A stretch of 64,000 nucleotides of DNA. It comes from Methylobacterium sp. PvR107 (GTDB lineage Bacteria; Pseudomonadota; Alphaproteobacteria; Rhizobiales; Beijerinckiaceae). Shown one piece after another: positions 1 to 64,000 of this stretch. The first letter of the stretch is position 1. Each line of letters opens with the position of its first letter. Location: NCBI RefSeq assembly GCF_017833295.1, contig NZ_JAFIBW010000001.1:62001-126000 (forward strand), written 5' to 3'. Below the pieces are notes generated by a model. That model made no database searches and was not told where the DNA came from. It saw nothing but the letters and a program-made list of their open reading frames with translations. The translations under genes and the position numbers were made by a program.

Positions 1-206
1 AGCTCGAAGCCCGACATCGGGGACATGTGCAGGTCCGAAATGACGAGGCCGTAGGAGCGCTCATCAAGCATCGCGAGCGCGGCTGCGCCGTCAGGAGCTT
101 CGTGAACGTCACTGACCCCGACCTGCTCCAGCACGGCGCGGACCACCACACGGATCATGGGCACGTCATCGACAACAAGAACCGGCATCTGCCGCGGGTC
201 AGACAT
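1..206 (-). CDS. Response regulator receiver domain, 3' end missing
   Basis: The gene runs off the left edge. Reading leftward from the ATG at 206 gives about 68 residues of a CheY-like receiver. It begins MSDPRQMPVLVVDDVPMIR, where the paired Asp of the acidic pocket follow a hydrophobic strand. The phospho-acceptor Asp is in VISDLHMSPMSG. The rest of the protein lies outside the window, so whether it is a single-domain CheY/CpdR type or carries an output domain cannot be seen. The chemotaxis receptor downstream at 1365-3062 makes a chemotaxis-type role attractive, but this is inference. Confidence 0.85.
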   Translation of the reverse strand, partial: MSDPRQMPVLVVDDVPMIRVVVRAVLEQVGVSDVHEAPDGAAALAMLDERSYGLVISDLHMSPMSGFE

Positions 207-485
207 AGCAACTCCGAGCGGCCGCACGCGGGCAGCCAGGACGAGGCCGACACGCGGCTCAGATGGAAGAGAGACCCCGCCGCTCGATTTGATCACGGGG
301 CGGCGGGGCTCAGTGCCGCTCCTCACGGCCGGGGCCAGTACGCAACGCGGCCCGAGCCACAGGATGGCGAAGGGCGGTTAGCCGAGGCTCAACGGTCGCC
401 TCTGCCCAGATCCCGGATCGGATTGACAGTCGGTAATGGCAGTCGGTCCAGGCCCAGATTGGACGGACCGCCAACCCCCATCGTT

Positions 486-803
486 CTACATCCTGGCCGT
501 TCGACCGGGAGCGACAGCATGGGGCTTGAGCAGCAGATGGCTGGCGCGCTCCGGGGCAAGGGCCGGTAGGGGCCCGTCGTCCAGCCGCACCAGGTTGTGC
601 CTTCGCTGCCAGTTCACGCAGTGGGTTATGCCGCTGATCTCGATCGATCCCATCAGGAACGCGAGCGCCCCGACGCCTACGACGGCACCTACGAAGCCGA
701 GCAAGAGCGCTTCGTGGACCGCCTCCTTCCGCACGGAGGCGCGCTCCCACTGCGCGGGCACGAACCCGTGTTCAGCGACGAGGATCAGGCAGGACCAAAG
801 CAT
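486..803 (-). CDS. Putative small one-helix membrane protein
   Basis: A 105-residue frame with one clear hydrophobic stretch near residues 33-50 (LLLGFVGAVVGVGALAFL) after a charged N-terminal part. No Shine-Dalgarno is obvious before the ATG at 803, so the start is uncertain, and the last 30 residues look like random high-GC translation. It resembles the small lineage-specific membrane proteins further right in this block. No function can be assigned. The surrounding bases 207-485 and 804-1010 hold no other recognisable gene. Confidence 0.35.
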   Translation of the reverse strand: MLWSCLILVAEHGFVPAQWERASVRKEAVHEALLLGFVGAVVGVGALAFLMGSIEISGITHCVNWQRRHNLVRLDDGPLPALAPERASHLLLKPHAVAPGRTARM

Positions 804-1010
804 GGCGGTTCGCTAAGTGCTCGGTGCGAGGACCCGTTCCGCAGGTGTGCACGTAGCGGTAAACCGTCAGTGTGCGAGTTGAGCGGATGCCATAACCAGC
901 GACCGGCGAACCTTCTGACAGCGGGACGCCACCACGCCCGGGCAGACCCTACCGCCCGCGAAGTGGCGCACGGTGGAGTAGATCAGCGCAGGCGGGCCAG
1001 GATGTGGTCG

Positions 1011-1137
1011 TTACCTACCGCGTCGTGCCGCCTCGTGGCGATCCTGCCGAGCGGTGAGCCAGTACACGAAGCCACCAGCCGCGAGCACCGCTAAGGGGTG
1101 CCGCGAGTTGAAGCCAGAAAAAGCCGTCGCCGTTCAT
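1011..1137 (-). pseudogene. Small membrane protein with a +1 shift at a C run
   Basis: The ATG at 1137 overlaps the stop of the upstream gene (ATGA), which indicates translational coupling. The frame starts MNGDGFFWLQLAAP and, as given, continues to a hydrophilic tail ending at 1015. Dropping one C from the CCCC run just after codon 13 restores a sensible second half: a hydrophobic stretch containing LAVLAAGGFVYWLTARQ, then a basic end, stopping at TAA 1011-1013. That form is a 41-residue single-helix membrane protein. Either this copy is mutated or the base count in the homopolymer is wrong. Function unknown. Confidence 0.55.
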
Positions 1138-1358
1138 CGGGCGCCCCTCAGTCGGCCGAGGATGGCGCGTGCGAATAGGTGTAGGCCCAGACCGACAACT
1201 ATCCAAGCCGGGAGGAGGATCGCCGCGAGCCCGAAGCTGATGACCCCCGACGCCGCGGCGATGGTTGGGCTGATCCCGCCGACCGCCACGGCCGCCGCCG
1301 CGATGCTGTTCAGCAACGTCGCCGTCAGCTTCGTGCGCCCGTTGTGGATGAGGCTCAT
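1134..1358 (-). CDS. Small two-helix membrane protein
   Basis: 74 residues, beginning MSLIHNGRTKL, with two hydrophobic segments (about residues 15-38 and 42-64) and a basic C-terminus RAILGRLRGAR. The ATG lies 6 bases after the stop of the chemotaxis receptor gene, and its own stop overlaps the next small ORF, so the three probably form one transcript. No family was recognised and no catalytic residues are visible. It is most likely an inner-membrane protein of unknown role that is expressed with the receptor. Confidence 0.6.
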   Translation of the reverse strand: MSLIHNGRTKLTATLLNSIAAAAVAVGGISPTIAAASGVISFGLAAILLPAWIVVGLGLHLFARAILGRLRGAR

Positions 1359-1364
1359 AGAGGG

Positions 1365-3062
1365 TTAGGCCGCTCGGATCGTCGCTAAGAAACGGCCGAC
1401 TTCCGCGCGCAACTCCTCGGATTGGCGCGACAGTTCAGAAGCTGCACCAAGCACTTGGCTCGCAGCCGCCCCAGTCTCCTCAGCCGCAACCGCGACACCG
1501 GAAATGTTGCTGGTTACCTCGCCCGTACCTTGCGCCGCTTGGCTGACGTTGCGCACGATCTCCTGGGTGGCTGCCCCTTGCTCTTCGACAGCCGCCGCAA
1601 TCGAAGTTGCCACCGCGCTGATCTCCTGGATGCGCGTCGTGATCCCGCCGATCGCCGACACAGCCTGACCCGTCGAGGTCTGAACCTGTGCGATCTGACC
1701 TGAGATCTCGTTCGTCGCCCTAGCCGTCTGCTCGGCCAGCGCCTTCACCTCCGAGGCCACCACCGCAAAGCCCTTGCCTGCGGCCCCCGCACGTGCCGCC
1801 TCAATGGTAGCGTTCAGCGCCAGCAGATTGGTCTGACCGGCTATACCCGAGATGAGGCCGACCACGTCGCCGATCCGCGACACGGCGGCGTTCAGCTCTT
1901 GGACCATGTCCGAGGTTTTATCGGCCTCGAACACAGCGATCTGGGCCAGTTCTGTCGATCCCTGAACCTGCCGGCCGATCTCCCGGACTGACGCGCCCAA
2001 CTCCTCAGCCGCTACCGCAACCGTGCTGACGTTGCTCGCTGCCTCCTCCGCAGCGGTAGCGACCGTGCTCGACTGGGCCGCGGTCTCTGAGGCGGTGCCA
2101 CTCATCGCGCCTGCCGTTGCCTGCAACTCGGTGGCCGAGGAGGAGACCATGCCGACGATGCCTCCCACCGCGCGCTCGAAGCTGTCGGCGAGTTCGATCA
2201 TGGTGCGCTTCCGCTCGATCGCCGCGGCCTCGTCGGCGACGCGCCGGATCTCAGCCTGCTCGGCTGCCTTCTGCGCGACCATGTCTCGGATGCCCTTGAC
2301 TGCGCGGCCGACCGCACCGATCTCGTCGCCGCGCACCGCCTCGGGGATCTGCGCGTCGACCTCGCCTTTGGCCATGCGCTGAAGGACACTGACGAGGCTC
2401 TTGAGCGGGCGCACGATCCCGAACATGACGATGACACCGAGGAGGCCGAGGGCGACGAAGAGGCCGACCCCGGCGACGATCGTGAGGGTCTGCGTGGCCG
2501 CCGCAGCGACCTCCCCTGCCCGCCGCTTTTCCTCTTCCAAGGCACTGACGTTGGCGGAAACGCGCTTGTTGGCTGCCTCCACGAGGGCTTTGCGCGCGGT
2601 CCGCCCCTCACCGTTGGACTGCCGCGTCGCGGAGGCGACATCGCCCTCCAGGACGGAGTCGACCCCTGTCCGCGAGGCCGAGAAGAAGCGACCTGTCAGC
2701 TCTTTCAGCTGCTCGTTGATGGCGCGGCGCTCGGGCGTGTCGGATAGCCGGATCAACTCATCGACCGCCTTGGTTGCAGCACGCTCCGCTTCCCCATGCT
2801 GTTCGCGGAGCGCCTGCCCCTCTGGTCCGCCTCTCTCGATGATGAGATTCTTCTCGCGAATGGTCGCCTCATCCACGGCGACGGCAAGCCGGAGGGCGAG
2901 GACGGCGCGTTGGGCGCTGTAGTCGACAATCTCCTGCGTGTTGGCATCGAGATTGGAGAGGCTGTTCCGGGCCAAGAGGACCATGCCAATGGAGACAGCC
3001 ACAAGAAGCGCGCCAGGGATCGCTAGCTTGGCGAGGAGCTTCAGATTGTCGAGGAGCTTCAT
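1365..3062 (-). CDS. Methyl-accepting chemotaxis protein
   Basis: 565 residues, the usual length for a membrane receptor. TM1 is near residues 11-31 and TM2 near 193-217. Between them lies a short helical periplasmic domain of the four-helix-bundle type. A HAMP domain follows (about 217-270, with [19 protein letters not shown]), then a long Ala/Glu/Gln-rich signalling coiled coil. The hairpin tip that contacts CheA and CheW is present ([20 protein letters not shown]). It should sense a small molecule in the periplasm and control the CheA kinase. No C-terminal CheR-docking pentapeptide is seen; the protein ends RFLATIRAA. The two small membrane genes behind it may be co-transcribed. Confidence 0.95.
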
Positions 3063-3245
3063 CGGTCCGGCCGTATGGGATCAACGCGGCAACCCGACGT
3101 TGTCCCGCACGTAGGGCGGTCCATTCCTCAACCTGTATCGTTAGCACAAATTTAATATTGGTCCGAAGATACTGCCCTGGGTTGAATTTGATCAGATGCT
3201 CAAACGGGAGGCCAGGGTCGCCCCTGGACCAGTCTCTGAAGTGGC

Positions 3246-3488
3246 TCACGGCTGGCCGCTGCTGGTACTCTGATCAGGATCAGCCGGCGGAAAGCTGGCG
3301 CCAGCAGCGCGTAGCGCCCGCATCAGGGCGTTCAGCTGCGCGATGGTGACCGCCGGCTCGCCAGGGCTGCCCTCAGCTCGCGCCACGACGCTCACAGGCA
3401 CTTTGGCGCGCTTAGACAGTTCACCAGGCGACCAGCGGATGGAGATCCGTGCTGCGAGAAGCTGCGGGCCCGTGATCACCCTGATCAA
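3246..3488 (-). CDS. Small XRE-type helix-turn-helix protein
   Basis: 80 residues. The first 65 match the compact Cro/CI-like fold common in alphaproteobacteria: an opening ITGPQLLAARISIRWSPGEL (helix 1 and turn), then SKRAKVPVSVVARAEG (recognition region), then a last helix AQLNALMRALRAAGASF. The opening ITGPQLLAAR is typical of this small single-domain family. The C-terminus is polar and probably disordered. It should be a DNA-binding repressor, but the target is unknown. It is flanked by gaps on both sides, so it is probably a single-gene unit. Confidence 0.75.
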   Translation of the reverse strand: MIRVITGPQLLAARISIRWSPGELSKRAKVPVSVVARAEGSPGEPAVTIAQLNALMRALRAAGASFPPADPDQSTSSGQP

Positions 3489-3603
3489 CTCCTATGATCG
3501 AATGGCTACAGCGTCTGCCGCTACGTTTCGAGGACGACGGAGACGCGACTTGCTTCCGCCGCTCGGTCCGGTCACGGCTTGCAGCTGACTTTTTCCAACT
3601 GCC

Positions 3604-3786
3604 TCACGCGGTGAACACCAGCAGGAGCGCGCCAAGGCTACCCAACGCGGCGGTGCTGATCCCGCCAACGAGGGCGACATCCCAACTGGCGATATGCTTC
3701 GATATGGGGGCGAACCGGTAGGCGCTGAACGTCACAGCGACACCGGCCAAGGCGATGGCCAGCGCAACGATCATCAGGAGTGTCAT
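3604..3786 (-). CDS. Small two-helix membrane protein
   Basis: 60 residues from the ATG at 3786, which is preceded by GAGGAT at good spacing. An alternative ATG at 3801 has no such site. Two hydrophobic segments, near residues 2-22 (MTLLMIVALAIALAGVAV) and 38-59, are separated by a short polar loop (YRFAPISKHIASWD). It ends in FTA. No family recognised. It stands alone between the XRE gene and the DUF892 gene on the same strand. Confidence 0.55.
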   Translation of the reverse strand: MTLLMIVALAIALAGVAVTFSAYRFAPISKHIASWDVALVGGISTAALGSLGALLLVFTA

Positions 3787-3907
3787 GGGGTCAATCCTCA
3801 TCCGCCAGCGGCGGGACTGACCATCGCGCGGATCCGTACAACGAGTGAGGCGGGCGAAATATCCGCCCGCGACAAGATCACAGATCAGATAGCTTAGTTT
3901 TTGATAT

Positions 3908-4405
3908 CTACGCGGACCGCTGGTCGAGGTAGGCCTCAACGAAGCTCGGGACGTGACTACCGAGCCAATCACCCATCTCCTGCTCCTCCTTCATCGATTG
4001 CTCCAAGGCCGGCTTGTCGTCGCCGGCCCCTGCTGCGTCGGCAAGCGTCAGCAATACCTTGTAGGAGCTGATCTCGTAGGCCTTGTAGCCGATAGCCGCG
4101 AGGACGTTCTTGATCACCTCGTCCTCGGCACCCGTGTGAATGAATCCGGCGACGGTGGCGACGGCGCCGGTTACAGCCTGCTTGACGACCGACTTGCTCG
4201 TCCCGTGCCTTTCGAGGAGATCGTCGAGGCGTGCGGCTTGAGTGACCGAGCGTTCGTGGTCGGCCTTCATCTTCGCGTACAGGTCCGGGTAAGACTCCAT
4301 GCGCGGCATCTCGTTCTGAAGAGTCCCAACCGCCTGCATCTCAACCGCGTGCTGATTGCGCAGACCGTTCAGATAGGTGTCCATCGCCCGCTTCACCTTG
4401 CTCAT
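3908..4405 (-). CDS. DUF892 (YciE/YciF-like) ferritin-fold protein
   Basis: 165 residues, almost entirely alpha-helical, with the layout of the DUF892/YciE-YciF family, which adopts a ferritin-like four-helix bundle. An N-terminal helix carries AMDTYLNGLRNQHAVEMQAV. Acidic and His positions for a possible metal site lie in helices 1, 2 and 4 (for example ADHERSV, EDEVIKNVLAAIGYKAYEISSY and MKEEQEMGDWLGS). Family members are stress-induced, and a metal or peroxide role is suspected but not established. The exported small protein at 4449-4736 lies just upstream on the same strand with a 43-base gap. Confidence 0.85.
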   Translation of the reverse strand: MSKVKRAMDTYLNGLRNQHAVEMQAVGTLQNEMPRMESYPDLYAKMKADHERSVTQAARLDDLLERHGTSKSVVKQAVTGAVATVAGFIHTGAEDEVIKNVLAAIGYKAYEISSYKVLLTLADAAGAGDDKPALEQSMKEEQEMGDWLGSHVPSFVEAYLDQRSA

Positions 4406-4448
4406 GCCTTGGTCCTTAGCTGAACGATCCGAGTTGGTTGGTGCAGAC

Positions 4449-4736
4449 TCAGCAATCGTCGGCGCCGGGCTTCACGGGCTGGCCTTCGGGAGCCTTCTTC
4501 GTGCCGTCATCCTTCATAGCGGCGCCCGTGTTGTTCATCGCGCCGACCGTGCCGGGAGACTCCGCCTTAGCCCCAGGGGTCACTTTGGCGGTCGAGCCGC
4601 CATCGACATTCGAGCTGGCATCCTTCCCAGTAGACGCATTCGTCGTCGTACCGACTTTGCACGGCGCAGCAACAGCCAGGCTCGCTGACAGCGCGAGCAT
4701 CGCGGTAACGGTGGCGATATTCAGGATCTTGGACAT
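4449..4736 (-). CDS. Small exported Ala/Thr/Gly-rich protein
   Basis: 95 residues. A Sec signal peptide covers residues 1-23 (basic MSK, hydrophobic core, cleavage likely after LAVAA). The mature part is low-complexity and rich in Gly, Ala, Thr, Lys and Asp, with one Cys near each end (PCKVG and ADDC), which could form a disulfide. GGAGG precedes the ATG. Such proteins are common in Methylobacterium but have no known role. It could be a periplasmic or surface stress protein, possibly co-expressed with the DUF892 gene that follows. Confidence 0.7.
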   Translation of the reverse strand: MSKILNIATVTAMLALSASLAVAAPCKVGTTTNASTGKDASSNVDGGSTAKVTPGAKAESPGTVGAMNNTGAAMKDDGTKKAPEGQPVKPGADDC

Positions 4737-4960
4737 GGTCCCTCCAGGTTCTTAAGCCTGGGGAAGAGCACTCAGTGACCGGAGTTCCGGCGGACGCCGT
4801 GCGACAACTGCTCGCGCCCAGTGATGCAGCGTCACGCTTCTGTTCCGGGAGCTCGATTTCGGCTACGACGCCCGATCTGATCACGAGCTAGCGGTGCTCG
4901 CTCCTCACGGCGAGGGGCAGGTTCGCGACGCGGCTCGTGTGGCAGGACATAGGCAATCAG

Positions 4961-5053
4961 CTACCAGGAGAAGAAGGCGTCAAGGCCCGGCATCAGGAAC
5001 AGCAAGGTCGCGCCGGCCCCGACCACGCCCGCGATCATCACAACGAACTCCAC
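4961..5053 (-). CDS. Tiny one-helix membrane protein with GTG start
   Basis: A 30-residue ORF opening with GTG at 5053, preceded by GGAGGATACCGCG, an almost ideal ribosome-binding site that decides this start. The product begins MEFVVMIAGVVGAG and is a single membrane helix with an aromatic C-terminus (DAFFSW). It is too short for ordinary gene calling. The strong site and clean hydrophobicity support it, but there is no homology evidence. Confidence 0.5.
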   Translation of the reverse strand: MEFVVMIAGVVGAGATLLFLMPGLDAFFSW

Positions 5054-5122
5054 CGCGGTATCCTCCACCTGGCTTCCACGCCGACAAACCGCGATGAGGC
5101 GGCAAAGTTTCGGATGGCTGCC

Positions 5123-5221
5123 TCACCACCTCAGGAAGCGGTCGAGGGCCGGAAGCGCGGCGATCGTGAGTGCGATGGCGCCGATCGTGGCAGTGAGCAT
5201 GATGATGTACGGCAGAGGCAC
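5123..5221 (-). CDS. Tiny one-helix membrane protein, possible
   Basis: A 32-residue frame from GTG at 5221, with GGGAG about ten bases upstream. The product starts MPLPYIIMLTATIGAIALTI and ends in a basic, amphipathic tail DRFLRW. It resembles the 30-residue protein at 4961-5053 in size and topology and lies just upstream of it, so the two may be a pair. It overlaps the aberrant 3' half of the cold-shock frame in another register, which argues that the cold-shock frame is not translated to its nominal end. Confidence 0.42.
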   Translation of the reverse strand: MPLPYIIMLTATIGAIALTIAALPALDRFLRW

Positions 5222-5493
5222 GGTTGCAGAACTCCCAGCCAGTTCTTCGACCAACAGGCCGAGGGTGAGTTCTGTGCTGTGCGACAGAGTGTCCAGAGAG
5301 CCGCGTTCAGCAGGAAACGGATGCTGCGCCGAGAAGCTGAGTTCACATCATGCGCTGCGTTAGCCCGTGCGCCTGCCGTCCGCTCTGCCCGCAGGTGGGC
5401 GAAACGCATGAACGAGAGCCCCGCCGCCCCATCGGGCTTGATGAAGCCGTAGCCCTTGGTTTCGTTGAACCACTTCACAGTACCGGTCGTCAT
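5131..5493 (-). pseudogene. Cold-shock protein, only the N-terminus intact
   Basis: The first 21 residues are a perfect CspA-type start: MTTGTVKWFNETKGYGFIKP, with the aromatic strand and the RNP1 motif KGYGFI. After PDG the homology stops. The RNP2 strand (VFVHI in normal members) and the rest of the beta-barrel are absent, and the frame continues as unrelated sequence to 120 residues instead of about 68. No single-base shift that I tried restores the barrel, so this looks like a deletion or rearrangement after codon 21 rather than a simple frameshift. It is unlikely to bind nucleic acid. Confidence 0.65.
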
Positions 5494-5875
5494 AGAAATA
5501 CGCGGGTCGTTTCTAGCTCGCCAACGTGCCCGCTGTCGGGCAAACTTATGGCGACGCGATTAGCCGTTCCAAAGGTCGATTTAACCAACCCAGAGTGGAA
5601 CTGCTGGAATGCAGCGATCGGCGGCTTTCATTCGGCCGACACAACGCAAATCGACCCGCGCCGGTGCTCCACCCGCCATTTTTTAATGCTGGTCGCGAGA
5701 TTTGGTTAACCAACCGGTCCTGAGCGCGAGACGCGGTCTTCTTAATCGTCACCCCCCACCCCTAGTGCAGGCGTGGAGTCCAATCAGCCGCGATATGGAT
5801 CGAGTTTGGGCGCGGGGGTACGTCGCGGGGATGCGATGATGATCACAAGATGTTCAGCCCCTGCGGGTGACCGGT
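5494..5875. other. Intergenic region without a recognisable gene
   Basis: 382 bases between the cold-shock fragment and the end of the Nit1C operon. Short frames exist on both strands, but none has a ribosome site, a family resemblance or the third-position GC bias of its neighbours. It must hold the leftward promoter of the cold-shock frame. I see no hairpin followed by a T run that would end the Nit1C transcript. Confidence 0.5.
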
Positions 5876-7144
5876 TCAAACGGCGAACTTGAGGGCGAAC
5901 CGCTCTGCGCCAAGCCGCTTCTGGATAACCTGCACGACGTATTCGGCATCGCGGCCGACCGCGCCGAAGCGCCCGGAGCCCCAGGTGTTCAGCCATGGCA
6001 GGCCGATGAAATAGACGCCGTCCTCGTTCGTGACGCCGCGCTTGTGCTTGGGGCTGCCCGCGCCGTTGAACACGGAGGCGTCGAGCCACCGGAAATCCGG
6101 CGTGAAGCCGATGCACCAGACGATGCTCGTGATGCCGGAGCCTTCGAGGGCGAGGCTGAGGACCGGCTCGCCCGGCTCCCAGACCGGGCTGTAGTGCTCC
6201 TGCGTCGGCGCATCGATGCCCTTCTCGGCGATGTACTTGTCGATGGCGGCGTTGATGCCGTTATAGGTTCGGTCGGCCTGGTCGAGGGAGCGCTTGAGGT
6301 CGTCGCGGAACCGCAGGTTGCCGTCCTGGTAATCCTCCATCAGGCCGTAGAGCTTCATGCCCTCGGTTGCGAAGCGACGCAGGTCGATGTCCCGGCCACC
6401 GTCGCGACCCGTCACGTAGTGGTTGGTGTTGTCGCGGACGCCATCGCGCAGCGGATGGTTGTCGACGGTCATCTCGTAGTAACCCATGTCGGCGAGCCAC
6501 GTCACGACGTCGCGGCCGCGGTAAAAGCGGGCGCAGCGGGGCGCGTCGCCCACCGCCAGGTGCACCTTGCGTCCGGCGAGGTGGAGGTCCTCGGCGATCT
6601 GCGCGCCCGATTGCCCGGAGCCGACGACCAGCACCTCGCCTTCGGGCAGCTGTTCCGGGTTGCGGTACTGGTTCGAGTGGATCTGGGCGATCGCGGGCGG
6701 CAGCTTCTCGGCCATGCGCGGGATGATCGGCGTGTGGTAGCCGCCCGAGGCGACGACAACCTCGTTCGCGGTGAAGTCGCCCTCCGATGTCTGGACCGAG
6801 AAGATGCCGTCCTCGCGCCGCTCCACGCGCGTGACCGAGATGCCCTCGCGGATCGGCGGGTTCAACTTGGCCACGAAGGCTTTCAGGTAGGCGACGATCT
6901 CGTCCTTCTTCATGAAGCCGTCCGGGTCAGGCCCGTCATAGGTGTGGCCCGGCAGGTCGCACTGCCAGTTCGGCGTGACGAGGCAGAACGTGTCCCAGCG
7001 CTGCGTCGACCAAGTGTGCGCGGCCGTGTGCTTCTCGAAGACGAGGTGCTCAATGCCGCGCTGCTTGAGGTGATGGCTGACCGAGAGGCCGGCTTGGCCG
7101 CCGCCGACGACGACGACGGGAACGTGACGGGGGGTAGAGGTCAT
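5876..7144 (-). CDS. MSMEG_0569-family flavin-dependent oxidoreductase (Nit1C)
   Basis: 422 residues, last gene of the Nit1C operon. An N-terminal FAD-binding Rossmann motif VVVGGGQAGLS (about residues 11-21) and a second nucleotide motif VVGSGQSG (about 173-180) give the two-dinucleotide layout of flavin monooxygenases related to YUCCA and FMO enzymes. A downstream VWCIGFTPDFRWL segment fits the C-terminal FAD contact. In this conserved cluster the enzyme probably oxygenates a nitrogen-containing substrate or product with NADPH, but the reaction is not known. It lies 38 bases behind the MSMEG_0570-type gene. I am sure of the family and cluster, not of the substrate. Confidence 0.92.
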   Translation of the reverse strand: MTSTPRHVPVVVVGGGQAGLSVSHHLKQRGIEHLVFEKHTAAHTWSTQRWDTFCLVTPNWQCDLPGHTYDGPDPDGFMKKDEIVAYLKAFVAKLNPPIREGISVTRVERREDGIFSVQTSEGDFTANEVVVASGGYHTPIIPRMAEKLPPAIAQIHSNQYRNPEQLPEGEVLVVGSGQSGAQIAEDLHLAGRKVHLAVGDAPRCARFYRGRDVVTWLADMGYYEMTVDNHPLRDGVRDNTNHYVTGRDGGRDIDLRRFATEGMKLYGLMEDYQDGNLRFRDDLKRSLDQADRTYNGINAAIDKYIAEKGIDAPTQEHYSPVWEPGEPVLSLALEGSGITSIVWCIGFTPDFRWLDASVFNGAGSPKHKRGVTNEDGVYFIGLPWLNTWGSGRFGAVGRDAEYVVQVIQKRLGAERFALKFAV

Positions 7145-7182
7145 GGCTCAGGCTCCGTGAGGGTCCGGACGGGGGCGTCAGC

Positions 7183-7464
7183 TCAGGGTTCGAAGGACTC
7201 GACGGTGACTTGACCACCGGGCTCTTGTCGTTGCGCGGCGGCCTCAATGCGGGCGAGCTGGCTGAGGGCGGAGGAGCACGCGAAGCCGTACTTCTCGCGA
7301 ACCCGCTCGCTCGCGATGTTCAGGGCCGTGCGGGTCTTCTCGACGAAGTCGTCGACGGTGTAGCTCTCGCCCGGCGTGAGGAAGTCCTTCACGACGAGGG
7401 AGGGCGAGTAGCAGGCCTCGCGGCGTCCGTCGGGCCAGCGAACGTGGAAGTGCATCTCAGGCAT
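7183..7464 (-). CDS. MSMEG_0570-family nitrogen starvation response protein (Nit1C)
   Basis: 93 residues from the ATG at 7464, which overlaps the end of the glycosyltransferase gene by 8 bases. It begins MPEMHFHVRWPDG. The small domain, with RREACYSPSLVVKDFLTPGESY and a later helix of alternating charges, matches the MSMEG_0570 family found almost only in Nit1C clusters. No catalytic residues are visible. It could be a small accessory or binding subunit. Position and overlap support coupled translation with its neighbour. Confidence 0.88.
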   Translation of the reverse strand: MPEMHFHVRWPDGRREACYSPSLVVKDFLTPGESYTVDDFVEKTRTALNIASERVREKYGFACSSALSQLARIEAAAQRQEPGGQVTVESFEP

Positions 7465-8632
7465 GGATCGGCTCCTGTCGGACGCGGGCACAGGCCGCGT
7501 AGGCGTCGAGGTGGCGCTCGGCGCAGCCGCGCCAGGAATGGGCGGCGGCGCGCGCGAGGCCGGCCGCCTGCAGGCGCGTGCGGATATCCGGCACCAAGGC
7601 CGCCACCATGGCCTGGGCGATGTCCTCGGGGTCAGCCGGGTCGACGAACAGCGCGTCCGTCGGCTCCAGGTATTCGGTGAAGGGCGGCTGTCGGGAGACG
7701 AGGGCCGGCGTGCCGCAGGCCATGGCCTCCAGCACGCACAGGCCGAAGCCCTCCTTCCAGGACGGGAAAGCCAGCAGGTCCGCAGCTCGGTAGAGCGCCG
7801 GCATGTCGGCTTGCGGGACGGGGCCCGTCTCGACCACGGCACTGCCGGGGCCGACGGCAAGTCCGTGCGCCACCAGGGCCGCGCGGCATCGGGCGCGGTA
7901 GGCGGCATGGTCGAGGAGCGAAGCACCGCCGGCGACGACGAGCTGCGCGTGAGGGTGGCGCGCGCGCAGCCGGGCGAAGCCCTCGATGATGCCGAGCGTG
8001 TTCTTGCGCTCCTCGAAACCGCCGACGGCGAGGATCACTGGCCCGTCGCCGAGACCCAAGCGCTCCCGCACGGCCGCGTCTGCCGCGGTGGGTTCGTCGC
8101 GATAGACCGAAAGGTCCACGCCGTTCCCGACGATGGCGGCCTCGGCACCGAGGTCGCCCCTGATCCAGTCGGCCCAGGTGCGGCTGACGCAGAGCAGGCG
8201 CGTGGCCTCACGGATCGAGCGGTCCTGCCACTCGGCGAGTAGCGGGTCGGAGAAGCTGTCGACGTGGTGGACCGTGCGCACGAAGCCCGGGATCAGGCGC
8301 CGGTGCCTAAGGGTCGCGAGGGCGTTGCCGCCGATGCCATCATGGGCGTGGAAGACGTCGAAGTCGCAGGCGGCCGGCGTCGAGAAGTGGCACAGGTAAT
8401 CGTTGATGCGCGCCCGCACGAGGTCGAGGGTCGAGCCGCCGACCGACTGTGCCGCCACCGACACGGTCGGGCAGGCCGCGTGCCGGAAGAAGCCGCGGCC
8501 GCCGGGGTCCGGCGCGTGCACCACCGCCTCGTGCCCGAGAGCGCACAGGGCCTCGGCGAGCGCGAGGCAGTGGGCCACGCCGCCGCGTGGGTTCATGGAA
8601 TGGGTCAGGATGGCGATGCGCAGGGCCGTCAT
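7457..8632 (-). CDS. MSMEG_0565-family glycosyltransferase (Nit1C)
   Basis: 391 residues starting MTALRIAILTHSMNPRGGV, a GT-B fold glycosyltransferase of family GT4 type. The N-terminal domain carries the glycine-rich acceptor loop (PRGGVAHC). The C-terminal donor domain has GFEERKNTLGIIEGFARL and the Glu-x7-Glu nucleotide-sugar motif (KEGFGLCVLEAMACGTPAL). An upstream in-frame ATG exists, but the N-terminal homology begins at 8632, where the start overlaps the stop of the preceding gene (ATGA). Why a nitrilase cluster needs a glycosyltransferase is unknown; a glycosylated intermediate or product is one possibility. Confidence 0.9.
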   Translation of the reverse strand: MTALRIAILTHSMNPRGGVAHCLALAEALCALGHEAVVHAPDPGGRGFFRHAACPTVSVAAQSVGGSTLDLVRARINDYLCHFSTPAACDFDVFHAHDGIGGNALATLRHRRLIPGFVRTVHHVDSFSDPLLAEWQDRSIREATRLLCVSRTWADWIRGDLGAEAAIVGNGVDLSVYRDEPTAADAAVRERLGLGDGPVILAVGGFEERKNTLGIIEGFARLRARHPHAQLVVAGGASLLDHAAYRARCRAALVAHGLAVGPGSAVVETGPVPQADMPALYRAADLLAFPSWKEGFGLCVLEAMACGTPALVSRQPPFTEYLEPTDALFVDPADPEDIAQAMVAALVPDIRTRLQAAGLARAAAHSWRGCAERHLDAYAACARVRQEPIHA

Positions 8633-9624
8633 GATGCGCCCCCGGTGCCATCCTGGCCGCATCCGATGAGCGGGCTGGCCACGAAGTCCCAGGCCACCGC
8701 CTCCGCACCGTCGGCATCGCACACTCGGGCGACCCGGCTCGCGTCGAGCCGGCCGATGGATGCGGCTGCGATGCCGCGCTCCGCGAAGCGCGCGCATACG
8801 GCTGGTGTGCGGTCAGGACGGACGCTGAGGAGATAGCCGAAGCTCGGGAAGGCGGTCAGCCAGCGCGCGATCGGGACGTGCTCCGGCCGCGGGATCGCGT
8901 CGAGGTCGATGACGCCGCCCACCTTCGAGCATTCGAGCAGCATCAGCGCCGTGCCGACGACACCGGCCATGCTGATATCCTTAGCGGCGCAGGCGAGCCC
9001 GTCCTCGGCGAAGCCCGGCAGCAGCGCGAGGTCGCCGCGCAGCCGCTCGCCCGGCGCGCCGGTCGAGGCGTCCCAGTAGGGATGGGGCTCGCGGAAACGG
9101 CCGCGAAGGTCGATGGCGGCCACGAGGTCGTCGCCCAGCGCGGCGTCGAAGCTCGTCAGGAGGCGCGGGCCCGCCCGACCGAGCACCGCGACCGCGAGGT
9201 TGCCGGCATCGGCGCGCGTGTTGGTATGGCCGCCGACGACCGGCACGCGGTAGAGGGCGGCGGCGTCGCGGAGGCCGGCCAGGATCGGGTCCGCCTCAGC
9301 CGCATCCCGGCTCCACAATGCGTCGACGACCGCGAGCGGGCGCCCGCCCATGGCGGCGACGTCGCTGAGGTTGACCATGATCCCGCAATAGCCGGCGAAG
9401 TACGGGTCGGCGGCCACGAAGCTATCGAGGAAGCCCTCGATGGCGAGCAGCAAATGGCCGTCGCCGTCCGGAATGGCGGCGCAGTCGTCGCCGACCGGAA
9501 CCGCGGCGTGGCGGCTTCCCAGCCCCAGCCGGGCCACCACGGCGACGATGTCGCGCTTGTGCGCGACGCCGCGGGCCTCCCGGATCTGGCGGGCCAGCGC
9601 CTGGATGTCGACGGCGGCCATCAT
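8629..9624 (-). CDS. AIR synthase-like protein, MSMEG_0567/sll0787 family (Nit1C)
   Basis: 331 residues beginning MMAAVDIQALARQIREA. It has the PurM/AIR-synthase and selenophosphate-synthase fold: an N-terminal VGDDCAAIPDGDGHLLLAIEGF Asp-rich ATP/Mg site, a central MVNLSDVAAMGGRPLAVVDAL segment, and a C-terminal DISMAGVVGTALMLLE stretch. The family should activate a carbonyl or amide with ATP. The start chosen forms a TGATG overlap with the acetyltransferase gene; the long upstream in-frame extension is rejected. In other Nit1C clusters this gene sits beside the GNAT gene, as here. Confidence 0.9.
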   Translation of the reverse strand: MMAAVDIQALARQIREARGVAHKRDIVAVVARLGLGSRHAAVPVGDDCAAIPDGDGHLLLAIEGFLDSFVAADPYFAGYCGIMVNLSDVAAMGGRPLAVVDALWSRDAAEADPILAGLRDAAALYRVPVVGGHTNTRADAGNLAVAVLGRAGPRLLTSFDAALGDDLVAAIDLRGRFREPHPYWDASTGAPGERLRGDLALLPGFAEDGLACAAKDISMAGVVGTALMLLECSKVGGVIDLDAIPRPEHVPIARWLTAFPSFGYLLSVRPDRTPAVCARFAERGIAAASIGRLDASRVARVCDADGAEAVAWDFVASPLIGCGQDGTGGAS

Positions 9625-10169
9625 CACGCCGCCCTGCGGAACGTGATGAGCCCGTGCTCGGGATCGTGCATCGGCGGGTATGCCGCGAGGTCCGCCCGCA
9701 TCAGGTGATGCGACCGCCCGTGCAGGTCGACGGCGTCGAGGCTTGCCCAATGCAGGGATTGGAACAGCGGCACGTTCCGCTCCTGCACGTGGGCGAGGAA
9801 ACGGGTGCAGCCCCGGGCATGGGCCGAGGAGACCGCGACCTGGATAAGCCCGGCGCCCAGCGCGGCCGTGCCGCGGAAGGCGCTGGCGACGGCGAGGCGC
9901 GAGCCCCACCACTCGCCGGGACGCTCGGCCACCTCGTGGATGCGCACGGTGCCGACGACGGCGTCGGCATCGCCGCCCAGCGTCGAGAGTGCGCAGATCG
10001 GTATGGCATGCGCGTCGATGGCGTCGCGGTCATCGTCCGCGAAGATGCCCTGCTCCGTGCAGAAGACCTGGCGGCGCAGGGCCGCGCAGGCGCGCCTCTC
10101 CCAGGCATTCGTGGCGAACTTCACGCGGAAGTGGCTGGGTCGATAGGGCGCAACGGGTTCGAGGATCAT
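9624..10169 (-). CDS. MSMEG_0567-family GNAT N-acyltransferase (Nit1C)
   Basis: 181 residues from the ATG at 10169 (ATGA overlap with the radical SAM stop). It has a GNAT fold: beta strand VVGTVRIHEVAE, the pyrophosphate-binding turn region with RLAVASAFRGTAALGAGLIQVAVS, and strand FLAHVQERNVPLFQSLHW. It would transfer an acyl group from a CoA or other thioester to an amine. The in-frame 160-residue upstream extension of the open frame lies inside the radical SAM gene and is not coding. The substrate is unknown; it is part of the conserved cluster order. Confidence 0.9.
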   Translation of the reverse strand: MILEPVAPYRPSHFRVKFATNAWERRACAALRRQVFCTEQGIFADDDRDAIDAHAIPICALSTLGGDADAVVGTVRIHEVAERPGEWWGSRLAVASAFRGTAALGAGLIQVAVSSAHARGCTRFLAHVQERNVPLFQSLHWASLDAVDLHGRSHHLMRADLAAYPPMHDPEHGLITFRRAA

Positions 10170-11335
10170 GCCGCCACCTCCGCGCGCTCGTAGGTGGACA
10201 GCGCCGAGCAGGCGCCGCATCGGCCGCAGCCGGCCTTGATGTCGGTCGAGCGCAGGTTCGCGCCGGCCAGCATGCCGGCGAGCGGCTCCAGGACGGCGTG
10301 CATGAAGTCGGGTCCAGGGGCCGGATGGCTCTCCAGCGGCGTGCCGGAGATCGGCACGAAGGGCACCACGAACGGGTAGACGCCCATGCCGATCAGGCGC
10401 TCGGCCACTGCCAGGATGGCCTCCGGTGCATCGCCCAGGCCGGCCAGGATGTAAGTCGAGACCTGGCCGCGCCCGAAGACCGGAACAGCGGCTTCGAAGG
10501 CCGCATAGTACCGCTCCAGAGGCACCGACGCCTTGCCGGGCATGATCCTGGCCCGCACCTCCGACGTGACCGCCTCCAAGTGCATGCCCAGCGCGTCGAT
10601 GCCCGACGCCTTCATCCGCTCGAACCAGCGGTCGTCGTCGGGCGGCTCGCACTGGGCCTGAATCGGCAGGTCCACCGCAGCCTTCACGGCGAAGGCGCTC
10701 TCGCAGAGAACGGAGGCGCCCCGGTCGGTGGCGTTCGGGGTGCCGGTCGTCATGACCATGTGCTTCACGCCGTCGAGGAGCACGGCGGCGCGGGCGACCT
10801 CGGCCAGCTGCTCCGGCGACTTGTGCGCCACGGTGCGACCCGCCGCCAGGGACTGGCCTATGGAGCAGAACTGGCAGGTCTTGGCCCGGCTCGCGTAGCG
10901 GATACAGGTCTGCAGCACCGTGGTGGCGAGAACGTCCCGGCCGTGCAGCACGGCGATCTTCGAGTAGGGCACGCCGTCGAAGGTCGAGAGCGCGTAGAAG
11001 CGCGGCTTGCCCGGGAAGGTCGCCTGCCCGATCACTACGCCGTCGTGCTCGATCACCGAGACGCCGTCCGCGTCCGGGCGGCGCACGAGGAAGGGCGAGT
11101 CGAAGGCGGTCTCGGTATGGACCGGCACCATCACGGTGCGGCCCGCGATGGTCATCGCCTTGTGGTCCGAGGGTCCGGCGCCGCCGCGGCGGCTCGGGGC
11201 TCCGGCCCGGCTGTCGGCGAGCCTAACGCCGTACGACTGCAACGCGTTGATCAGGCGCTCCGTCGGCATCCCGATCAGCCCCGCCACGACCGGCGGGAAG
11301 GAGGGTTCGTTCGTCAGAAGCGGGCTGGTGCTCAT
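10166..11335 (-). CDS. MSMEG_0568-family radical SAM enzyme (Nit1C)
   Basis: 389 residues. The iron-sulfur cysteines lie near residues 144, 154 and 157 ([14 protein letters not shown]), spaced CX9CX2C rather than the textbook CX3CX2C. The barrel follows with [14 protein letters not shown] and [21 protein letters not shown] second Cys cluster sits at the C-terminus (GCGRCGAC), possibly for an auxiliary cluster. It probably performs a radical rearrangement or cleavage in the Nit1C pathway. The start overlaps the nitrilase frame, and the stop overlaps the GNAT start by four bases. Confidence 0.93.
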
Positions 11336-12299
11336 GGTCGAAGCTCCGGGAATCGGACGTTGAACGGACCGGCTGGTGCACGAACGAGGCCGGGCGGTCG
11401 TCGTGGAGGAGGCTGAGGAGCTCGGGGCGCGCGTAGTGGCCGACCGAGTCCATCATCCGCTTGCGCTTGGTCACCAGCGCCATGTCCATGTCGGCGATCA
11501 AAATGCCTTCGCCGGGCCCGAGCGGCTCCGCGAGGTGCTTGCCCTCGGGCGAGACGATGGCGGTGCAGTTGCCGCCGCGGCAGGCGCCGCGCAGCCGCTC
11601 GTCCGGACAGACCTGCGCCACCTGTTCGTCGGTGAGCCAGCCGGTGGCGTTGACCACGAAGCAGGCCGCCTCCAGCGCGTGGTGGCGGATCGTCACCTCC
11701 ATCTGGTCGGCGAAGATCTGGCCGACCAGCGAGCCCGGGAACTGCGCGGCGTGGATCTCCTCGTGCCGTGCCATGAGGGCGTAGCGGGCGAGCGGGTTGT
11801 AGTGCTCCCAGCAGGCGAGCGCTCCGACCCGGCCGACCGCCGTCTCGACGACCGCGAGGCCGGCGCCGTCGCCCTGACCCCAGATCATGCGCTCGTGGTA
11901 GGTCGGCGTGATCTTGCGCCGCTTCAGCTTCAGGCTGCCGTCCGCGTCGAAGATCAGCTGCGCGTTGTAGAGCGAGCCGTGGTCGCGCTCGTTCACGCCG
12001 AGGACCACCACGAGTCCGTGGCGGCGGGCGGCGGCGGCAACTGCCTGCGTCACCGGTCCGGGGACGGTGGGGGCCCGCTCGTAAAGCTTGAGGTGCTCCG
12101 CGCCCTGTAGGGCCGGCGGCAGCACGAAGGAGAAGTACGGGTAGTAGGGCACGAAGGTCTCGGGGAAGACCATGAAGCGCACGCCCTTGGCGGCGGCCTC
12201 GTCGATGGCGTTGAGCACGCGCTCCAGCGTGCCCTCCGGGCGGTCGAAGTCCGGCGCGATCTGAACGGCGGCAGCCCGCACGATCCGGTTCTCTGACAT
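11223..12299 (-). CDS. Nit1C nitrilase (Nit6803-type)
   Basis: 358 residues, nitrilase superfamily branch 1. The catalytic triad is visible: Glu47 ([14 protein letters not shown]), Lys129 ([17 protein letters not shown], which also supplies the second Glu136) and Cys163 ([13 protein letters not shown]). It should hydrolyse a nitrile to the acid and ammonia. Published work links Nit1C clusters to growth on cyanide as nitrogen source, which is family knowledge and not visible here. The last 25 residues look unrelated to the fold, and the frame runs 113 bases into the radical SAM gene; see the finding on a possible 3' frameshift. The gene starts 64 bases behind the MSMEG_0572-type gene. Confidence 0.95.
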
Positions 12300-12363
12300 G
12301 GATGATCCTCCGGCTGGGACGGCGGCCGCGTCCCCCGCGGCCGCCGGATGCGCTGCGCACGTG

Positions 12364-12846
12364 TCAGACGGTCCAGGTGTCGATGATCACCGCGTTGTCG
12401 CGCTTGTGCAGGAGGATGCAGTCGAGGACGTCGAGGGGATTGATCATGCGGATGCCCTCGATGAAGGCCGCCTCGCCGTGCCCGTACAGGGCCTGGGTCG
12501 AGAACCGGCAGGCATAGACCTTGCCGCCCTCGGCCATGAACTTCTCAAGCTGGTTGTTGAAGTTGAGGTGGCCCGGGAAGGCCTCGTCGCCAAGCCGCGG
12601 GAAGCCGCGCTGGACGCCGAGCGTGATGCCGGGGCCGTAGAGCAGGATCGAGGTGTCGAAGCCCTTGCGCTGCAGACGGGTGGCCTGGAGCAAGTTCACG
12701 AGGCCGATGGAGCCTTCGAACGCGACAGTGTGGAAGGTCACCAGCGCCTTCTGGCCCGGCTCAGCCTTCACGTCCTCGAAGACCTTCTCCTCGTAGTCGA
12801 CCAGGAAATCGCCCTTCTTGTGGGCTTCGCGGTTCACGGCAGGCAT
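12364..12846 (-). CDS. MSMEG_0572-family nitrogen starvation response protein (Nit1C)
   Basis: 160 residues, first gene of the operon, with GAGGAGAGAG before the ATG. The fold looks DsrE-like: a strand [20 protein letters not shown], a helix, then [18 protein letters not shown] and a final [18 protein letters not shown]. Members occur as the marker gene of Nit1C clusters and have been called nitrogen starvation response proteins. No catalytic residues are evident apart from one Cys in [11 protein letters not shown] sigma-54-like promoter lies about 65 bases upstream. Confidence 0.92.
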
Positions 12847-12910
12847 GGCTCTCTCCTCGAAGGATAGGACCGCGACAGGCAGGCCTGCGAGCGGTCACGG
12901 GACCTTCGTG

Positions 12911-12925
12911 GCAAGCTGTGTGCCA
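12911..12925 (-). promoter_or_regulatory. Sigma-54-type -24/-12 promoter for the Nit1C operon
   Basis: Read on the minus strand this is TGGCACACAGCTTGC, which matches the RpoN consensus TGGCAC-N5-TTGC with exact spacing between the GG and GC elements. Transcription would start near 12899, leaving a leader of about 50 bases before the first Nit1C gene. Nitrogen control through RpoN fits the role of the operon. Confidence 0.65.
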
Positions 12926-12935
12926 TAACCCTGCC

Positions 12936-13168
12936 GATCAATTTGGCGATCAATAAACCGTAGTGCAGTACATACAATTATGTGATCAATGAGCGTGACG
13001 TCGCGGATGTGCGTCAATCCAGGCAGAGCTTATTCTGGAGGCAGCGGTTGCATATCCGATGACCACGACAGGCAGCTTTGAGTTACGCTGATTGATGGCA
13101 TTGTATGGACTAAGTGAACACCAATCCCGCGGCATCGTTGCGGTATGACGCTTGCTTGCCATACAATG
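12936..13168. promoter_or_regulatory. Repeat-rich divergent control region between Nit1C and MocR
   Basis: The heptamer GATCAAT occurs as direct copies at 12936-12942, 12948-12954 and 12984-12990, and inverted (ATTGATC) just before the MocR gene. A second motif, CCATACAATG at 13159-13168, has an exact inverted partner CATTGTATGG at 13099-13108, and CATACAAT recurs at 12971-12978. MocR/GabR regulators bind pairs of short repeats, so these are candidate operator half-sites. The assignment to this regulator is inferred from position. Confidence 0.5.
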
Positions 13169-13183
13169 AAACATTGATCGCAT

Positions 13184-14647
13184 ATGGATGGTGAGGGCGC
13201 GGAGCATATGAAGGCGACGAAGCGAGAAGAGCCAACGATCTCCCAGGACGTCATGGTCGTGGCCTGGACGCCGGACCTGAAGCGGTGGGGTAAGCCGCAC
13301 TATCTCGCCATTGCGGAGGCCCTGGCGGATGACATCCGCGCGGGCCGCCTCACGGCGGGGACACGGCTGCCGACCCAACGCGCCCTCGCCGATGCGCTCG
13401 ATTTGAACTTCACCACGGTCTCGCGCGGCTATGTCGAGGCCCACAAGCGCGGGTTGATCGAGGGGCGCGTCGGCCAGGGCACCTTCGTGGTCGATCCATC
13501 CCGCTCCGCCCGTTCGGGCGGCGGCGCCATCGCGCCGCGGATCGGGCCGGTCGACTTCACCATGAACCTGCCGCCCGAGCCCGACGCGCCGGCCCTGCGA
13601 GCCCGCATGCAGGCCTCCTTCGCGGAGCTGTCCGGCGACCTCGCCAACTTGCTGCGCTACCAAGGCTTCGGCGGGACCGACGAGGACAAAGCCGCGGCGC
13701 TGCGCTGGCTTCAGGGACGCGGGGTCGAGGCGACGCGGGAGCGCCTGCTGATCTGTCCCGGCGCCCACAGCGCACTGTTCAGCGTGCTCGGTCAGGTCGC
13801 CCGGCCGGGTGACGCGATCTGCGCCGAGCGCATCACCTATCCAGGCATCCGCGCGCTCGCGGCGCATCTGGGGCTGCGCCTCGTCGACCTGCCCATGGAC
13901 CGGCAGGGGGTCGATCCCGACGCGTTCGCGGCCGCCTGCACCAAGGTCGCCCCGAAGGCCATCTACCTGAACCCGCTGCTCCAGAACCCGACCACCGCGA
14001 CCCTGTCCCGTTCGCGGCGGGAGGCCATCATCGCGGTGGCGCGCCGCTATGCCGTCAGCATCATCGAGGACGACGCCTACGCGCGCATCTGCCCGGCACC
14101 GCCGCCGAGCTTCGCCGAACTCGCGCCCGAAATCACCTACTACGTGGCAGGTGTGGCCAAGTGCCTGGGTGCCGGGCTTCGACTCGCCTTCCTGGTCGCC
14201 CCGAGCGCCCGGGCGGCCCTTCCGCTCGCGGGTGCGCTACGCGCCGCGACCGTCATGGCGTCGCCGATCTCGACGGCCCTGACGACGCGCTGGATCATGG
14301 ACGGCACGGCGGACGCCATCGTTCAGTTCGTCCGCGAGGAATCGGCTGCGCGCCAGCGCATCGCTGCGTCGCTGCTTCCGGCCGGGACCTACACGGCCGA
14401 TCCGCACGGCTTCCACGCCTGGATCACGCTTCCGGAGGGCTGGACGCGCTCGGCCTTCGCCAGCCAGGGCCGGTCGGCTGGGCTGGGCGTGGTCGGCAGC
14501 GACCCGTTCTGCGTGGCGGGCACACCGCCGGAGGCGGTGCGCCTCTGCCTCGGCGGCCCCTCGACCCGGCAGCAGATCACGCACGGCCTGGAGGTGCTCG
14601 CCCACGCGCTCGAAGGCTCGCCAGCCCTCGCTTCGACATACATCTGA
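13184..14647 (+). CDS. MocR-type regulator: GntR winged helix fused to aminotransferase domain
   Basis: 487 residues from the first ATG; an ATG at 13208 is equally possible. The N-terminal GntR winged helix is clear (AIAEALADDIRAGRLTAGTR, LPTQRALADALDLNFTTVSR, VGQGTFVV, about residues 45-110). A fold-type-I aminotransferase-like domain follows, with LNPLLQNPTTATLS, SIIEDDAYARI and the PLP-lysine region VAKCLGAGLR. MocR proteins sense an amine or PLP adduct and act as activator or repressor of a neighbouring operon. It is divergent from Nit1C across a 337-base repeat-rich spacer, so it is the best candidate regulator of that operon, but this is inference. Confidence 0.92.
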   Translation: MDGEGAEHMKATKREEPTISQDVMVVAWTPDLKRWGKPHYLAIAEALADDIRAGRLTAGTRLPTQRALADALDLNFTTVSRGYVEAHKRGLIEGRVGQGTFVVDPSRSARSGGGAIAPRIGPVDFTMNLPPEPDAPALRARMQASFAELSGDLANLLRYQGFGGTDEDKAAALRWLQGRGVEATRERLLICPGAHSALFSVLGQVARPGDAICAERITYPGIRALAAHLGLRLVDLPMDRQGVDPDAFAAACTKVAPKAIYLNPLLQNPTTATLSRSRREAIIAVARRYAVSIIEDDAYARICPAPPPSFAELAPEITYYVAGVAKCLGAGLRLAFLVAPSARAALPLAGALRAATVMASPISTALTTRWIMDGTADAIVQFVREESAARQRIAASLLPAGTYTADPHGFHAWITLPEGWTRSAFASQGRSAGLGVVGSDPFCVAGTPPEAVRLCLGGPSTRQQITHGLEVLAHALEGSPALASTYI

Positions 14648-14716
14648 ACCACGCTCCCAAGACTTGGATAGTCAGGAAGGTCTCACGTCCTCCGGTGGTC
14701 CTCTATTCGCCTCGGG

Positions 14717-14869
14717 CTAGGTCGGATCGCGTGCCGACGCTTCTGGGCGAGCGATGCGCCCTTCCTCGGCCTTGCGGATGTACTGCTCGGCGACGAGCCA
14801 ACCCTTGAAGAACCGTAGCAGCAGCGTGCTGGCGATCAGCACGATGGGCAGCGTCGTGACTGCATGCAC
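14717..14869 (-). pseudogene. Fragment of a small membrane protein at the IS3 border
   Basis: Fifty residues with one membrane helix (TTLPIVLIASTLLLRFF) and a polar tail (KGWLVAEQYIRKAEEG), ending at a stop at 14717. The reading frame meets the left end of the IS3 element directly at its N-terminal side. Joining the sequence across the element after removing one target copy gives an in-frame TAG just before a GTG, so it may be either a complete 50-residue ORF whose promoter was displaced or the C-terminus of a broken gene. Confidence 0.4.
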
Positions 14870-14922
14870 CTATGAACTGCCCCGGGATTTTCGGAGGCTC
14901 CAACTCTTGAGAGGATGGAGCC

Positions 14923-16151
<1,229 letters not shown>

Positions 16152-16194
16152 CCCAAACCGAACAGCCTCCGGGAAATCCGGAGCGGTTCACCTA

Positions 16195-16639
16195 CATACA
16201 GACGCAGACCGTTGATGGAGGTGGCGCGGCGTCGGTCCCATCGCGACGATGACGTTTCACTTCCAGCCGTCACGTGCCCTCATTTCGCTGTGCGGCAGCC
16301 GATGGCGCACTCGCATGTTCAAACGGCAGAGCTTTAGACCCAGTGTGCGGTTGAATTTTTCCGTTTCCACCTTTTGCAGCGTCTTCGAAGTTCTGGAGGT
16401 TCGTTGTCGGTATAGAAGTATTTTAGAAATTGCACGGGCTGCAATCAATGTCCGCTTTTTCGATTCCAGCGCAAGAAGCGGACGGGCTGCATCCGGCCAG
16501 ACTACGCCACGCCGGATCGCCGCCGCGCGCAAAACCAGACATTTCTTTTCGCGCCCCAGTCGATCATTTAAACTCCGCCGTTTACGTTCCCGAAGCGGAC
16601 ACTGAGCCAGCAAATGGCCACCGATCACCAGTGAATAAA
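16195..16639. other. Gene-free stretch with palindromic GTCCGCTT/AAGCGGAC repeats
   Basis: 445 bases between the IS3 element and the TetR gene. No convincing gene. It holds the arms GTCCGCTT at 16450-16457 and AAGCGGAC at 16476-16483, which can fold into an 8-bp stem, and a further AAGCGGAC at 16593-16600. The composition is more AT-rich than the flanking genes. Confidence 0.6.
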
Positions 16640-17329
16640 TCAGCCTCGCATTGCCGCCGCTTGCCGCTTTAACCCGTAACGGGCCAGGAAGACCGCCACC
16701 GCTTCGTCGACCACGACCTCCTCGCTGAGGGCTCCCGTTGCTTCGATCCCAACCGCCATCACGTGCGGCCAAATCACGAACTCCTGGATCAGACCCATGA
16801 ACTGACGCGCGGCCAATTCGGGCCGATTGCAGGTCAGGAGGCGGCGTTCCGTCAGCTTCGTCAGTACCGCTGCAAACGCCTCCACAAGCGGCGCCTTGCC
16901 CGCTTGGTAGAACGCCTCGGCGATCCAGGGCAGGTGGCGCGATTCCGCGATCACCAAGCGCGTGAAGGCGATCTGGTCGGTCTCGTGGACGAAGCGCAGC
17001 AGAGATTGAGCAAAGCGGCGTAGGACGCTTTCGGCATCAGCGTCCAAGCCCAGCGACGGGGCAGACACCGCCGCGACCTCGGTACGAATGGCATCCCAAT
17101 GGCGGTCCACCACCGCGCGGAACACCGCGTCCTTGCTGCCAAACTGGTTGTACACGGTCTGGCGGGACACCCCCGCGGCGCGGCCAACCTGATCCAGATT
17201 GACCCCTTCATAGCCGGCGTCGAGGAACAGCCGACGCGCTGCGTCCAAGATCGCGGTCGAGGTATCCGCGCCTGAGCCGACTGCCCCGCCCTGCGCATCG
17301 TCTCGAATTTCCGTGCCGCGCCGTGCCAT
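16640..17329 (-). CDS. TetR/AcrR-family transcriptional regulator
   Basis: 229 residues. The N-terminal TetR DNA-binding domain is at about residues 24-70 (STAILDAARRLFLDAGYEGV, then QVGRAAGVSRQTVYNQFGSK). The C-terminal ligand domain contains FTRLVIAESRHLPWIAEAFY and FMGLIQEFVIWPHVMAV. It is divergent from the MFS gene at 17441, with an operator-like palindrome in the spacer at 17347-17361. A closely related palindrome precedes the second transcription unit at 21231, so it probably represses both transporter-enzyme units until a substrate binds. Confidence 0.93.
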   Translation of the reverse strand: MARRGTEIRDDAQGGAVGSGADTSTAILDAARRLFLDAGYEGVNLDQVGRAAGVSRQTVYNQFGSKDAVFRAVVDRHWDAIRTEVAAVSAPSLGLDADAESVLRRFAQSLLRFVHETDQIAFTRLVIAESRHLPWIAEAFYQAGKAPLVEAFAAVLTKLTERRLLTCNRPELAARQFMGLIQEFVIWPHVMAVGIEATGALSEEVVVDEAVAVFLARYGLKRQAAAMRG

Positions 17330-17346
17330 GCGTACCCACCTGCTTT

Positions 17347-17361
17347 ACTTTACTGTAAAGT
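17347..17361. promoter_or_regulatory. TetR-type operator in the divergent regulator/MFS spacer
   Basis: ACTTTACTGTAAAGT is a near-perfect palindrome (ACTTTAC / GTAAAGT around one base). It lies 18 bases from the TetR start and about 80 from the MFS start. The core CTGTAAAGT recurs at 21154-21173. This placement is typical for autoregulation. Confidence 0.65.
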
Positions 17362-17440
17362 CAATATACCAGGACCGCCTTCGTTCGGTGGACCGCGTCG
17401 AATCACCAGAGCGCAGCCGCCCCCGATACGGGAGGTCACG

Positions 17441-18865
17441 ATGTCCATACACCATCCCGTCTTGTATCCTGCCGCTGGAGGCGCCTCGCCCGTCATGCCC
17501 CGCCCCATTGTGGCGTGGTACGGCGTCGCCGTTCTGTTCGCGGTGCAGATCTTCTCGTTCGTCGATCGCCAAGCGCTCAGCCTGCTCATCGCGCCGATCA
17601 AGGCCGATCTCGGCATGTCCGACACAGAGGTCAGCCTCGTCATCGGGTTAGGCTTCGCCCTCGCTTACGCGATCGCCGGCCTGCCGATCGGCCGCCTCGT
17701 GGATCGGATCTCCCGCCCGGCACTGCTCTCGGCCGGTCTCGCCTTGTGGTGCGGCTGCACGTTCCTCTGCGGCTTCGTGCGCTCCTTCCCGCAACTCGCC
17801 CTTGCCCGCTCCGGCGTCGGCATCGGCGAAGCTACCGGCACACCCGTGGTCGTCTCCCTGCTCGGCGACTGGTTCCTGCCGCACCGGCGTGGGCTGGCCT
17901 TCGCCGTGTTCGCGGTCTCGGCCTACGTCGGCACGGGATTGGCGCTGGTGGCAGGCAGCGCGATCGTGCACGCCTTCGCGGGCGTCTCCGTCGTCGAGGT
18001 GCCGCTCGTCGGCCCGGTGCGCACGTGGCAGTTCGTGTTCCTTCTGATTGGCCCACCCGGCCTGCTGGTCATCCCGTTCGTCCTGTCGCTCTTCGAACCG
18101 CGGCGGTCCACCGGCGCGGCCGGCCGGACCATGGCGGCCTCCGATGCGCCTGAGCTGTCTCAGGTTGTTGGCCACTACCGCCGGCACTGGCGCGCCTTCA
18201 CAACGCAGCACGCGGCGAGTGCGCTGCTGGCCATGCTGTTCTACGGCACGGGCGCGTGGGTGCCCGAGTTCCTGCGCCGGACCTACGGACTGCCGATCGC
18301 GCAGGGCGGGCTGTTGTTTGGGCTCGTCACCGTCGCGGCGGGGACGGTGGGGGTGCTCAGTGGCGGGGTGATCTCTGACCGCATGCTCAAAGCGGGATGC
18401 ACCGACGCGCGCCTGCGGGTCACCGGGTTCGCGGCGCTCGGCGCGCTGCCGTTCGCCGCCGCCTTCCCTCACGCTGCAACGCCCGGTCTCGCGCTCGCCC
18501 TGGCCGGGGGCATGATTGTCTTCACGGCAGCGATCTCGACCACCGGCTCGACCGGCGTGCAGGAACTCGCCCCGGCGCGCATGCGCGGCACCGCCTCGGC
18601 GGTCTACCTGTTCGTGTTCAACGGCATCGGCCTGTCACTCGGCCCGACCGTGTTCGCGCTGCTCACCGACCGGGCGTTCGGCGACGAAGCCCTCCTGTGG
18701 CGCGCACTGGCGGTCGGTGCGCCGTCCCTGGCCGCCTTGGCCGCGCTGGCCGCCTTCACCGGATTGAGTTCCTACCGCACCTGCGTGGCCGCGAACGCGG
18801 GTGAGACACCGCGGTCTTCGGCGCGACGGGGACCGCCTGGTCCGGCGCTGGCGACCGGAGTCTGA
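17441..18865 (+). CDS. Major facilitator superfamily transporter
   Basis: 474 residues with about twelve membrane segments. A GGGAGG site sits before the ATG at 17441. The N-terminal half has FVDRQALSLLIAPIKADLGM and the loop GLPIGRLVDRISRPALLSAG, the MFS signature between TM2 and TM3, as in spinster/hexuronate-like members. It should import or export an organic acid or amide related to the enzymes downstream. It is the first gene of the TetR-controlled unit; the creatininase-type gene starts 10 bases after its stop. Confidence 0.9.
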   Translation: MSIHHPVLYPAAGGASPVMPRPIVAWYGVAVLFAVQIFSFVDRQALSLLIAPIKADLGMSDTEVSLVIGLGFALAYAIAGLPIGRLVDRISRPALLSAGLALWCGCTFLCGFVRSFPQLALARSGVGIGEATGTPVVVSLLGDWFLPHRRGLAFAVFAVSAYVGTGLALVAGSAIVHAFAGVSVVEVPLVGPVRTWQFVFLLIGPPGLLVIPFVLSLFEPRRSTGAAGRTMAASDAPELSQVVGHYRRHWRAFTTQHAASALLAMLFYGTGAWVPEFLRRTYGLPIAQGGLLFGLVTVAAGTVGVLSGGVISDRMLKAGCTDARLRVTGFAALGALPFAAAFPHAATPGLALALAGGMIVFTAAISTTGSTGVQELAPARMRGTASAVYLFVFNGIGLSLGPTVFALLTDRAFGDEALLWRALAVGAPSLAALAALAAFTGLSSYRTCVAANAGETPRSSARRGPPGPALATGV

Positions 18866-18875
18866 GGAGGCTGAC

Positions 18876-19661
18876 ATGATCGGACCCGCCACGCAGATCC
18901 TTCGCCCCGAGGCCGCCTGGAGCCGCCTGTCGGCAGAGGCCTTGAACGACCTCGCTCGCCGCGACGCCGTCGTACTGCTGCCGGTGGCCTCCACCGAGCA
19001 GCACGGGCCACACCTTCCCTCCGGCGTCGACGACTTTCTTGGTACTGCCGTCTGCCACCGGACCGCTGACCAGCTCGCGCCGGATCACCTCGCCGTGGTC
19101 GCCCCCACGGTCTGGTGCGGCCTGGCCGATCACCATGTGGCCTTCGGCGGCACCTTCACCCTCTCCCTATCCACCTACCATGCCCTGCTGCGCGACCTCT
19201 GTCGGTCGATCCTGGGGGCGGGCTTCCGCAGAATCGTGCTGGTCAATAGCCACGGCGGCAACATCGCCGCCCTGTCCACGCTCAGCGTCGAGCTGTCGCG
19301 CGAGCTGGACGCGCCCATCGCGACCGTCACGTACTTCATGGAGGCCGCCGATGCGGTGGCCACCCTCCTGGAGGACCAAGCCAACGTCATGCACGCCTGC
19401 GAGGGCGAAACCGCAATGATGATGGCGCTCGCCCCCGCGCTCGTGGACGAGGCCCGGCTGTCCGAGGCGCACGGGCCCGCCTTCGACCTGGCGGCCTCGC
19501 TGATGCCTACCCTCAAGCGGGTGCGCGGCTGGCGCGAGATCTCGCCCAGCGGCGTCGCAGGGGACGCCCGCCGTGCGAGCGCGGCCAAAGGCGAGGCGCT
19601 GCTCGACGCCTGTGCTCGCGCTCTGGCCGACAGGCTGCGGGCGGGCGAGCCGTGGGCGTGA
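18876..19661 (+). CDS. Creatininase-family amidohydrolase
   Basis: 261 residues from the ATG at 18876 (GAGGAGG upstream; the open frame extends further but inside the MFS gene). The metal ligands of the creatininase fold are visible: Glu and His in LPVASTEQHGPHLP, Asp in SGVDDFLG, His in CGLADHHVAFGGT, and the VNSHGGNIAAL motif, with a late Glu in ACEGETAMMMALAP. The family hydrolyses cyclic or linear amides (creatinine, formamidopyrimidines and others) with Zn or Mn. The exact substrate is not given by the sequence. It lies in an apparent operon with a hydrolase and RidA. Confidence 0.93.
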   Translation: MIGPATQILRPEAAWSRLSAEALNDLARRDAVVLLPVASTEQHGPHLPSGVDDFLGTAVCHRTADQLAPDHLAVVAPTVWCGLADHHVAFGGTFTLSLSTYHALLRDLCRSILGAGFRRIVLVNSHGGNIAALSTLSVELSRELDAPIATVTYFMEAADAVATLLEDQANVMHACEGETAMMMALAPALVDEARLSEAHGPAFDLAASLMPTLKRVRGWREISPSGVAGDARRASAAKGEALLDACARALADRLRAGEPWA

Positions 19662-19695
19662 CGACAGCGCGGGATATTGGGTGAGGGAGGGCATC

Positions 19696-20571
19696 ATGAC
19701 GGCGAGCAAGACGCCTGAAGTCCACCGGATCGGCGGGGCGAGCGTGGCCAAGATTCCGGAGATCGCGATCGCGTTCCCGGCCGACACACTCCTGCCAGGT
19801 TACGACCCCGACCGGGGTCCGCCGACGGACGGCTCCCGGCCCATCGACTGCCAGCGCCGCCAGCTGACCGTGTCCGTCCACGCTTGGCTGGTGCGCATCG
19901 GCGCCCTGACCGTGTTGGTCGACGCGGGCGTCGGCAACGGCAAGGCCCGTGCGGCGAAGGCGTTCGACCACCTCGACACCCCCTGGCTCGTTCGCCTCGA
20001 GGCCGCGGGCGCCCGGCCGGAAGACATCACCCACGTTCTCATGACCCATCTGCACACCGATCACGTCGGCTGGAACACCGTGCGCGGGCCGGGCGGATGG
20101 GTGCCGACCTTCCCGAATGCGCGTACCCTGCTGCCGCGGCGAGGCTACGAGCTGTTCACCGCCCCGGACGGCCGATCGCGGCCGAACTACGACATGTTCG
20201 CCGACAGCGTCCTGCCGGTGGTGCAAGCCGGCGGCGTCGACATGGTGCCACCGGAGGGGGGCGCGATGCTGCCCGGCTTCACCTTCCTGCCGACCCCGGG
20301 GCACAGCCCGGACCACATGTCGATCTTGCTGCGTGCGGACGGGCAGGAGGCGCTGTTCGCCGGCGACGTGTTGCACGATCCGGTGCAGGTCGCCCGCCCG
20401 GACTTGTGCTCGATGTTCTGCGCGCACCCCGAGGAGGCGCGCCGGTCGCGGCTCCACGCCCTCGACCTCGCCGCCGACCGCGGCCTGACGTGGTTCAGCT
20501 CGCACTGCGCGGGCACGTCCGTTGGCACCATCAGCCGGGTCACGGACGGCTTCGCCTGGTCGTCGCTCTGA
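19696..20571 (+). CDS. Metallo-beta-lactamase-fold hydrolase
   Basis: 291 residues, starting MTASKTPEVHRIGGA with GGGAGGG upstream. The signature HLHTDHVGWNT (HxHxDH), a later His in PTPGHSPDHMSI and Asp in LFAGDVLHDPVQV give the dinuclear metal site. It resembles lactonase-like members (AHL-lactonase / YtnP type) with an N-terminal strand VHAWLVRIGALTVLVDAG. It may open a lactone or cyclic amide in the same pathway as the creatininase-type enzyme. A signal peptide is not evident, so it is cytoplasmic. Confidence 0.92.
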   Translation: MTASKTPEVHRIGGASVAKIPEIAIAFPADTLLPGYDPDRGPPTDGSRPIDCQRRQLTVSVHAWLVRIGALTVLVDAGVGNGKARAAKAFDHLDTPWLVRLEAAGARPEDITHVLMTHLHTDHVGWNTVRGPGGWVPTFPNARTLLPRRGYELFTAPDGRSRPNYDMFADSVLPVVQAGGVDMVPPEGGAMLPGFTFLPTPGHSPDHMSILLRADGQEALFAGDVLHDPVQVARPDLCSMFCAHPEEARRSRLHALDLAADRGLTWFSSHCAGTSVGTISRVTDGFAWSSL

Positions 20572-20629
20572 GCCGACGACACCCGCCGCATCCGCGCTCG
20601 ATGCCCGTCGCAACCCGGAGGCCCGCCGC

Positions 20630-21022
20630 ATGAGCGATCTCGTCCGCTACCCCTCGCCCCTGTCCGCCCCGCTCTCCAAGGCGGTGCGGGCCGGCGATTT
20701 GCTATTCCTCTCCGGTCAGACCCCGAGATCGCCCGACATGAAGCCGGTAGGAGGCGGCATCGCGGAGCAGTCCGAGGCCGTCATAACGGCGATCCGAACC
20801 ACGCTCGCCGAGTTCGAGCTCGACTTGTCCGCGGTCGTCCGCTGTACGGTGTGGCTCTCAGACCTCGGCCTGATGCCGCAGTTCAACGCGGTGTACGCGG
20901 CGCATTTCGGCGCGCACCTCCCGGCCCGCAGCACCGTAGAGGCCAAACTGGTCGGCGGCGTCGCCGTCGAGATCGAAGTGACCGCCTTCGCCGGGCGCCC
21001 CCATCCGCTCGGCGAGGGATGA
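20630..21022 (+). CDS. RidA (YjgF/YER057c/UK114) family protein
   Basis: 130 residues, the usual trimeric RidA size. Conserved elements: PLSKAVRAGDLLFLSGQTPR, then SDLGLMPQFNAVYAAHFGAH and LPARSTVEAKLVGGVAVEIE with the Arg and Glu of the active site. RidA proteins hydrolyse reactive enamines and imines, so its presence suggests that an unstable imine or 2-aminoacrylate-like intermediate forms in this catabolic set. It starts 58 bases after the hydrolase stop and ends the first unit. Confidence 0.92.
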   Translation: MSDLVRYPSPLSAPLSKAVRAGDLLFLSGQTPRSPDMKPVGGGIAEQSEAVITAIRTTLAEFELDLSAVVRCTVWLSDLGLMPQFNAVYAAHFGAHLPARSTVEAKLVGGVAVEIEVTAFAGRPHPLGEG

Positions 21023-21153
21023 TGCGCCTGGTTGGGCGCCGGGTCTACGCACCGGTCAGAGTGACGACCTGCTGACCGAACGACCGCCGTTGCGGACATG
21101 CTGACCGTCCGATCGATGCCGAACCCTTGATGGTGTCGTCGGCGCGAAAATTG

Positions 21154-21173
21154 ACTGTACTGTAAAGTACAGT
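21154..21173. promoter_or_regulatory. Second TetR-type operator, upstream of the 21231 MFS gene
   Basis: ACTGTACTGTAAAGTACAGT is an extended palindrome that shares the core CTGTAAAGT with the site at 17347-17361. It lies about 58 bases before the second MFS gene, overlapping where a promoter would be. The same TetR protein probably acts at both sites. Confidence 0.65.
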
Positions 21174-21230
21174 AGCAAGGCTTAGCTGGGACGGCGAGGC
21201 TTCCCACGCCCATCCCTCCTGGAGGATCTC

Positions 21231-22526
21231 ATGCTCGCACCACCTGACGCGATCACGGCCGAGTCGTCCGAACACCTCTACGCGAAGATCACCTGGCGGC
21301 TGCTGCCGTTCCTGACGGTCTGCTACATGTTCGCGTTCCTCGACCGGATCAACGTCGGCTTCGCCAAACTGCAAATGCAGGGCGATCTCGGCCTCTCCGA
21401 TGCCGTCTACGGGACTGGTGCGGGGATCTTCTTCATCGGCTACGTCATCTTCGAGATCCCGAGCAACTTGCTGCTGGCGCGGATCGGCGCCCGCAAGACC
21501 CTGGCGCGCATCATGATCTTGTGGGGTCTCGTCTCGGCGGGGATGATGTTTATCCGCGACTCGACGACATTCTATCTGCTGCGCTTCATGCTTGGTGTCT
21601 TCGAGGCCGGGTTCGCGCCCGGCATGATCCTGTACCTCACCTACTGGTATGCACCGTCGCGCATGGCGCGCGTGATGGCCGTCGTCATGGCCGCGGGTCC
21701 GATCGGTGGGGCGCTGGGTGGCCCTGTCTCCGGGTGGGTGATGGCGGCGCTCGACGGCGTCCACGGGCTCCGGGGTTGGCAGTGGATGTTCCTGATCGAG
21801 GGGCTGCCCTGCACCGTGCTGGGCGTGATCGCGTACCTGACCCTGACCGACCGGCCCGCGCAGGCGAAGTGGCTCGACGAGCAAGAGAAGGCCACCGTGG
21901 CTGCGGATCTGGCCGCTGGGGCGGTACGGATTGACGGTCACGGCTCACTCCGCAAGGCCGTGCTTGATCCGCGGGTGCTCGGTATCGCCTTCAGCAACTT
22001 CTGCGTGATCTGCGGCATCTACACCGTGAGCTTCTGGCTGCCGACGATCCTGAGCGCGACCGGCATGAGCGGCACGACGACAATCGGCCTGGTCTCCGCG
22101 CTCCCCTACCTCGCGGCGCTCGTCGCGATGCGCCTCCTGTGCCTGAGTTCCGACCGGCGCCGGGAACGACGCTGGCACAGCGCGCTGTGCGGTATCGTGG
22201 GTGCAGCGGCACTGCTGAGCGCGACGATGTACCCGCAGACCCTGGCCGTGGCGCTGCCCAGCATCACGCTTGCCACCGCGATGATGTGGGCATCGTACAC
22301 GGTGCTGTGGGCCATCCCGGCCGATTATCTGGACCGCGACGATGCGCCGGGTGGCATCGCCTTCATCAACGTCGTGGGCGTGCTCGGGGGCTTCTTCAGC
22401 CCGATCATCATCGGCAGCGTGAAGACCGCGACGGGCAGCATGGCCACGGGGATGCTGGTGATGGTCGGGCTGCTGGCCGTGGGAGCGGTGGTGATGCTGG
22501 CCAATCGGCTGCCCCGACCCGCCTGA
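21231..22526 (+). CDS. MFS transporter, anion:cation symporter (ACS) type
   Basis: 431 residues with about twelve helices. The N-terminus YAKITWRLLPFLTVCYMFAF, then LDRINVGFAKLQMQGDLGLS, is the ACS-family signature shared by tartrate, phthalate and glucarate importers. The loop LARIGARKTLARIMILWG between TM2 and TM3 matches as well. CTGGAGGA precedes the ATG. It probably imports a carboxylate or amide substrate for the enzymes of this island. A second importer with its own copy of the operator suggests two substrates or an uptake/efflux pair. Confidence 0.92.
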   Translation: MLAPPDAITAESSEHLYAKITWRLLPFLTVCYMFAFLDRINVGFAKLQMQGDLGLSDAVYGTGAGIFFIGYVIFEIPSNLLLARIGARKTLARIMILWGLVSAGMMFIRDSTTFYLLRFMLGVFEAGFAPGMILYLTYWYAPSRMARVMAVVMAAGPIGGALGGPVSGWVMAALDGVHGLRGWQWMFLIEGLPCTVLGVIAYLTLTDRPAQAKWLDEQEKATVAADLAAGAVRIDGHGSLRKAVLDPRVLGIAFSNFCVICGIYTVSFWLPTILSATGMSGTTTIGLVSALPYLAALVAMRLLCLSSDRRRERRWHSALCGIVGAAALLSATMYPQTLAVALPSITLATAMMWASYTVLWAIPADYLDRDDAPGGIAFINVVGVLGGFFSPIIIGSVKTATGSMATGMLVMVGLLAVGAVVMLANRLPRPA

Positions 22527-22612
22527 CCGCCGAGCCGCATGAACGGCGACGGACACCTCCTGCCGAAGAGCCCCCTTCGTTCCTGAAACACGTCACCGAG
22601 CGGTGAGAGGCG

Positions 22613-23668
22613 ATGGATACGGCTATGAAGTTTTTCGACGGCCACAACGACACGCTCTTGCGTCTATCGCTGTACACGCGGCCCGACCCGGAGCGAAGCT
22701 TCCTTGACGGCCGGCCAGACGGCCACATCGACCTGCCGCGCGCCGAGCGCGGCGGAATGCTCGGCGGCCTCTTTGCACTCTATGCGCCGTCCGCAACCGG
22801 GCTGAGCTTCGATCATTTCCGCGGCGCATCGTACGACTGCCCGCTGCCGCCCGAGGTGCCGATCGCGGTCGCGCAGCAAATTATCCTGAAGCAGATCTCC
22901 ATCCTCCTTCGGATCGTCGCAGCCTCCGAGGAACGGGTCGTTCTGTGCCGCAGCGTCGGCGAGATACGATCCACGATCGCGGCCAGCGGGTTTGCCATCG
23001 TCCTCCACCTCGAGGGTGCCGAAGCGATCGATCCGGATTTGCATGCGCTGGACGTGCTGCACGCCGCGGGCCTGCGCTCCCTGGGACCGGTCTGGAGCCG
23101 GAACAACGCCTTCGGCGGCGGCGTCCCGATGCGGTTCCCGAGTTCGCCAGACGCCGGTCCCGGGCTCACGGCGGCCGGCCGCGAACTTGTCCGGGCCTGC
23201 AACCGCCTGCGCATCCTCGTCGACTTATCCCATCTCACGGAGCAGGGTTTTTGGGACGTCGCCCGCCTGTCGCACGCCCCCCTCGTGGCAACCCATTCAA
23301 ACGCCCACGACATCTGCCCGTCGTCCCGCAATCTGACGGACCGTCAACTCGACGCCATCCGAGACAGCGATGGCCTCGTGGGGCTGAACCTAGCCACGTG
23401 TTTCCTCAGGCCGGACGGCCAGATGCTGGCCGACACCGATCTCGATGTCGTGGTGCGCCACATTGACCGCCTCGTCGAGCGCCTCAGCGAGACACGTGTT
23501 GGGCTGGGGTCGGACTTCGACGGCGCCGTGGTCCCGGACCGCATTGGTTCGGTGGCGGGGGCGCAGGCGATCTTCCAAGCGCTCTCGGCCCGCGGATATG
23601 GTGACGACATCCTGCGAAAGATCGCGGTCGAGAACTGGCTGGGTGTTCTGGCGCGGACGATTGGCTGA
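22613..23668 (+). CDS. Membrane dipeptidase-type hydrolase (peptidase M19)
   Basis: 351 residues from the first ATG; MKFFDGHND at 22625 is an alternative. M19 renal-dipeptidase fold with metal ligands: the HND of FDGHNDTLLR, Glu in IVLHLEGAEAID, His in VDLSHLTEQGFWDVA, His in PLVATHSNAHDICPSSRNLT, and Asp in VGLGSDFDGAVV. The family cleaves dipeptides or related amides; bacterial members near catabolic genes often act on non-standard amides. No signal peptide is visible, so it is cytoplasmic. It is the last gene of the island, followed by a strong hairpin. Confidence 0.93.
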   Translation: MDTAMKFFDGHNDTLLRLSLYTRPDPERSFLDGRPDGHIDLPRAERGGMLGGLFALYAPSATGLSFDHFRGASYDCPLPPEVPIAVAQQIILKQISILLRIVAASEERVVLCRSVGEIRSTIAASGFAIVLHLEGAEAIDPDLHALDVLHAAGLRSLGPVWSRNNAFGGGVPMRFPSSPDAGPGLTAAGRELVRACNRLRILVDLSHLTEQGFWDVARLSHAPLVATHSNAHDICPSSRNLTDRQLDAIRDSDGLVGLNLATCFLRPDGQMLADTDLDVVVRHIDRLVERLSETRVGLGSDFDGAVVPDRIGSVAGAQAIFQALSARGYGDDILRKIAVENWLGVLARTIG

Positions 23669-23687
23669 TCGTCTACCCTTCGCCATT

Positions 23688-23723
23688 GAGAGCGCAACGC
23701 CTGCTATCATGCGTTGCGCTCTC
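23688..23723 (+). terminator. Strong hairpin after the M19 dipeptidase gene
   Basis: A perfect 13-bp stem, GAGAGCGCAACGC paired with GCGTTGCGCTCTC, around a 10-base loop. It begins 20 bases after the dipeptidase stop. No T run follows, so it may stop transcription weakly, protect the 3' end of the message, or act on both strands. Confidence 0.65.
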
Positions 23724-23912
23724 GGAAGCGGTCGAGCCGCTTTCGGCCAGCATCTGCCGCCATGCCTCGCTCCTCCGAACGTCTCAGACGGGTGGTTTTC
23801 CGCCGGTCTGCTCTCAGGCAGTAATCGATGGAAGCGGACATCGCCCTCGTGCCCGCTCACGACCCCAAGCGGATCTTGACCGCCGTCGCTCAGGCAAGAT
23901 TTGGTCGGCAGC

Positions 23913-24389
23913 ATGGAACCGCTCGCCGATCCCGTTGCACGCGCTCGCTCCCCTGGTTCTGGCCAACCCCCGAATAGTGGGTTCTCCGCCCTAACCCCGG
24001 AACTGGCTGTCCAAGACCTCGACGCGAGCCTACGGTTCTGGTGCGAACTGCTCGGCTTCTCGGTGGCCTACGATCGGCCAGCCGCACGCTTCGCCTACCT
24101 CGTGCGGGGCGGCGCGCAGGTCATGTTGTGCCAGCGCAACGGCCGGTGGGACACAGGGGTGCTGGAGCGCCCCTACGGGCGCGGGGTGAACTTCCAAATC
24201 ATGGTCGATCGGCTTGCGCCGATCCTAACCGCGCTTGATGCAGCGGGATGGCCATTGTTCGAGGAGCCAAGCGAGGCTTGGTATCGGATGGGACCGGTCG
24301 AAGGCGGCCAGCGGGAATGCCTCGTCCAAGATCCTGACGGGTACCTTGTGCGTCTCGCCGAGGACCTGGGGAAGCGGCAGTCAGAATAA
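23913..24389 (+). CDS. VOC-family (glyoxalase/bleomycin resistance-like) protein
   Basis: 158 residues from the ATG at 23913; an ATG at 23901 adds four. It has two beta-alpha-beta-beta-beta repeats of the vicinal oxygen chelate fold: PELAVQDLDASLRFWCELLG, FAYLVRGGAQVMLCQRNG, then VNFQIMVDRLAPILTALDAA and CLVQDPDGYLVRLAEDLG. The C-terminal layout is like bleomycin-resistance proteins, which bind rather than convert the drug, but this fold also includes dioxygenases. No operon partner: it is followed by an IS and preceded by a hairpin. Confidence 0.85.
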   Translation: MEPLADPVARARSPGSGQPPNSGFSALTPELAVQDLDASLRFWCELLGFSVAYDRPAARFAYLVRGGAQVMLCQRNGRWDTGVLERPYGRGVNFQIMVDRLAPILTALDAAGWPLFEEPSEAWYRMGPVEGGQRECLVQDPDGYLVRLAEDLGKRQSE

Positions 24390-24404
24390 GGTCCGCTTTC
24401 CACC

Positions 24405-25932
24405 GATTCTGTTGAAAAATTCGGGTGTTGCGGCGGTAGTCGTGAGGTGATTCACTCCTGTCGATAGACGGAGACCGAAGCAGATGATGGGACCTCGGCA
24501 AGTCGAGCAGGGTGCCCTGTTCTACGAGTTCTCGCTCGATACCCACGTCCCCGTCGACCATCTGCTGCGCGCCATTGATCGGTTCGTTGACCTGTCGGAT
24601 CTGCGTGCGCACCTGCGGCCCTTCTACAGCACGACGGGCCGGCCCTCGGTCGACCCTGAGTTGATGATCCGCATGCTGCTCATCGGCTACTGCTTCGGCA
24701 TCCGCTCCGAGCGCCGCCTGTGCGACGAGGTTCACCTCAACCTCGCTTATCGCTGGTTCTGCCGGCTCGGGCTCGACGGCCGGGTGCCGGACCATTCGAC
24801 CTTCTCCAAGAACCGTCATGGCCGCTTCCGCGACAGCGACCTGCTGCGCCACTTGTTCGAGACCGTGCTCACCCGCTGCATCGCCGAGGGGCTCGTGGGC
24901 GGCGAGGGCTTCGCGGTCGACGCCAGCCTGATCAAGGCCGATGCCAACCGGCAGAAGGGTGTCGAGGGTACGAACGGCCTGCCACCCGAGACCGTCAGCC
25001 GCGCCGCCCGGGAGTACTTGGCTGTGCTCGACGACGCCGCGTTCGGAGCTGCGACGCCGGTCGTGCCCAAGCTCGTCTCCCCCGCCGACCCGGCTGCGCG
25101 CTGGACGGGCGCGGACGGCGGGCTGGCCTACTTCGCCTACGCGGCCAACTACCTGATCGACCTCGACCACGCGGTCATCGTGGACGTCGAGCCGACCACC
25201 GCGATCCGGCAGGCCGAGGTCACAGCCGCCAAGCGCATGATCGTGCGCTCGCGCGAGCGCTTCGACCTCTACCCGGCACGGCTCGCCGGCGACAGCGGTT
25301 ACGGATCGGCCGCGATGCTGGGCTGGCTCGTCCACGAGCAGGGCATCGAGCCGCACATCCCCGTCTTCGACAAGTCTGAGCGCCGCGACGGCACCTTCAG
25401 CCGATCAGCCTTCATCTACGACCCTGGCGCTGACGCTTACACCTGCCCGGCCGGCAAGCACCTGCGGCAACGTCAGAAGGTCTACAGGTCGCCGCCTCCG
25501 CTCGTCGACGCAGACGGGATGCTGCGCTACCGCGCGAGCAAGCACGACTGCGATGCCTGCGCGCTGAAGCCACGATGCTGCCCCAACGCATCCGCCCGCA
25601 AGATCCCACGCTCGATCCATGAGGGCGCCCGGCAGATGGCGCGCGACATCTGCGCCTCGGAGGCGGGCCGTACCTCGCGGCGGGAGCGCAAGAAGGTCGA
25701 GATGCTGTTTGCCCACCTCAAGCGGATCCTGAAGCTGGATCGGCTTCGGTTGCGGGGGCCGGATGGAGCCCGGGACGAATTCCACCTCGCGGCCGCCGCC
25801 CAGAACCTACGAAAGCTGGCCAAGCTGATCCCGCTGGGGCAGCCGAGCCTAGCCTGATCGGCTGGGGGAGGCCCTCAGCCAAGCCCCGATCAAACCTCGA
25901 TCCAGGCCGACCGCGAGTTTTTCAACGAAATC
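24405..25932 (+). mobile_element. IS1182-type insertion sequence with 4-bp target duplication
   Basis: 1528 bases. The terminal inverted repeats are GATTCTGTTGAAAAATTCG on the left (24405-24423) and, in reverse complement, GATTTCGTTGAAAAACTCG on the right (25914-25932). CACC flanks both sides (24401-24404 and 25933-25936). It contains one intact transposase gene. Confidence 0.88.
24484..25857 (+). CDS. IS1182-family transposase
   Basis: 457 residues in one uninterrupted frame. The N-terminal DUF772-like domain (HVPVDHLLRAIDRFVDLSDL, then PSVDPELMIRMLLIGYCFGI) is typical of IS1182/IS5-like enzymes. A DDE core follows, with Asp in FAVDASLIKADAN, Asp in LAGDSGYGSAAM and Glu in REHKKVEML-like context (RRERKKVEMLFAHLKRIL). 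A Cys-rich stretch DCDACALKPRCCPN may bind zinc. The complete frame and intact ends suggest a functional element. Confidence 0.94.
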   Translation: MMGPRQVEQGALFYEFSLDTHVPVDHLLRAIDRFVDLSDLRAHLRPFYSTTGRPSVDPELMIRMLLIGYCFGIRSERRLCDEVHLNLAYRWFCRLGLDGRVPDHSTFSKNRHGRFRDSDLLRHLFETVLTRCIAEGLVGGEGFAVDASLIKADANRQKGVEGTNGLPPETVSRAAREYLAVLDDAAFGAATPVVPKLVSPADPAARWTGADGGLAYFAYAANYLIDLDHAVIVDVEPTTAIRQAEVTAAKRMIVRSRERFDLYPARLAGDSGYGSAAMLGWLVHEQGIEPHIPVFDKSERRDGTFSRSAFIYDPGADAYTCPAGKHLRQRQKVYRSPPPLVDADGMLRYRASKHDCDACALKPRCCPNASARKIPRSIHEGARQMARDICASEAGRTSRRERKKVEMLFAHLKRILKLDRLRLRGPDGARDEFHLAAAAQNLRKLAKLIPLGQPSLA

Positions 25933-26149
25933 CACCCGAAGCGGCTATGACGCTGCCGCCGATCCGGCTTTGCCAAGTTCGCCAGCCCTCACGCCTTCGT
26001 CCTTCACCATCGCGAGCGCCTTGCCGTGCTCGTCTCCTCGACCCCGTTGGCCGGCGCACTCCCGTTGCTCTGGGCGATAGGCTGAAGCTTCAAGCTGCGG
26101 GCGCAGGTACCGCTACGCTTTTTCACGACGGGTGGCACAGTGCGCCCCC

Positions 26150-26491
26150 ATGCCGATCCGGCTCGAGCACCGCTTTTTCTACCCCATCGACTGGCCGCAG
26201 CTCTCGGCCGTGATCCGGTTCGGGCGAGCGAGAGACTGCTGTGAGGGCTGCGGGCGGGCCCACGGGCGGATGGTCTCTCATCTCGGTGATGCCCGCTGGT
26301 GGGACGCAGATGCCGGTCGGTGGCGCGACGGGTATCCGGCCCTACAAAGGCCGATGTCGTTCCAGCTAGAATACATTCCTCCGAAAAGGATTGAAGCTCA
26401 GCCCGCGAAGTCCGTCGGAGCGGAATGCCTTTTACGCTCAAGCTTCGTCTGGATGAAGCTTTGTAATTCGGGTTTTAATCCACGAGGTTGA
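26150..26491 (+). pseudogene. Truncated Cys-rich protein related to HNH-type family
   Basis: The first 60 or so residues look genuine: MPIRLEHRFFYPIDWPQLSA, IRFGRARDCCEGCGRAHGR, then HLGDARWWDADAGRWRDG. This is the start of a small zinc/HNH-like protein seen in this lineage, whose C-terminal half (with further Cys and the His motif) should follow. Instead the frame turns at about 26345 into unrelated, more AT-rich sequence and ends at 26491. The second Cys pair and the catalytic His are missing, so the gene is probably a 3'-truncated remnant. Confidence 0.5.
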
Positions 26492-26691
26492 TCCAAAAAG
26501 AACGTCATGACTCCATGAAAATGCGATATTTTCATACCAATTTCATTTACATCGACGGCTGCATTGCGTATGCGATGCAATTCCTGCGCGATAAGAGTAA
26601 TTTGCGTTTTCGCTGTAGGAATTCGAAAATTATTGGCTGAGCCGTTCCCGCACGCATAAATCCTGTCTTTTGATAGCTTTCGAGCGCCGCC

Positions 26692-26973
26692 ATGATAATC
26701 GCAGCTTTGCTTTTTATTGCTGGGCTGACGCTCGGGTGGCGCTTCAATGCGTTGGCGGTCGTAATCTCGTCGATATTGGTATTCGTATGCTCCGAAGTGC
26801 TATTTATAATGCTTATCGGTTTTGAACATCTACAGATATTAATCGTCTTTGCCTATCTGATTGCTCATCAATCGGGATACCTCGTAGGTTATTACCTGTT
26901 TCATAGGCTGAACCATGATCTGGCAGGCAAAACTATTCACCAGAACCATATGAAGCGGCCCGATAGATTGTAG
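26692..26973 (+). CDS. Three-helix membrane protein in an AT-rich patch
   Basis: 93 residues, beginning MIIAALLFIAGLTLGW, with three hydrophobic segments (about residues 1-17, 22-45 and 48-72) and a basic, His-rich tail (HRLNHDLAGKTIHQNHMK). Base composition is clearly lower in GC than the rest of the window, and codons such as ATA and TTA are used, a sign of transfer. No ribosome site stands out before the ATG and no family was recognised. The strong hydrophobic pattern supports a real gene. Confidence 0.55.
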   Translation: MIIAALLFIAGLTLGWRFNALAVVISSILVFVCSEVLFIMLIGFEHLQILIVFAYLIAHQSGYLVGYYLFHRLNHDLAGKTIHQNHMKRPDRL

Positions 26974-27411
26974 ATCGGCACCCAAATCGCTGCGGCAGAT
27001 ATGATTGACACGACCACGAGAGGTAACGACACGCGGTACGCCAAGTCTTTTTTTATTCGCCCGGAAACCAACAAAACTGACACGTCACGAAACCCCAAAT
27101 GCATTTTCTGGTGTACTAGCTAACCGGGTGCAATCTACTCGAAGCTTCTGCATCGACTGGATCTCTCTAGAAGTCGATAGCTCACGCAGAACGGACCTGC
27201 TTCGGCTTGCAACAGGATCGCATCATTCGATGACCAACCTTGGGCTTGCCATCGACCGATTAGATATTGGCGCACCAATCCTATGGGCGTCGTGGTGGTT
27301 GCATTCGCTCAGCGCGTCGCTGGTATGCCAGCCACGTGACGGAGGCAGGCAAGCTACCCATTCGCCCCCGCCCTCTTAAATCGAGTTCCGTCAGCGTCGG
27401 CGCGGAGAATT
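26974..27411. other. Low-GC stretch with no recognisable gene
   Basis: About 440 bases following the membrane protein. The first 150 bases are AT-rich like the gene before them, and composition then returns towards the window average. Short frames are present on both strands, but none has family resemblance or a ribosome site. Confidence 0.45.
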
Positions 27412-27640
27412 TTAGTCGATTCCAGGGAAGTGGATGCGGGTCACGCCCTCCTCGAAATCGAAGCCGGTGGGCGCGAGCGTCGCGTCGAACCTGCAGCTCG
27501 ACCGCGATAGCACCGTCACGCCCTTGCAAGTGAGAGAGCTTCTCAGCGATCGCTTGAGCCGCGTCGGCGCCTAGGGCTGGCCCGTCGAGGCGCAACCGTT
27601 GGCCGTCCAGCTGCGCTTCATAGAAGAATTATGCCGCGGC
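27412..27640 (-). pseudogene. Frameshifted remnant of an unknown small protein
   Basis: Two minus-strand pieces in different frames read like one protein: RLRLDGPALGADAAQAIAEK with LSHLQGRDGAIAVELQ, then after a shift FDATLAPTGFDFEEGV and TRIHFPGID before a stop at 27412. Each piece has the amino-acid balance of a real protein, whereas the frames joined to them do not. No function is assigned. Confidence 0.3.
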
Positions 27641-27740
27641 GCTGAGGTCACCGCGGTGATTTGAGCCGCGCCCGCGCCCTGAGCGATGCGGACCGTGGCG
27701 CCTGCGATCTCAACTTCGATGCTGTGGCCGCTCCATCACA
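27640..27740 (-). pseudogene. Small remnant of an IS66-type TnpA gene
   Basis: The minus-strand reading HSIEVEIAGATVRIAQGAGA, then AQITAVTSA, matches the C-terminal strand segment of IS66-family accessory proteins (pattern IEIEL-G-TVRV-PGAD). There is no N-terminal helix-turn-helix and no stop where expected, so only a fragment is left. Nearby bases 27741-27929 hold no gene besides the leader of metC-like 27930. Confidence 0.35.
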
Positions 27741-27929
27741 AACTGCAGTGCGCGCTCGCCATCGTGCCCCCCCGACCCATATCAGTCGTGCCAACGGCCG
27801 TCAGGGCCTCCCGAAAGCAGCCATTGATCGGCCGCTATTCCCGGTCGACGCAGGGTGAGTGGCAGTCGTTACTGGTGCCGTCCCTCGTTGCGGCCCTACA
27901 TCGCATCGGACGACATCGACCGAGGCACG

Positions 27930-29099
27930 ATGACTGACGAGCACCCTGCTCCACACTGGCGCACGAAGCTGGTGCATCCCGGGGTGACTGCCCCGCAGGA
28001 CTTCCGGGCTCTCGTTCCCGCAGTCCACCGCGGCTCCACGGTGCTGTTCAACCGTGTAGCCGATGCTCGCGATGACTGGCGTGGCGACGGCTACACCTAC
28101 GGCCTCTACGGCACGCCTACCACGCGCGAACTCGCTCTGCGCGTCGCCGATCTGGAGGGCGCGAAGGCTAGCTTCGTCGTGCCGGGCGGGCAGGCTGCCA
28201 TTGCCCTCGTCTACCTCGCTCATTGTCGCGCGGGTGACCACGCCCTCGTGCCCGAGAGCGCTTACCGCCCTAACCGCGAACTGGCCGACAAGCTGCTCGC
28301 CGGGCTCGGCATTGAGGTACAAGCCTACGATCCCCTGCTCGGCGCTGAGATTGCGACACTGATCCGCCCGAACACGCGCCTCATCTGGTGCGAGAGCCCC
28401 GGTACGATCACGATGGAGGTGCAGGACGTACCCGCCATCGTCACGACCGCGCACGAGAGGGGCGTGCCGGTGGCGCTCGACAACACCTACGCGGCGGGCG
28501 TCCTGTTCGACGCCTTCGCCCATGGCGTGGACGTGAGCATGCAAGCGCTCACCAAGTACGTGGGCGGCCACTCAGACCTCCTTCTTGGCACCGTGTCGGT
28601 CGGCACGGACGAGGCGCACGAGCGGGTGGGTGCAACGCACCGCCTTCTCGGGATGGCGGTGTCGCCGGACGATTGCGCGCTGGCACTGCGCGGGTTGGAG
28701 ACGCTGGCTGTACGCTTAGACCGCCTGCAAGCGACGGCGTTGGACGTGGCGCACTGGCTGAAGGCGCGGCCTGAGGTCGAGTTGGTGCTTCACCCGGCGC
28801 TGCCAGACTGTCCCGGCCATGACGTCTGGCGGCGCGACTTCGCGGGTTCGGCGAGCGTGTTCTCAGTGGTGTTCCGGCCCGAGTGGGATGCGGAGCGGAT
28901 CACGCGCTTTGTGGAACAGCTACGGCTGTTCCGGCTGGGGTTCAGTTGGGGTGGGACGCACAGCCTCGTCATGGCCTACCCACCTCTGCCCCGCACGCAG
29001 CGGGGCTACGAAGGTCGGGTCGTGCGGCTCAACGTCGGGCTAGAGGAGCCTGCCGACCTCATCGCCGACCTGCGTCACTCCCTGTCACAGATCTCCTGA
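27930..29099 (+). CDS. metC: Cystathionine beta-lyase-type PLP enzyme (Cys/Met metabolism)
   Basis: 389 residues from the ATG at 27930. Fold-type-I Cys/Met-metabolism enzyme: GYTYGLYGTPTTRELALRVA at the start, LIWCESPGTITMEVQDVPAI, the PLP-phosphate and ring contacts in ALDNTYAAGVLFDAF, and the Schiff-base lysine in SMQALTKYVGGHSDLLLG (about Lys209). The ending FSWGGTHSLVMAY is closest to MetC-type cystathionine beta-lyases, which cleave cystathionine to homocysteine, pyruvate and ammonia. A gamma-synthase or lyase role cannot be excluded from sequence alone. It stands alone between a remnant zone and an IS256 element. Confidence 0.88.
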   Translation: MTDEHPAPHWRTKLVHPGVTAPQDFRALVPAVHRGSTVLFNRVADARDDWRGDGYTYGLYGTPTTRELALRVADLEGAKASFVVPGGQAAIALVYLAHCRAGDHALVPESAYRPNRELADKLLAGLGIEVQAYDPLLGAEIATLIRPNTRLIWCESPGTITMEVQDVPAIVTTAHERGVPVALDNTYAAGVLFDAFAHGVDVSMQALTKYVGGHSDLLLGTVSVGTDEAHERVGATHRLLGMAVSPDDCALALRGLETLAVRLDRLQATALDVAHWLKARPEVELVLHPALPDCPGHDVWRRDFAGSASVFSVVFRPEWDAERITRFVEQLRLFRLGFSWGGTHSLVMAYPPLPRTQRGYEGRVVRLNVGLEEPADLIADLRHSLSQIS

Positions 29100-29136
29100 C
29101 GGTTCGCTGGGTGTCGAGAAGGAGCGGATTGGCGAC

Positions 29137-29171
29137 GTCCGCTCTGGCGCGTTCGCCTCTCTGAAGCGGAC
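29137..29171. repeat. Palindromic GTCCGCT/AAGCGGAC repeat
   Basis: GTCCGCTC at 29137-29144 and AAGCGGAC at 29164-29171 can pair as a 7-bp stem. It belongs to the same family as the repeats at 16450, 31345 and 33924 and lies 60 bases left of the IS256 element. Confidence 0.5.
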
Positions 29172-29231
29172 CGTCGTAGATCCACCCCCACGCCGAAGTT
29201 GCCGGACGGCTGACGAACCGCCGTGTGTGGC

Positions 29232-30659
29232 GGTTGTGTCCCCTGGCGTGGTGTAGCTTCGGCGTGGCCACCACGATCACCGGTTTGGGCCGGATTGATC
29301 AGGCTGCCAGGGTGGGCAGGCTGACGAGGGGATCATCGCCGATCGGGGCGATGCTTTCCAGGGTGATGTAGCGGGAGCGCTGGACGGCCCACTCGTCGTT
29401 CTGTTCCAGCAGGATCGCGCCCACGAGGCGGGTGATGGCCGCCTCGTTGGGGAAGATGCCGACCACCTCGGTCCGGCGTTTGATCTCACCGTTGAGGCGT
29501 TCCAGCGGGTTCGTGGAGTGCAGCTTGACCCGATGCTGAGTGGGGAAGCCCATGTAGGCCAGCACGTCCGGCTCGGCCTCGTCCATCAGGGCGGCGAGCT
29601 TGGGGACCTTCGGCCGGAGCTGATCAGCCACGCGCCGCCACTGCTGACGGGCCGCCTCGGCGTCATCCTGGGCAAATGCCGTGGCGATGAAGGCGGACAC
29701 GACACGCCGCCCGCTGCGTCCGGCATGGGCGAGAACGTTGCGCATGAAGTGGACGCGGCAACGCTGCCAGGTCGCGTTCATCACCTTGGCCACCGACGCC
29801 TTGATGCCCTCGTGGGCGTCCGAGATCACCAGTTTGACCCCGCGCAGCCCCCGGCGCGCCAGCTTGCGGAGAAAGTCCGTCCAGAACGTCTCGGCCTCGG
29901 AGGGACCGACATCCATGCCCAGCACCTCGCGCCGGCCGTCGGTGTTCACGCCCACCGCCACGATCACGGCGACAGAGACGATGCGGCCGTCCTGGCGCAC
30001 CTTCACGTAAGTCGCATCGATCCAGAGATACGGCCACTCGCCCTCGAGCGGCCGATCGAGGAACGCGCCGACCCGCTCGTCGATCTCCTGGCAGAGCCGG
30101 CTGACCTGGCTCTTCGACACGCCTGTGCCGCCCATCGCCTGGACGAGGTCATCGACCGAGCGGGTTGAGATGCCCTGGATGTAGGCCTCCTGGATCACAG
30201 CCGTGAGCGCCTTCTCGGCCATGCGGCGCGGCTCCAGGAAGCCCGGAAAGTAGCTGCCCTTGCGCAGCTTCGGAATGCGCAACTCCACCGTGCCGGCCCG
30301 CGTCTGCCAATCCCGGTCACGGTAGCCGTTGCGCTGGACCAACCGCTCTGCGCTCTTCTCGCCATGGGCGGCCCCGGTCAGGCCGCCCACCTCCAGTTCC
30401 ATCAGGCGTTCGGCCGCAAAGCCGATCATCTCGCGCAGCAGATCGGTGTCGGCGCTCTTCTCCATCAGCCCGCGCAGGGCCATCATCTCGTCGGTCATCG
30501 GGGGTCTCTCGGGTTCGGGGTTGGCGCTCGCAACCCGACCCTACCCGGCAACCGCCGATGACCACCCCGCGAGGAGCCCCGCCCGCCACAGCCCTGTGGA
30601 AGGCGCGCGGACGGGCCTCTTCGCTACCGCCGAGCTACACCACCATCAGGGACACGACC
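29232..30659 (-). mobile_element. IS256-family insertion sequence with 9-bp target duplication
   Basis: 1428 bases. The left end begins GGTTGTGTCCCCTGGCGTGG, the right end in reverse complement GGTCGTGTCCCTGATGGTGG, both continuing into a shared TGTAGCT stretch. GTGTGTGGC is present on both sides (29223-29231 and 30660-30668), as expected for IS256. One intact transposase gene on the minus strand. Confidence 0.9.
29299..30498 (-). CDS. IS256-family transposase
   Basis: 399 residues, full length for the mutator/IS256 family. Diagnostic stretches: [20 protein letters not shown], then the first Asp in [16 protein letters not shown], the second in [25 protein letters not shown], and the catalytic Glu near [20 protein letters not shown]. 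The frame is intact, so the copy is probably active. Confidence 0.96.
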
Positions 30660-30780
30660 GTGTGTGGCCCCATCGGATTCAAGGGGGTGTTTGAGAGATC
30701 TGTGCGCGCAGGTTCAGGAGACGATGATCGCCGCCTGAGCCGTCAGGCAGTCGAGACCGACCATCTCCGGACATCGACTG

Positions 30781-31122
30781 TCAGATCGAGTGCAAGCTAC
30801 TACAATCCGGCGGAGATGGCGCCTGCTCGACGATGATCCGCTGGACGATGCTGGCCACAGCGGTCGAGTTCGACGGCGAGAGTTTGAGCGTGTTGCCACC
30901 CGCGAGCACAGCCCCATCGGCGGCATTCTGCATCTGGCTCCGACGATAGACCATTCGGGTGTAATCGATGCCGCCCCCGACCAGGCCGATAAGGACGGTA
31001 CCGGCGAGCGCGAAGATCAGAGCGACGGCACCGCGATTGTCGGCGTGAAAGCGACGCCAGACGCGCTGCGGGCGTTGTCGAGACGGCGCAAGGCTCGTGC
31101 GGGTGCGGCTCCGCCCAGCCAT
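30781..31122 (-). pseudogene. Truncated TadG/TadE-like pilus assembly protein
   Basis: About 113 residues from the ATG at 31122. After a basic leader comes the classic Flp-pilus pseudopilin-like start: a Gly-rich cut region and helix FHADNRGAVALIFALAGTVL, then IGLVGGGIDYTRMVYRRSQM and QNAADGAVLAG. TadG-like proteins have several hundred residues more, with a von Willebrand-like domain; here the frame stops after IVQRIIVEQAPS and 9 further residues, about 120 bases from the IS256 element. It is probably a remnant whose 3' part was lost. An in-frame extension upstream to 31317 is not supported. Confidence 0.6.
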
Positions 31123-31292
31123 TCTGATGCCGTTTGCGTGCGTGTTCCCCGAACCCCCGCACAGAAACAGGCTCACGTTAAAGATGTACTCGGCTGAAGC
31201 TGGTCGTGCAGGAGTTTCGGCGACAGGCCCGCCTGAGCGAGGCGGAACGACGACCCACTCCGTCCGGAGATCTCTGCCTCGACGCAGCCCGC

Positions 31293-31379
31293 AAGCGGAC
31301 GTTTCGTGCTTCAACAATGGGCCGTGAGAGGTTTCAACGGCGATGTCCGCTTCAATGCATTCGCTTGCCCGAAGCGGAC
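31293..31379. repeat. Cluster of GTCCGCTT/AAGCGGAC repeat arms
   Basis: AAGCGGAC at 31293-31300, then the inverted pair GTCCGCTT 31345-31352 and AAGCGGAC 31372-31379, which can fold as an 8-bp stem with a 19-base loop. It lies in a 400-base gap (31123-31521) that holds no gene. Confidence 0.6.
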
Positions 31380-31521
31380 CGGCGAAAATCCACCCTTTTC
31401 GGACACTGGCGTAAGCGCCGTCTTCGTCCGCTCCTGTGAAGAAGCAGACGGTATAAGGACCGCAACCGGATCACGCAGGTGTCACGTGTAAGACAGTGTG
31501 TGGACGTGTTACCGATCAAGC

Positions 31522-31714
31522 ATGGCCGTGCGCGAAACCATCACCATCTCCGTGCCCCCCGGAACTACGGACGTTCCTGCAGGGGTGCGTCGCCACCGGG
31601 CGCCATACGAGCATCAGTGAGGTCGTGCGGGCTGCCCTGCGCGAGTTGGAGTGCGCCGAGAGGGGTAAAGCTTCGATGGCGCAACAGACTCTTCCTTCTC
31701 ATGACCGCTCCTGA
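31522..31714 (+). pseudogene. ParD-family antitoxin, frameshifted at a C6 run
   Basis: The reading starts well at the ATG at 31522 (MAVRETITISVPP), the ribbon-helix-helix opening of ParD antitoxins. In the CCCCCC run the frame is lost. One C fewer restores ELRTFLQGCVATGRHTSISE, then VVRAALRELECAERG, the rest of the RHH fold, up to a stop at 31714. So this is a ParD antitoxin with a single-base insertion or a homopolymer miscall. No parE toxin follows: the next gene is a histidine kinase that overlaps its end. A solitary antitoxin has no obvious partner here. Confidence 0.65.
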
Positions 31715-33833
31715 TCCGATGTCCGGTAGCCGCGACTTCCTCGCCGGGGCGGGCGAGATGGCGACGCTGATGCGCGCCTACGACTGGACCACGACGCCGC
31801 TCGTTGAGCCCGAGGGTTGGCCCTCCGGCCTGCGCACGGCGGTGCGTCTGCTGCTGAATAGCCACCACCCCATGCACATCTTCTGGGGGCCCGAAGCGAC
31901 ATTCTTCTACAACGACGCCTTCGTGCCTTCGGCGGGACCGGAACGCCATCCTTCCGTGCTTGGCCGTCCAGCTTCCGAAACCTGGGGTGAAATCTGGCCG
32001 GTGATCGCCTCCGAGGTCGCCAAGGTCCGGAACGGTGGCGGGCATACGTGGTACGAGGACCGGCACGTCCCGATCATGCGGCACGGCCGTCTTGAAGATG
32101 CGTACTGGACCTACGGGTTCAGTCCCATCGACGATGACACTGCCCCCGGCGGCATCGGCGGGGTCATCTCGATCCTGACCGAGACCACCAAGCGTAAGGC
32201 GTTGGAGGACAGTCTCCGCGCCAGCGACCGGCGCCATCGCGACCTGTTGCGACAAATGCCCGGCTTCGTCGCGGTTCTGACCGGTCCCACGCACGTTTAC
32301 GAATACGTCAACGACGCCTACGTGACGATAGCCGGTCAGCGCAGCTTCCTGGGGCACAGTGTACGCGAGGTGTTCCCTGACCTCATAGGACAAGGCTTCT
32401 TCGAGTTGCTCGACGGAGTCTACGCGACCGGCGAGCCGTTCTTAGCCAGAGGTATCCCGATCCGCCTCGGCGGCGAGGACGCAGACCGCTTCATTGATCT
32501 CTTGTATCACCCGATCCGCAACGATGACGGCGTCGTCACCGGCATCTTCGTCGGCGGCTACGATGTCACCGTGCAGAACCGCGCGACGGTCGCGTTGCGC
32601 GAACTCAACGAGACGCTCGAACAACGGGTGGCCGAGCGGTCGGCCGCGCTTCTGGAGACCGAGGAGAGGCTGCGCCAGTCCCAGAAGATGGAGGCGGTCG
32701 GTCAGTTGACCGGCGGCTTGGCGCACGACTTCAACAACCTGCTCGCGGGCATCTCAGGATCGTTGGAGATGATGCAGAACCGCATGCAGCAGGGCCGCTT
32801 CCAAGATGTCGAGCGCTACATGGCAGTGGCGCAAGGAGCCGCCAAGCGCGCTGCCTCTCTGACGCATCGACTGCTGGCCTTCTCGCGCCGCCAGACGCTC
32901 GATCCAAAGCCCACCGACGTGAACCGCCTCGTCGAGGGAATGCAGGAGATGATCCAGCGCACGGTCGGCCCAGGCATCCCGGTCGAGGTGGTCGGGGCCT
33001 CCGACCTATGGCCCGCCTTGGTCGACCCGTCGCAGCTTGAGAACGCCTTGCTCAACCTGTGCATCAACGCCAGGGACGCGATGCCGGATGGCGGGCGCAT
33101 CACGGTCGAGACCCACAACAAGTGGATCGACGAACGCGCCTCCCGCAAGCTCGACATTTCGGAGGGTCAATATCTGTCCCTGTGCGTAACTGACACCGGC
33201 ACCGGGATGAGCCCGAACGTGATCGCTCGGGTGTTCGAGCCGTTCTTCACGACGAAGCCCATGGGCGAGGGCACCGGCCTCGGCCTGTCGATGATCTACG
33301 GCTTCGCCCAGCAGTCGGGCGGGCAGGTGCGCATATATTCCGAAGTCGGCGAGGGCAGCACGGTGTGCATCTACCTGCCGCGCCACTACGGCGAGGTCGG
33401 AGACGAGGAAGGTGCCGCCAAGCTCGTAACGCTGGATCGGTCCGATCAGGGCGAGACGGTGCTGGTGGTGGACGACGAGCCGTCCGTGCGGATGCTCATC
33501 ACCGGCATCCTGGAAGACCTCGGATACCTAGCCATCGAGGCGAGCGACAGTGCGGCAGGGCTCAAGGTGCTTCAATCGGATGTGCGCATCGACCTGCTGG
33601 TCACGGACGTGGGCCTGCCGGGTGGCATGAACGGGCGGCAGATGGCTGACGCCGCGCGAGGGGTCCGGCCAGACCTCAGGGTCCTGTTCATTACCGGCTA
33701 CGCGGAGAATGCGTTCCTCGGCAATGAGCATCTCGCGCCGGGCATGTCGGTGCTGACTAAACCGTTCGCAATGGACGCGATGGCGACGCGCATCCGTTCG
33801 CTTATCGAAGGTGACTTGGAGGCCAAGCGGTAG
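31701..33833 (+). CDS. Hybrid histidine kinase with two PAS domains and receiver
   Basis: 710 residues from the ATG at 31701; ATG 31719 is an alternative. No membrane segments, so cytoplasmic. Order: PAS-like domain about 50-170 (HHPMHIFWGPEATFFYNDAF), second PAS about 195-315 (LLRQMPGFVAVLTGPTHVYE, then YVNDAYV), a short coil, H-box QLTGGLAHDFNNLLAGISGS, N box ALLNLCINARDAMPDGG, G boxes DTGTGMSP and GEGTGLGLSMIYGF, then a receiver from about residue 580 with Asp in LLVTDVGLPGGMNG and Lys in VLTKPFAMD. Likely senses light, redox or a ligand; the cofactor is not visible. The partner regulator is not adjacent. Confidence 0.93.
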   Translation: MTAPDPMSGSRDFLAGAGEMATLMRAYDWTTTPLVEPEGWPSGLRTAVRLLLNSHHPMHIFWGPEATFFYNDAFVPSAGPERHPSVLGRPASETWGEIWPVIASEVAKVRNGGGHTWYEDRHVPIMRHGRLEDAYWTYGFSPIDDDTAPGGIGGVISILTETTKRKALEDSLRASDRRHRDLLRQMPGFVAVLTGPTHVYEYVNDAYVTIAGQRSFLGHSVREVFPDLIGQGFFELLDGVYATGEPFLARGIPIRLGGEDADRFIDLLYHPIRNDDGVVTGIFVGGYDVTVQNRATVALRELNETLEQRVAERSAALLETEERLRQSQKMEAVGQLTGGLAHDFNNLLAGISGSLEMMQNRMQQGRFQDVERYMAVAQGAAKRAASLTHRLLAFSRRQTLDPKPTDVNRLVEGMQEMIQRTVGPGIPVEVVGASDLWPALVDPSQLENALLNLCINARDAMPDGGRITVETHNKWIDERASRKLDISEGQYLSLCVTDTGTGMSPNVIARVFEPFFTTKPMGEGTGLGLSMIYGFAQQSGGQVRIYSEVGEGSTVCIYLPRHYGEVGDEEGAAKLVTLDRSDQGETVLVVDDEPSVRMLITGILEDLGYLAIEASDSAAGLKVLQSDVRIDLLVTDVGLPGGMNGRQMADAARGVRPDLRVLFITGYAENAFLGNEHLAPGMSVLTKPFAMDAMATRIRSLIEGDLEAKR

Positions 33834-34132
33834 CGGGAGGAACCTCCGATCTGTCCGTGGTGCGGACATTCCTTAAACCGACCGTCGAATTTCCGCTGAC
33901 GACCCTTTGCCGAAGATCGGAGCGTCCGCTTACCGGCAAATCGGTGAGCCAGAAACTACGACCGGAACGGGCGGATTTCTGCCGTTCCGCTTCGAGCGGC
34001 AGTGCTTGGGAAGCGGACATTACCTCCGCGAAGCACCCGGCACGTCGGTCTTGAGATGATAGATTATATACAATAAACCCCCGGACTCGCAGTCCGCGCC
34101 ATGGTCCGGCGAGCTGTGTCCCGAGGCTACGG
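33834..34132. other. Gene-free stretch with palindromic repeats
   Basis: About 300 bases between the hybrid kinase and the AraC gene. GTCCGCTT (33924-33931) and AAGCGGAC (34011-34018) are the outer arms of a repeat pair of the same family as elsewhere in the window. An AT-rich run follows near 34055-34075 (TAGATTATATACAATAAA), a likely promoter region for the AraC gene. Confidence 0.5.
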
Positions 34133-35131
34133 ATGCAACCGTTCTTCTCGACAGACGGAATTCACCCCAGGAACGCGTTCCGGCGATGGCGGGAGACGAT
34201 CTGCGAGCGATTGATCCCGATCGACCTTCAGCCCCTTCACGATGTTCCGTTTCACGGCAGGCTGGACGTCACCAGCATCGGGTGCGTGCCGATCTCGAAG
34301 ATGGCCCACACAGCCATGCGGACTGAAGCGACGCCCGACGCGATCCGGCGCCATGGGCAGCCTGACCGCCTCTACGCGTCCATGAAGCTCTCTGGCCAAG
34401 ACGCCATCCAGCAAGGCGATCAGGAGGCTGTATTCCGGACGGGCGACTTCGTCGTCATCGACGCCCGCCCGGCCGTCTGCGAGACAAGCACAGGTATATC
34501 CCTTGTCGTCGATCTGCCGCGCGAGCGCTTCGAGGCTATGCTGGGCCCGTCCCGGCAATTCTGTGCACTCACGGTCGGCGCGGACCTCGCCTCCACGATC
34601 CTGGCAAACACCTTCATCCAAGAGCTGGTGCGCGTGGGCAATCAGCTCACTCCCGACGCGGCCGCGCGCATGGCGTCGATCGGAACGGACCTGATCGTAG
34701 CGAGCCTGGCCGAACGGATGGCGCAGGAGGTGCCCCGTTCCGTCCACGGCAACGTCACGGTCCAGCGTGCCAAGGCCCATATCGAGGCCCATCTGGGCGA
34801 TTCGCGTTTGGACCCGCCGCAGCTCGCCGCCGCGATGGGGCTGTCGCTACGCCGGCTGCAGGAACTGTTCCACGAGCGCGGCCGGCACATCTCCGACTAC
34901 ATCTGGGAACGCCGCCTGGAGGCGGCCGCGAAGCGGCTGTCCGACCCGGCCTGCGCCCACCTGTCGATCGGCATGGTGGCCTATAGCTGCGGCTTCGCCA
35001 GCCAGGCCCATTTCGCCCGGCGCTTCAAGGATCGCTACGGTCTGAGCCCGCGTGATTACCGGCGGGCGCAAAGGCAGGACTTCCCGCCGGTCGCGTCCGC
35101 CTTCGGGCCGTCGTCCGAGGCAGCTGAGTGA
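34133..35131 (+). CDS. AraC-family transcriptional regulator
   Basis: 332 residues. The N-terminal half is the AraC-binding-like cupin domain (DLQPLHDVPFHGRLDVTSIG, then GDFVVIDARPAVCET). The C-terminal AraC DNA-binding domain has both helix-turn-helix units: RLDPPQLAAAMGLSLRRLQEL, and SIGMVAYSCGFASQAHFARR followed by FKDRYGLSPRDYR. Such regulators often control catabolic or stress genes beside them, but the downstream neighbour is a dead transposon and the upstream a kinase, so the target is not indicated. Confidence 0.9.
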   Translation: MQPFFSTDGIHPRNAFRRWRETICERLIPIDLQPLHDVPFHGRLDVTSIGCVPISKMAHTAMRTEATPDAIRRHGQPDRLYASMKLSGQDAIQQGDQEAVFRTGDFVVIDARPAVCETSTGISLVVDLPRERFEAMLGPSRQFCALTVGADLASTILANTFIQELVRVGNQLTPDAAARMASIGTDLIVASLAERMAQEVPRSVHGNVTVQRAKAHIEAHLGDSRLDPPQLAAAMGLSLRRLQELFHERGRHISDYIWERRLEAAAKRLSDPACAHLSIGMVAYSCGFASQAHFARRFKDRYGLSPRDYRRAQRQDFPPVASAFGPSSEAAE

Positions 35132-35195
35132 CCGCATCGGGTCGTAGGCAGAACGGCCGCTTGCGCGCAATAGATCGACTTCCGCATCCCGCCCA

Positions 35196-36748
35196 GGCTG
35201 TGTGAGAACGCTGCGGTTCTGATCGTCTTTGCGTGACGGTGGAGGCTGGTATGATGCGGTTCGCTGGTGGTGCGGATCGTCATCGGATCGCTCTTCCGCC
35301 GCATCGCCTGGACGACTCCGAGGCCGAGGACAATCCAGTTCGCGTCGTCGATGTGTTCGTGGATGAACGCGATCTTGCGGCCCTTGGTTTTGCTGGTGTG
35401 ATGCCGGCCGCGACGGGCAGGCCCGGCCATCATCCCGCGACACTGCTGAAGCTCTGCCGCTACGGCGACCTCAACCAGGGGCCTCCAGCCGCCGCCTGGA
35501 GCGTGAGGTCGGCCGCAACGTCGCGGTGAGGTGGCTGACCGGCCGCCCCGCCCCCGACTTCAAGACCATCGCCGACTTCCGACGCGACAACGGCCCAGCG
35601 ATACAGGCTGCCTGCCGCCAGTTCGTGATCCAGTGCCGCCAACCCGGCCTCCTGGCCGGCGGTGCCGTGGCTCGCGACGGCAGCCGCTTCAAAGCGGTGA
35701 ACACACGCGATCGCAACTTCACCCCGGCGGCGGTCCGGCGCCGCATCGGGCAGGTCGAGGCGAGCATTGCGCCCTATCCGGCCGCCCTCGACACCGCCGA
35801 CCGCCATGCGGACGAGGTCGCGCGCGTGCGCCAGGTGCGTATCGCCGAGCGTCCGGACACCCTGCGGACGCCGATGCGCGAACTGCAGGCGATGGAGAGG
35901 CTCCTCGAAGCTGCGCCCGATCGGCAGATCTCTCTGACCGATCCGGACGCGCGGGCGATGGCCACGCACGGCAAGGGTACGGGGATGGTCGGCTACAACG
36001 TGCAGGCGGTCGTCGACACCGAGCATCATCTGATCGTCGCCCACGCGGTCACCAACGTCGGGCACGACCGGACCCAACTGGCGCACAAGCCGCCAGGGGC
36101 AGGCGGCAACCGGGCATGAAGCGCGCAACGTGCTGGCGGATCGCGGCTACTTCTCGGGCGAGGAAATCCTGGCCTGCGAGCAGGCCGGCATCGCGGTGAC
36201 ACTGACCAAGCCGCTGGCTTCGGGCGCCAGGGCGGAGGGGCGTTTTGGCAAACAGGACTTCGTCTACGCGCCTGGGTCGGACGCCTACCGTTGCCCGGCG
36301 GGCGGCTCCCCTACCGCTACACGAACGTTGAAGACGGACTGACGCTACGCCGCGACTGGACGACCGCCTGCCACGGCTGCGCGCTCAAAGCGCGCTGCAC
36401 GCCAGCCAAGGAGCGGCGCGTGACGCGGTGGGACCATGAGGCGGTCCTGGAAGCCGTGCAGCGGCGGCTCGATGCGGATCCTCACGCGATGCGCACGCGC
36501 CGCCAGACGGTCGAGCACGTGACCGGGACGCTCAAGGGCTGGATGGGGGCGACGCACATCCGGATGCGCCGGTTGAGAAACGTGGCGACCGCGATGCGCT
36601 TGCAAGTCCTGGCCTCCGATCTGAAGCGGGTGATGGCGATCCTCGGCACTGGACCACGCCGCACCGCCCTCCGGGCGTGAGAGTACGCGCCACCTTGCGC
36701 GCGGTCACAACTCCGTACCGACACACCGAACTGCGCTCTCACACAGCC
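35196..36748 (+). mobile_element. Decayed IS1182-like insertion sequence
   Basis: About 1.55 kb bounded by inverted repeats GGCTGTGTGAGAACGC on the left and, in reverse complement, GGCTGTGTGAGAGCGC on the right. No target duplication was found. The transposase inside is broken in several places, so the element is dead. It is different from the intact IS1182-type copy at 24405. Confidence 0.75.
35254..36680 (+). pseudogene. IS1182-family transposase, broken by several frameshifts
   Basis: The pieces lie in order in three frames. An N-terminal part begins MMRFAGGADRHRIALPPHRL with the DNA-binding region and ends near 35490. A middle part from 35526 has WLTGRPAPDFKTIADFRRDN and MATHGKGTGMVGYNVQAVVD. 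A short part from 36130 has MLADRGYFSGEEILACEQAG. A last part from 36291 has ACHGCALKARCTPAKERRVT and RQTVEHVTGTLKGWMGATHI. Together they cover almost the whole enzyme, with at least three shifts and no functional frame. Confidence 0.85.
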
Positions 36749-36804
36749 TCCACCCCGAGCGGAAGGTCGCAGCGTCGGCTGGCGTCATCTGGATCCGCGC
36801 ATCG

Positions 36805-37818
36805 TCAGAACACGGCGTGGTCGCCACGCTCGGCGACCGCCTCGCCACGGACCACGCGCGCGTAGTAGTCGAACAGCGTCTCCGATCCGGTCGACGGGGT
36901 GGCTTGCGCATCGTATCGCCCGGTCGCCGGGTCCAGCACGAGCATGGATTCGGTCGCGTAGTAACGCCCGATCCGCGCGAGTTCGGCCTTGGCGGCCAGG
37001 GTCGGCACCCATCGGCCCATCGTCGCCAGAACGGCGACGATCACATCCAGCAGCACGATCGGAACGTGCGTGAAGCGCGGTTCGCGTCCCAGCAGGGCGA
37101 AGAGCCGCTCGCCCTGCGCGCGCGGCGTGATCGCTTTGCCCGGCCCGCCGATCGGCAGAACGCGATTGCGCCGGTCCCCGTCGTCGAGGCAGTCCGCGAG
37201 ATAGCCGCCAAGGTCGTCGTCGCTGATCGGCTTGCAGGCCGTTAGCGTCCCATCTCCGAACACCAGGAACGGTTTGCCGCGTCTCACGCGGTCGATCTGC
37301 CCCGAGAGCGATTTGAAGAAGGCGGTCGGCCGAACGATCGTGTAGTCGAGCCCCGACGCGATCAGCTCTGCCTCGAAGGCGCGCTTGGCGTGCTGAAAGG
37401 CGAGGATCGGCTTCTGGACGCAGATCGCCGACAGAAGCACGACATGCTGCACGCCGGCCGTCCGGCCCGCGTGCAGGGCATTGACCTGCGCGCCGTAATC
37501 GATCGACCAGGCGTCGTCGGGCAGCCCTGTGCGCGAGGCAAGGCACGATACCAGGACGTCGAAGGGTTCGCCGCGGACCCCGTCGCGCGCCAGCGACACC
37601 GTATCGGTCAGGTCCACGATCCGCGCGGTGGCGCCCGCGGGGATCGCGGTGTCGGCAGGGCGCCTGACGAGGCAGATGACCTCGTGACCGCGCGACACCA
37701 GGGCCCGAACCGTCGCCCGGCCAATTGTGCCGGTCGCACCCAGAAAGAGGACGCGGCGCGGCCTCACACCTTCCGGTTGATCTACGGTCATGATCGCTTC
37801 ATCCCGACGTTCAACCAT
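36805..37818 (-). CDS. bciA: Divinyl chlorophyllide a 8-vinyl reductase (NADPH-dependent, BciA type)
   Basis: 337 residues from 37818; ATG at 37791 is an alternative start. Atypical short-chain dehydrogenase fold with the NADPH loop VLFLGATGTIGRATVRALVS, then CLVRRPAD, and the later ILAFQHAKRAFEAELIASGL and DYTIVRPTAFFKSLSGQID that mark 3,8-divinyl (proto)chlorophyllide reductases. It reduces the C8-vinyl group in bacteriochlorophyll synthesis. It points to an aerobic anoxygenic phototroph such as Methylobacterium, although no other photosynthesis gene is in the window. It lies beside a two-component system and a phosphoesterase remnant, with no operon partner. Confidence 0.9.
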   Translation of the reverse strand: MVERRDEAIMTVDQPEGVRPRRVLFLGATGTIGRATVRALVSRGHEVICLVRRPADTAIPAGATARIVDLTDTVSLARDGVRGEPFDVLVSCLASRTGLPDDAWSIDYGAQVNALHAGRTAGVQHVVLLSAICVQKPILAFQHAKRAFEAELIASGLDYTIVRPTAFFKSLSGQIDRVRRGKPFLVFGDGTLTACKPISDDDLGGYLADCLDDGDRRNRVLPIGGPGKAITPRAQGERLFALLGREPRFTHVPIVLLDVIVAVLATMGRWVPTLAAKAELARIGRYYATESMLVLDPATGRYDAQATPSTGSETLFDYYARVVRGEAVAERGDHAVF

Positions 37819-37869
37819 CCTAGAGCGACGGCGACGCTTGCGCTGCCCCGCCGAACGGCAAAAGCGACG

Positions 37870-38082
37870 TCACGACGGGATCCGCAGGGTGATCCGCGTC
37901 AATTCCGACGGGCGGCCGAGCCGAGGCGCGAAGCCCGGCCACAGCGCGGTGCCGTTGCTGACGTAGAGCAGCATGCCTCCGACCCGGTAGGCCCCGGAGA
38001 CGAACCCGGCGTTGCCACGTGCAACCAGCCGGTCCAGGCCGCGGAACATGCCGCCGTGGGATCGGACGGCCGACATAGTCAC
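37870..38082 (-). pseudogene. C-terminal remnant of a metallophosphoesterase
   Basis: About 65 residues ending the frame: HGGMFRGLDRLVARGNAGFV, then YRVGGMLLYVSNGTALWPGF and APRLGRPSELTRITLR. This is the closing beta sheet of calcineurin-like phosphoesterases of the YaeI/YkuE type (SxGTGxWGxPxRLGxPSEIT pattern). The metal-binding N-terminal 200 residues are missing. It is a deletion remnant between bciA and the response regulator gene. Confidence 0.6.
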
Positions 38083-38136
38083 AGGGGGACGATCGATCAG
38101 ACCGTCTGCCGGAAACGTTCGGACGGCCGAGGTCCT

Positions 38137-38727
38137 TCAATCGATCAAACGCAACGAGAGCGCACGCGCCACCGCATGCGTTCTGTTGACGACGTTCAGG
38201 CGCTTCATGGCTTGGTCGAAATGGAAATTGACGGTTCGCTCCCGCAAATCGAGGATGAGGGCGATCTCCGCGGACGTCTTCCCGCGGCTGGCCCAGGTCA
38301 ACACTTCCCGTTCCCGACTGGTCAGATGGCCGAACGCGTCGTGGCTCTGCCCGCCGCGACCCGCGCGGAGACGATGCTCCACCACGACAGCCAGCATCTC
38401 GAAGTCGACCGGCTTGGTGAGATAGTCATCCGCGCCCTTGCGGCGCGCGGCGATCTCGCTGCCGCGATCGTCGAGAGCCGTGAGGAACACGAACGGGATC
38501 CGCGCGAGGTGCGGGGCGGTCGAAGCCAACCGCTCGATCAGGTCCAGGCCGTTCATCCCCGGCATGCGCACGTCGCACAGGACCAGGTCCGGAGGCGACA
38601 TCCGGATGGCCGACAAACCCGCCTCCCCGTCCGGGGCGCGATCCACCGTGTAGCCGAGGTCGACCAGGGCCTCCGCGAGCAGGCTCGCCGTTTCCTCGTC
38701 GTCCTCAACGCAGAGTATCCTGGGCAT
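38137..38727 (-). CDS. Two-component response regulator, receiver plus LuxR-type HTH
   Basis: 196 residues, starting MPRILCVEDDEETASLLAEA. Receiver domain about residues 3-118 with Asp in LVLCDVRMPGMNGLDLIE and Lys in GADDYLTKPVDFEML. The C-terminal LuxR/GerE helix-turn-helix has HLTSREREVLTWASRGKTSA, then ALILDLRERTVNFHFDQAMK. The gene overlaps the end of the kinase gene by 23 bases, so the two form a pair. The in-frame extension to 38826 is rejected as it lacks homology. Confidence 0.93.
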   Translation of the reverse strand: MPRILCVEDDEETASLLAEALVDLGYTVDRAPDGEAGLSAIRMSPPDLVLCDVRMPGMNGLDLIERLASTAPHLARIPFVFLTALDDRGSEIAARRKGADDYLTKPVDFEMLAVVVEHRLRAGRGGQSHDAFGHLTSREREVLTWASRGKTSAEIALILDLRERTVNFHFDQAMKRLNVVNRTHAVARALSLRLID

Positions 38728-40306
38728 GCTCCGGCTCCGGGGATGAAAGCGCCCCGTCTCGCGGCAGCGCCAGCATAGCACGGGTTCCGCGGCCCTCTTC
38801 GCTCTCGATGACGAGGCGACCACCATGGCGGCGCGCGATCTCCTCCACGAGGCTCAGCCCGATCCCCGTCCCCGGGATCGTGCCGACGTTGCTCGCCCGG
38901 TAGTAGCGTTCGCGGATCCGTCCGATCTCGCCGCGCGGGATGCCCACGCCCTCGTCCTCGACGACGATCTCGACGCCGGCGCCCGACGGGTAGGCCCGCA
39001 GCCGGACGGGAACGCTGTCCGCCGCGTACTTGAACCCATTCGAGAGCAGGTTGCTGACGGCCAGATGCAGCAGGTCGGGATCGCCGACGATCTCCAGCGA
39101 TGCATCCGGCACGTCGTCGACCAACGCACCGCCCATCCCGATCTCGCGATAGTACCGGCACAGCGACCGCAGCATCTCGGCGAGATCGAAGCGGCGCATG
39201 CGCGGGCGCAGGTTCCCGCCGGTATCCTCCAGCGCCCGCGACAGGCCCGACATCAGGCTCGCGATCCGGAACACGGCGGAACGGATGCGGTGCGCCCGAT
39301 CGGCGATGTCGCCCGGCTTGGCCCGGTCCTTGGTCGCAATCAGCCGCTGGGCGTTCCCGTCGATCGCCATCAGCGGCGTGCGGAATTCATGCGAGACCGT
39401 CGTGATGAAGTTGCGCTGCTCGACGGCGAGGGCGCGCTCCTTCTTCAAGGCGGTGCTCAGCGCCCCGGATTGAATGGCCAGGCGCTTGCGCGATTCGAGG
39501 AGTTCGGTGGTGTTGCGCCGGAACACCGCGAGGGCGCGCGCCATCGCGCCGATCTCGTCTGGCCGCCTCTCGTCGGGGAGCGCGAAATCGGTCTCGTCAT
39601 CCGCGAGGCGCCGCATGCGATCGGCGAGCCGCAGGAGCGGCTGCGAGATGGCGCGCCAGACGTAGACCGTGATGGCGAAGAACAGGGCCAGGGTCCCGAG
39701 CATCAGGTCGGAGACCCAGTCCTGAGCTTCCGCGATGGCCGCGGCCGCCCGGCCGCGGTCGGCCTCCGCGCGCGCTTCTGTCACGAGCGTCAGGTCGAAG
39801 GCGCCGTCGCGGGCCGCGTCGAAGGTGGTCTTCGACAGGCCGTTGAACAGCAGGGTTGCCTGCTCGGCCTCGCCGTCCCTGCTCAGCGCGGCCACGCGCT
39901 CCGCCACGGCTGCGTGCGCGCGCCACAGGTCTTGCAGCCGCACGAGCGCGCTCCGGTCCTCGTCTCGCCGGAGCAGCGCCGCGTAGCGTGCCATCACCTC
40001 CGCGAGATGGGCGGACATGCGCTGCAGCGACGCGAGGCGATCGGGGCGGTCCGCGGGATCCGGGCCCAGGAGGATCTCGGCCTCCGCGGTGCGCGCGTCC
40101 GAGATCCCGTGGTTCAGGCTCCCGAGGATCCGGATGCGCTCCAGCCAGCGGTGGTGCATCTCGCGGGAGAGCGCGTCGGCATGTTCGAGCCGATCCAGGC
40201 TGAGGAGGCGGGCGCCCTCCGTCGCGGCGATGAAGAGGAGCACCATGAGGCCCAGCTTCGCGACCAGGGAGTGGCGCCAGGCCAGGGTCTTGCGCAGCAC
40301 CGACAT
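38705..40306 (-). CDS. Membrane-bound sensor histidine kinase
   Basis: 533 residues. TM1 near residues 16-33, TM2 near 202-222, with a mostly helical sensor domain between them (four-helix bundle appearance, EMHHRWLERIRILGSLNHGI). Then HAMP (LADRMRRLADDETDF), H-box ITTVSHEFRTPLMAIDGNAQ, N box LAVSNLLSNGFKYAADSV, and G boxes EDEGVGIPRG and GTGIGLSLVEEIARRHGG. It phosphorylates the adjacent LuxR-type regulator. The signal is unknown. It is divergent from the polyketide operon at 40531, which it might control. Confidence 0.93.
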   Translation of the reverse strand: MSVLRKTLAWRHSLVAKLGLMVLLFIAATEGARLLSLDRLEHADALSREMHHRWLERIRILGSLNHGISDARTAEAEILLGPDPADRPDRLASLQRMSAHLAEVMARYAALLRRDEDRSALVRLQDLWRAHAAVAERVAALSRDGEAEQATLLFNGLSKTTFDAARDGAFDLTLVTEARAEADRGRAAAAIAEAQDWVSDLMLGTLALFFAITVYVWRAISQPLLRLADRMRRLADDETDFALPDERRPDEIGAMARALAVFRRNTTELLESRKRLAIQSGALSTALKKERALAVEQRNFITTVSHEFRTPLMAIDGNAQRLIATKDRAKPGDIADRAHRIRSAVFRIASLMSGLSRALEDTGGNLRPRMRRFDLAEMLRSLCRYYREIGMGGALVDDVPDASLEIVGDPDLLHLAVSNLLSNGFKYAADSVPVRLRAYPSGAGVEIVVEDEGVGIPRGEIGRIRERYYRASNVGTIPGTGIGLSLVEEIARRHGGRLVIESEEGRGTRAMLALPRDGALSSPEPEHAQDTLR

Positions 40307-40530
40307 GGCGATCCCCCAGCGGACCCGGCGGCCGGGCTTCGAAGGCTTAGGCCCGGCCCGTCCGAGTTCAGCCTGTCAGATTTCACAGGATGACGCCGGG
40401 GGCCACGAACTGGTCTGTAGGCCGCGAGCCGGCGGACGGTCCGTCGCGCCGAGGGGTCACAGGGGGATCGCGTTGATTTCGGACACCGTGACGCCGATGG
40501 GCGGCCTGACCGCGGCCGGACGCCCCTGAG

Positions 40531-42210
40531 ATGACGCCGCATCCCGTCGGTGCCGTTCGCCCCCGGATGCCCGATATCCGGCAGGCGGCCCGAGCGTCCG
40601 TCCCGATCGTCCACGACGTCGCGGACGCCGCCGATCGGCCCGCTCCGACGAACCCGATCGAAGCCATTTCGCCGGCGCCGACCGCCGGGCCCCGGACCTG
40701 GGCCGGCTTCGCCATCCTGTGCGTCGGCATGTTCATCGCCATCCTGGATATCCAGATCGTCGCGACATCCCTTCCGCGGATCCAGGCGGGTCTCGGGATC
40801 GCGCCGGACCGGATCAGCTGGGTCCAGACGGCGTATCTCACCGCCGAGCTGCTCGTCATTCCGCTCACGGGTCCCCTCACGCGCCTGGCGAGCCTGCGCC
40901 GGCTCTTCGTGACGTCGGTGACCCTGTTCACGCTCGCGTCGTGCGGATGCGCCGCGAGCGGCGGCTTCGCCTCGCTCATCGTCTGGCGCGCGCTCCAGGG
41001 TGCGTCCGGGGGCGCGTTGATCCCGACCGTGTTCTCGGCCGTCTTCCTGCTGTTCCCGCCGAACCGCCAGGGCATCGCCACGGCCGTCGCGGGCACGCTC
41101 GCCGTCCTCGCCCCGACCGCCGGCCCCGTCGTCGGCGGCTGGATCACCGAGACGGCGTCCTGGCATTGGCTGTTCCTGATCAACGTGCTCCCCGGCATCG
41201 TCTCGGCCATCGGCGGGTACTGGCTGCTGTCGTCGCGGGACCGGCGGCGCGGACGGCTCAGCGAACTCGATGTGCCGGCCCTGGTGCTCCTGGCCGTCGC
41301 CCTGGGCAATCTGGAGCTCGGCCTCAAGGCGGCCCCGGAATCCGGCTGGACGGCGCCTGCAACCGTCGCACATCTCGGCGCGAGCACGGTGTCCGCCCTC
41401 GTGTTCGTCCGCCGCACCCTGACGGCGGCCCATCCGCTCGTCGAGCTCCGGATGTTCGCGGATCGCCGCTTCGCCGTGGGCTCGGCACTCAGCTTCGCCT
41501 GCGGCGTGGGCCTTTACGGTTGCGTCTACCTCATGCCGGTCTTCCTGGGCTACGTGCAGGGACGCGGGCCGCTCGCGATCGGCGAGATCATGCTCGTCAC
41601 CGGCTTGGCGCAGCTCGCCGCGTCTCCGCTCGCCGTCGCCCTGGACGGGCGCGTCGACGCGACCGTGCTCGCCGTCCTCGGATTCGGTCTGTTCGCGGTC
41701 GGCTCGTTCCTGAGCACGACCCAGACGGCCGCGATGGATCCCGGGGCGCTGGTCGTCCCGCAGGTCGTACGCGGGCTGTCCATCATGTTCTGCCTGCTGG
41801 CGCCGACACGGTTGGCGCTGGGGCAGCTGGCGGCCGAGCGCGTTCCGGATGCCAGCGGGTTGTTCAACCTGATGCGGAATCTCGGCGGCGCCGTCGGCCT
41901 CTCGCTGATCGACACCGTGATCTACGGGCGGATCCCCGGCCACGTATCCGATCTCGTCGCGCGCCTCGCGTCCGGCGATGTCGACGCCGCGCGAGGGGTT
42001 GGCATCCCGCCGGCCGTTTTCGCTGCCCGGTCGGGCAAGCCGATCAGCGAGGCGACCCGTGCCCTCGTCGCGCCGCTCGTCGAGAAGGCGGCCCTGACCG
42101 CTTCGATCGGCGACGCCTGGATGCTGGTCGGAACTCTCAACGTGGTCGCGATCGCCGCCCTGCTGCTCGTCCGCCGACGCGCCGATCCGAGCCTGGAGCC
42201 GAAGCCATGA
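40531..42210 (+). CDS. DHA2-family (EmrB/QacA type) multidrug efflux MFS
   Basis: 559 residues, 14 predicted membrane segments. After a Pro-rich leader the family starts FAILCVGMFIAILDIQIVAT and SLPRIQAGLGIAPDRISWVQ, the DHA2 opening. The start at 40531 may be upstream of the true one; ATG 40567 is possible. The C-terminus is followed by the type III polyketide synthase gene, whose start overlaps the stop (ATGA). It probably exports the polyketide product or protects against it. Confidence 0.9.
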   Translation: MTPHPVGAVRPRMPDIRQAARASVPIVHDVADAADRPAPTNPIEAISPAPTAGPRTWAGFAILCVGMFIAILDIQIVATSLPRIQAGLGIAPDRISWVQTAYLTAELLVIPLTGPLTRLASLRRLFVTSVTLFTLASCGCAASGGFASLIVWRALQGASGGALIPTVFSAVFLLFPPNRQGIATAVAGTLAVLAPTAGPVVGGWITETASWHWLFLINVLPGIVSAIGGYWLLSSRDRRRGRLSELDVPALVLLAVALGNLELGLKAAPESGWTAPATVAHLGASTVSALVFVRRTLTAAHPLVELRMFADRRFAVGSALSFACGVGLYGCVYLMPVFLGYVQGRGPLAIGEIMLVTGLAQLAASPLAVALDGRVDATVLAVLGFGLFAVGSFLSTTQTAAMDPGALVVPQVVRGLSIMFCLLAPTRLALGQLAAERVPDASGLFNLMRNLGGAVGLSLIDTVIYGRIPGHVSDLVARLASGDVDAARGVGIPPAVFAARSGKPISEATRALVAPLVEKAALTASIGDAWMLVGTLNVVAIAALLLVRRRADPSLEPKP

Positions 42211-43280
42211 CGGAAGCCTACCTCAACCGCATCGAGACGGCCGTCCCGCCCCACGACGTCCACGCGGCTTTCGCGGCCTTCGCCCGATCCCAGCTCGCCG
42301 ACGACCGGCGCAAGCTGCGCATCCTGGACCGCATGGTGGAGCGCAGCGGGATCGAGCATCGGTATTCCTGCCTCGCGCCCGGGCTCGACCCGGGCCGCGA
42401 CGCCGTGGATGCCGAGGGCCTCTACCGACCCGGGAGCTTCCCGACGACCGCGGCCCGCATGCGACTCTACGAGGAGCACGCCCCTGCGCTCGCGACGCGT
42501 GCGGTCGAGAAACTCGAACTCGGGGATCAGCGGGACCGCATCACCCATCTCGTGGTGTCGAGCTGCACCGGCTTCTCGGCCCCGGGGCTGGACATCGACA
42601 TCATCGAGCGTTGCGGCCTCAGGGGGTCCGTCGAGCGGACGATGGTCGGGTTCATGGGCTGCTACGCGGCAATCAACGCCCTGAAGATCGCGCGGCACAT
42701 CGTTCGCTCGGAGCCGCAGGCCCGGGTCCTGGTGCTGAACATCGAGCTTTGCACGCTGCACCTCCAGGAGACCTCGGATCTCGAGCAGATCCTGACATTC
42801 CTGCTCTTCGCGGACGGGTGCGCGGCCAGCATCGTCTCCGCCGATCCGACCGGGCTGAGGCTCGACGCGTTCAACGCCCTGCTGACGCCCAACACGCGAC
42901 AGCTCCTGACCTGGCATATCCGGGAATCCGGGTTCGACATGGTCCTGTCGGGCCGCCTGCCCGCGGCGGTGCAGGACGGGATCAGCGGTCGCGCGGACGA
43001 ATTCCTGGCGGGGAACCGGATCCCGGACGTCGACGCCTGGGCCGTCCATCCGGGCGGCCGGACCGTGCTCGACGCCGTGGAGCGCGCCTTCGCGCTCCCG
43101 CCCAGCGCGCTGGCGGTCTCGCGCAACATCTTGCGTCGGTTCGGCAACATGTCGTCGGCGACCGTCATGTTCGTGCTCGCCGCGCTCATGGATCAGGCGA
43201 CGGCGGGTCAGGTCGGTTGTGCGATGGCGTTCGGCCCGGGTCTCGTCGCCGAAACCATGATGTTCCGAAAGGCGGCCTAG
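42207..43280 (+). CDS. Type III polyketide synthase (chalcone synthase-like)
   Basis: 357 residues from the ATG at 42207. The catalytic triad is complete: Cys120 (HLVVSSCTGFSAPGLDID), His281 (DAWAVHPGGRTVLDAVE) and Asn314 (RRFGNMSSATVMFV). The size and layout match bacterial enzymes that condense an acyl starter with malonyl-CoA to resorcinols, pyrones or 1,3,6,8-tetrahydroxynaphthalene-type products. The operon order with methyltransferase and FAD enzyme suits an alkylresorcinol-type product that is then methylated and oxidised. Starter specificity cannot be read from sequence. Confidence 0.93.
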   Translation: MTEAYLNRIETAVPPHDVHAAFAAFARSQLADDRRKLRILDRMVERSGIEHRYSCLAPGLDPGRDAVDAEGLYRPGSFPTTAARMRLYEEHAPALATRAVEKLELGDQRDRITHLVVSSCTGFSAPGLDIDIIERCGLRGSVERTMVGFMGCYAAINALKIARHIVRSEPQARVLVLNIELCTLHLQETSDLEQILTFLLFADGCAASIVSADPTGLRLDAFNALLTPNTRQLLTWHIRESGFDMVLSGRLPAAVQDGISGRADEFLAGNRIPDVDAWAVHPGGRTVLDAVERAFALPPSALAVSRNILRRFGNMSSATVMFVLAALMDQATAGQVGCAMAFGPGLVAETMMFRKAA

Positions 43281-43452
43281 CTCCGCGCGTCCGGCGCCCG
43301 GATCCGGGATCCCGGGCTCGCCGGCCGTGATTCAAAGACGCCGCGGCACCGGGCGGGATGCCGGCGCCCGGACTCCGCGCGTCTTCCGACGCGCGACGCG
43401 GGCGTTCCGGTGCGGGCGGCGTCATTCGATATCGACGCGGGAGAGGTGGTCG

Positions 43453-44271
43453 ATGCCAGCGACGACGGAGACCGAGACCGAGGGATGGCCGGAGCCGCCG
43501 AGGCGGGGTTCCGACGGGGCACCGGCGCCGCAAGGTTCCGGGCCCTCCGGAACCGCGGGGCGGCGCGGGCCCGCGCGCCCTCGCTCGCTGGCCGTCCGGG
43601 CCTCGGCGCAAGAGCAGATGGATGCTCCGGATCTGCCCGAGGCCGCATATGCCGCGCTCCTCGCAGACCTCGCGCGCGTCAACCGATGGACGCTGGCGGC
43701 GCGGCCGACCTTGGCTTTCCTGAGGCGGGCGGCTCGGCGCGCCGGGCGGCTCAGGCTCCTCGACGTCGGCTTCGGGCAGGGCGACATGCTGCGTCGGATC
43801 GCGCGCTGGGCGGCCCGGGAGGGCGTTGCCGTGGCGTTGGTCGGGATCGACATCAACCCCCGTTCGGCGCCGGTCGCCCGCGCGGCAACCGACGGCGGAC
43901 TCCGCATCGAATACCGCACCGGCGCCTACGCGGACCTCGCCGGAGAGGGCTGGGACGTGATCGTCTCGAGCCTGGTCGCGCACCACATGGACCACGCGGA
44001 ACTGCTGGCGTTCCTTCGCTTCATGGAAGCCGAGGCGCGTGTCGGCTGGTTGGTCAACGACCTGCACCGGCACGCCCTGCCCCATGCGGGCTTTCCGATC
44101 CTGGCTCGGGCGATGGGCTGGCATCGGATCGTCCGCGAGGACGGCACCCTCTCGATCGCGCGCGCATACCGGCCGGCCGAATGGCCGCCGATCCTGGCCG
44201 AGGCCGGAATCGCCGAAGCCTCCGTCTCTCGCCGCTTCCCGTTCCGGCTATGCGTCGAGCGCCTCCGCTGA
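43453..44271 (+). CDS. Class I SAM-dependent methyltransferase
   Basis: 272 residues from the ATG at 43453, preceded by GAGAGGTGG. The first 55 residues are Pro/Gly-rich linker, and a later start (MDAPDLPEAAYAALL) is plausible. The SAM-binding core follows: motif I LRLLDVGFGQGDMLRRIAR, acidic loop VALVGIDINPRSAPVARAAT, then IVSSLVAHHMDHAELLAFLR. It probably O- or C-methylates the polyketide. The gene lies 172 bases after the polyketide synthase and overlaps the FAD enzyme gene by 22 bases. Confidence 0.88.
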   Translation: MPATTETETEGWPEPPRRGSDGAPAPQGSGPSGTAGRRGPARPRSLAVRASAQEQMDAPDLPEAAYAALLADLARVNRWTLAARPTLAFLRRAARRAGRLRLLDVGFGQGDMLRRIARWAAREGVAVALVGIDINPRSAPVARAATDGGLRIEYRTGAYADLAGEGWDVIVSSLVAHHMDHAELLAFLRFMEAEARVGWLVNDLHRHALPHAGFPILARAMGWHRIVREDGTLSIARAYRPAEWPPILAEAGIAEASVSRRFPFRLCVERLR

Positions 44272-45326
44272 TCATCGGCGGCGGCCCGGCCGGTGCCGCC
44301 GCCGCCATCGGACTCGCCCGGGCGGGCCTGCGGCCGTTGCTGATCGAACGGAATCCCGAAGCGCAGGATGCCCTGTGCGGCGGCTTCCTGAGCTGGACGA
44401 CGATCCGGCGCCTGATCGATCTGGGCGTTGATCCCGTTGCCCTCGGCGCCCATCGTGTCGGGGCGCTGGCGCTGTTCTCGGGGCGGGACGGCGCCGAAGC
44501 TCGGCTGCCCGCACCCGCCGTCGCCCTCTCGCGCCGCGTCCTCGATGAGGCCCTGCGCGCGCGCGCCCGGGCGGCGGGCGCGGCAATCGAGACCGGGATC
44601 GGGGCGCGGGCCCTGGCGGAGGGCCGGGTGCGTCTCGTCGACGGGGGCGAGATCCGCCCGCCCTGCACGATCCTCGCGACCGGCAAGCATGATCTGCGCG
44701 GTGCCGCGCGCCCGCGCCCGGACGGGGACGCCGCGGTCGGGCTGCGCTGGCGCCTGGGTGGGAGCCGGGCGCTCGCGACGTTGCTCTCCGACCGGGTGGA
44801 GCTGCACCTGTTCCGCGGCGGGTATGCCGGATTGGTCATCCAGGAGGACGGCAATGCCAACCTCTGCCTCGCCGTCCGACGAAGCCGCCTCAGCGAGGTC
44901 GACGGCGCACCGGATCGGCTCCTCCAGGCTGTCGCGGAGGAATCGCCCGCCCTCGGTCTGCGCCTGGCCGCGGCAACGCTCGGGCGCGCCCAGGCGGTCG
45001 CGAACGTACCCTACGGCTGGCGCGCGGGTCCCGGACCCGCGAATCTCTACCGGATCGGGGATCAGGCCGGGGTCATCCCGTCGCTCGCGGGCGAAGGGAT
45101 CGCCATCGCGCTGTGCAGCGGCTTGGCCGCGGCCAACGCGATCGCGCGCGGCGAGCCGGCCGAACGCTTCCAGCGATCGTTCTCGCGAAGGTCGTCCGTC
45201 CCGATCGCTCTGGCCGGATGGCTCTGGCGCGCGGCCGAGACCCCCAATGCCGCCAGGCAGCTGGTGCGCGCTGTCGCCTCCGCCCCGGCGCTCGGGCATC
45301 TGGCCTCGCGGCTGACGCGGATCTGA
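44250..45326 (+). CDS. FAD-dependent oxidoreductase of the polyketide operon
   Basis: 358 residues from the ATG at 44250, beginning MRRAPPLIIGGGPAGAAAAI. Group A flavoprotein with the N-terminal FAD motif GGGPAGAAAAIGLARAGLRP, a GlyAspx-type stretch TILATGKHD, and the C-terminal FAD contact RIGDQAGVIPSLAGEGIAIA. The type fits geranylgeranyl reductase/aromatic hydroxylase-like enzymes. In a type III PKS operon it would hydroxylate or oxidise the phenolic ring to a quinone. It ends the operon. The long frame upstream of this start is a shadow of the methyltransferase. Confidence 0.88.
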   Translation: MRRAPPLIIGGGPAGAAAAIGLARAGLRPLLIERNPEAQDALCGGFLSWTTIRRLIDLGVDPVALGAHRVGALALFSGRDGAEARLPAPAVALSRRVLDEALRARARAAGAAIETGIGARALAEGRVRLVDGGEIRPPCTILATGKHDLRGAARPRPDGDAAVGLRWRLGGSRALATLLSDRVELHLFRGGYAGLVIQEDGNANLCLAVRRSRLSEVDGAPDRLLQAVAEESPALGLRLAAATLGRAQAVANVPYGWRAGPGPANLYRIGDQAGVIPSLAGEGIAIALCSGLAAANAIARGEPAERFQRSFSRRSSVPIALAGWLWRAAETPNAARQLVRAVASAPALGHLASRLTRI

Positions 45327-45505
45327 CCGCAGCTTGCCTCCGACCCGACGCCGGTGGCGCTGGCGACAGAGGGGGATCGGGTCATCGGGGCAAGCCGGTC
45401 ATGCCTGTCGTCACGCCGCGCGCTCCACCTCTCCGAGGAAGCGCCGCCGATGCGGGACCGGCCCGCTCCGCATGGCCCGGACTTCGGCCGATCGAAAGAC
45501 CGGCG

Positions 45506-46501
45506 TTACAGGCCGTTCTCCTGCCGCGCGTCGTCTTTGAGGTGCCGGGTCGCTCTGTAACGGCCAGGTGATAGGCCATGATGCCGGTGAAAAAGCTTTG
45601 AGAACGCGGCGACGGACTCGTAGCCGACGCCGGTCGCAATGCGTGCGATCCCCAGGTCACTCGTCTCGAGCAAGAAGGCAGCTTCCGACATCCGGCGCGC
45701 GATCAGATAGCGGTACATCGATTGGCCGACGAGCTTGGTAAAGCGGGCCGAGAACGCCGAGCGACCGAGCCCGACCTGTTGCCCCAGCTCGTCCAATGTC
45801 CAGGACCGATCCAATCGCTTGTGCATCAATCGAAGCGCCGGTCCGATATGCGGGTCCGTTATCGCCCCGAGCCAGCCGCCTTCGCCGGGACGCAGCGATT
45901 GCGACCAGCTTCGCAGCACCTCGACGAAGAGGACCTCCGTCAATCGTGAGAGGACGACGTCCTGGCCGGGACGCGGCTGCGCCGACTCGCGCACCATGCG
46001 CCGCAGGATCTGCTCGAGCCACGCACCGTCCTCCGCCGATTTGAGGTGGAGGACGGGCGGAAGCAGCTCCAACAGGCTGCTCCGCGACGGCTGTGCCACG
46101 GTGAACTTGCCGCAAATCATCGTGGAGCAGGGCTGAGCGCCGCCGCCATGGCGAACAATGCCGTGATGCGCGGACGACCGATCGAGATCGACGACCGAGA
46201 ACGGCTCTGCTCGGCGATCCGAGTAGAATTCGTGGGGCTCGCCGCGCGAGATGACGACAAGGTCGCCCGCGCTCATGTGGAATTCGCGTTCCTGATCGAG
46301 AGCGAGAATCGCCGAGCCGTGGCTGACGTAGTGGAACAGCGCGTACGGGCGTTGCGGCAGTGCCAGGTTCCAGGGATGGCCGAGCTCGAAATGGAACAGC
46401 AGCGTCCCACCCAGGCGCACGCGGTCGAGTACTTCGGCAAGGATGTCCATAATGGCGACGATAAGGTCCCGGACGATCGGACACAACACGCGGACGATCA
46501 A
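45506..46501 (-). CDS. AraC-family regulator with cupin sensor domain
   Basis: 331 residues from 46501; MDILAEVLDRVRLGG at 46450 is the more likely start by homology. The N-terminal cupin domain has FHYVSHGSAILALDQEREFH, then MSAGDLVVISRGEPHEFY. The C-terminal AraC helix-turn-helix pair has WTLDELGQQVGLGRSAFSAR, and DLGIARIATGVGYESVAAFS with LFHRHHGLSPGRYR. It resembles AraC_binding/cupin_6 regulators of the stress type. It is divergent from the exported hydrolase gene at 46660 across 158 bases and is a candidate regulator of it. Confidence 0.9.
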   Translation of the reverse strand: MIVRVLCPIVRDLIVAIMDILAEVLDRVRLGGTLLFHFELGHPWNLALPQRPYALFHYVSHGSAILALDQEREFHMSAGDLVVISRGEPHEFYSDRRAEPFSVVDLDRSSAHHGIVRHGGGAQPCSTMICGKFTVAQPSRSSLLELLPPVLHLKSAEDGAWLEQILRRMVRESAQPRPGQDVVLSRLTEVLFVEVLRSWSQSLRPGEGGWLGAITDPHIGPALRLMHKRLDRSWTLDELGQQVGLGRSAFSARFTKLVGQSMYRYLIARRMSEAAFLLETSDLGIARIATGVGYESVAAFSKLFHRHHGLSPGRYRATRHLKDDARQENGL

Positions 46502-46659
46502 GCTCTATCGTTCAAGACACAGTCATATTAGGTCCTGCCGAGGGCGTTGACGCATCGTGCAATCGTCCTTCGTTCCTGGCGCAAGGTTCAGGGCGCGAAC
46601 ATTTCGCAGCGCTTGCACATTCGCGACCTCGCGTTATCCGCCCGTCGGCAGGAGTTATT

Positions 46660-47427
46660 ATGCAAGGTGTTGTTCTGTCCCTGGCCGCGGCCTTGATGTC
46701 TGCAACGACATTGGCCGCTGCCCACGCCACCGCGCTGCCCAAGGGGGCGGCTCACAACATTGTCCTTGTCCATGGCGCGTTTGTCGATGCATCGAGCTGG
46801 AAGCCCGTCGCCGACATCCTCACGAAGAAGGGCTACACCGTCACGCGCGTCGAAAATCCTCTGACCTCTCTCGCCGCCGACGTCGAGGCCACCGAGCAGG
46901 CATTGGCAAAGCAGAGAGGCAAGACGGTTCTCGTCGGCCATTCCTGGGGTGGCGTCGTCATCACGCAGGCCGGCAACGATCCCAAGGTCTCGGCGCTCGT
47001 CTACGTCTCCGCCTTTGCGCCGGACGTGGGCCAATCCCTGGCGACCCTCGCCAAGAGCGGTCCGGCCACGGAAGGGGCTGCGGCGATACATCCCGACGAC
47101 AAAGGCAATCTCTACATCGATCCCAAAGTCTTCCCATCCGCGGTCGCGGCCGACCTTCCCCCGCAGATCGCCCAATCCCTGGCGAACCATCAGCTTCCGT
47201 TGAGCCACACGGCGTTCGAAGCGCCGGTCGATGCGGCCGCGTGGCACCACAAGCCGACGTTCTACGTGATCAGCACGCTGGACAAGGTGATCGCACCGGA
47301 AGTCCAGAAGCTGTTCGCCGCCGCCATGAAGGCCCAGACGACGAAAGTCGCCGGCAGCCACGCCTCGCTCGTCGTTCACGCGACCGAAGTCGCCGCGGCG
47401 ATCGAGAAGGCCGCGCTCGCCAAGTAA
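46660..47427 (+). CDS. Exported alpha/beta hydrolase
   Basis: 255 residues. A Sec signal peptide spans residues 1-22 or so (MQGVVLSLAAALMSATTLAA). The mature enzyme has the oxyanion strand NIVLVHGAFVDASSWKPV, the nucleophile elbow TVLVGHSWGGVVITQAG (Ser95), an acid in STLDKVIAPE, and His in VAGSHASLVVHATEVA. It looks like the small EstA/salicylate-esterase-like hydrolases. Periplasmic location and the divergent AraC gene suggest an inducible ester or signal-degrading activity. Confidence 0.88.
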   Translation: MQGVVLSLAAALMSATTLAAAHATALPKGAAHNIVLVHGAFVDASSWKPVADILTKKGYTVTRVENPLTSLAADVEATEQALAKQRGKTVLVGHSWGGVVITQAGNDPKVSALVYVSAFAPDVGQSLATLAKSGPATEGAAAIHPDDKGNLYIDPKVFPSAVAADLPPQIAQSLANHQLPLSHTAFEAPVDAAAWHHKPTFYVISTLDKVIAPEVQKLFAAAMKAQTTKVAGSHASLVVHATEVAAAIEKAALAK

Positions 47428-47878
47428 CAGGGCCGCTCCCGGTCCGCCCGCGCCGTGAGCGGCTGCGCCTGCCGAGAGCGGGGCCGCCTGGACCTGGAGC
47501 CGGCGATGGCGTGGCCGTCCTGGCGTTCCGTCACGATCGAGCGCAGTCTCTGGAAGGCATCTCGTGCAGAGCCAGTAATGAAACTCGATACGATTGCAGT
47601 CGATCGCTTGAAAATCCTGAGATCCAGACCGTTCGACGCTGGCGTGACTGCGCGCAAGCCCGCGCTCGGCCCTATGGCAACACGGAAGCTCGTGCCGTTG
47701 CCCGCCCTCGTGATGCGACGATCACGACCTTGCTGCGGGACTGTGCAGGCCGAGACCGTCTGATCACGGTTCGGCTGGCGAGCCCAGGCGTCTCGAAACT
47801 GCGGGACCGCAACGCAGACAGGGTCCGTCGTTCGGTTGTCCGGGCCGACAGGCTCGAAATGGGAAAGGAAATTCCGGC
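47428..47878. other. Intergenic region without a recognisable gene
   Basis: About 450 bases. Short frames occur on both strands, with basic, Arg-rich translations typical of shadows, and none has a ribosome site. I see no family resemblance. It must contain the promoter of the exported protein at 47879. Confidence 0.45.
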
Positions 47879-48406
47879 ATGTTCAAGAACTGTCTTGCCA
47901 GCGTCACCGCCGCGGCTCTCTTCACTGCGGCTGCCGCGGGAGCATCGGCCGCCAAGGCGGAGCCTCTGGATTCTACGAGTGTTGATGCGATCAGATCGCA
48001 GTTCAGTCGGCTTATGGAACTGGCCAACAAGCACGATTTCAAATCTCTGCATGATATGTTCTGGCAATCGCCGACAACCCTGTTGGTGGCGAAGAGCGCG
48101 AACCCGGCCGAGGGAAACTGGGCCGGCTATTGGGGCAACGAAGCGATCGATCAAAAGCTGCATGACATCGGCAGCTCCGGTCCGGTCGTGCTCGAGCCGG
48201 ATTATTCGAAGCTCATGGTGGTCGGACTGACGCACGACGTCGCGGAGTCTTACGTGCCGATGAAGATCACCGTTTCGTACGCGGGACAGGACGGAACGCC
48301 CAGACCGTTTCTGATGATCATCAATTGGCTGCGCGTCGGGACGGACTGGAAGGTCGCCGCCGAGATCATTCTCCCCGTACCGCCGGCATCCGCGACAAAG
48401 GGCTAG
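47879..48406 (+). CDS. Exported SnoaL/NTF2-like protein
   Basis: 175 residues. Signal peptide at residues 1-24 (MFKNCLASVTAAALFTAAAA). The mature domain has the cone shape of NTF2-like proteins: helices IRSQFSRLMELANKHDFKSL and WQSPTTLLVAKSANPAEGNW, then strands DVAESYVPMKITVSYAGQDG and PFLMIINWLRVGTDWKVA. The pattern (length, Trp in the last strand) is of a SnoaL/DUF4440-type protein. Its ligand or reaction is unknown. Confidence 0.75.
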   Translation: MFKNCLASVTAAALFTAAAAGASAAKAEPLDSTSVDAIRSQFSRLMELANKHDFKSLHDMFWQSPTTLLVAKSANPAEGNWAGYWGNEAIDQKLHDIGSSGPVVLEPDYSKLMVVGLTHDVAESYVPMKITVSYAGQDGTPRPFLMIINWLRVGTDWKVAAEIILPVPPASATKG

Positions 48407-48519
48407 ATCCCCACGCTCCGCACGCGTCCGATCCCGCCGCCCGCGCCGAGGGCCCGTCCCGGAGGTTGCGGCCGCGAAGTCCGAAGCCGGGAGCCTATTC
48501 CGCCACTGGAGGCTCAGGC

Positions 48520-49002
48520 ATGTGGTTGCGCCTATCCAAAATTGCCCTGGTTGCCGCGATCGCCCTGACCTGCAGCCTGGTGGCCTTGGGGAATATCGTA
48601 GATCCGGATCTGAATTTGGCGTTCGTGCAGCATGTTCTGTCGATGGACACAATTTCCCCGGATCACAGTATTCACAATCGAGCTATCATCAATCCTGAGC
48701 TGCAATGGCTTGCCTTCATCCTGATTGTGTTGGGTGAGATTCTGGCCGCACTGCCCATATGGCTCGGCGCGATTCAGATGCTCCGGCACCTGACGGAGGC
48801 CGGTCCCCGTTTCGCGCGCGCTAAAGCGCCGGCCATCGTCGGACTCAGCACCGGATTCCTGATCTGGCAGGCGGGGTTCCTCGGCATCGGCGGTGAGTGG
48901 TTTGGTATGTGGATGTCCAAGACATGGAACGGCCAGGAATCGGCCTTCCGATTCGCCATGACGGTGCTCGGCGTGCTGATCTATCTGGTGCAGCCGGATT
49001 GA
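48520..49002 (+). CDS. DUF2165 small integral membrane protein
   Basis: 160 residues from the ATG at 48520 (GGAGGCTC upstream). Four membrane segments: residues 5-28 (SKIALVAAIALTCSLVALGN), 65-85, 99-120 and 135-155. The loop VQHVLSMDTISPDHSIHNRA and the aromatic pattern MWMSKTWNGQESAFRF match DUF2165, a family of predicted inner-membrane proteins of unknown role. It lies 113 bases behind the NTF2-like gene and may share its transcript. Confidence 0.85.
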   Translation: MWLRLSKIALVAAIALTCSLVALGNIVDPDLNLAFVQHVLSMDTISPDHSIHNRAIINPELQWLAFILIVLGEILAALPIWLGAIQMLRHLTEAGPRFARAKAPAIVGLSTGFLIWQAGFLGIGGEWFGMWMSKTWNGQESAFRFAMTVLGVLIYLVQPD

Positions 49003-49546
49003 GAGACGGGGCGTGAGGCTCGGATGATGTTTGACAAATACGACCCAGGACGTCCGCTTGCTGCGACGTGGTCATGAGCCCCTTCGACGCTCCGACTTGA
49101 GCGGCCGCACGAGGCTGGCCTCGACCGGACCTCTGTCCGACGCCGGCAGCAGCGTTGCACCGAGCAGGGCGGCGAAGATGGTGATGCCTGCGTCCGGCCT
49201 GACGGCCTCTCCGAAATGTCCGATGGCTGGCAAGAGTCCTTGGCCGCTATATTCCGAGGCCCTTCGCAGAATTGTCTTTGGGCTGCGAGGGAGCGATCAA
49301 GTCGACGCTGAGCGGATACATGTCTTGCATGACGGGTGATCTTTAGAGATGTCGGCTTTCCGGACCTTTGGGTCGGTCTGCTTCGACGGCGATTCCCTGG
49401 AAAAGCGGCCTGCCATTGCCGCTTTGACTTGACCGCACGCGAAAGCGCGGCGCCCCCGTTGCACACGACAAAGGTGACCCGTCATCCGCGCGCGAATGAA
49501 ATCATGCCCGAACCCGACGGTTCCAGGAATTCGTCCCGTGCAGCGA
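49003..49546. other. Intergenic region without a clear gene
   Basis: 544 bases between the DUF2165 gene and the kinase gene that ends here from the right. One minus-strand frame ending at 49072 gives a hydrophobic stretch (ITIFAALLGATLLPASD) and a basic tail, but no start codon with a ribosome site was found, so it is not called. Nothing else supportable. Confidence 0.4.
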
Positions 49547-50947
49547 CTACGGAATCCGAAAGCTCGCCCGCGCGATCAATCCCGACCTGCCTGCACGGGA
49601 AGCAAGCGTGACCGCTCCGCCGATCCGATCCGCGAGGGCTCGAACGATCGCGAGCCCGAGGCCGCTGCCGTCCGGACCGTCTCGCGTCGCGACCCGGTAG
49701 AACCGCTCGAAGACCTTCTCGCGCACCTCCAAGGGTATGCCCGGGCCCTCATCCTCGACTTCCACGCAGGCGCCGATCTTCGTACGCCGGACGCGGACGA
49801 TGGTGGTGCCTTCAGAACGGTTGTAGCGGATCGCATTGTCCACGAGATTGGTGAGGATCTCGCCGATGATGAACGGATCGCCCACGACCGGTACCGTGCC
49901 GTCGGGGCGATCGAGCACGATCTCGCCCGTGCGCGCGAGGGCGTGGGGCACCTGCTCCGTGACCACACGGGCCGCGATGTCGTTCAGGTCGGTGATCGCC
50001 ACTGGGGCGTCCGTGCCAGCGACGCCCGCATCGGCGCGGGCGAGCGCGATCAGTTGCGCCAGGAGGCGTTCCAGGCGCCGCGCGGCTCCGTCGATATCGT
50101 CGATCGCTGCGGCCTGGACCGGTTCCCCGGGCGTGAGCCTGCGGAGCAGGTCCACGTGCATCCTGAGCACGGCGAGCGGCGTCCGCAGCTGGTGCGAGGC
50201 ATCCGACGTGAAGGTGCGCTCCCCCGCAATCGATTGCTCCAGGCGCTCGAGCAGCGTGTTGAGGGCGAGCACCGGGGCCAGCGCCTCGCGAGGCACCCCG
50301 GCCACATCGAGCGGCTGCAGGTTGATCGCCCCCGGGACCGCCCGTTGGCTGATCGCCTCGCTCAGCCGGGTCAGCGGCCTCAGGCTGCTGTCGATGCTGT
50401 ACCAGGACAAGGCCCCGATCAAGCCCATCAGCCCCAGCTCGGCGAGGGCGAGCCCGGCAAGCAGGCGTCGCTCCAGGCCCTGGCGGGCTTCGCGCGTCTC
50501 AGCGACCTGGACGAGGACCGCGCTCGGCTTCCCGTACACCCGCCGTGCCTGGGCAGCGATCCGCACGCTCGCCCCTCGGACGATGCCGTCGCGATGGGTC
50601 GTCACCCCGGGCGGAAGCGAATCGACGTCCAAGTCTGCGAGGTCGCGATAGCCGGTCACCAGCGCCCCGCCATAGGTGACGCTGTAATAGATCCGGTCCT
50701 GTGCCTGGCTCTCGAGCATCCCGAGGGCGACGCGGGGCAAGTCGACCGATACCTCGCCGTCATCGACCGTCAACCTCTCGGCGATCGCCAGGACGGACCC
50801 GTCGAGCAGGCGATCGTGCGTCGTCTCAACGACGTTCCGGATCACGAGCGCCCCGGCGAAGCCCAGGAGCAGCGCGAGCGCCAGGGCCGGGAGCAGCATG
50901 CGGACGAGCAGGCGCCGCCGGATCGAGGGCGCGCGCGGCTGGGTCAC
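49547..50947 (-). CDS. Sensor histidine kinase, TctE-like
   Basis: 466 residues. TM1 at about 14-35 and TM2 at about 163-183 bound a short periplasmic 2CSK-like domain (VLAIAERLTVDDGEVSVDLP, then YYSVTYGGALVTGYRDL). Then HAMP (LRPLTRLSEAISQRAVPGAI), H-box TFTSDASHQLRTPLAVLRMH, N box EILTNLVDNAIRYNRSEG, and G boxes VEDEGPGIPLEV and GSGLGLAIVRALADRIGG. TctE-type kinases sense tricarboxylates or related organic acids. Its ATG overlaps the stop of the regulator gene (ATGA). Confidence 0.93.
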   Translation of the reverse strand: MTQPRAPSIRRRLLVRMLLPALALALLLGFAGALVIRNVVETTHDRLLDGSVLAIAERLTVDDGEVSVDLPRVALGMLESQAQDRIYYSVTYGGALVTGYRDLADLDVDSLPPGVTTHRDGIVRGASVRIAAQARRVYGKPSAVLVQVAETREARQGLERRLLAGLALAELGLMGLIGALSWYSIDSSLRPLTRLSEAISQRAVPGAINLQPLDVAGVPREALAPVLALNTLLERLEQSIAGERTFTSDASHQLRTPLAVLRMHVDLLRRLTPGEPVQAAAIDDIDGAARRLERLLAQLIALARADAGVAGTDAPVAITDLNDIAARVVTEQVPHALARTGEIVLDRPDGTVPVVGDPFIIGEILTNLVDNAIRYNRSEGTTIVRVRRTKIGACVEVEDEGPGIPLEVREKVFERFYRVATRDGPDGSGLGLAIVRALADRIGGAVTLASRAGRSGLIARASFRIP

Positions 50948-51609
50948 ACCGGCATCAGCAGATAGCCGAGGCCACGGATCGTACGGATCTCAGGACCGTC
51001 CGGCTGCAACTTCTTCCGAAGGCGGGCGACGTAGAGTTCGAGGGCGTTCGGTGCGACCGCCTCGTCGAAACCGAAGATCTCCGCGCTGAGCCGTTCCTTC
51101 GGGACGGGTTTCCCGGCGCGCGTCATCAGGATGGTCAGGACGGCGAGTTCCCGGCGCCGCAACGCGACGGGCACCCCGCCGAGGGTCACGGTGCCTGCCG
51201 CCCGATCGAGTTCCAGCGTGCCGCAGCGCAGGATCGGGTTCGGGACGGCCTGGCCGCGACGGACCAGGGCCCGGACCCGCGCCTCGAACTCGGCGAGGTC
51301 GAAGGGCTTCAGCAGATAATCGTCCGCCCCGAGATCGAGCCCTCGGACCCGGTCGGTGATGGCGTCCCGCGCGGTCAGCACCATGACCGGAACCGTCGAG
51401 CCGGCCGCCCGGACGGCCTTGAGCACGTCGAAGCCCGGCAGGCCCGGCAGGCCGAGGTCCAGGATGACGAGGCTGTAGGGCTCGCTCGTCGCGAGCCGCA
51501 CCGCGTCGGCACCGTCCGCCTCGTGATCGACGGCGTAGCCGCCCTGCCGGAGGGCGGAGATCAGGCCACGCGCCAGGGCGGCATCGTCCTCGACGACCAG
51601 TACGCGCAT
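50944..51609 (-). CDS. OmpR-family response regulator, TctD-like
   Basis: 221 residues. Receiver domain: MRVLVVEDDAALARGLISAL, phospho-Asp in SLVILDLGLPGLPGFDVL, Lys in GADDYLLKPFDLAEFEA. C-terminal OmpR winged helix: LRRRELAVLTILMTRAGKPV, then PNALELYVARLRKKLQPDG and IRTIRGLGYLLMPV. It pairs with the TctE-like kinase. The pair is divergent from the binding-protein gene at 51725 across 115 bases, so it probably controls that unit. Confidence 0.95.
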   Translation of the reverse strand: MRVLVVEDDAALARGLISALRQGGYAVDHEADGADAVRLATSEPYSLVILDLGLPGLPGFDVLKAVRAAGSTVPVMVLTARDAITDRVRGLDLGADDYLLKPFDLAEFEARVRALVRRGQAVPNPILRCGTLELDRAAGTVTLGGVPVALRRRELAVLTILMTRAGKPVPKERLSAEIFGFDEAVAPNALELYVARLRKKLQPDGPEIRTIRGLGYLLMPV

Positions 51610-51724
51610 GCTCCTCCCGTCACCGAGCGTCTTGGCCGGAGCGGCACGCGAGGTTTAGCATTTTCGCCCGGTCCGCGCACGGTGAACGTGCAGGACATCC
51701 GCCTCATCCAAGGAGGAGATACTG

Positions 51725-52801
51725 TTGAGTCCCCGCCATGCCGTCGGCCTCCTCCTGCTCCTGGCGGTCAGCCTCGGTCCGGCTGCGGCACAGGTCGAAC
51801 CACCCCTGGCGGCCGAGGACGCGGGCTCCGCCACGGCCCGCCGCGAGACCGTCGTGGTCGTGCGGGCGACAACCGACGAGGCCGAGGTCGCCGACCTCAT
51901 CGCGGGCTTCCGCAAGGCCCATCCCGGCGTGGCGGTCTCCTATACCAAGATGAACTCCGCGACCCTGTACGACAGTTTCGTGGAGGAGGCGGCGGCCGGC
52001 GCGGGTACGGCGGACATCGTGTGGAGTTCCGCCATGGACCGCCAGATCAAGCTGGTGAACGACGGCTACGCCGCCCGCTACGCATCCCCCGAGGCGGCCT
52101 CCCTGCCGGCCTGGGCCGTGTGGCGCAACGAGGCCTTCGGCGTGACGGCCGAGCCGATCGCCATCGCCTACAACCGGACGCTCCTCCCGCCGGAACGTAT
52201 ACCCCAGACCCGCGCCGACCTGATCCGATTCCTGACCGACCACCCGGAGGCCTGGAAGGGGAAGGTCGTCGCCTACGATCCGGAGCGGAGCGGTGTCGGG
52301 TCGCTCATCCTCGCGCAGGACGCGGACGTCACGCCCCGAACGTGGGACCTCGTCTCCGCCCTCGGGCAGGCCGGCGTGAAGCTCTACACCCGGACGGAGA
52401 CCATGCTCGACCGGATCGCCGACGGCGAGGCCCTCCTCGCCTACGGGGTGTTCGGCGCCTACGCCCTCGAGCGGGCCAAGCAGGATCCGGCGATCGGCGT
52501 CGTGCTGCCCACAGACTACACGCTCCTCGTCTCGCGGATCGCCTTCATCGCGAAAACTGCGCCGCATCCCGCCGCCGCCCGGCTGTTCCTCGACTACATG
52601 CTCTCCCGCGAGGGCCAGGAGCGCCTTGCCTCCCGGTCGCTCACACCGGCCCGGACGGATGCCCGCCGGGCCGACGACCCGGTCGCTTCCGCCCCGGCCC
52701 TGCGGCCGGTCCCGGTCGGGCCGGAGCTGCTGGCCAACCTCGACCAGATCCTTCACGCCCGCATGCTGCGGCGCTGGCGGCGTGCCGTGGAAGGCCGCTG
52801 A
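51725..52801 (+). CDS. Periplasmic solute-binding protein (family 1 type, iron/organic anion)
   Basis: 358 residues with a TTG start at 51725, chosen because GGAGGAG lies eight bases before it and the signal peptide begins there (SPRHAVGLLLLLAVSLGPAA). The mature part is a two-lobed binding protein: TVVVVRATTDEAEVADLIAG, then FRKAHPGVAVSYTKMNSATL, ADIVWSSAMDRQIKLVNDGY, and VLPTDYTLLVSRIAFIAKTA. It is like iron(III)- or phosphonate-type family 1 proteins, but no ABC permease follows. With the TctDE-like pair it may instead serve as a periplasmic co-sensor. Confidence 0.9.
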   Translation: MSPRHAVGLLLLLAVSLGPAAAQVEPPLAAEDAGSATARRETVVVVRATTDEAEVADLIAGFRKAHPGVAVSYTKMNSATLYDSFVEEAAAGAGTADIVWSSAMDRQIKLVNDGYAARYASPEAASLPAWAVWRNEAFGVTAEPIAIAYNRTLLPPERIPQTRADLIRFLTDHPEAWKGKVVAYDPERSGVGSLILAQDADVTPRTWDLVSALGQAGVKLYTRTETMLDRIADGEALLAYGVFGAYALERAKQDPAIGVVLPTDYTLLVSRIAFIAKTAPHPAAARLFLDYMLSREGQERLASRSLTPARTDARRADDPVASAPALRPVPVGPELLANLDQILHARMLRRWRRAVEGR

Positions 52802-52993
52802 GTTCGGGTCCCGCGACAGCTTCATGACAGGTTGACCGGCGTATAGCGGCTTCAAGCGCTGCGAAGTCGGCGCGAATACATGGGAGGATTGGTTTGCGGC
52901 TGCAGCCCGATCGCCAGGAGCGATCGTCAGCCGATCCGAACCGACGCTTCCCTCGTGCGGTTGCGACCGCTCCGGCGCCTGAGGGAGACAGCA

Positions 52994-54286
52994 ATGATAC
53001 AGGCCCATCCGTCGAGTTCCAAAGTCGCCACGGTCCTGCGCGTGACCAGCGGCAACTTCCTGGAAATGTTCGACTTCTTCCTGTTCGGCTTCTACGCCAC
53101 CTACATCTCCAAGACCTTCTTCCCGGTCGGCAACGAGTTCGCCTCGCTGATGCTGACCTTCGTGACGTTCGGCGCCGGCTTCCTGATGCGGCCCCTCGGC
53201 GCGATCTTCCTCGGTGCCTACGTGGACAGTATCGGCCGCCGGAAGGGGCTGATCGTCACGCTCGGCATCATGGCGGCCGGCACGATCCTGATCGCCTTCG
53301 TCCCGGGCTACGGCACGATCGGCCTGTTCGCGCCCTTCCTGGTGCTTGTCGGGCGCCTGCTGCAGGGCTTCTCGGCCGGCGTCGAACTCGGCGGCGTCTC
53401 CGTCTACCTGTCGGAGATGGCCACCCCCGGCAACAAGGGCTTCTACGTGTCCTGGCAGTCCGGCAGCCAGCAGGTCGCTGTGATGTTCGCCGCCGTGATC
53501 GGCTTCATCCTCAACCACGCCCTCTCGCCCGCCGACATGAACGATTGGGGCTGGCGGATCCCGTTCTTCATCGGCTGCGCGATCGTGCCGTTCCTGTTCT
53601 ACATCCGGCGCTCGCTGGAGGAGACGGAGGAGTTCCTGAATCGCAAGCACCGGCCGTCCATGAAGGAGGTGTTCGGCTCGCTCGCCCGCAACTGGCAGAT
53701 CGTGCTGCTCGGAATGCTGCTCGTCGGCATGACGACGATCTCTTTCTACACGATCACCGTCTACACCCCGACCTTCGGCAAGGCCGTGCTCAAGCTGTCC
53801 GATACCGACAGCCTTCTGGTCACCTTCTGCACCGCCCTGTCGAACCTGTTCTGGCTGCCGATCATGGGGGCGCTGTCCGATCGGATCGGACGCAAGCCGA
53901 TCCTGCTCGTCTTCTCGGCGCTGACCCTGCTCACCGCCTACCCGGTGCTGGGCTGGCTCGTGGCCAGCCCGAGCTTCGGCAACATGCTGATCGCGCTCCT
54001 GTGGCTGTCCTTCCTGTACGGCAGCTACAACGGCGCGATGGTGGTGGCGCTGACCGAGGTGATCCCGGCGAGCGTGCGCACGGCCGGCTTCTCCCTCGCC
54101 TACTCGCTGGCGACGGCCCTGCTCGGCGGCTTCACACCCCTCGTCTCGACGTGGCTGATCGAGGCCACCGGCAACCGCGCGGCCCCCGGGCTGTGGATGG
54201 CCTTCGGCGGGGCGTGCGGCCTCGTCGCCACGCTCCTGATCTACCGCCGTGCAACCCAACCGGTCGCGCTGGGCGCCCCCGCGTGA
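52994..54286 (+). CDS. Citrate/tricarballylate-type MFS symporter
   Basis: 430 residues from the ATG at 52994 (GAGGGAG upstream; the open frame starts earlier without homology). Twelve membrane segments. The opening [20 protein letters not shown] is the signature of metabolite:proton symporters of the CitA/TcuC branch, followed by [20 protein letters not shown] and the charged motif [20 protein letters not shown]. The C-terminal [19 protein letters not shown] repeats it. It imports citrate or a similar tricarboxylate, consistent with the Tct-like sensing pair. Confidence 0.92.
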
Positions 54287-54814
54287 CCGGCTCGCCGGGA
54301 GCACCAAGTCTCGGTGGCTCTGCCTGCATCGCGTCGTCAGGGAGGGGTGGCGATCGATCCTGATCGCCGCCCTTTCTCGGCCCACGGCGATGGGCCGTAC
54401 CGACGTCAGAGAAGCTCCGCGGAAAGGCCGGCTCCACGGTTCGAGAAGTTTCCGCTTTCAGCTGTGTCGTTGAGGACGTCCGACGACTGCACCGGGCGCA
54501 TTGCGGATCGTCCGCCTGCGGTCGGCGGTCAACGTCCGCAGTCGAGCCAGCGCAGGCCCGCGCAACATCCGCTTCAGGGCAGTCTGATCAGCGGCGCTCG
54601 CTAACAAGGGTGGCCGATAGCGGCCGCATGCCGCACTGATCCGGGATGCGCGGAGCAATCTTCACCGTTGCCCTCGACTGATAGGCCGGGCGCTTCGCGG
54701 GCCGTTCCTCGGCCACAATCGGGAGGCCGTGCAGCAGCGATCGCAAAGATATGGCGCGCGTGCTCTCATGTTGGTCTGGCGGTTGCTATGCTGGCGCGTC
54801 TCGCCGGGGCCACA
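54287..54814. other. Intergenic region without a recognisable gene
   Basis: 528 bases between the citrate-type transporter and the peptide-binding protein gene. A minus-strand frame (about 54458-54658) has the Arg/Thr-rich look of a shadow or a degraded mobile element, with no start signal or family match. Nothing is supported. Confidence 0.4.
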
Positions 54815-56386
54815 ATGAAGCGACGCACATTCCTCACCGCAGGTGCCTCCATACTTGCAGCGCCGATCGTCGGCCGAGCGCAGGATGCTCGAGTGCTGCG
54901 CATGGTGCCCCAGGCGAACGTGACGTCCATCGACCCGATCTGGACGACCGCGATCGTCACGCGCAATCACGCCTATATCGTCTATGATACCCTGTTCGGC
55001 CTCGATGCCGACCTGCAGCCCCAGCCCCAGATGGCGGCCGGATACCGGATCGAGCAGGATGGGCGGAAGGTGACGATCGCCCTCCGCGAAGGGCTGCGCT
55101 TCCATGACGGCACCCCCGTCCTCGCGCGGGATTGCGTCGCCAGCATCAGGCGCTGGGCCGCCCGGAACGGGTTCGGCCAGACGTTGATGGCCGCGACGGA
55201 CGAGCTCAGCCACGACGGCGATGCTCGCATCGTCTTCCGTTTGAAGGCGCCGTTCCCGCTGCTGCCGAACGCGCTGGCGAGCGTCAGCCAACCCGCCTTC
55301 ATCATGCCGGAACGGATCGCGCAGACGGATCCGTTCAAGCAGATCACGGACGCCACCGGCTCCGGGCCGTTCCGCTGGAAGGCGGACGAGTTCAACTCGG
55401 GCAGCTTGATGGTCTACGAGCGGCACGCAGGATACGTGCCCGCTCCCGGTGCCCCGAGCCTGACCGCGGGCGGCAAAGTCGCCCATTTCGACAGGGTCGA
55501 GTGGCAGATCATTGCCGACGGCGCCACTGCGGCGGCCGCGCTGCAGAACGGCGAGATCGACTGGTACGAGCAGCCGCCGCCGGAACTCCAGCAGCTCCTC
55601 GCCCGCAATCGCAACATCGTCGTGGAAGGGCTCGACCGCTTCACCAATCCGGCCATCCTGCGCATGAACCACCTGCACCCGCCGTTCGACGACGTCGAGG
55701 TGCGCCGGGCGGTGCTGCCGGCCATCGTCCAGAGCGACTTCATGGCAGCCGTGGCCGGTGATGATCCCGCCAACTATGACGACCGGTGCGGGATCTTCAC
55801 GCCCGGAACGCCGATGGCGACGGATGTCGGCATGGAGGTGCTCACGGGGCCGCGGAGCCTCAAGAAGGCGCAGGTGGCGCTGAAAGCTGCGGGCTATAAC
55901 GGTGCGAAGGTCCGGCTGATCGGTCCGACGGACATCCTGGCGCCCTCGGCGATCACCCAGGTCGCGGCCGATCTGCTGCCCCGGATCGGCTTCAACGTGG
56001 ATCTGGCCCTGAGCGACTGGGGTACGGTCATCCAGCGCCGGGTCTCACGCGAGCCCGTCGACAGGGGCGGCTGGTCCGTGCTGCTGACCACGTTCTCGTC
56101 GTTCGACAATGCTGATCCGGCCGCGCTTCACCCGATCAGGGCCAACGGCGCCGGTGCCTGGTTCGGCTGGCCGTCGATTCCGAAGCTGGAGGAACTCCGC
56201 ACCGCCTGGTTCGCCGCTGTGGATGCACAAGCGCGCAAGGCGCTCTGCGCGGAGATGCAGCGGGTCGCGCTCGACCAAGTGGTTTACGTACCGGTCGGCT
56301 CCTATCGGTCCATGACGTCTTTCAGGCGCAATCTGACAGGCCGGGTTCTCGGATTTCCCATTCTCTGGAACATCAGAAAGACCTGA
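54815..56386 (+). CDS. ABC-type peptide/opine substrate-binding protein, Tat-exported
   Basis: 523 residues from the ATG at 54815. The N-terminus MKRRTFLTAGASILAAPIVG has the twin-arginine motif (RRTFL) and a hydrophobic core. The family-5 (DppA/OppA) binding fold follows: PQANVTSIDPIWTTAIVTRN, then YIVYDTLFGLDADLQPQPQM and RFHDGTPVLARDCVASIRRW. It should bind a peptide, opine or similar solute. No permease or ATPase follows, so it may work with a transporter elsewhere. A glutathione transferase gene lies 95 bases downstream. Confidence 0.92.
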   Translation: MKRRTFLTAGASILAAPIVGRAQDARVLRMVPQANVTSIDPIWTTAIVTRNHAYIVYDTLFGLDADLQPQPQMAAGYRIEQDGRKVTIALREGLRFHDGTPVLARDCVASIRRWAARNGFGQTLMAATDELSHDGDARIVFRLKAPFPLLPNALASVSQPAFIMPERIAQTDPFKQITDATGSGPFRWKADEFNSGSLMVYERHAGYVPAPGAPSLTAGGKVAHFDRVEWQIIADGATAAAALQNGEIDWYEQPPPELQQLLARNRNIVVEGLDRFTNPAILRMNHLHPPFDDVEVRRAVLPAIVQSDFMAAVAGDDPANYDDRCGIFTPGTPMATDVGMEVLTGPRSLKKAQVALKAAGYNGAKVRLIGPTDILAPSAITQVAADLLPRIGFNVDLALSDWGTVIQRRVSREPVDRGGWSVLLTTFSSFDNADPAALHPIRANGAGAWFGWPSIPKLEELRTAWFAAVDAQARKALCAEMQRVALDQVVYVPVGSYRSMTSFRRNLTGRVLGFPILWNIRKT

Positions 56387-56481
56387 GCGGCACATCCGGT
56401 CACCGGCGAAGGCCGCGGTCGGTGGGCTCTGACGGGCCGCACCGGATGGCCGGATCAGATGTCTTATGCCAAGGCAAGGTC

Positions 56482-57108
56482 ATGATGCGCATTCTCGGCC
56501 GCTCGACTTCGATCAACGTCCGTAAGGTTCTTTGGGCCGCGGCCGAGGCCGGGTTGAGCTTCGAACATGAGAACGACTGGGCTCTGACCAAAGACACGCA
56601 AGGCCCTGAGTTCAGATCCCTCAACCCGAATGGACTCGTTCCCGTTCTCGTGTGCGCGGAGGGGGTCCTCTGGGAGAGCAATACGATCTGCCGATATCTG
56701 GTTGCGAGATCGGGCCGGCATGATCTTCTGCCCGACAATCCGTTCGCGCGTGCCGCCGTCGAGAAGTGGATGGACTGGCAGGCTGGAGATCTGAATTGTG
56801 CTTGGCAGGCGGCCTTCCTGGGCTTGGTCAGAAAAAACCCTGCTTACAGGCATGATCCGGTTGCGATGGCGCGGAGCGCAGAGCGGTGGAACGACTTGAT
56901 GCTCATCTTGGAGCGGCACTTGGCCGACACCGAAGGCTATGTCATCGGTGACACCTTCACCTTGGCCGACGTGGTGGTCGGCCTTTCGCTCCAACGATGG
57001 CTCCTGACGCCGATTGCGCGACCATCGACGCCGGCGCTCATCGCGTACCGGCAGCGGCTGCAAGCCCGCCCAGCCGTGCAGGCGTGGATTGCCGCCGACG
57101 TACCCTGA
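56482..57108 (+). CDS. Glutathione S-transferase
   Basis: 208 residues from the ATG at 56482, with AAGG upstream. N-terminal thioredoxin-like domain: MRILGRSTSINVRKVLWAAA with Ser/Arg active-site region, then FRSLNPNGLVPVLVCAEGVL and WESNTICRYLVARSG (glutathione contacts). C-terminal helical domain ends with YVIGDTFTLADVVVGLSLQR. A cytosolic detoxification role is likely; the co-substrate is unknown. Confidence 0.92.
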   Translation: MMRILGRSTSINVRKVLWAAAEAGLSFEHENDWALTKDTQGPEFRSLNPNGLVPVLVCAEGVLWESNTICRYLVARSGRHDLLPDNPFARAAVEKWMDWQAGDLNCAWQAAFLGLVRKNPAYRHDPVAMARSAERWNDLMLILERHLADTEGYVIGDTFTLADVVVGLSLQRWLLTPIARPSTPALIAYRQRLQARPAVQAWIAADVP

Positions 57109-57178
57109 AACGAAGGGTGACGAGCGTTCGTGATCAGCCCCCGCTGGGTGGTCCGGGTCGACGTTCGTACAGGGTCCG

Positions 57179-57460
57179 GTGCTGCTGGAGGAGGTCACCT
57201 TCGATCGCGGCGCCGTGGCGAGCCTTGACGGGTCGAGCGACCCGGCCCTGACCTTCCCGGACGTGCCCGAGGTCGTGCTCGACCGGATCGACCGGCCGAC
57301 CGAGAAGCCGTGGGGCGCCGGCGAGCCGTCCGCCGCCATCGTGCCGGCGGCGGTGTCGAACGCGGTCTTCGACGCGACCGGCGTGCGCGTGCGGTCCGTG
57401 CCGTTCACCCCGGCCAAGGTGACGGCAGCCCTGCAGGGGCCTGAAGCGCCAACGGTCAGG
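57179..57460 (+). pseudogene. Remnant of a molybdopterin hydroxylase large subunit
   Basis: The frame reads VLLEEVTFDRGAVASLD, then LTFPDVPEVVLDRIDRPTEK, GAGEPSAAIVPAAVSNAVFD and ATGVRVRSVPFTPAKVTAAL, which is the C-terminal end of xanthine/aldehyde/nicotinate dehydrogenase molybdenum subunits (the Glu of the active site lies in the motif GAGEPSAAIVPA). The whole N-terminal part (about 600 residues) is missing, and after 57460 the frame turns to noise. A deletion remnant; bases 57461-57751 hold no gene. Confidence 0.65.
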
Positions 57461-57751
57461 ATCGGCGGGTCGTCGCGCCGGTCGCGCGGGCCCGGATCGT
57501 TGGTCCGCCGGCCTCGCCGCGGACATCGGGCGGTGCGTCGGCCGCCACGATCGACGCAGCTGAACGAGGCGGCGGGCATGAGCGTGCCCGCGCCAGGTCC
57601 GGTCCGGCCTCCTCTGACCGCATCGCGGCGGCGCTCGAGCATCTGCTGCTCCGCGCGCGTCCCGTGAGCGAGGCGGATGTCCGATCGGATCCCGCCGCGC
57701 TCACGTCCGACGGGTGCGACGGCCGGCCAGCCCCAACGCGCGCCGGTCAGG

Positions 57752-58528
57752 TCAGCGCTGAAGGAAGTCCAAGGTTTCCCGGGCGAACATCGCCGGGGCT
57801 TGAAGCTGCGGGACGTGCGCGCAGTCCGGCAGCATCACGAACCGGGCATCCGCCAGCCCGGACGCGAGCTCACGCGCCATGGCCGGCGGCGTCGCCTCGT
57901 CGTGCTCGCCGACGAGCACCAGGGCGGATGCGCGCACCTCGGCCAGCCGGGGACGCAGATCGAGGCCCGCCAGGGCCGCGCAGGCATTCTGGAACACGCC
58001 GACGTCGGTCCGCAGGAAGGCGGCCCGCCGCTCGGCCATCAAGGCCGGATGGGCGGCCTGGAACGTGGGCGAGAACAGGCGGCGCATCGCCGTCTCGGCC
58101 AGGGCCGGAAGCCCCCGCTCGCCCGCCACGCGCGCCATGCCGCGAAAGGCCTCGCGGCCCGGCTCGGAGAAGCAGGCGCCGCAATCCGCGAAGACGAGGC
58201 GGTCGAACAAGTCCGGGTGGCGCAGGGCGCAGAGCAGCAGCACGAAGCCGCCGTAGCCGTTGCCGAGCCCGGCCGCCGCCCGCCCGCCTGTCGCCGCGCG
58301 CACCGCCTTTCCGACCCGGTCGGAGACCGCCTCGAGACCGCCCGGGACAGGCGCGGAACCGCCGAAGCCCGGCAGGTCCACGACGAGGACCCTGAAGTCA
58401 CGGCTGAGCACCGGGACCACCGCGTCGAAGCTGGTGGCGTCGGCGAGCAGCGAGTGCAGCAGGATCAGGGGCGGCCCGGCACCGTACTCCCGCACCGCAA
58501 CGGTTTCCTCCGCGACCAACGCCTGCAT
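57752..58528 (-). CDS. Alpha/beta hydrolase with Gly at the nucleophile position
   Basis: 258 residues. Fold landmarks are normal: oxyanion strand PLILLHSLLADATSFDAVVP, VLVVDLPGFGGSAPV, the acid in ALVLVGEHDEATPPAM and the late His in PDCAHVPQLQAPAMF. At the nucleophile elbow, where Gly-x-Ser-x-Gly is expected, the sequence is GLGNGYGGFVLLL: position 91 is Gly (codon GGC), one base from Ser. Either this copy lost hydrolase activity or belongs to a non-hydrolytic branch. It is divergent from the GntR regulator at 58629. No signal peptide. Confidence 0.88.
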   Translation of the reverse strand: MQALVAEETVAVREYGAGPPLILLHSLLADATSFDAVVPVLSRDFRVLVVDLPGFGGSAPVPGGLEAVSDRVGKAVRAATGGRAAAGLGNGYGGFVLLLCALRHPDLFDRLVFADCGACFSEPGREAFRGMARVAGERGLPALAETAMRRLFSPTFQAAHPALMAERRAAFLRTDVGVFQNACAALAGLDLRPRLAEVRASALVLVGEHDEATPPAMARELASGLADARFVMLPDCAHVPQLQAPAMFARETLDFLQR

Positions 58529-58628
58529 TCAAGACCTCCCCACCGCCCCTGCCGACGCCTTCAGCCCGCTGTCGCATCCGACGCGCGCAGTCGCAATACA
58601 GTTGACGTGATATTTCACGAATGGCAGC

Positions 58629-59285
58629 ATGTGTCGATCCAATGAGGCCGCCGTGCTGCTCCGTGACAACATCTACGCGGCGATCCGCGCCGACATCCTG
58701 GCCTGCACACTCCGGCCCGGTGCGGAGGTCCGCGAGCAGGAACTAGCCAAGCGCTACGCCGTCAGCCGCCAGCCCGTCCGCGAGGCGCTGCTGCGCCTGG
58801 AGCGCGAGCGCCTCGTGACGGTTCACGCGCGGCAGGGATATCAGATCAACGCAATTTCGGTCGCCGACGCGCGGGATCTGCTGCGCATGCGCCTCGCCCT
58901 CGAGCCGGCCTGCGCGGCGGAGGCCGCGGCCAACGCGCCCGATGCGGTTCTCGACGCGCTCGACGCGTTCCGCACCGTCGCCGACGGCGCCGATTTCATC
59001 GCGGAGAACCGCGCCTTTCACATCGCCCTTGCCGAGGCGTCGGGGAACCGCCGCATGGCCGCGACGGTGCGCGACCTCGTCGAGCAGGCGGACCGGCTGG
59101 TGCGCGTGAGCCTCGACGGCATTCGCGGGCGCGATCCGGCGCAGCTGGTGGCCGAGCACGCCGGCATCATCGACGCGCTCCAGCGCCGCGACGCCCGCGG
59201 CGCGCGGCGCCTCGTGCGCGCGCACGTTGCCCAGGCCGAGCGACGGATCCTGACCGCGCTGGCGCGCAGCGCGATCGTCCTCTGA
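58629..59285 (+). CDS. GntR-family regulator (FadR/FCD type)
   Basis: 218 residues. The N-terminal winged helix has IYAAIRADILACTLRPGAEV and LAKRYAVSRQPVREALLRLE. The C-terminal FCD ligand domain has ALEPACAAEAAANAPDAVLD, then NRAFHIALAEASGNRRMAAT with the conserved His. Metal-binding FCD members respond to acids. It lies 60 bases before the aldehyde dehydrogenase gene on the same strand and probably controls the downstream set. Confidence 0.93.
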   Translation: MCRSNEAAVLLRDNIYAAIRADILACTLRPGAEVREQELAKRYAVSRQPVREALLRLERERLVTVHARQGYQINAISVADARDLLRMRLALEPACAAEAAANAPDAVLDALDAFRTVADGADFIAENRAFHIALAEASGNRRMAATVRDLVEQADRLVRVSLDGIRGRDPAQLVAEHAGIIDALQRRDARGARRLVRAHVAQAERRILTALARSAIVL

Positions 59286-59345
59286 GCAGCGCCGCCTCAG
59301 GCACGAAGCCCGGGACGCGGTTCGAAACGATACGGGAGAGACGCC

Positions 59346-60869
59346 ATGACCCTGCACGCGCCGGCACCCTCGGTCGAGACACGGGGCAACTTCATCGACG
59401 GCCGCGAGGTCGAGGCCGGCGACGGCGCGCTGATCGACGTGCGCAATCCCGCGACCGGCGCGGTGATCGCCCGGATTCCCAATTCAGGTCCCGCCGATGT
59501 CGACAGGGCCATGCGCGCGGCCCGGGCCGCTTTCGAGGGCAAGGAATGGGGTGGGATGGATCTCCGGGCGCGCGCCCGGCTGGTCAATCGCCTGGCCGAT
59601 GCGTTCGAGGCCAACCTCGACACGCTCTACCGGCTGGAGACCACCAACAACGGCCGGCCCGTGAACGAGACCCGGGCGCAACTCTCCCGGCTGCCGGACT
59701 TCTTCCGCTACTTCGCGGGCGTGGCGCTGGCCCGGCGCGACGACGTGATCCCGGTAGAGGGCAACTACCTCAATTACACCCGCCGCACCCCGATCGGCGT
59801 GGTGGCGAACTGCACGCCGTTCAACCACCCGCTGATGATCCTGTGCAAGTCGCTGGCGGTCGTTCTGGCCACCGGCTGCACCACGGTGGTCAAGCCGTCC
59901 GAGTACACGCCGCTCACGACGCTCAAGCTCGCGCAGATCTTCACGGAGGCCGGCCTGCCGCCGGGCGTGTTCAACATCGTGCTGGGCCTCGGCGCCTCCA
60001 CCGGCAAGGCGCTCGCCGAGCACCGCGACATCAACAAGCTGGTGCTCACCGGCGGCACCGAGGCCGGCCGGATCGCCGGCTCGGCCGCCGCCAAGGTCTT
60101 CGCCCACCAGACCATGGAACTCGGCGGCAAGACCCCCGTGATGGTGTTCGAGGATTTCGACGTCGAGCGGGCGGTGAACTACGCGGCCTTCGGCGCCTTC
60201 ATCGGCGCCGGCCAGACCTGCGTGTGCGGCAGCCGCCATCTCGTCCAGGCCTCGATCTACGACGAGTTCGTGGAGCGGCTCGCGGCCAAGACCGCCGCGA
60301 TCCGCCTGGGCGACCCCTTCGATCCGGCGACCCAGCTCGGTCCGGTGATCTCCGAGCGCCAGCGCGAGCGGGTCCTGGCCTATGTCGGCTACGGCCGCGA
60401 CGAGGGTGCCCGCGCGGTCGCGGGCGGCCGCGCCGCGACGGTGCCGGGCTTCGAGGGCGGCTACTTCGTGGAGCCGACGGTCTTCGCCGACGTGCGCGCC
60501 GACATGCGCATCTTCCAAGAGGAGGTGTTCGGGCCGTTCACCAGCGTCACCCGCTTCGAGGACGAGGCCGACGCGCTCCGGCTCGCCAACGACTCGCCCT
60601 TCGGCCTCGCCGCGGCCGTGCGCACGCGCGACGTCGCCCGCGCCCACCGGGTGGCGCACGCCGTCAAGGCCGGCATCGTCTGGATCAACGACCACCACCG
60701 TCTCGACCCGGCCTCGCCCTGGGGCGGGGTGGGCGACAGCGGGCTCGGCCGCGAATGCGGCATCGAGAGCTTCAACGACCATTTCGACGTGAAGAGCGTG
60801 ATGGTCGCCACCGGCGACGGGCCCTTCGACTGGTACCGCGACACGGCCGGCCAGCGTCGCCTGAACTGA
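59346..60869 (+). CDS. NAD(P)-dependent aldehyde dehydrogenase
   Basis: 507 residues, full length, with GGAGAG before the ATG at 59346. Cofactor region VANCTPFNHPLMILCKSLAV and KPSEYTPLTTLKLAQIF, then the Glu of MELGGKTPVMVFEDFD and the catalytic Cys of GAGQTCVCGSRHLV. The C-terminal WGGVGDSGLGRECGIESF is typical. Oxidises an unknown aldehyde to the acid. It is close to the branch of aromatic and hydroxy-acid aldehyde dehydrogenases. Next genes are a transporter and exported esterase-like enzymes. Confidence 0.94.
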   Translation: MTLHAPAPSVETRGNFIDGREVEAGDGALIDVRNPATGAVIARIPNSGPADVDRAMRAARAAFEGKEWGGMDLRARARLVNRLADAFEANLDTLYRLETTNNGRPVNETRAQLSRLPDFFRYFAGVALARRDDVIPVEGNYLNYTRRTPIGVVANCTPFNHPLMILCKSLAVVLATGCTTVVKPSEYTPLTTLKLAQIFTEAGLPPGVFNIVLGLGASTGKALAEHRDINKLVLTGGTEAGRIAGSAAAKVFAHQTMELGGKTPVMVFEDFDVERAVNYAAFGAFIGAGQTCVCGSRHLVQASIYDEFVERLAAKTAAIRLGDPFDPATQLGPVISERQRERVLAYVGYGRDEGARAVAGGRAATVPGFEGGYFVEPTVFADVRADMRIFQEEVFGPFTSVTRFEDEADALRLANDSPFGLAAAVRTRDVARAHRVAHAVKAGIVWINDHHRLDPASPWGGVGDSGLGRECGIESFNDHFDVKSVMVATGDGPFDWYRDTAGQRRLN

Positions 60870-60950
60870 CGACGACGGCGCGGGGGGATGCGAGGTCCGC
60901 GCCAGACGGGCCCCTTCCGCGCCGGCCCCCTCCCCCGGAAGGAAACGCCC

Positions 60951-62348
60951 ATGCCCGCGTCCGTGAACCCGGCGGTCAACGCCGGAGGCCGCCTCGACCG
61001 CCTGCCGATCGGCCCATTCCATCGCCGCATCATGTGGCTGATCGGGATCGGCATGTTCTTCGACGGCTTCGACATCTACATCGCCGCGACCGTTTTGGGC
61101 TCGACCCTGAAGAGCGGCTTCTCGACCCTGCCGCAGAATGCGTGGTTCGTCTCGGCGACCTTCGTGGGGATGATGGCGGGCTCGTTCCTCACGGGCTTCT
61201 TCGGGGACCGCTACGGACGGCGCTTCACCTACCAGGCCAACCTGCTGGTCTTCGGTCTCGCCGCCATCGGCGCGGCCTTCGCGCCGAACATGACGGTCCT
61301 GATCATCCTGCGCTTCATCATGGGCGTCGGCCTGGGGGCCGAGAACGTGGTCGGCTACTCGACCATGACCGAGTTCGTGCCGGCGCGGGCGCGCGGGCGC
61401 TTCCTGGGCCTGATGGCGGTCTTCGTGGTCACCGGCCTGCCGGCGGCGTCCCTCGTCGGATACCTCGTCATTCCGGCTTTCGGCTGGCGGGCGATGTTCG
61501 CGCTGGGCGGCGTCGGGGCTCTGGCCGTCTGGTACGCCCGGAAGAGCCTGCCGGAATCGCCGCGCTGGCTCGAGGCCGTGGGACGCCACGCCGAGGCCGA
61601 GGCGCTGATGCTGACGATCGAGGCCGAGGCGAGCCGGGGCGCGCCCCTGCCGCCCGCAGCCGCGATGGCGCCCGTGCCGCAGCTCGGGCTCGCCGCCCTG
61701 TTCCGGCCGCCGCTGCTGTCGCGGCTGCTGCTGGGCTGCCTGTGCCTCGTGGTGATCAACACGTTGCTTTACGGCTTCGTGACATGGCTGCCGACCTTCT
61801 TCATCCGGCAGGGCCTCTCGGTGGCGACCTCCTTCGGCTACGCACTGCTGATGGGCCTCGGGGCGCCGGTGGGGAGCGCCATCGGCGCGCTGACCGCCGA
61901 CCGCTGGGGCCGCAAGCCGACGATCATCGGCGCCTCGGCGGCCGCCATCCTGTTCGGGATCCTCTACCCGATGACCCAGGATCCGGTCCTGCTGCCGCTC
62001 GTCGGCTTCGGGCTGACCGTGCCGATCTACGTGCTGGTGGCGCTCCTGTTCGGGATCTACATCCCCGAGCTGTTCCCCACCGAGGTGCGGCTGCGGGCCT
62101 CCGGCCTGTGCAACACGGTCGGGCGCGGGGCGACGATCGTGACGCCCTTCCTGGTCGTGAGCCTGTTCGAGACCTACGGCATCGCGGGCGTGACCGGCCT
62201 GATGATCGGGCTCCTGGCCCTGCAGATCGTGGCCGTCGCCGTCTTCGGCGTCGAGCCGCGCCGCCAGAGCCTGGAGAGCCTGGAGCCCGGCCTCACGCCG
62301 GCCGAGGCCAGCGGGGCACGCAGCGCGGTGCCCCGCCCGATCACCTGA
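60951..62348 (+). CDS. MFS transporter (sugar/aromatic-acid type)
   Basis: 465 residues from the ATG at 60951 (GGAAGGAAA upstream). Twelve helices. The start FHRRIMWLIGIGMFFDGFDI and YIAATVLGSTLKSGFSTL are typical of metabolite:proton symporters. The loop FFGDRYGRRFTYQANLLVFG between TM2 and TM3, and the later ADRWGRKPTIIGASAAAILF, carry the two MFS charge motifs. It probably imports the precursor of the aldehyde oxidised by the neighbouring gene. Confidence 0.92.
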   Translation: MPASVNPAVNAGGRLDRLPIGPFHRRIMWLIGIGMFFDGFDIYIAATVLGSTLKSGFSTLPQNAWFVSATFVGMMAGSFLTGFFGDRYGRRFTYQANLLVFGLAAIGAAFAPNMTVLIILRFIMGVGLGAENVVGYSTMTEFVPARARGRFLGLMAVFVVTGLPAASLVGYLVIPAFGWRAMFALGGVGALAVWYARKSLPESPRWLEAVGRHAEAEALMLTIEAEASRGAPLPPAAAMAPVPQLGLAALFRPPLLSRLLLGCLCLVVINTLLYGFVTWLPTFFIRQGLSVATSFGYALLMGLGAPVGSAIGALTADRWGRKPTIIGASAAAILFGILYPMTQDPVLLPLVGFGLTVPIYVLVALLFGIYIPELFPTEVRLRASGLCNTVGRGATIVTPFLVVSLFETYGIAGVTGLMIGLLALQIVAVAVFGVEPRRQSLESLEPGLTPAEASGARSAVPRPIT

Positions 62349-62455
62349 GCGCCCATCACGTTCCCGCGCCATCCCGGAGCCGCACTCGGCGGTCCGGAAC
62401 GGCGGCTGAGTTCGGCCTGCGGGAAGCATCAACACGTTCGAAGGCGAGATCCCCG

Positions 62456-63571
62456 ATGCGCACACCATACCGCAGGCCGCTGGGATGGGTCCTGGCCGCC
62501 ATTCTGCTGGCCGCCGGCCTGTCGCCATCCTCCGCGCACGGTCCGAACGCGCCGCCGCATCGGCTGGAGCCGCTCGGCGATTTGCCGCTGGAGAGCGGCG
62601 AGACGATCCGGGACTTCGCGATCTCCTACGTCACCCACGGGACGCTGAACGCCGACAAGTCGAACGCGATCCTCATGACCACCGCGATCGGCGGCAACCA
62701 TCACCGGATCGACTTCCTCATCGGCCCCGGCAAGGCCCTCGACACGGACCGGTACTTCGTCGTCGCCACCGACGCGATCGGCAACGGGCTGACCACGAGC
62801 CCGAGCAACAGCCCGAGCCAGCACGGCACCGCCTTCCCGCACTTCACCATCCGCGACATGGTCGAGAGCCAGAAGCGGCTCCTGGACCGGCTCGGGATCG
62901 CCCACGTCGTTGCGGTGGCGGGCGCCTCGATGGGCGGCATGCAGGCGCTGCAATGGGGCGTCAGCCATCCCGCCTTCATGGACGGCCTGGTGGCGCTGAC
63001 CCCGATGGCGCGCACCGCGCCCTGGTCGATCGCCGTCAACGAGGCCACCCGCAAGGCGCTGATGCTCGATCCGGCCTTCAAGGACGGCACTTACGAAAAG
63101 CAGCCCGAGCAGGGCTGGCGGCTGCGCGCCGATATCCTGCAGGTGCTGGCCGCCCGGACGCCGGAGGCCCTGCGCGGGATCGCGCCGCAGCCCCTCGACA
63201 TCCTGCCCTGGATGCGCGCGCAAGAGGAGGCGGTGCTCAAGGCCGGCTTCGACGCCAACGACTGGATCGCCCAGACCTGGGCCTACGACCGCCACGACAT
63301 CGGCCAGACGCCCGGCTACGGCGGCGATGTCCGGAAGGCGCTCGCCGCGATCAGGGCCCGAACGCTGATCCTCACCGGCGGCAACCTCGACCTGTACAAT
63401 CCGGTCGAGGAGGCGCGCGAGGCCGGTGCCTATATCCCGCAGGCAAGCGTCGTCGCCGTGCCCTCCGTGCAGGGCCACACGACGGCCACGGCGACCAAGG
63501 CCGCGGACGTGGAGTTCATGAACCGGACCGTCCGGGATTTCCTGGACGCGGCCGCGCCGCGCGGCCGTTGA
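62456..63571 (+). CDS. Exported homoserine acetyltransferase-like alpha/beta hydrolase
   Basis: 371 residues from the ATG at 62456. A Sec signal peptide covers residues 1-27 (GWVLAAILLAAGLSPSSAHG). The fold is that of MetX-type acyltransferases: RDFAISYVTHGTLNADKSNA, then TAIGGNHHRIDFLIGPGKAL, the nucleophile elbow VVAVAGASMGGMQALQWGV (Ser in GASMGG), acid in TLILTGGNLDLYNPVEEARE and His in VPSVQGHTTATAT. Being exported, it is not the methionine-pathway enzyme but more likely a periplasmic esterase. It sits 107 bases behind the MFS gene. Confidence 0.9.
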   Translation: MRTPYRRPLGWVLAAILLAAGLSPSSAHGPNAPPHRLEPLGDLPLESGETIRDFAISYVTHGTLNADKSNAILMTTAIGGNHHRIDFLIGPGKALDTDRYFVVATDAIGNGLTTSPSNSPSQHGTAFPHFTIRDMVESQKRLLDRLGIAHVVAVAGASMGGMQALQWGVSHPAFMDGLVALTPMARTAPWSIAVNEATRKALMLDPAFKDGTYEKQPEQGWRLRADILQVLAARTPEALRGIAPQPLDILPWMRAQEEAVLKAGFDANDWIAQTWAYDRHDIGQTPGYGGDVRKALAAIRARTLILTGGNLDLYNPVEEAREAGAYIPQASVVAVPSVQGHTTATATKAADVEFMNRTVRDFLDAAAPRGR

Positions 63572-63587
63572 CACGGCGAGAGGTCAG

Positions 63588-64000
63588 ATGATGATCGGAC
63601 AGACGGCGATCGCGATCGGCGCGGCTCTGGCGGCGCTCGCCGCCGGCCCCGCCGCGGCGCAGCAGCAGGCCGCCCCGCTGCAGGTGCCGGCCAAGTCCGT
63701 GCCGGTGCCCGCCGATGTCAGCCCGCAGATGGGCAGGATCATCGGCCAGCCGCTGCGGACGAACTGGGACATTCACCCGAAGGACGGCGCGGCCTGGAAG
63801 CCCGTCGCCGAGGCCGGCGCGGAGGCGCTCAGGAAGCTCGTGCCCGGCATGATCGAGCGCTTGCACGTGAAGGTCGAGCGCACGACGATCGACGGGGTAC
63901 GGGCCTTCATCGTGACCCCGGACGTCGTCCCGCCGGAGAACCGCGACCGGGTCCTCGTCCACGTTCACGGCGGCTGCTTCGTGCTCAACCCCGGCGAGGC
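63588..64000 (+). CDS. Exported alpha/beta hydrolase, hormone-sensitive lipase type, cut by window end
   Basis: Starts 16 bases behind the previous gene, with AGAGG upstream. A signal peptide runs to residue 24 or so (AIAIGAALAALAAGPAAAQQ). The mature part has an N-terminal cap region and then VLVHVHGGCFVLNPGEA, the HGG oxyanion motif of HSL-type carboxylesterases. The nucleophile, acid and His lie beyond the right edge. Two exported hydrolases in series with an importer and an aldehyde dehydrogenase suggest extracytoplasmic ester cleavage followed by uptake. Confidence 0.85.
   Translation, partial: MMIGQTAIAIGAALAALAAGPAAAQQQAAPLQVPAKSVPVPADVSPQMGRIIGQPLRTNWDIHPKDGAAWKPVAEAGAEALRKLVPGMIERLHVKVERTTIDGVRAFIVTPDVVPPENRDRVLVHVHGGCFVLNPGE

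Follow-up and report, generated by a model that had tools for sequence, protein, structure and literature searches.

A four-gene operon, encoding in order a DHA2 exporter, a type III polyketide synthase (PKS), a methyltransferase (MT) and an FAD enzyme, all on the plus strand, was identified in a 64,000-nucleotide stretch of Methylobacterium DNA (hereafter, the window), and on balance its probable role is the synthesis and secretion of a modified phenolic lipid. Many soil-dwelling and plant-associated Alphaproteobacteria carry PKS-MT-FAD trios built around a type III PKS; the compact, pump-bearing version described here offers a route both to the product of the trio and to the question of whether such lipids are secreted. 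This version is uncommon, although the trio itself is common in related bacteria: the clade of the window PKS comprises 109 rows, 101 of them distinct, and under a strict rule the three genes stand together in 80 of these 101 near-clade loci. The new elements are the co-distribution of exporter and PKS, the reversed gene pairs of M. soli, the apparent exchange of MT types across the order, and the loss of the KVCGE motif from the FAD enzymes of Methylobacterium.

Organization of the locus

All four open reading frames lie where the initial annotation had placed them (Table 1), and both overlaps that it reported are present, namely four bases between exporter and PKS (ATGA, 42207-42210) and 22 bases between MT and FAD enzyme (44250-44271). 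The longer overlap recurs in loci L119 and L120 and in the M. soli locus L038; as DNA identity to M. soli is no higher than about 73% in this region, the overlap is conserved rather than fortuitous. PKS and MT are separated by a gap of 172 bases, so that the locus consists of two coupled pairs, exporter-PKS and MT-FAD. The coordinated pathway proposed in the initial annotation is well supported by the overlaps, the conserved neighbourhood and the co-distribution of the genes, with the reservation that PKS and MT are uncoupled. Between positions 40250 and 45600 no sigma-70-like promoter was found (0.3 in shuffled sequences), and the single terminator-like site (1.1 in shuffled sequences) is located inside the exporter gene. 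Two tRNAs predicted by ARAGORN at 44747 and 44999 were rejected, because both fall within the FAD gene and have no counterpart in the Rfam results.

Table 1. Features of the locus and its neighbours in the window.
Feature	Position	Strand	Basis
Response regulator, LuxR-type HTH	38137..38826	-	Pfam PF00072, PF00196
Sensor histidine kinase (4HB-HAMP-HisKA-HATPase), divergent	38705..40306	-	Pfam
DHA2 (EmrB-type) MFS exporter	40531..42210	+	TIGR00711; ortholog distribution; ATGA overlap with PKS
Type III polyketide synthase (PKS)	42207..43280	+	PF00195/PF02797; alignment to PKS18 and others; residue counts
Class-I SAM methyltransferase (MT), 272 aa	43453..44271	+	PF13649; start-site comparison; model and fold search
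FAD enzyme, flavin monooxygenase / GG-reductase superfamily, motif ALCGGFLS	44250..45326	+	PF01494; model and fold searches
AraC-type regulator (cupin + HTH), convergent neighbour	45506..46501	-	Pfam

Polyketide synthase

The N- and C-terminal chalcone/stilbene synthase domains are both present in the PKS (84.7 and 83.5 bits, respectively; cut-offs 27). Alignment located the catalytic triad C152-H281-N314, which is kept in 109, 108 and 109 of the 109 clade rows, respectively, while W236 and M245 occur in every row. Through alignment to PKS18 L266 and THNS Y224 and the nine-residue step to M245, W236 was assigned to the position of ArsB W281, whose change from W to G converts the resorcinol product to a pyrone, according to the accessible part of the source (PMC6274091). 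C182 aligns with C205 of PKS18, which the partial text available places in the acyl tunnel. Together, the triad, W236, M245 and C182 suggest that the product may be of the long-chain alkylresorcinol type. A Trp at the W236 place is also found in all seven distant rows and in the pyrone synthase PKS11, so that this residue is insufficient to define an alkylresorcinol synthase.

Methyltransferase and FAD enzyme

The class-I domains of the MT, together with its model and fold search, characterize it as a soluble Rossmann enzyme; they take the place of the isoprenylcysteine carboxyl methyltransferase (ICMT) domain PF04140, for which Pfam gave no match. With 145.2 bits against the PRK06202 methyltransferase model (NF004851; cut-off 243), the protein is related to that family and stands outside it. 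Translation most likely starts at ATG 43453, since GGGAGAGG and this ATG are kept in three genomes, one of which has a 2-base indel upstream; the first in-frame candidate, GTG 43327, was rejected, as the frame upstream of the ATG is not kept. A Pro-rich leader of about 40 residues precedes the core, which begins at about residue 43. In three genomes the frame of this leader, singled out as unusual in the initial annotation, is indeed open, but the leader proved to be a fast-changing extension and not a conserved element: the M. soli MT starts at MTRLAARALAEEQMD without it, and in three pairwise comparisons amino-acid-changing codons numbered 10-12 of 54-55 in the leader against 6-15 of 217 in the body. 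On these grounds, and given its low pLDDT in the MT model, a role as a conserved targeting part was rejected.

The FAD enzyme matches PF01494 and scores below the cut-off of the geranylgeranyl reductase family TIGR02032 (81.8 against 158.8 bits). In an alignment of the window protein with 25 of the 98 FAD open reading frames, chosen by a motif and length filter, KVCGE is present in 24 of 24 other relatives and is replaced in the Methylobacterium enzymes by ALCGG. A quinone is a plausible candidate product.

Exporter and probable regulators

The exporter exceeds the cut-off of the DHA2/EmrB efflux permease model TIGR00711 (349.8 against 230.2 bits), and its ortholog is present in exactly four of the 110 genus genomes, the same four that hold the PKS. 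Related pumps adjoin the PKS in near-clade loci L044, L045, L046, L050, L053 and L061, and in L035 a 60% identical pump adjoins a type III PKS that is only distantly related. The 80 named loci are the best 80 of 524 relatives and hence near ones, and several loci come from metagenome bins that may be mislabelled. Sequence-based evidence of this kind gives good support to a pump dedicated to the phenolic-lipid pathway.

Matches to the histidine kinase at E<=1e-120 are confined to the same four of 110 genomes, making it a probable regulator of the operon, with the LuxR-type response regulator as its probable partner. The AraC-type regulator occurs in three of 110 genomes, and its role in the operon is uncertain.

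Comparison with known systems

In srsABC of Streptomyces griseus and pkqABC of Mycobacterium smegmatis, described in the accessible portions of the sources as converting an alkylresorcinol into a methylated quinone (PMC9927152, PMC6669644), the PKS gene is followed, as in the window, by methyltransferase and oxidoreductase/hydroxylase genes, although the window has its 172 bases between the first two and a DHA2 pump that is missing from the three-gene srs core. The resemblance to srs drawn in the initial annotation holds for gene order and reaction logic and fails for the methyltransferase, as srsB, in the available text, encodes an ICMT (PMC6669644); having none, the operon was rejected as an srs member. 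Within the genus, the bps/srsAB-like loci L005-L007 also place a type III PKS beside a methyltransferase, but their three PKSs are 30-33% identical to that of the window, adjoin an ICMT gene and form a separate tree branch.

The operon of the planctomycete Gimesia maris and the cyanobacterial hidABC (hierridins) likewise cluster a type III PKS with an MT and an FAD oxidoreductase, in the order MT-FAD-PKS (PKS first in some cyanobacteria) rather than exporter-PKS-MT-FAD, and no pump is described for them in the accessible parts of the cited work. The PKSs of such planctomycete operons yielded long-chain C15/C17 alkylresorcinols, to which MT and oxidoreductase, when expressed together with the PKS, added a C-methyl group, with no oxidation by the oxidoreductase observed (PMC10896814). 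Among the matches listed, the trios of Mesorhizobium, Devosia, Aureimonas, Bradyrhizobium and other Alphaproteobacteria have PKSs 50-80% identical to that of the window, homologous MT and FAD genes and mostly the same order; they differ in having mostly subfamily B MTs, the FAD motif KVCGE, and a pump beside the PKS in at least 10 of 101 distinct loci, a minimum count given that some flanks are short. Genome reports, as far as their accessible text goes, liken the type III PKSs of Roseomonas and Pseudovibrio to alkylresorcinol/pyrone synthases and demonstrate no product (PMC8776678, PMC11796379), and a search of the openly licensed literature, available in part, found no paper naming the product of an alphaproteobacterial trio.

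Proposed pathway and alternatives

In the pathway that we infer, a fatty acyl group, delivered as acyl-CoA (or acyl-ACP), would be loaded onto C152 of the PKS and extended by three malonyl units; the resulting tetraketide would be closed to give a 5-alkylresorcinol or an alkylresorcylic acid, with W236 narrowing the cavity. The MT would then methylate the ring or a hydroxyl, and ring oxidation by the FAD enzyme would in the simplest case give a hydroquinone and, from it, a quinone. Export of the product may fall to the DHA2 pump, whose translation is coupled to that of the PKS, and expression is probably under the control of the divergent two-component system. This phenolic-lipid reading is favoured by the conserved overlaps, the frequency of the trio, the restriction of the exporter to the four PKS genomes, the related pumps, W236/M245, C182 and the planctomycete alkylresorcinols; it is weakened by the Trp of PKS11 and the distant rows, a flavin fold not specific to hydroxylases, the lost KVCGE, the planctomycete oxidoreductase and the 172-base gap.

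The same pathway logic could end in a methylated, perhaps chlorinated, hierridin-like alkylresorcinol instead of a quinone if the FAD enzyme halogenates or reduces, as its fold matches hydroxylases, halogenases and reductases about equally in the model and fold searches. This outcome is possible but rather unlikely, since monooxygenases lie within about 4 Z, the motif of flavin-dependent halogenases, WxWxIP, is absent from the protein sequence, and its Pfam matches include no halogenase family. A multidrug exporter with no link to the pathway, placed upstream by chance, might be suspected because another DHA2 paralog (<=47% identity) is nearly genus-wide, with some match at E<=1e-100 in 100 of 110 genomes; the distribution of the true ortholog, the ATGA overlap and the pumps beside other PKSs make this very unlikely.

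As for the PKS, its nearest solved structures are those of the pyrone synthase PKS18, and PKS11 demonstrates that Trp is compatible with pyrones, so that alkyl-pyrones decorated by MT and FAD enzyme were considered; they seem distinctly improbable, given that PKS18 has Leu266 and ArsC a Gly at the W236 place and that a planctomycete trio of the same genes goes with resorcinols. Least credible is a small or aromatic starter (THN-, phloroglucinol- or DpgA-like) leading to a soluble pigment: among NCBIfam models DpgA scores highest, at 105.8 bits, and a second Cys, C120, is aligned as in THNS, but this score is far under the DpgA cut-off of 425, C182 and other tunnel positions match long-chain enzymes, and no DpgBCD-like genes are found among the recurrent neighbours.

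Rearrangement and probable methyltransferase exchange

In M. soli the two pairs occur in reversed order (MT-FAD, then exporter-PKS) and in other surroundings, and among three close genomes the left flank common to G043 and G098 differs from that of the window. These observations raise the idea of a secreted-phenolic-lipid unit that combines two separately descended modules, exporter-PKS and MT-FAD, together with a dedicated sensor kinase, and passes between Methylobacterium lineages; its altered flavoenzyme (ALCGG for KVCGE) would yield an extracellular alkyl-hydroquinone or related phenol not known from srs, pkq or hid, with a site of action beyond the cell rather than in the membrane. This reading is rather unlikely, and mobility of the block is made less probable by the fact that a single rearrangement in one lineage would explain the flank difference.

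Among 90 typed loci, 59 MTs belong to subfamily B, 22 to A (Methylobacterium included) and nine to C, the types having been defined from the MTs themselves (alignment of 34 rows; MT tree of 48 of the 52 PKS-tree rows). Type-B MTs form one clade with 100/100 support, and a single clade of the PKSs accompanied by them is rejected (p-AU 0.0006), in tests run after a quick PKS tree had been viewed; the conflict between the two argues for an exchange of MT types relative to PKSs across the order. A single clade of PKSs with type-C MTs is unrejected (p 0.125). The exchange is better supported than a PKS/MT chimera in Methylobacterium itself, which is only suggested by the test joining Methylobacterium PKSs to those with type-A MTs (AU p 0.08). 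Exchange of MT types between PKS lineages would predict chemical diversification of the products.

Gene content and coupling of the operon

The window corresponds to bases 62001-126000 of a 6.36-Mb genome assembled as a single contig, and the row of four ORFs with two overlaps described in the initial annotation was borne out there. The exporter scored 349.8 bits against TIGR00711 (cut-off 230.2), the type III polyketide synthase (PKS), the only one found in this genome, exceeded the cut-offs of PF00195 and PF02797, and the methyltransferase (MT) is a class-I SAM enzyme. Profile comparison placed the FAD enzyme among the GG-reductase-like and flavin monooxygenase families, below every NCBIfam cut-off shown. 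Exporter and PKS are coupled by overlap, as are MT and FAD; the 172 bases between the two pairs were searched for promoter-like and terminator-like sites, and none was found. The 22-base MT/FAD overlap is common to the window, the close genomes G043 and G098, and M. soli. Overall, the operon is ordinary in kind, a putative phenolic-lipid trio (PKS-MT-FAD), set apart by having its own pump, by an altered motif in the flavoenzyme and by an arrangement as two pairs that can be reordered.

Coordinates of the features discussed
Feature	Sequence	Position	Strand
DHA2 exporter	window	40531-42210	+
PKS	window	42207-43280	+
MT	window	43453-44271	+
FAD enzyme	window	44250-45326	+
Block collinear with G043 and G098	window	38,082-48,407	
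Site lacking ~318 bases	window	~47,669-47,670	
DUF302 gene	L119	4905-5441	
Stretch of ~180 bases	window	37882-38060	
ALIL-bearing stretch, 1.3 kb	window	14873-16191	
Rfam ALIL pseudoknot	window	15204-15320	
Copy of ALIL-bearing stretch	L120 (G098)	2374-3692	
Related DHA2 pump	L035 (G341)	2529-4023	

Distribution and conservation

The PKS was matched in 8/111 genomes of the genus: four at 80-100% identity (its own genome, G043, G098 and the M. soli-like G048), three at 30-33%, and one as a fragment containing stops. A match labelled Methylobacterium mesophilicum is 97% identical. The order-wide sample gave matches in 133/397, 26 of them at 50-100% identity (own included) and the rest all at ≤38%. 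Five of seven distant loci examined (L005, L006, L007, L036, L037) have an adjoining isoprenylcysteine carboxyl methyltransferase (ICMT), the family of SrsB according to an excerpt of PMC6669644; at L034 and L035 the single ORF tested had no Pfam match. The distant PKS group is thus a different system, and the parallel with the srs operon drawn initially has to be toned down: srs/bps-like ICMT loci do exist in the genus, but the window operon is not among them.

Under a strict rule, MT and FAD lie downstream of the PKS on the same strand in 80 of the 101 distinct near-clade loci. Among the remaining 21, which include four reaching a contig end (L060, L063, L073, L109), both genes are present at five where an ORF call failed the rule (L023, L030, L086, L095, L110), and five Mesorhizobium loci (L092, L094, L098, L099, L112) carry the pair upstream and divergent from the PKS. 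L004 represents the M. soli locus in shortened form; in the longer version, L038, both genes lie upstream on the same strand. Four loci (L043, L045, L058, L069) have MT and no recognised FAD gene, and two (L042, L079) have neither, although room suffices. Antisense frames aside, no further gene family neighbouring these PKSs is as widespread. Two Mesorhizobium soli strains (L042-L045) each hold two near-clade PKS copies on separate contigs. Trios of this clade also occur at L068, L072 and L113, whose bins carry the labels Polyangiaceae, Deltaproteobacteria and Planctomycetota; since these trios cluster with one another in both PKS and MT trees, either cross-phylum transfer or mis-binning may account for them.

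The MT tree separates subfamily B from the A/C/Methylobacterium group (100/100), and a single clade of B-linked PKSs was rejected (p-AU 0.0006). C-linked PKSs and, in the best tree, Methylobacterium PKSs fall among the B-linked ones; an alternative placement of the Methylobacterium PKSs alone was not rejected (p 0.08).

Active site and likely chemistry

Alignment to PKS18 gave the triad C152-H281-N314 and set C182 at C205 and W236 at L266. W236 also aligns with THNS Y224, the place of CHS G256, and corresponds to ArsB W281, whose change to Gly gives pyrone instead of resorcinol (both in excerpts of PMC6274091); the nine-residue spacing from W236 to M245 equals that from G284 to M293 in ArsC. 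W236, M245, C152, C120, H185, N314 and S316 are invariant in 109/109 clade rows, H281 is kept in 108/109 and C182 in 105/109. Because the pyrone synthase PKS11 and all seven distant rows share this Trp, it is a lead to, and not proof of, a resorcinol product. Planctomycete operons share the same three gene kinds; as excerpted from PMC10896814, their PKSs make C15 and C17 alkylresorcinols, MT and oxidoreductase together add one methyl group, probably on carbon, and the oxidoreductase's role is left open. The window operon may yield a quinone.

The emphasis initially placed on a Pro-rich MT leader should be reduced, as the M. soli MT starts at about the beginning of the conserved domain and amino-acid-changing substitutions are frequent in leader codons. 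Three genomes keep both the reading frame from ATG 43453 onward and a Shine-Dalgarno-like sequence, and in one of them the frame is interrupted before that ATG. Model confidence is low across the leader, which most plausibly represents an N-terminal extension that arose after loss of the old start codon.

Pump, regulators and surroundings

Some DHA2 match (E≤1e-100) occurs in 100/110 genus genomes, and orthologs of this exporter (70-100% identity) in exactly the four holding the PKS, the remaining listed matches all being ≤47% identical. The divergent histidine kinase is matched in the same four when read at E≤1e-120, a threshold that leaves weaker kinases outside; the G048 match is 48% identical and ~28 kb from the PKS. 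The AraC regulator occurs in 3/110. As three of the four PKS genomes are closely related, co-distribution rests mainly on G048. A DHA2 pump sharing 60% identity with that of the window also occurs in G341, a short distance downstream of a type III PKS of the distant kind (33%); there this pump type is joined to another PKS system.

The block shared with G043 and G098 is ~93% identical. The ~318 bases missing from the window lie within the DUF302 gene in both, so the window copy is broken. Left of the block G043 and G098 are alike and the window unlike both, for which a single rearrangement would be enough. A 20-kb M. soli piece matches only the four genes, ordered MT-FAD then exporter-PKS. The stable unit is thus formed by the four genes, as two pairs.

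Matches to the ~180-base stretch in many genus genomes stop at 38060 or a few bases off, directly at the left boundary of the block shared with G043 and G098. ALIL pseudoknots are typical of IS3-family elements; the G098 copy of the ALIL-bearing stretch is 80% identical and lies ~0.65 kb from the block's right end.
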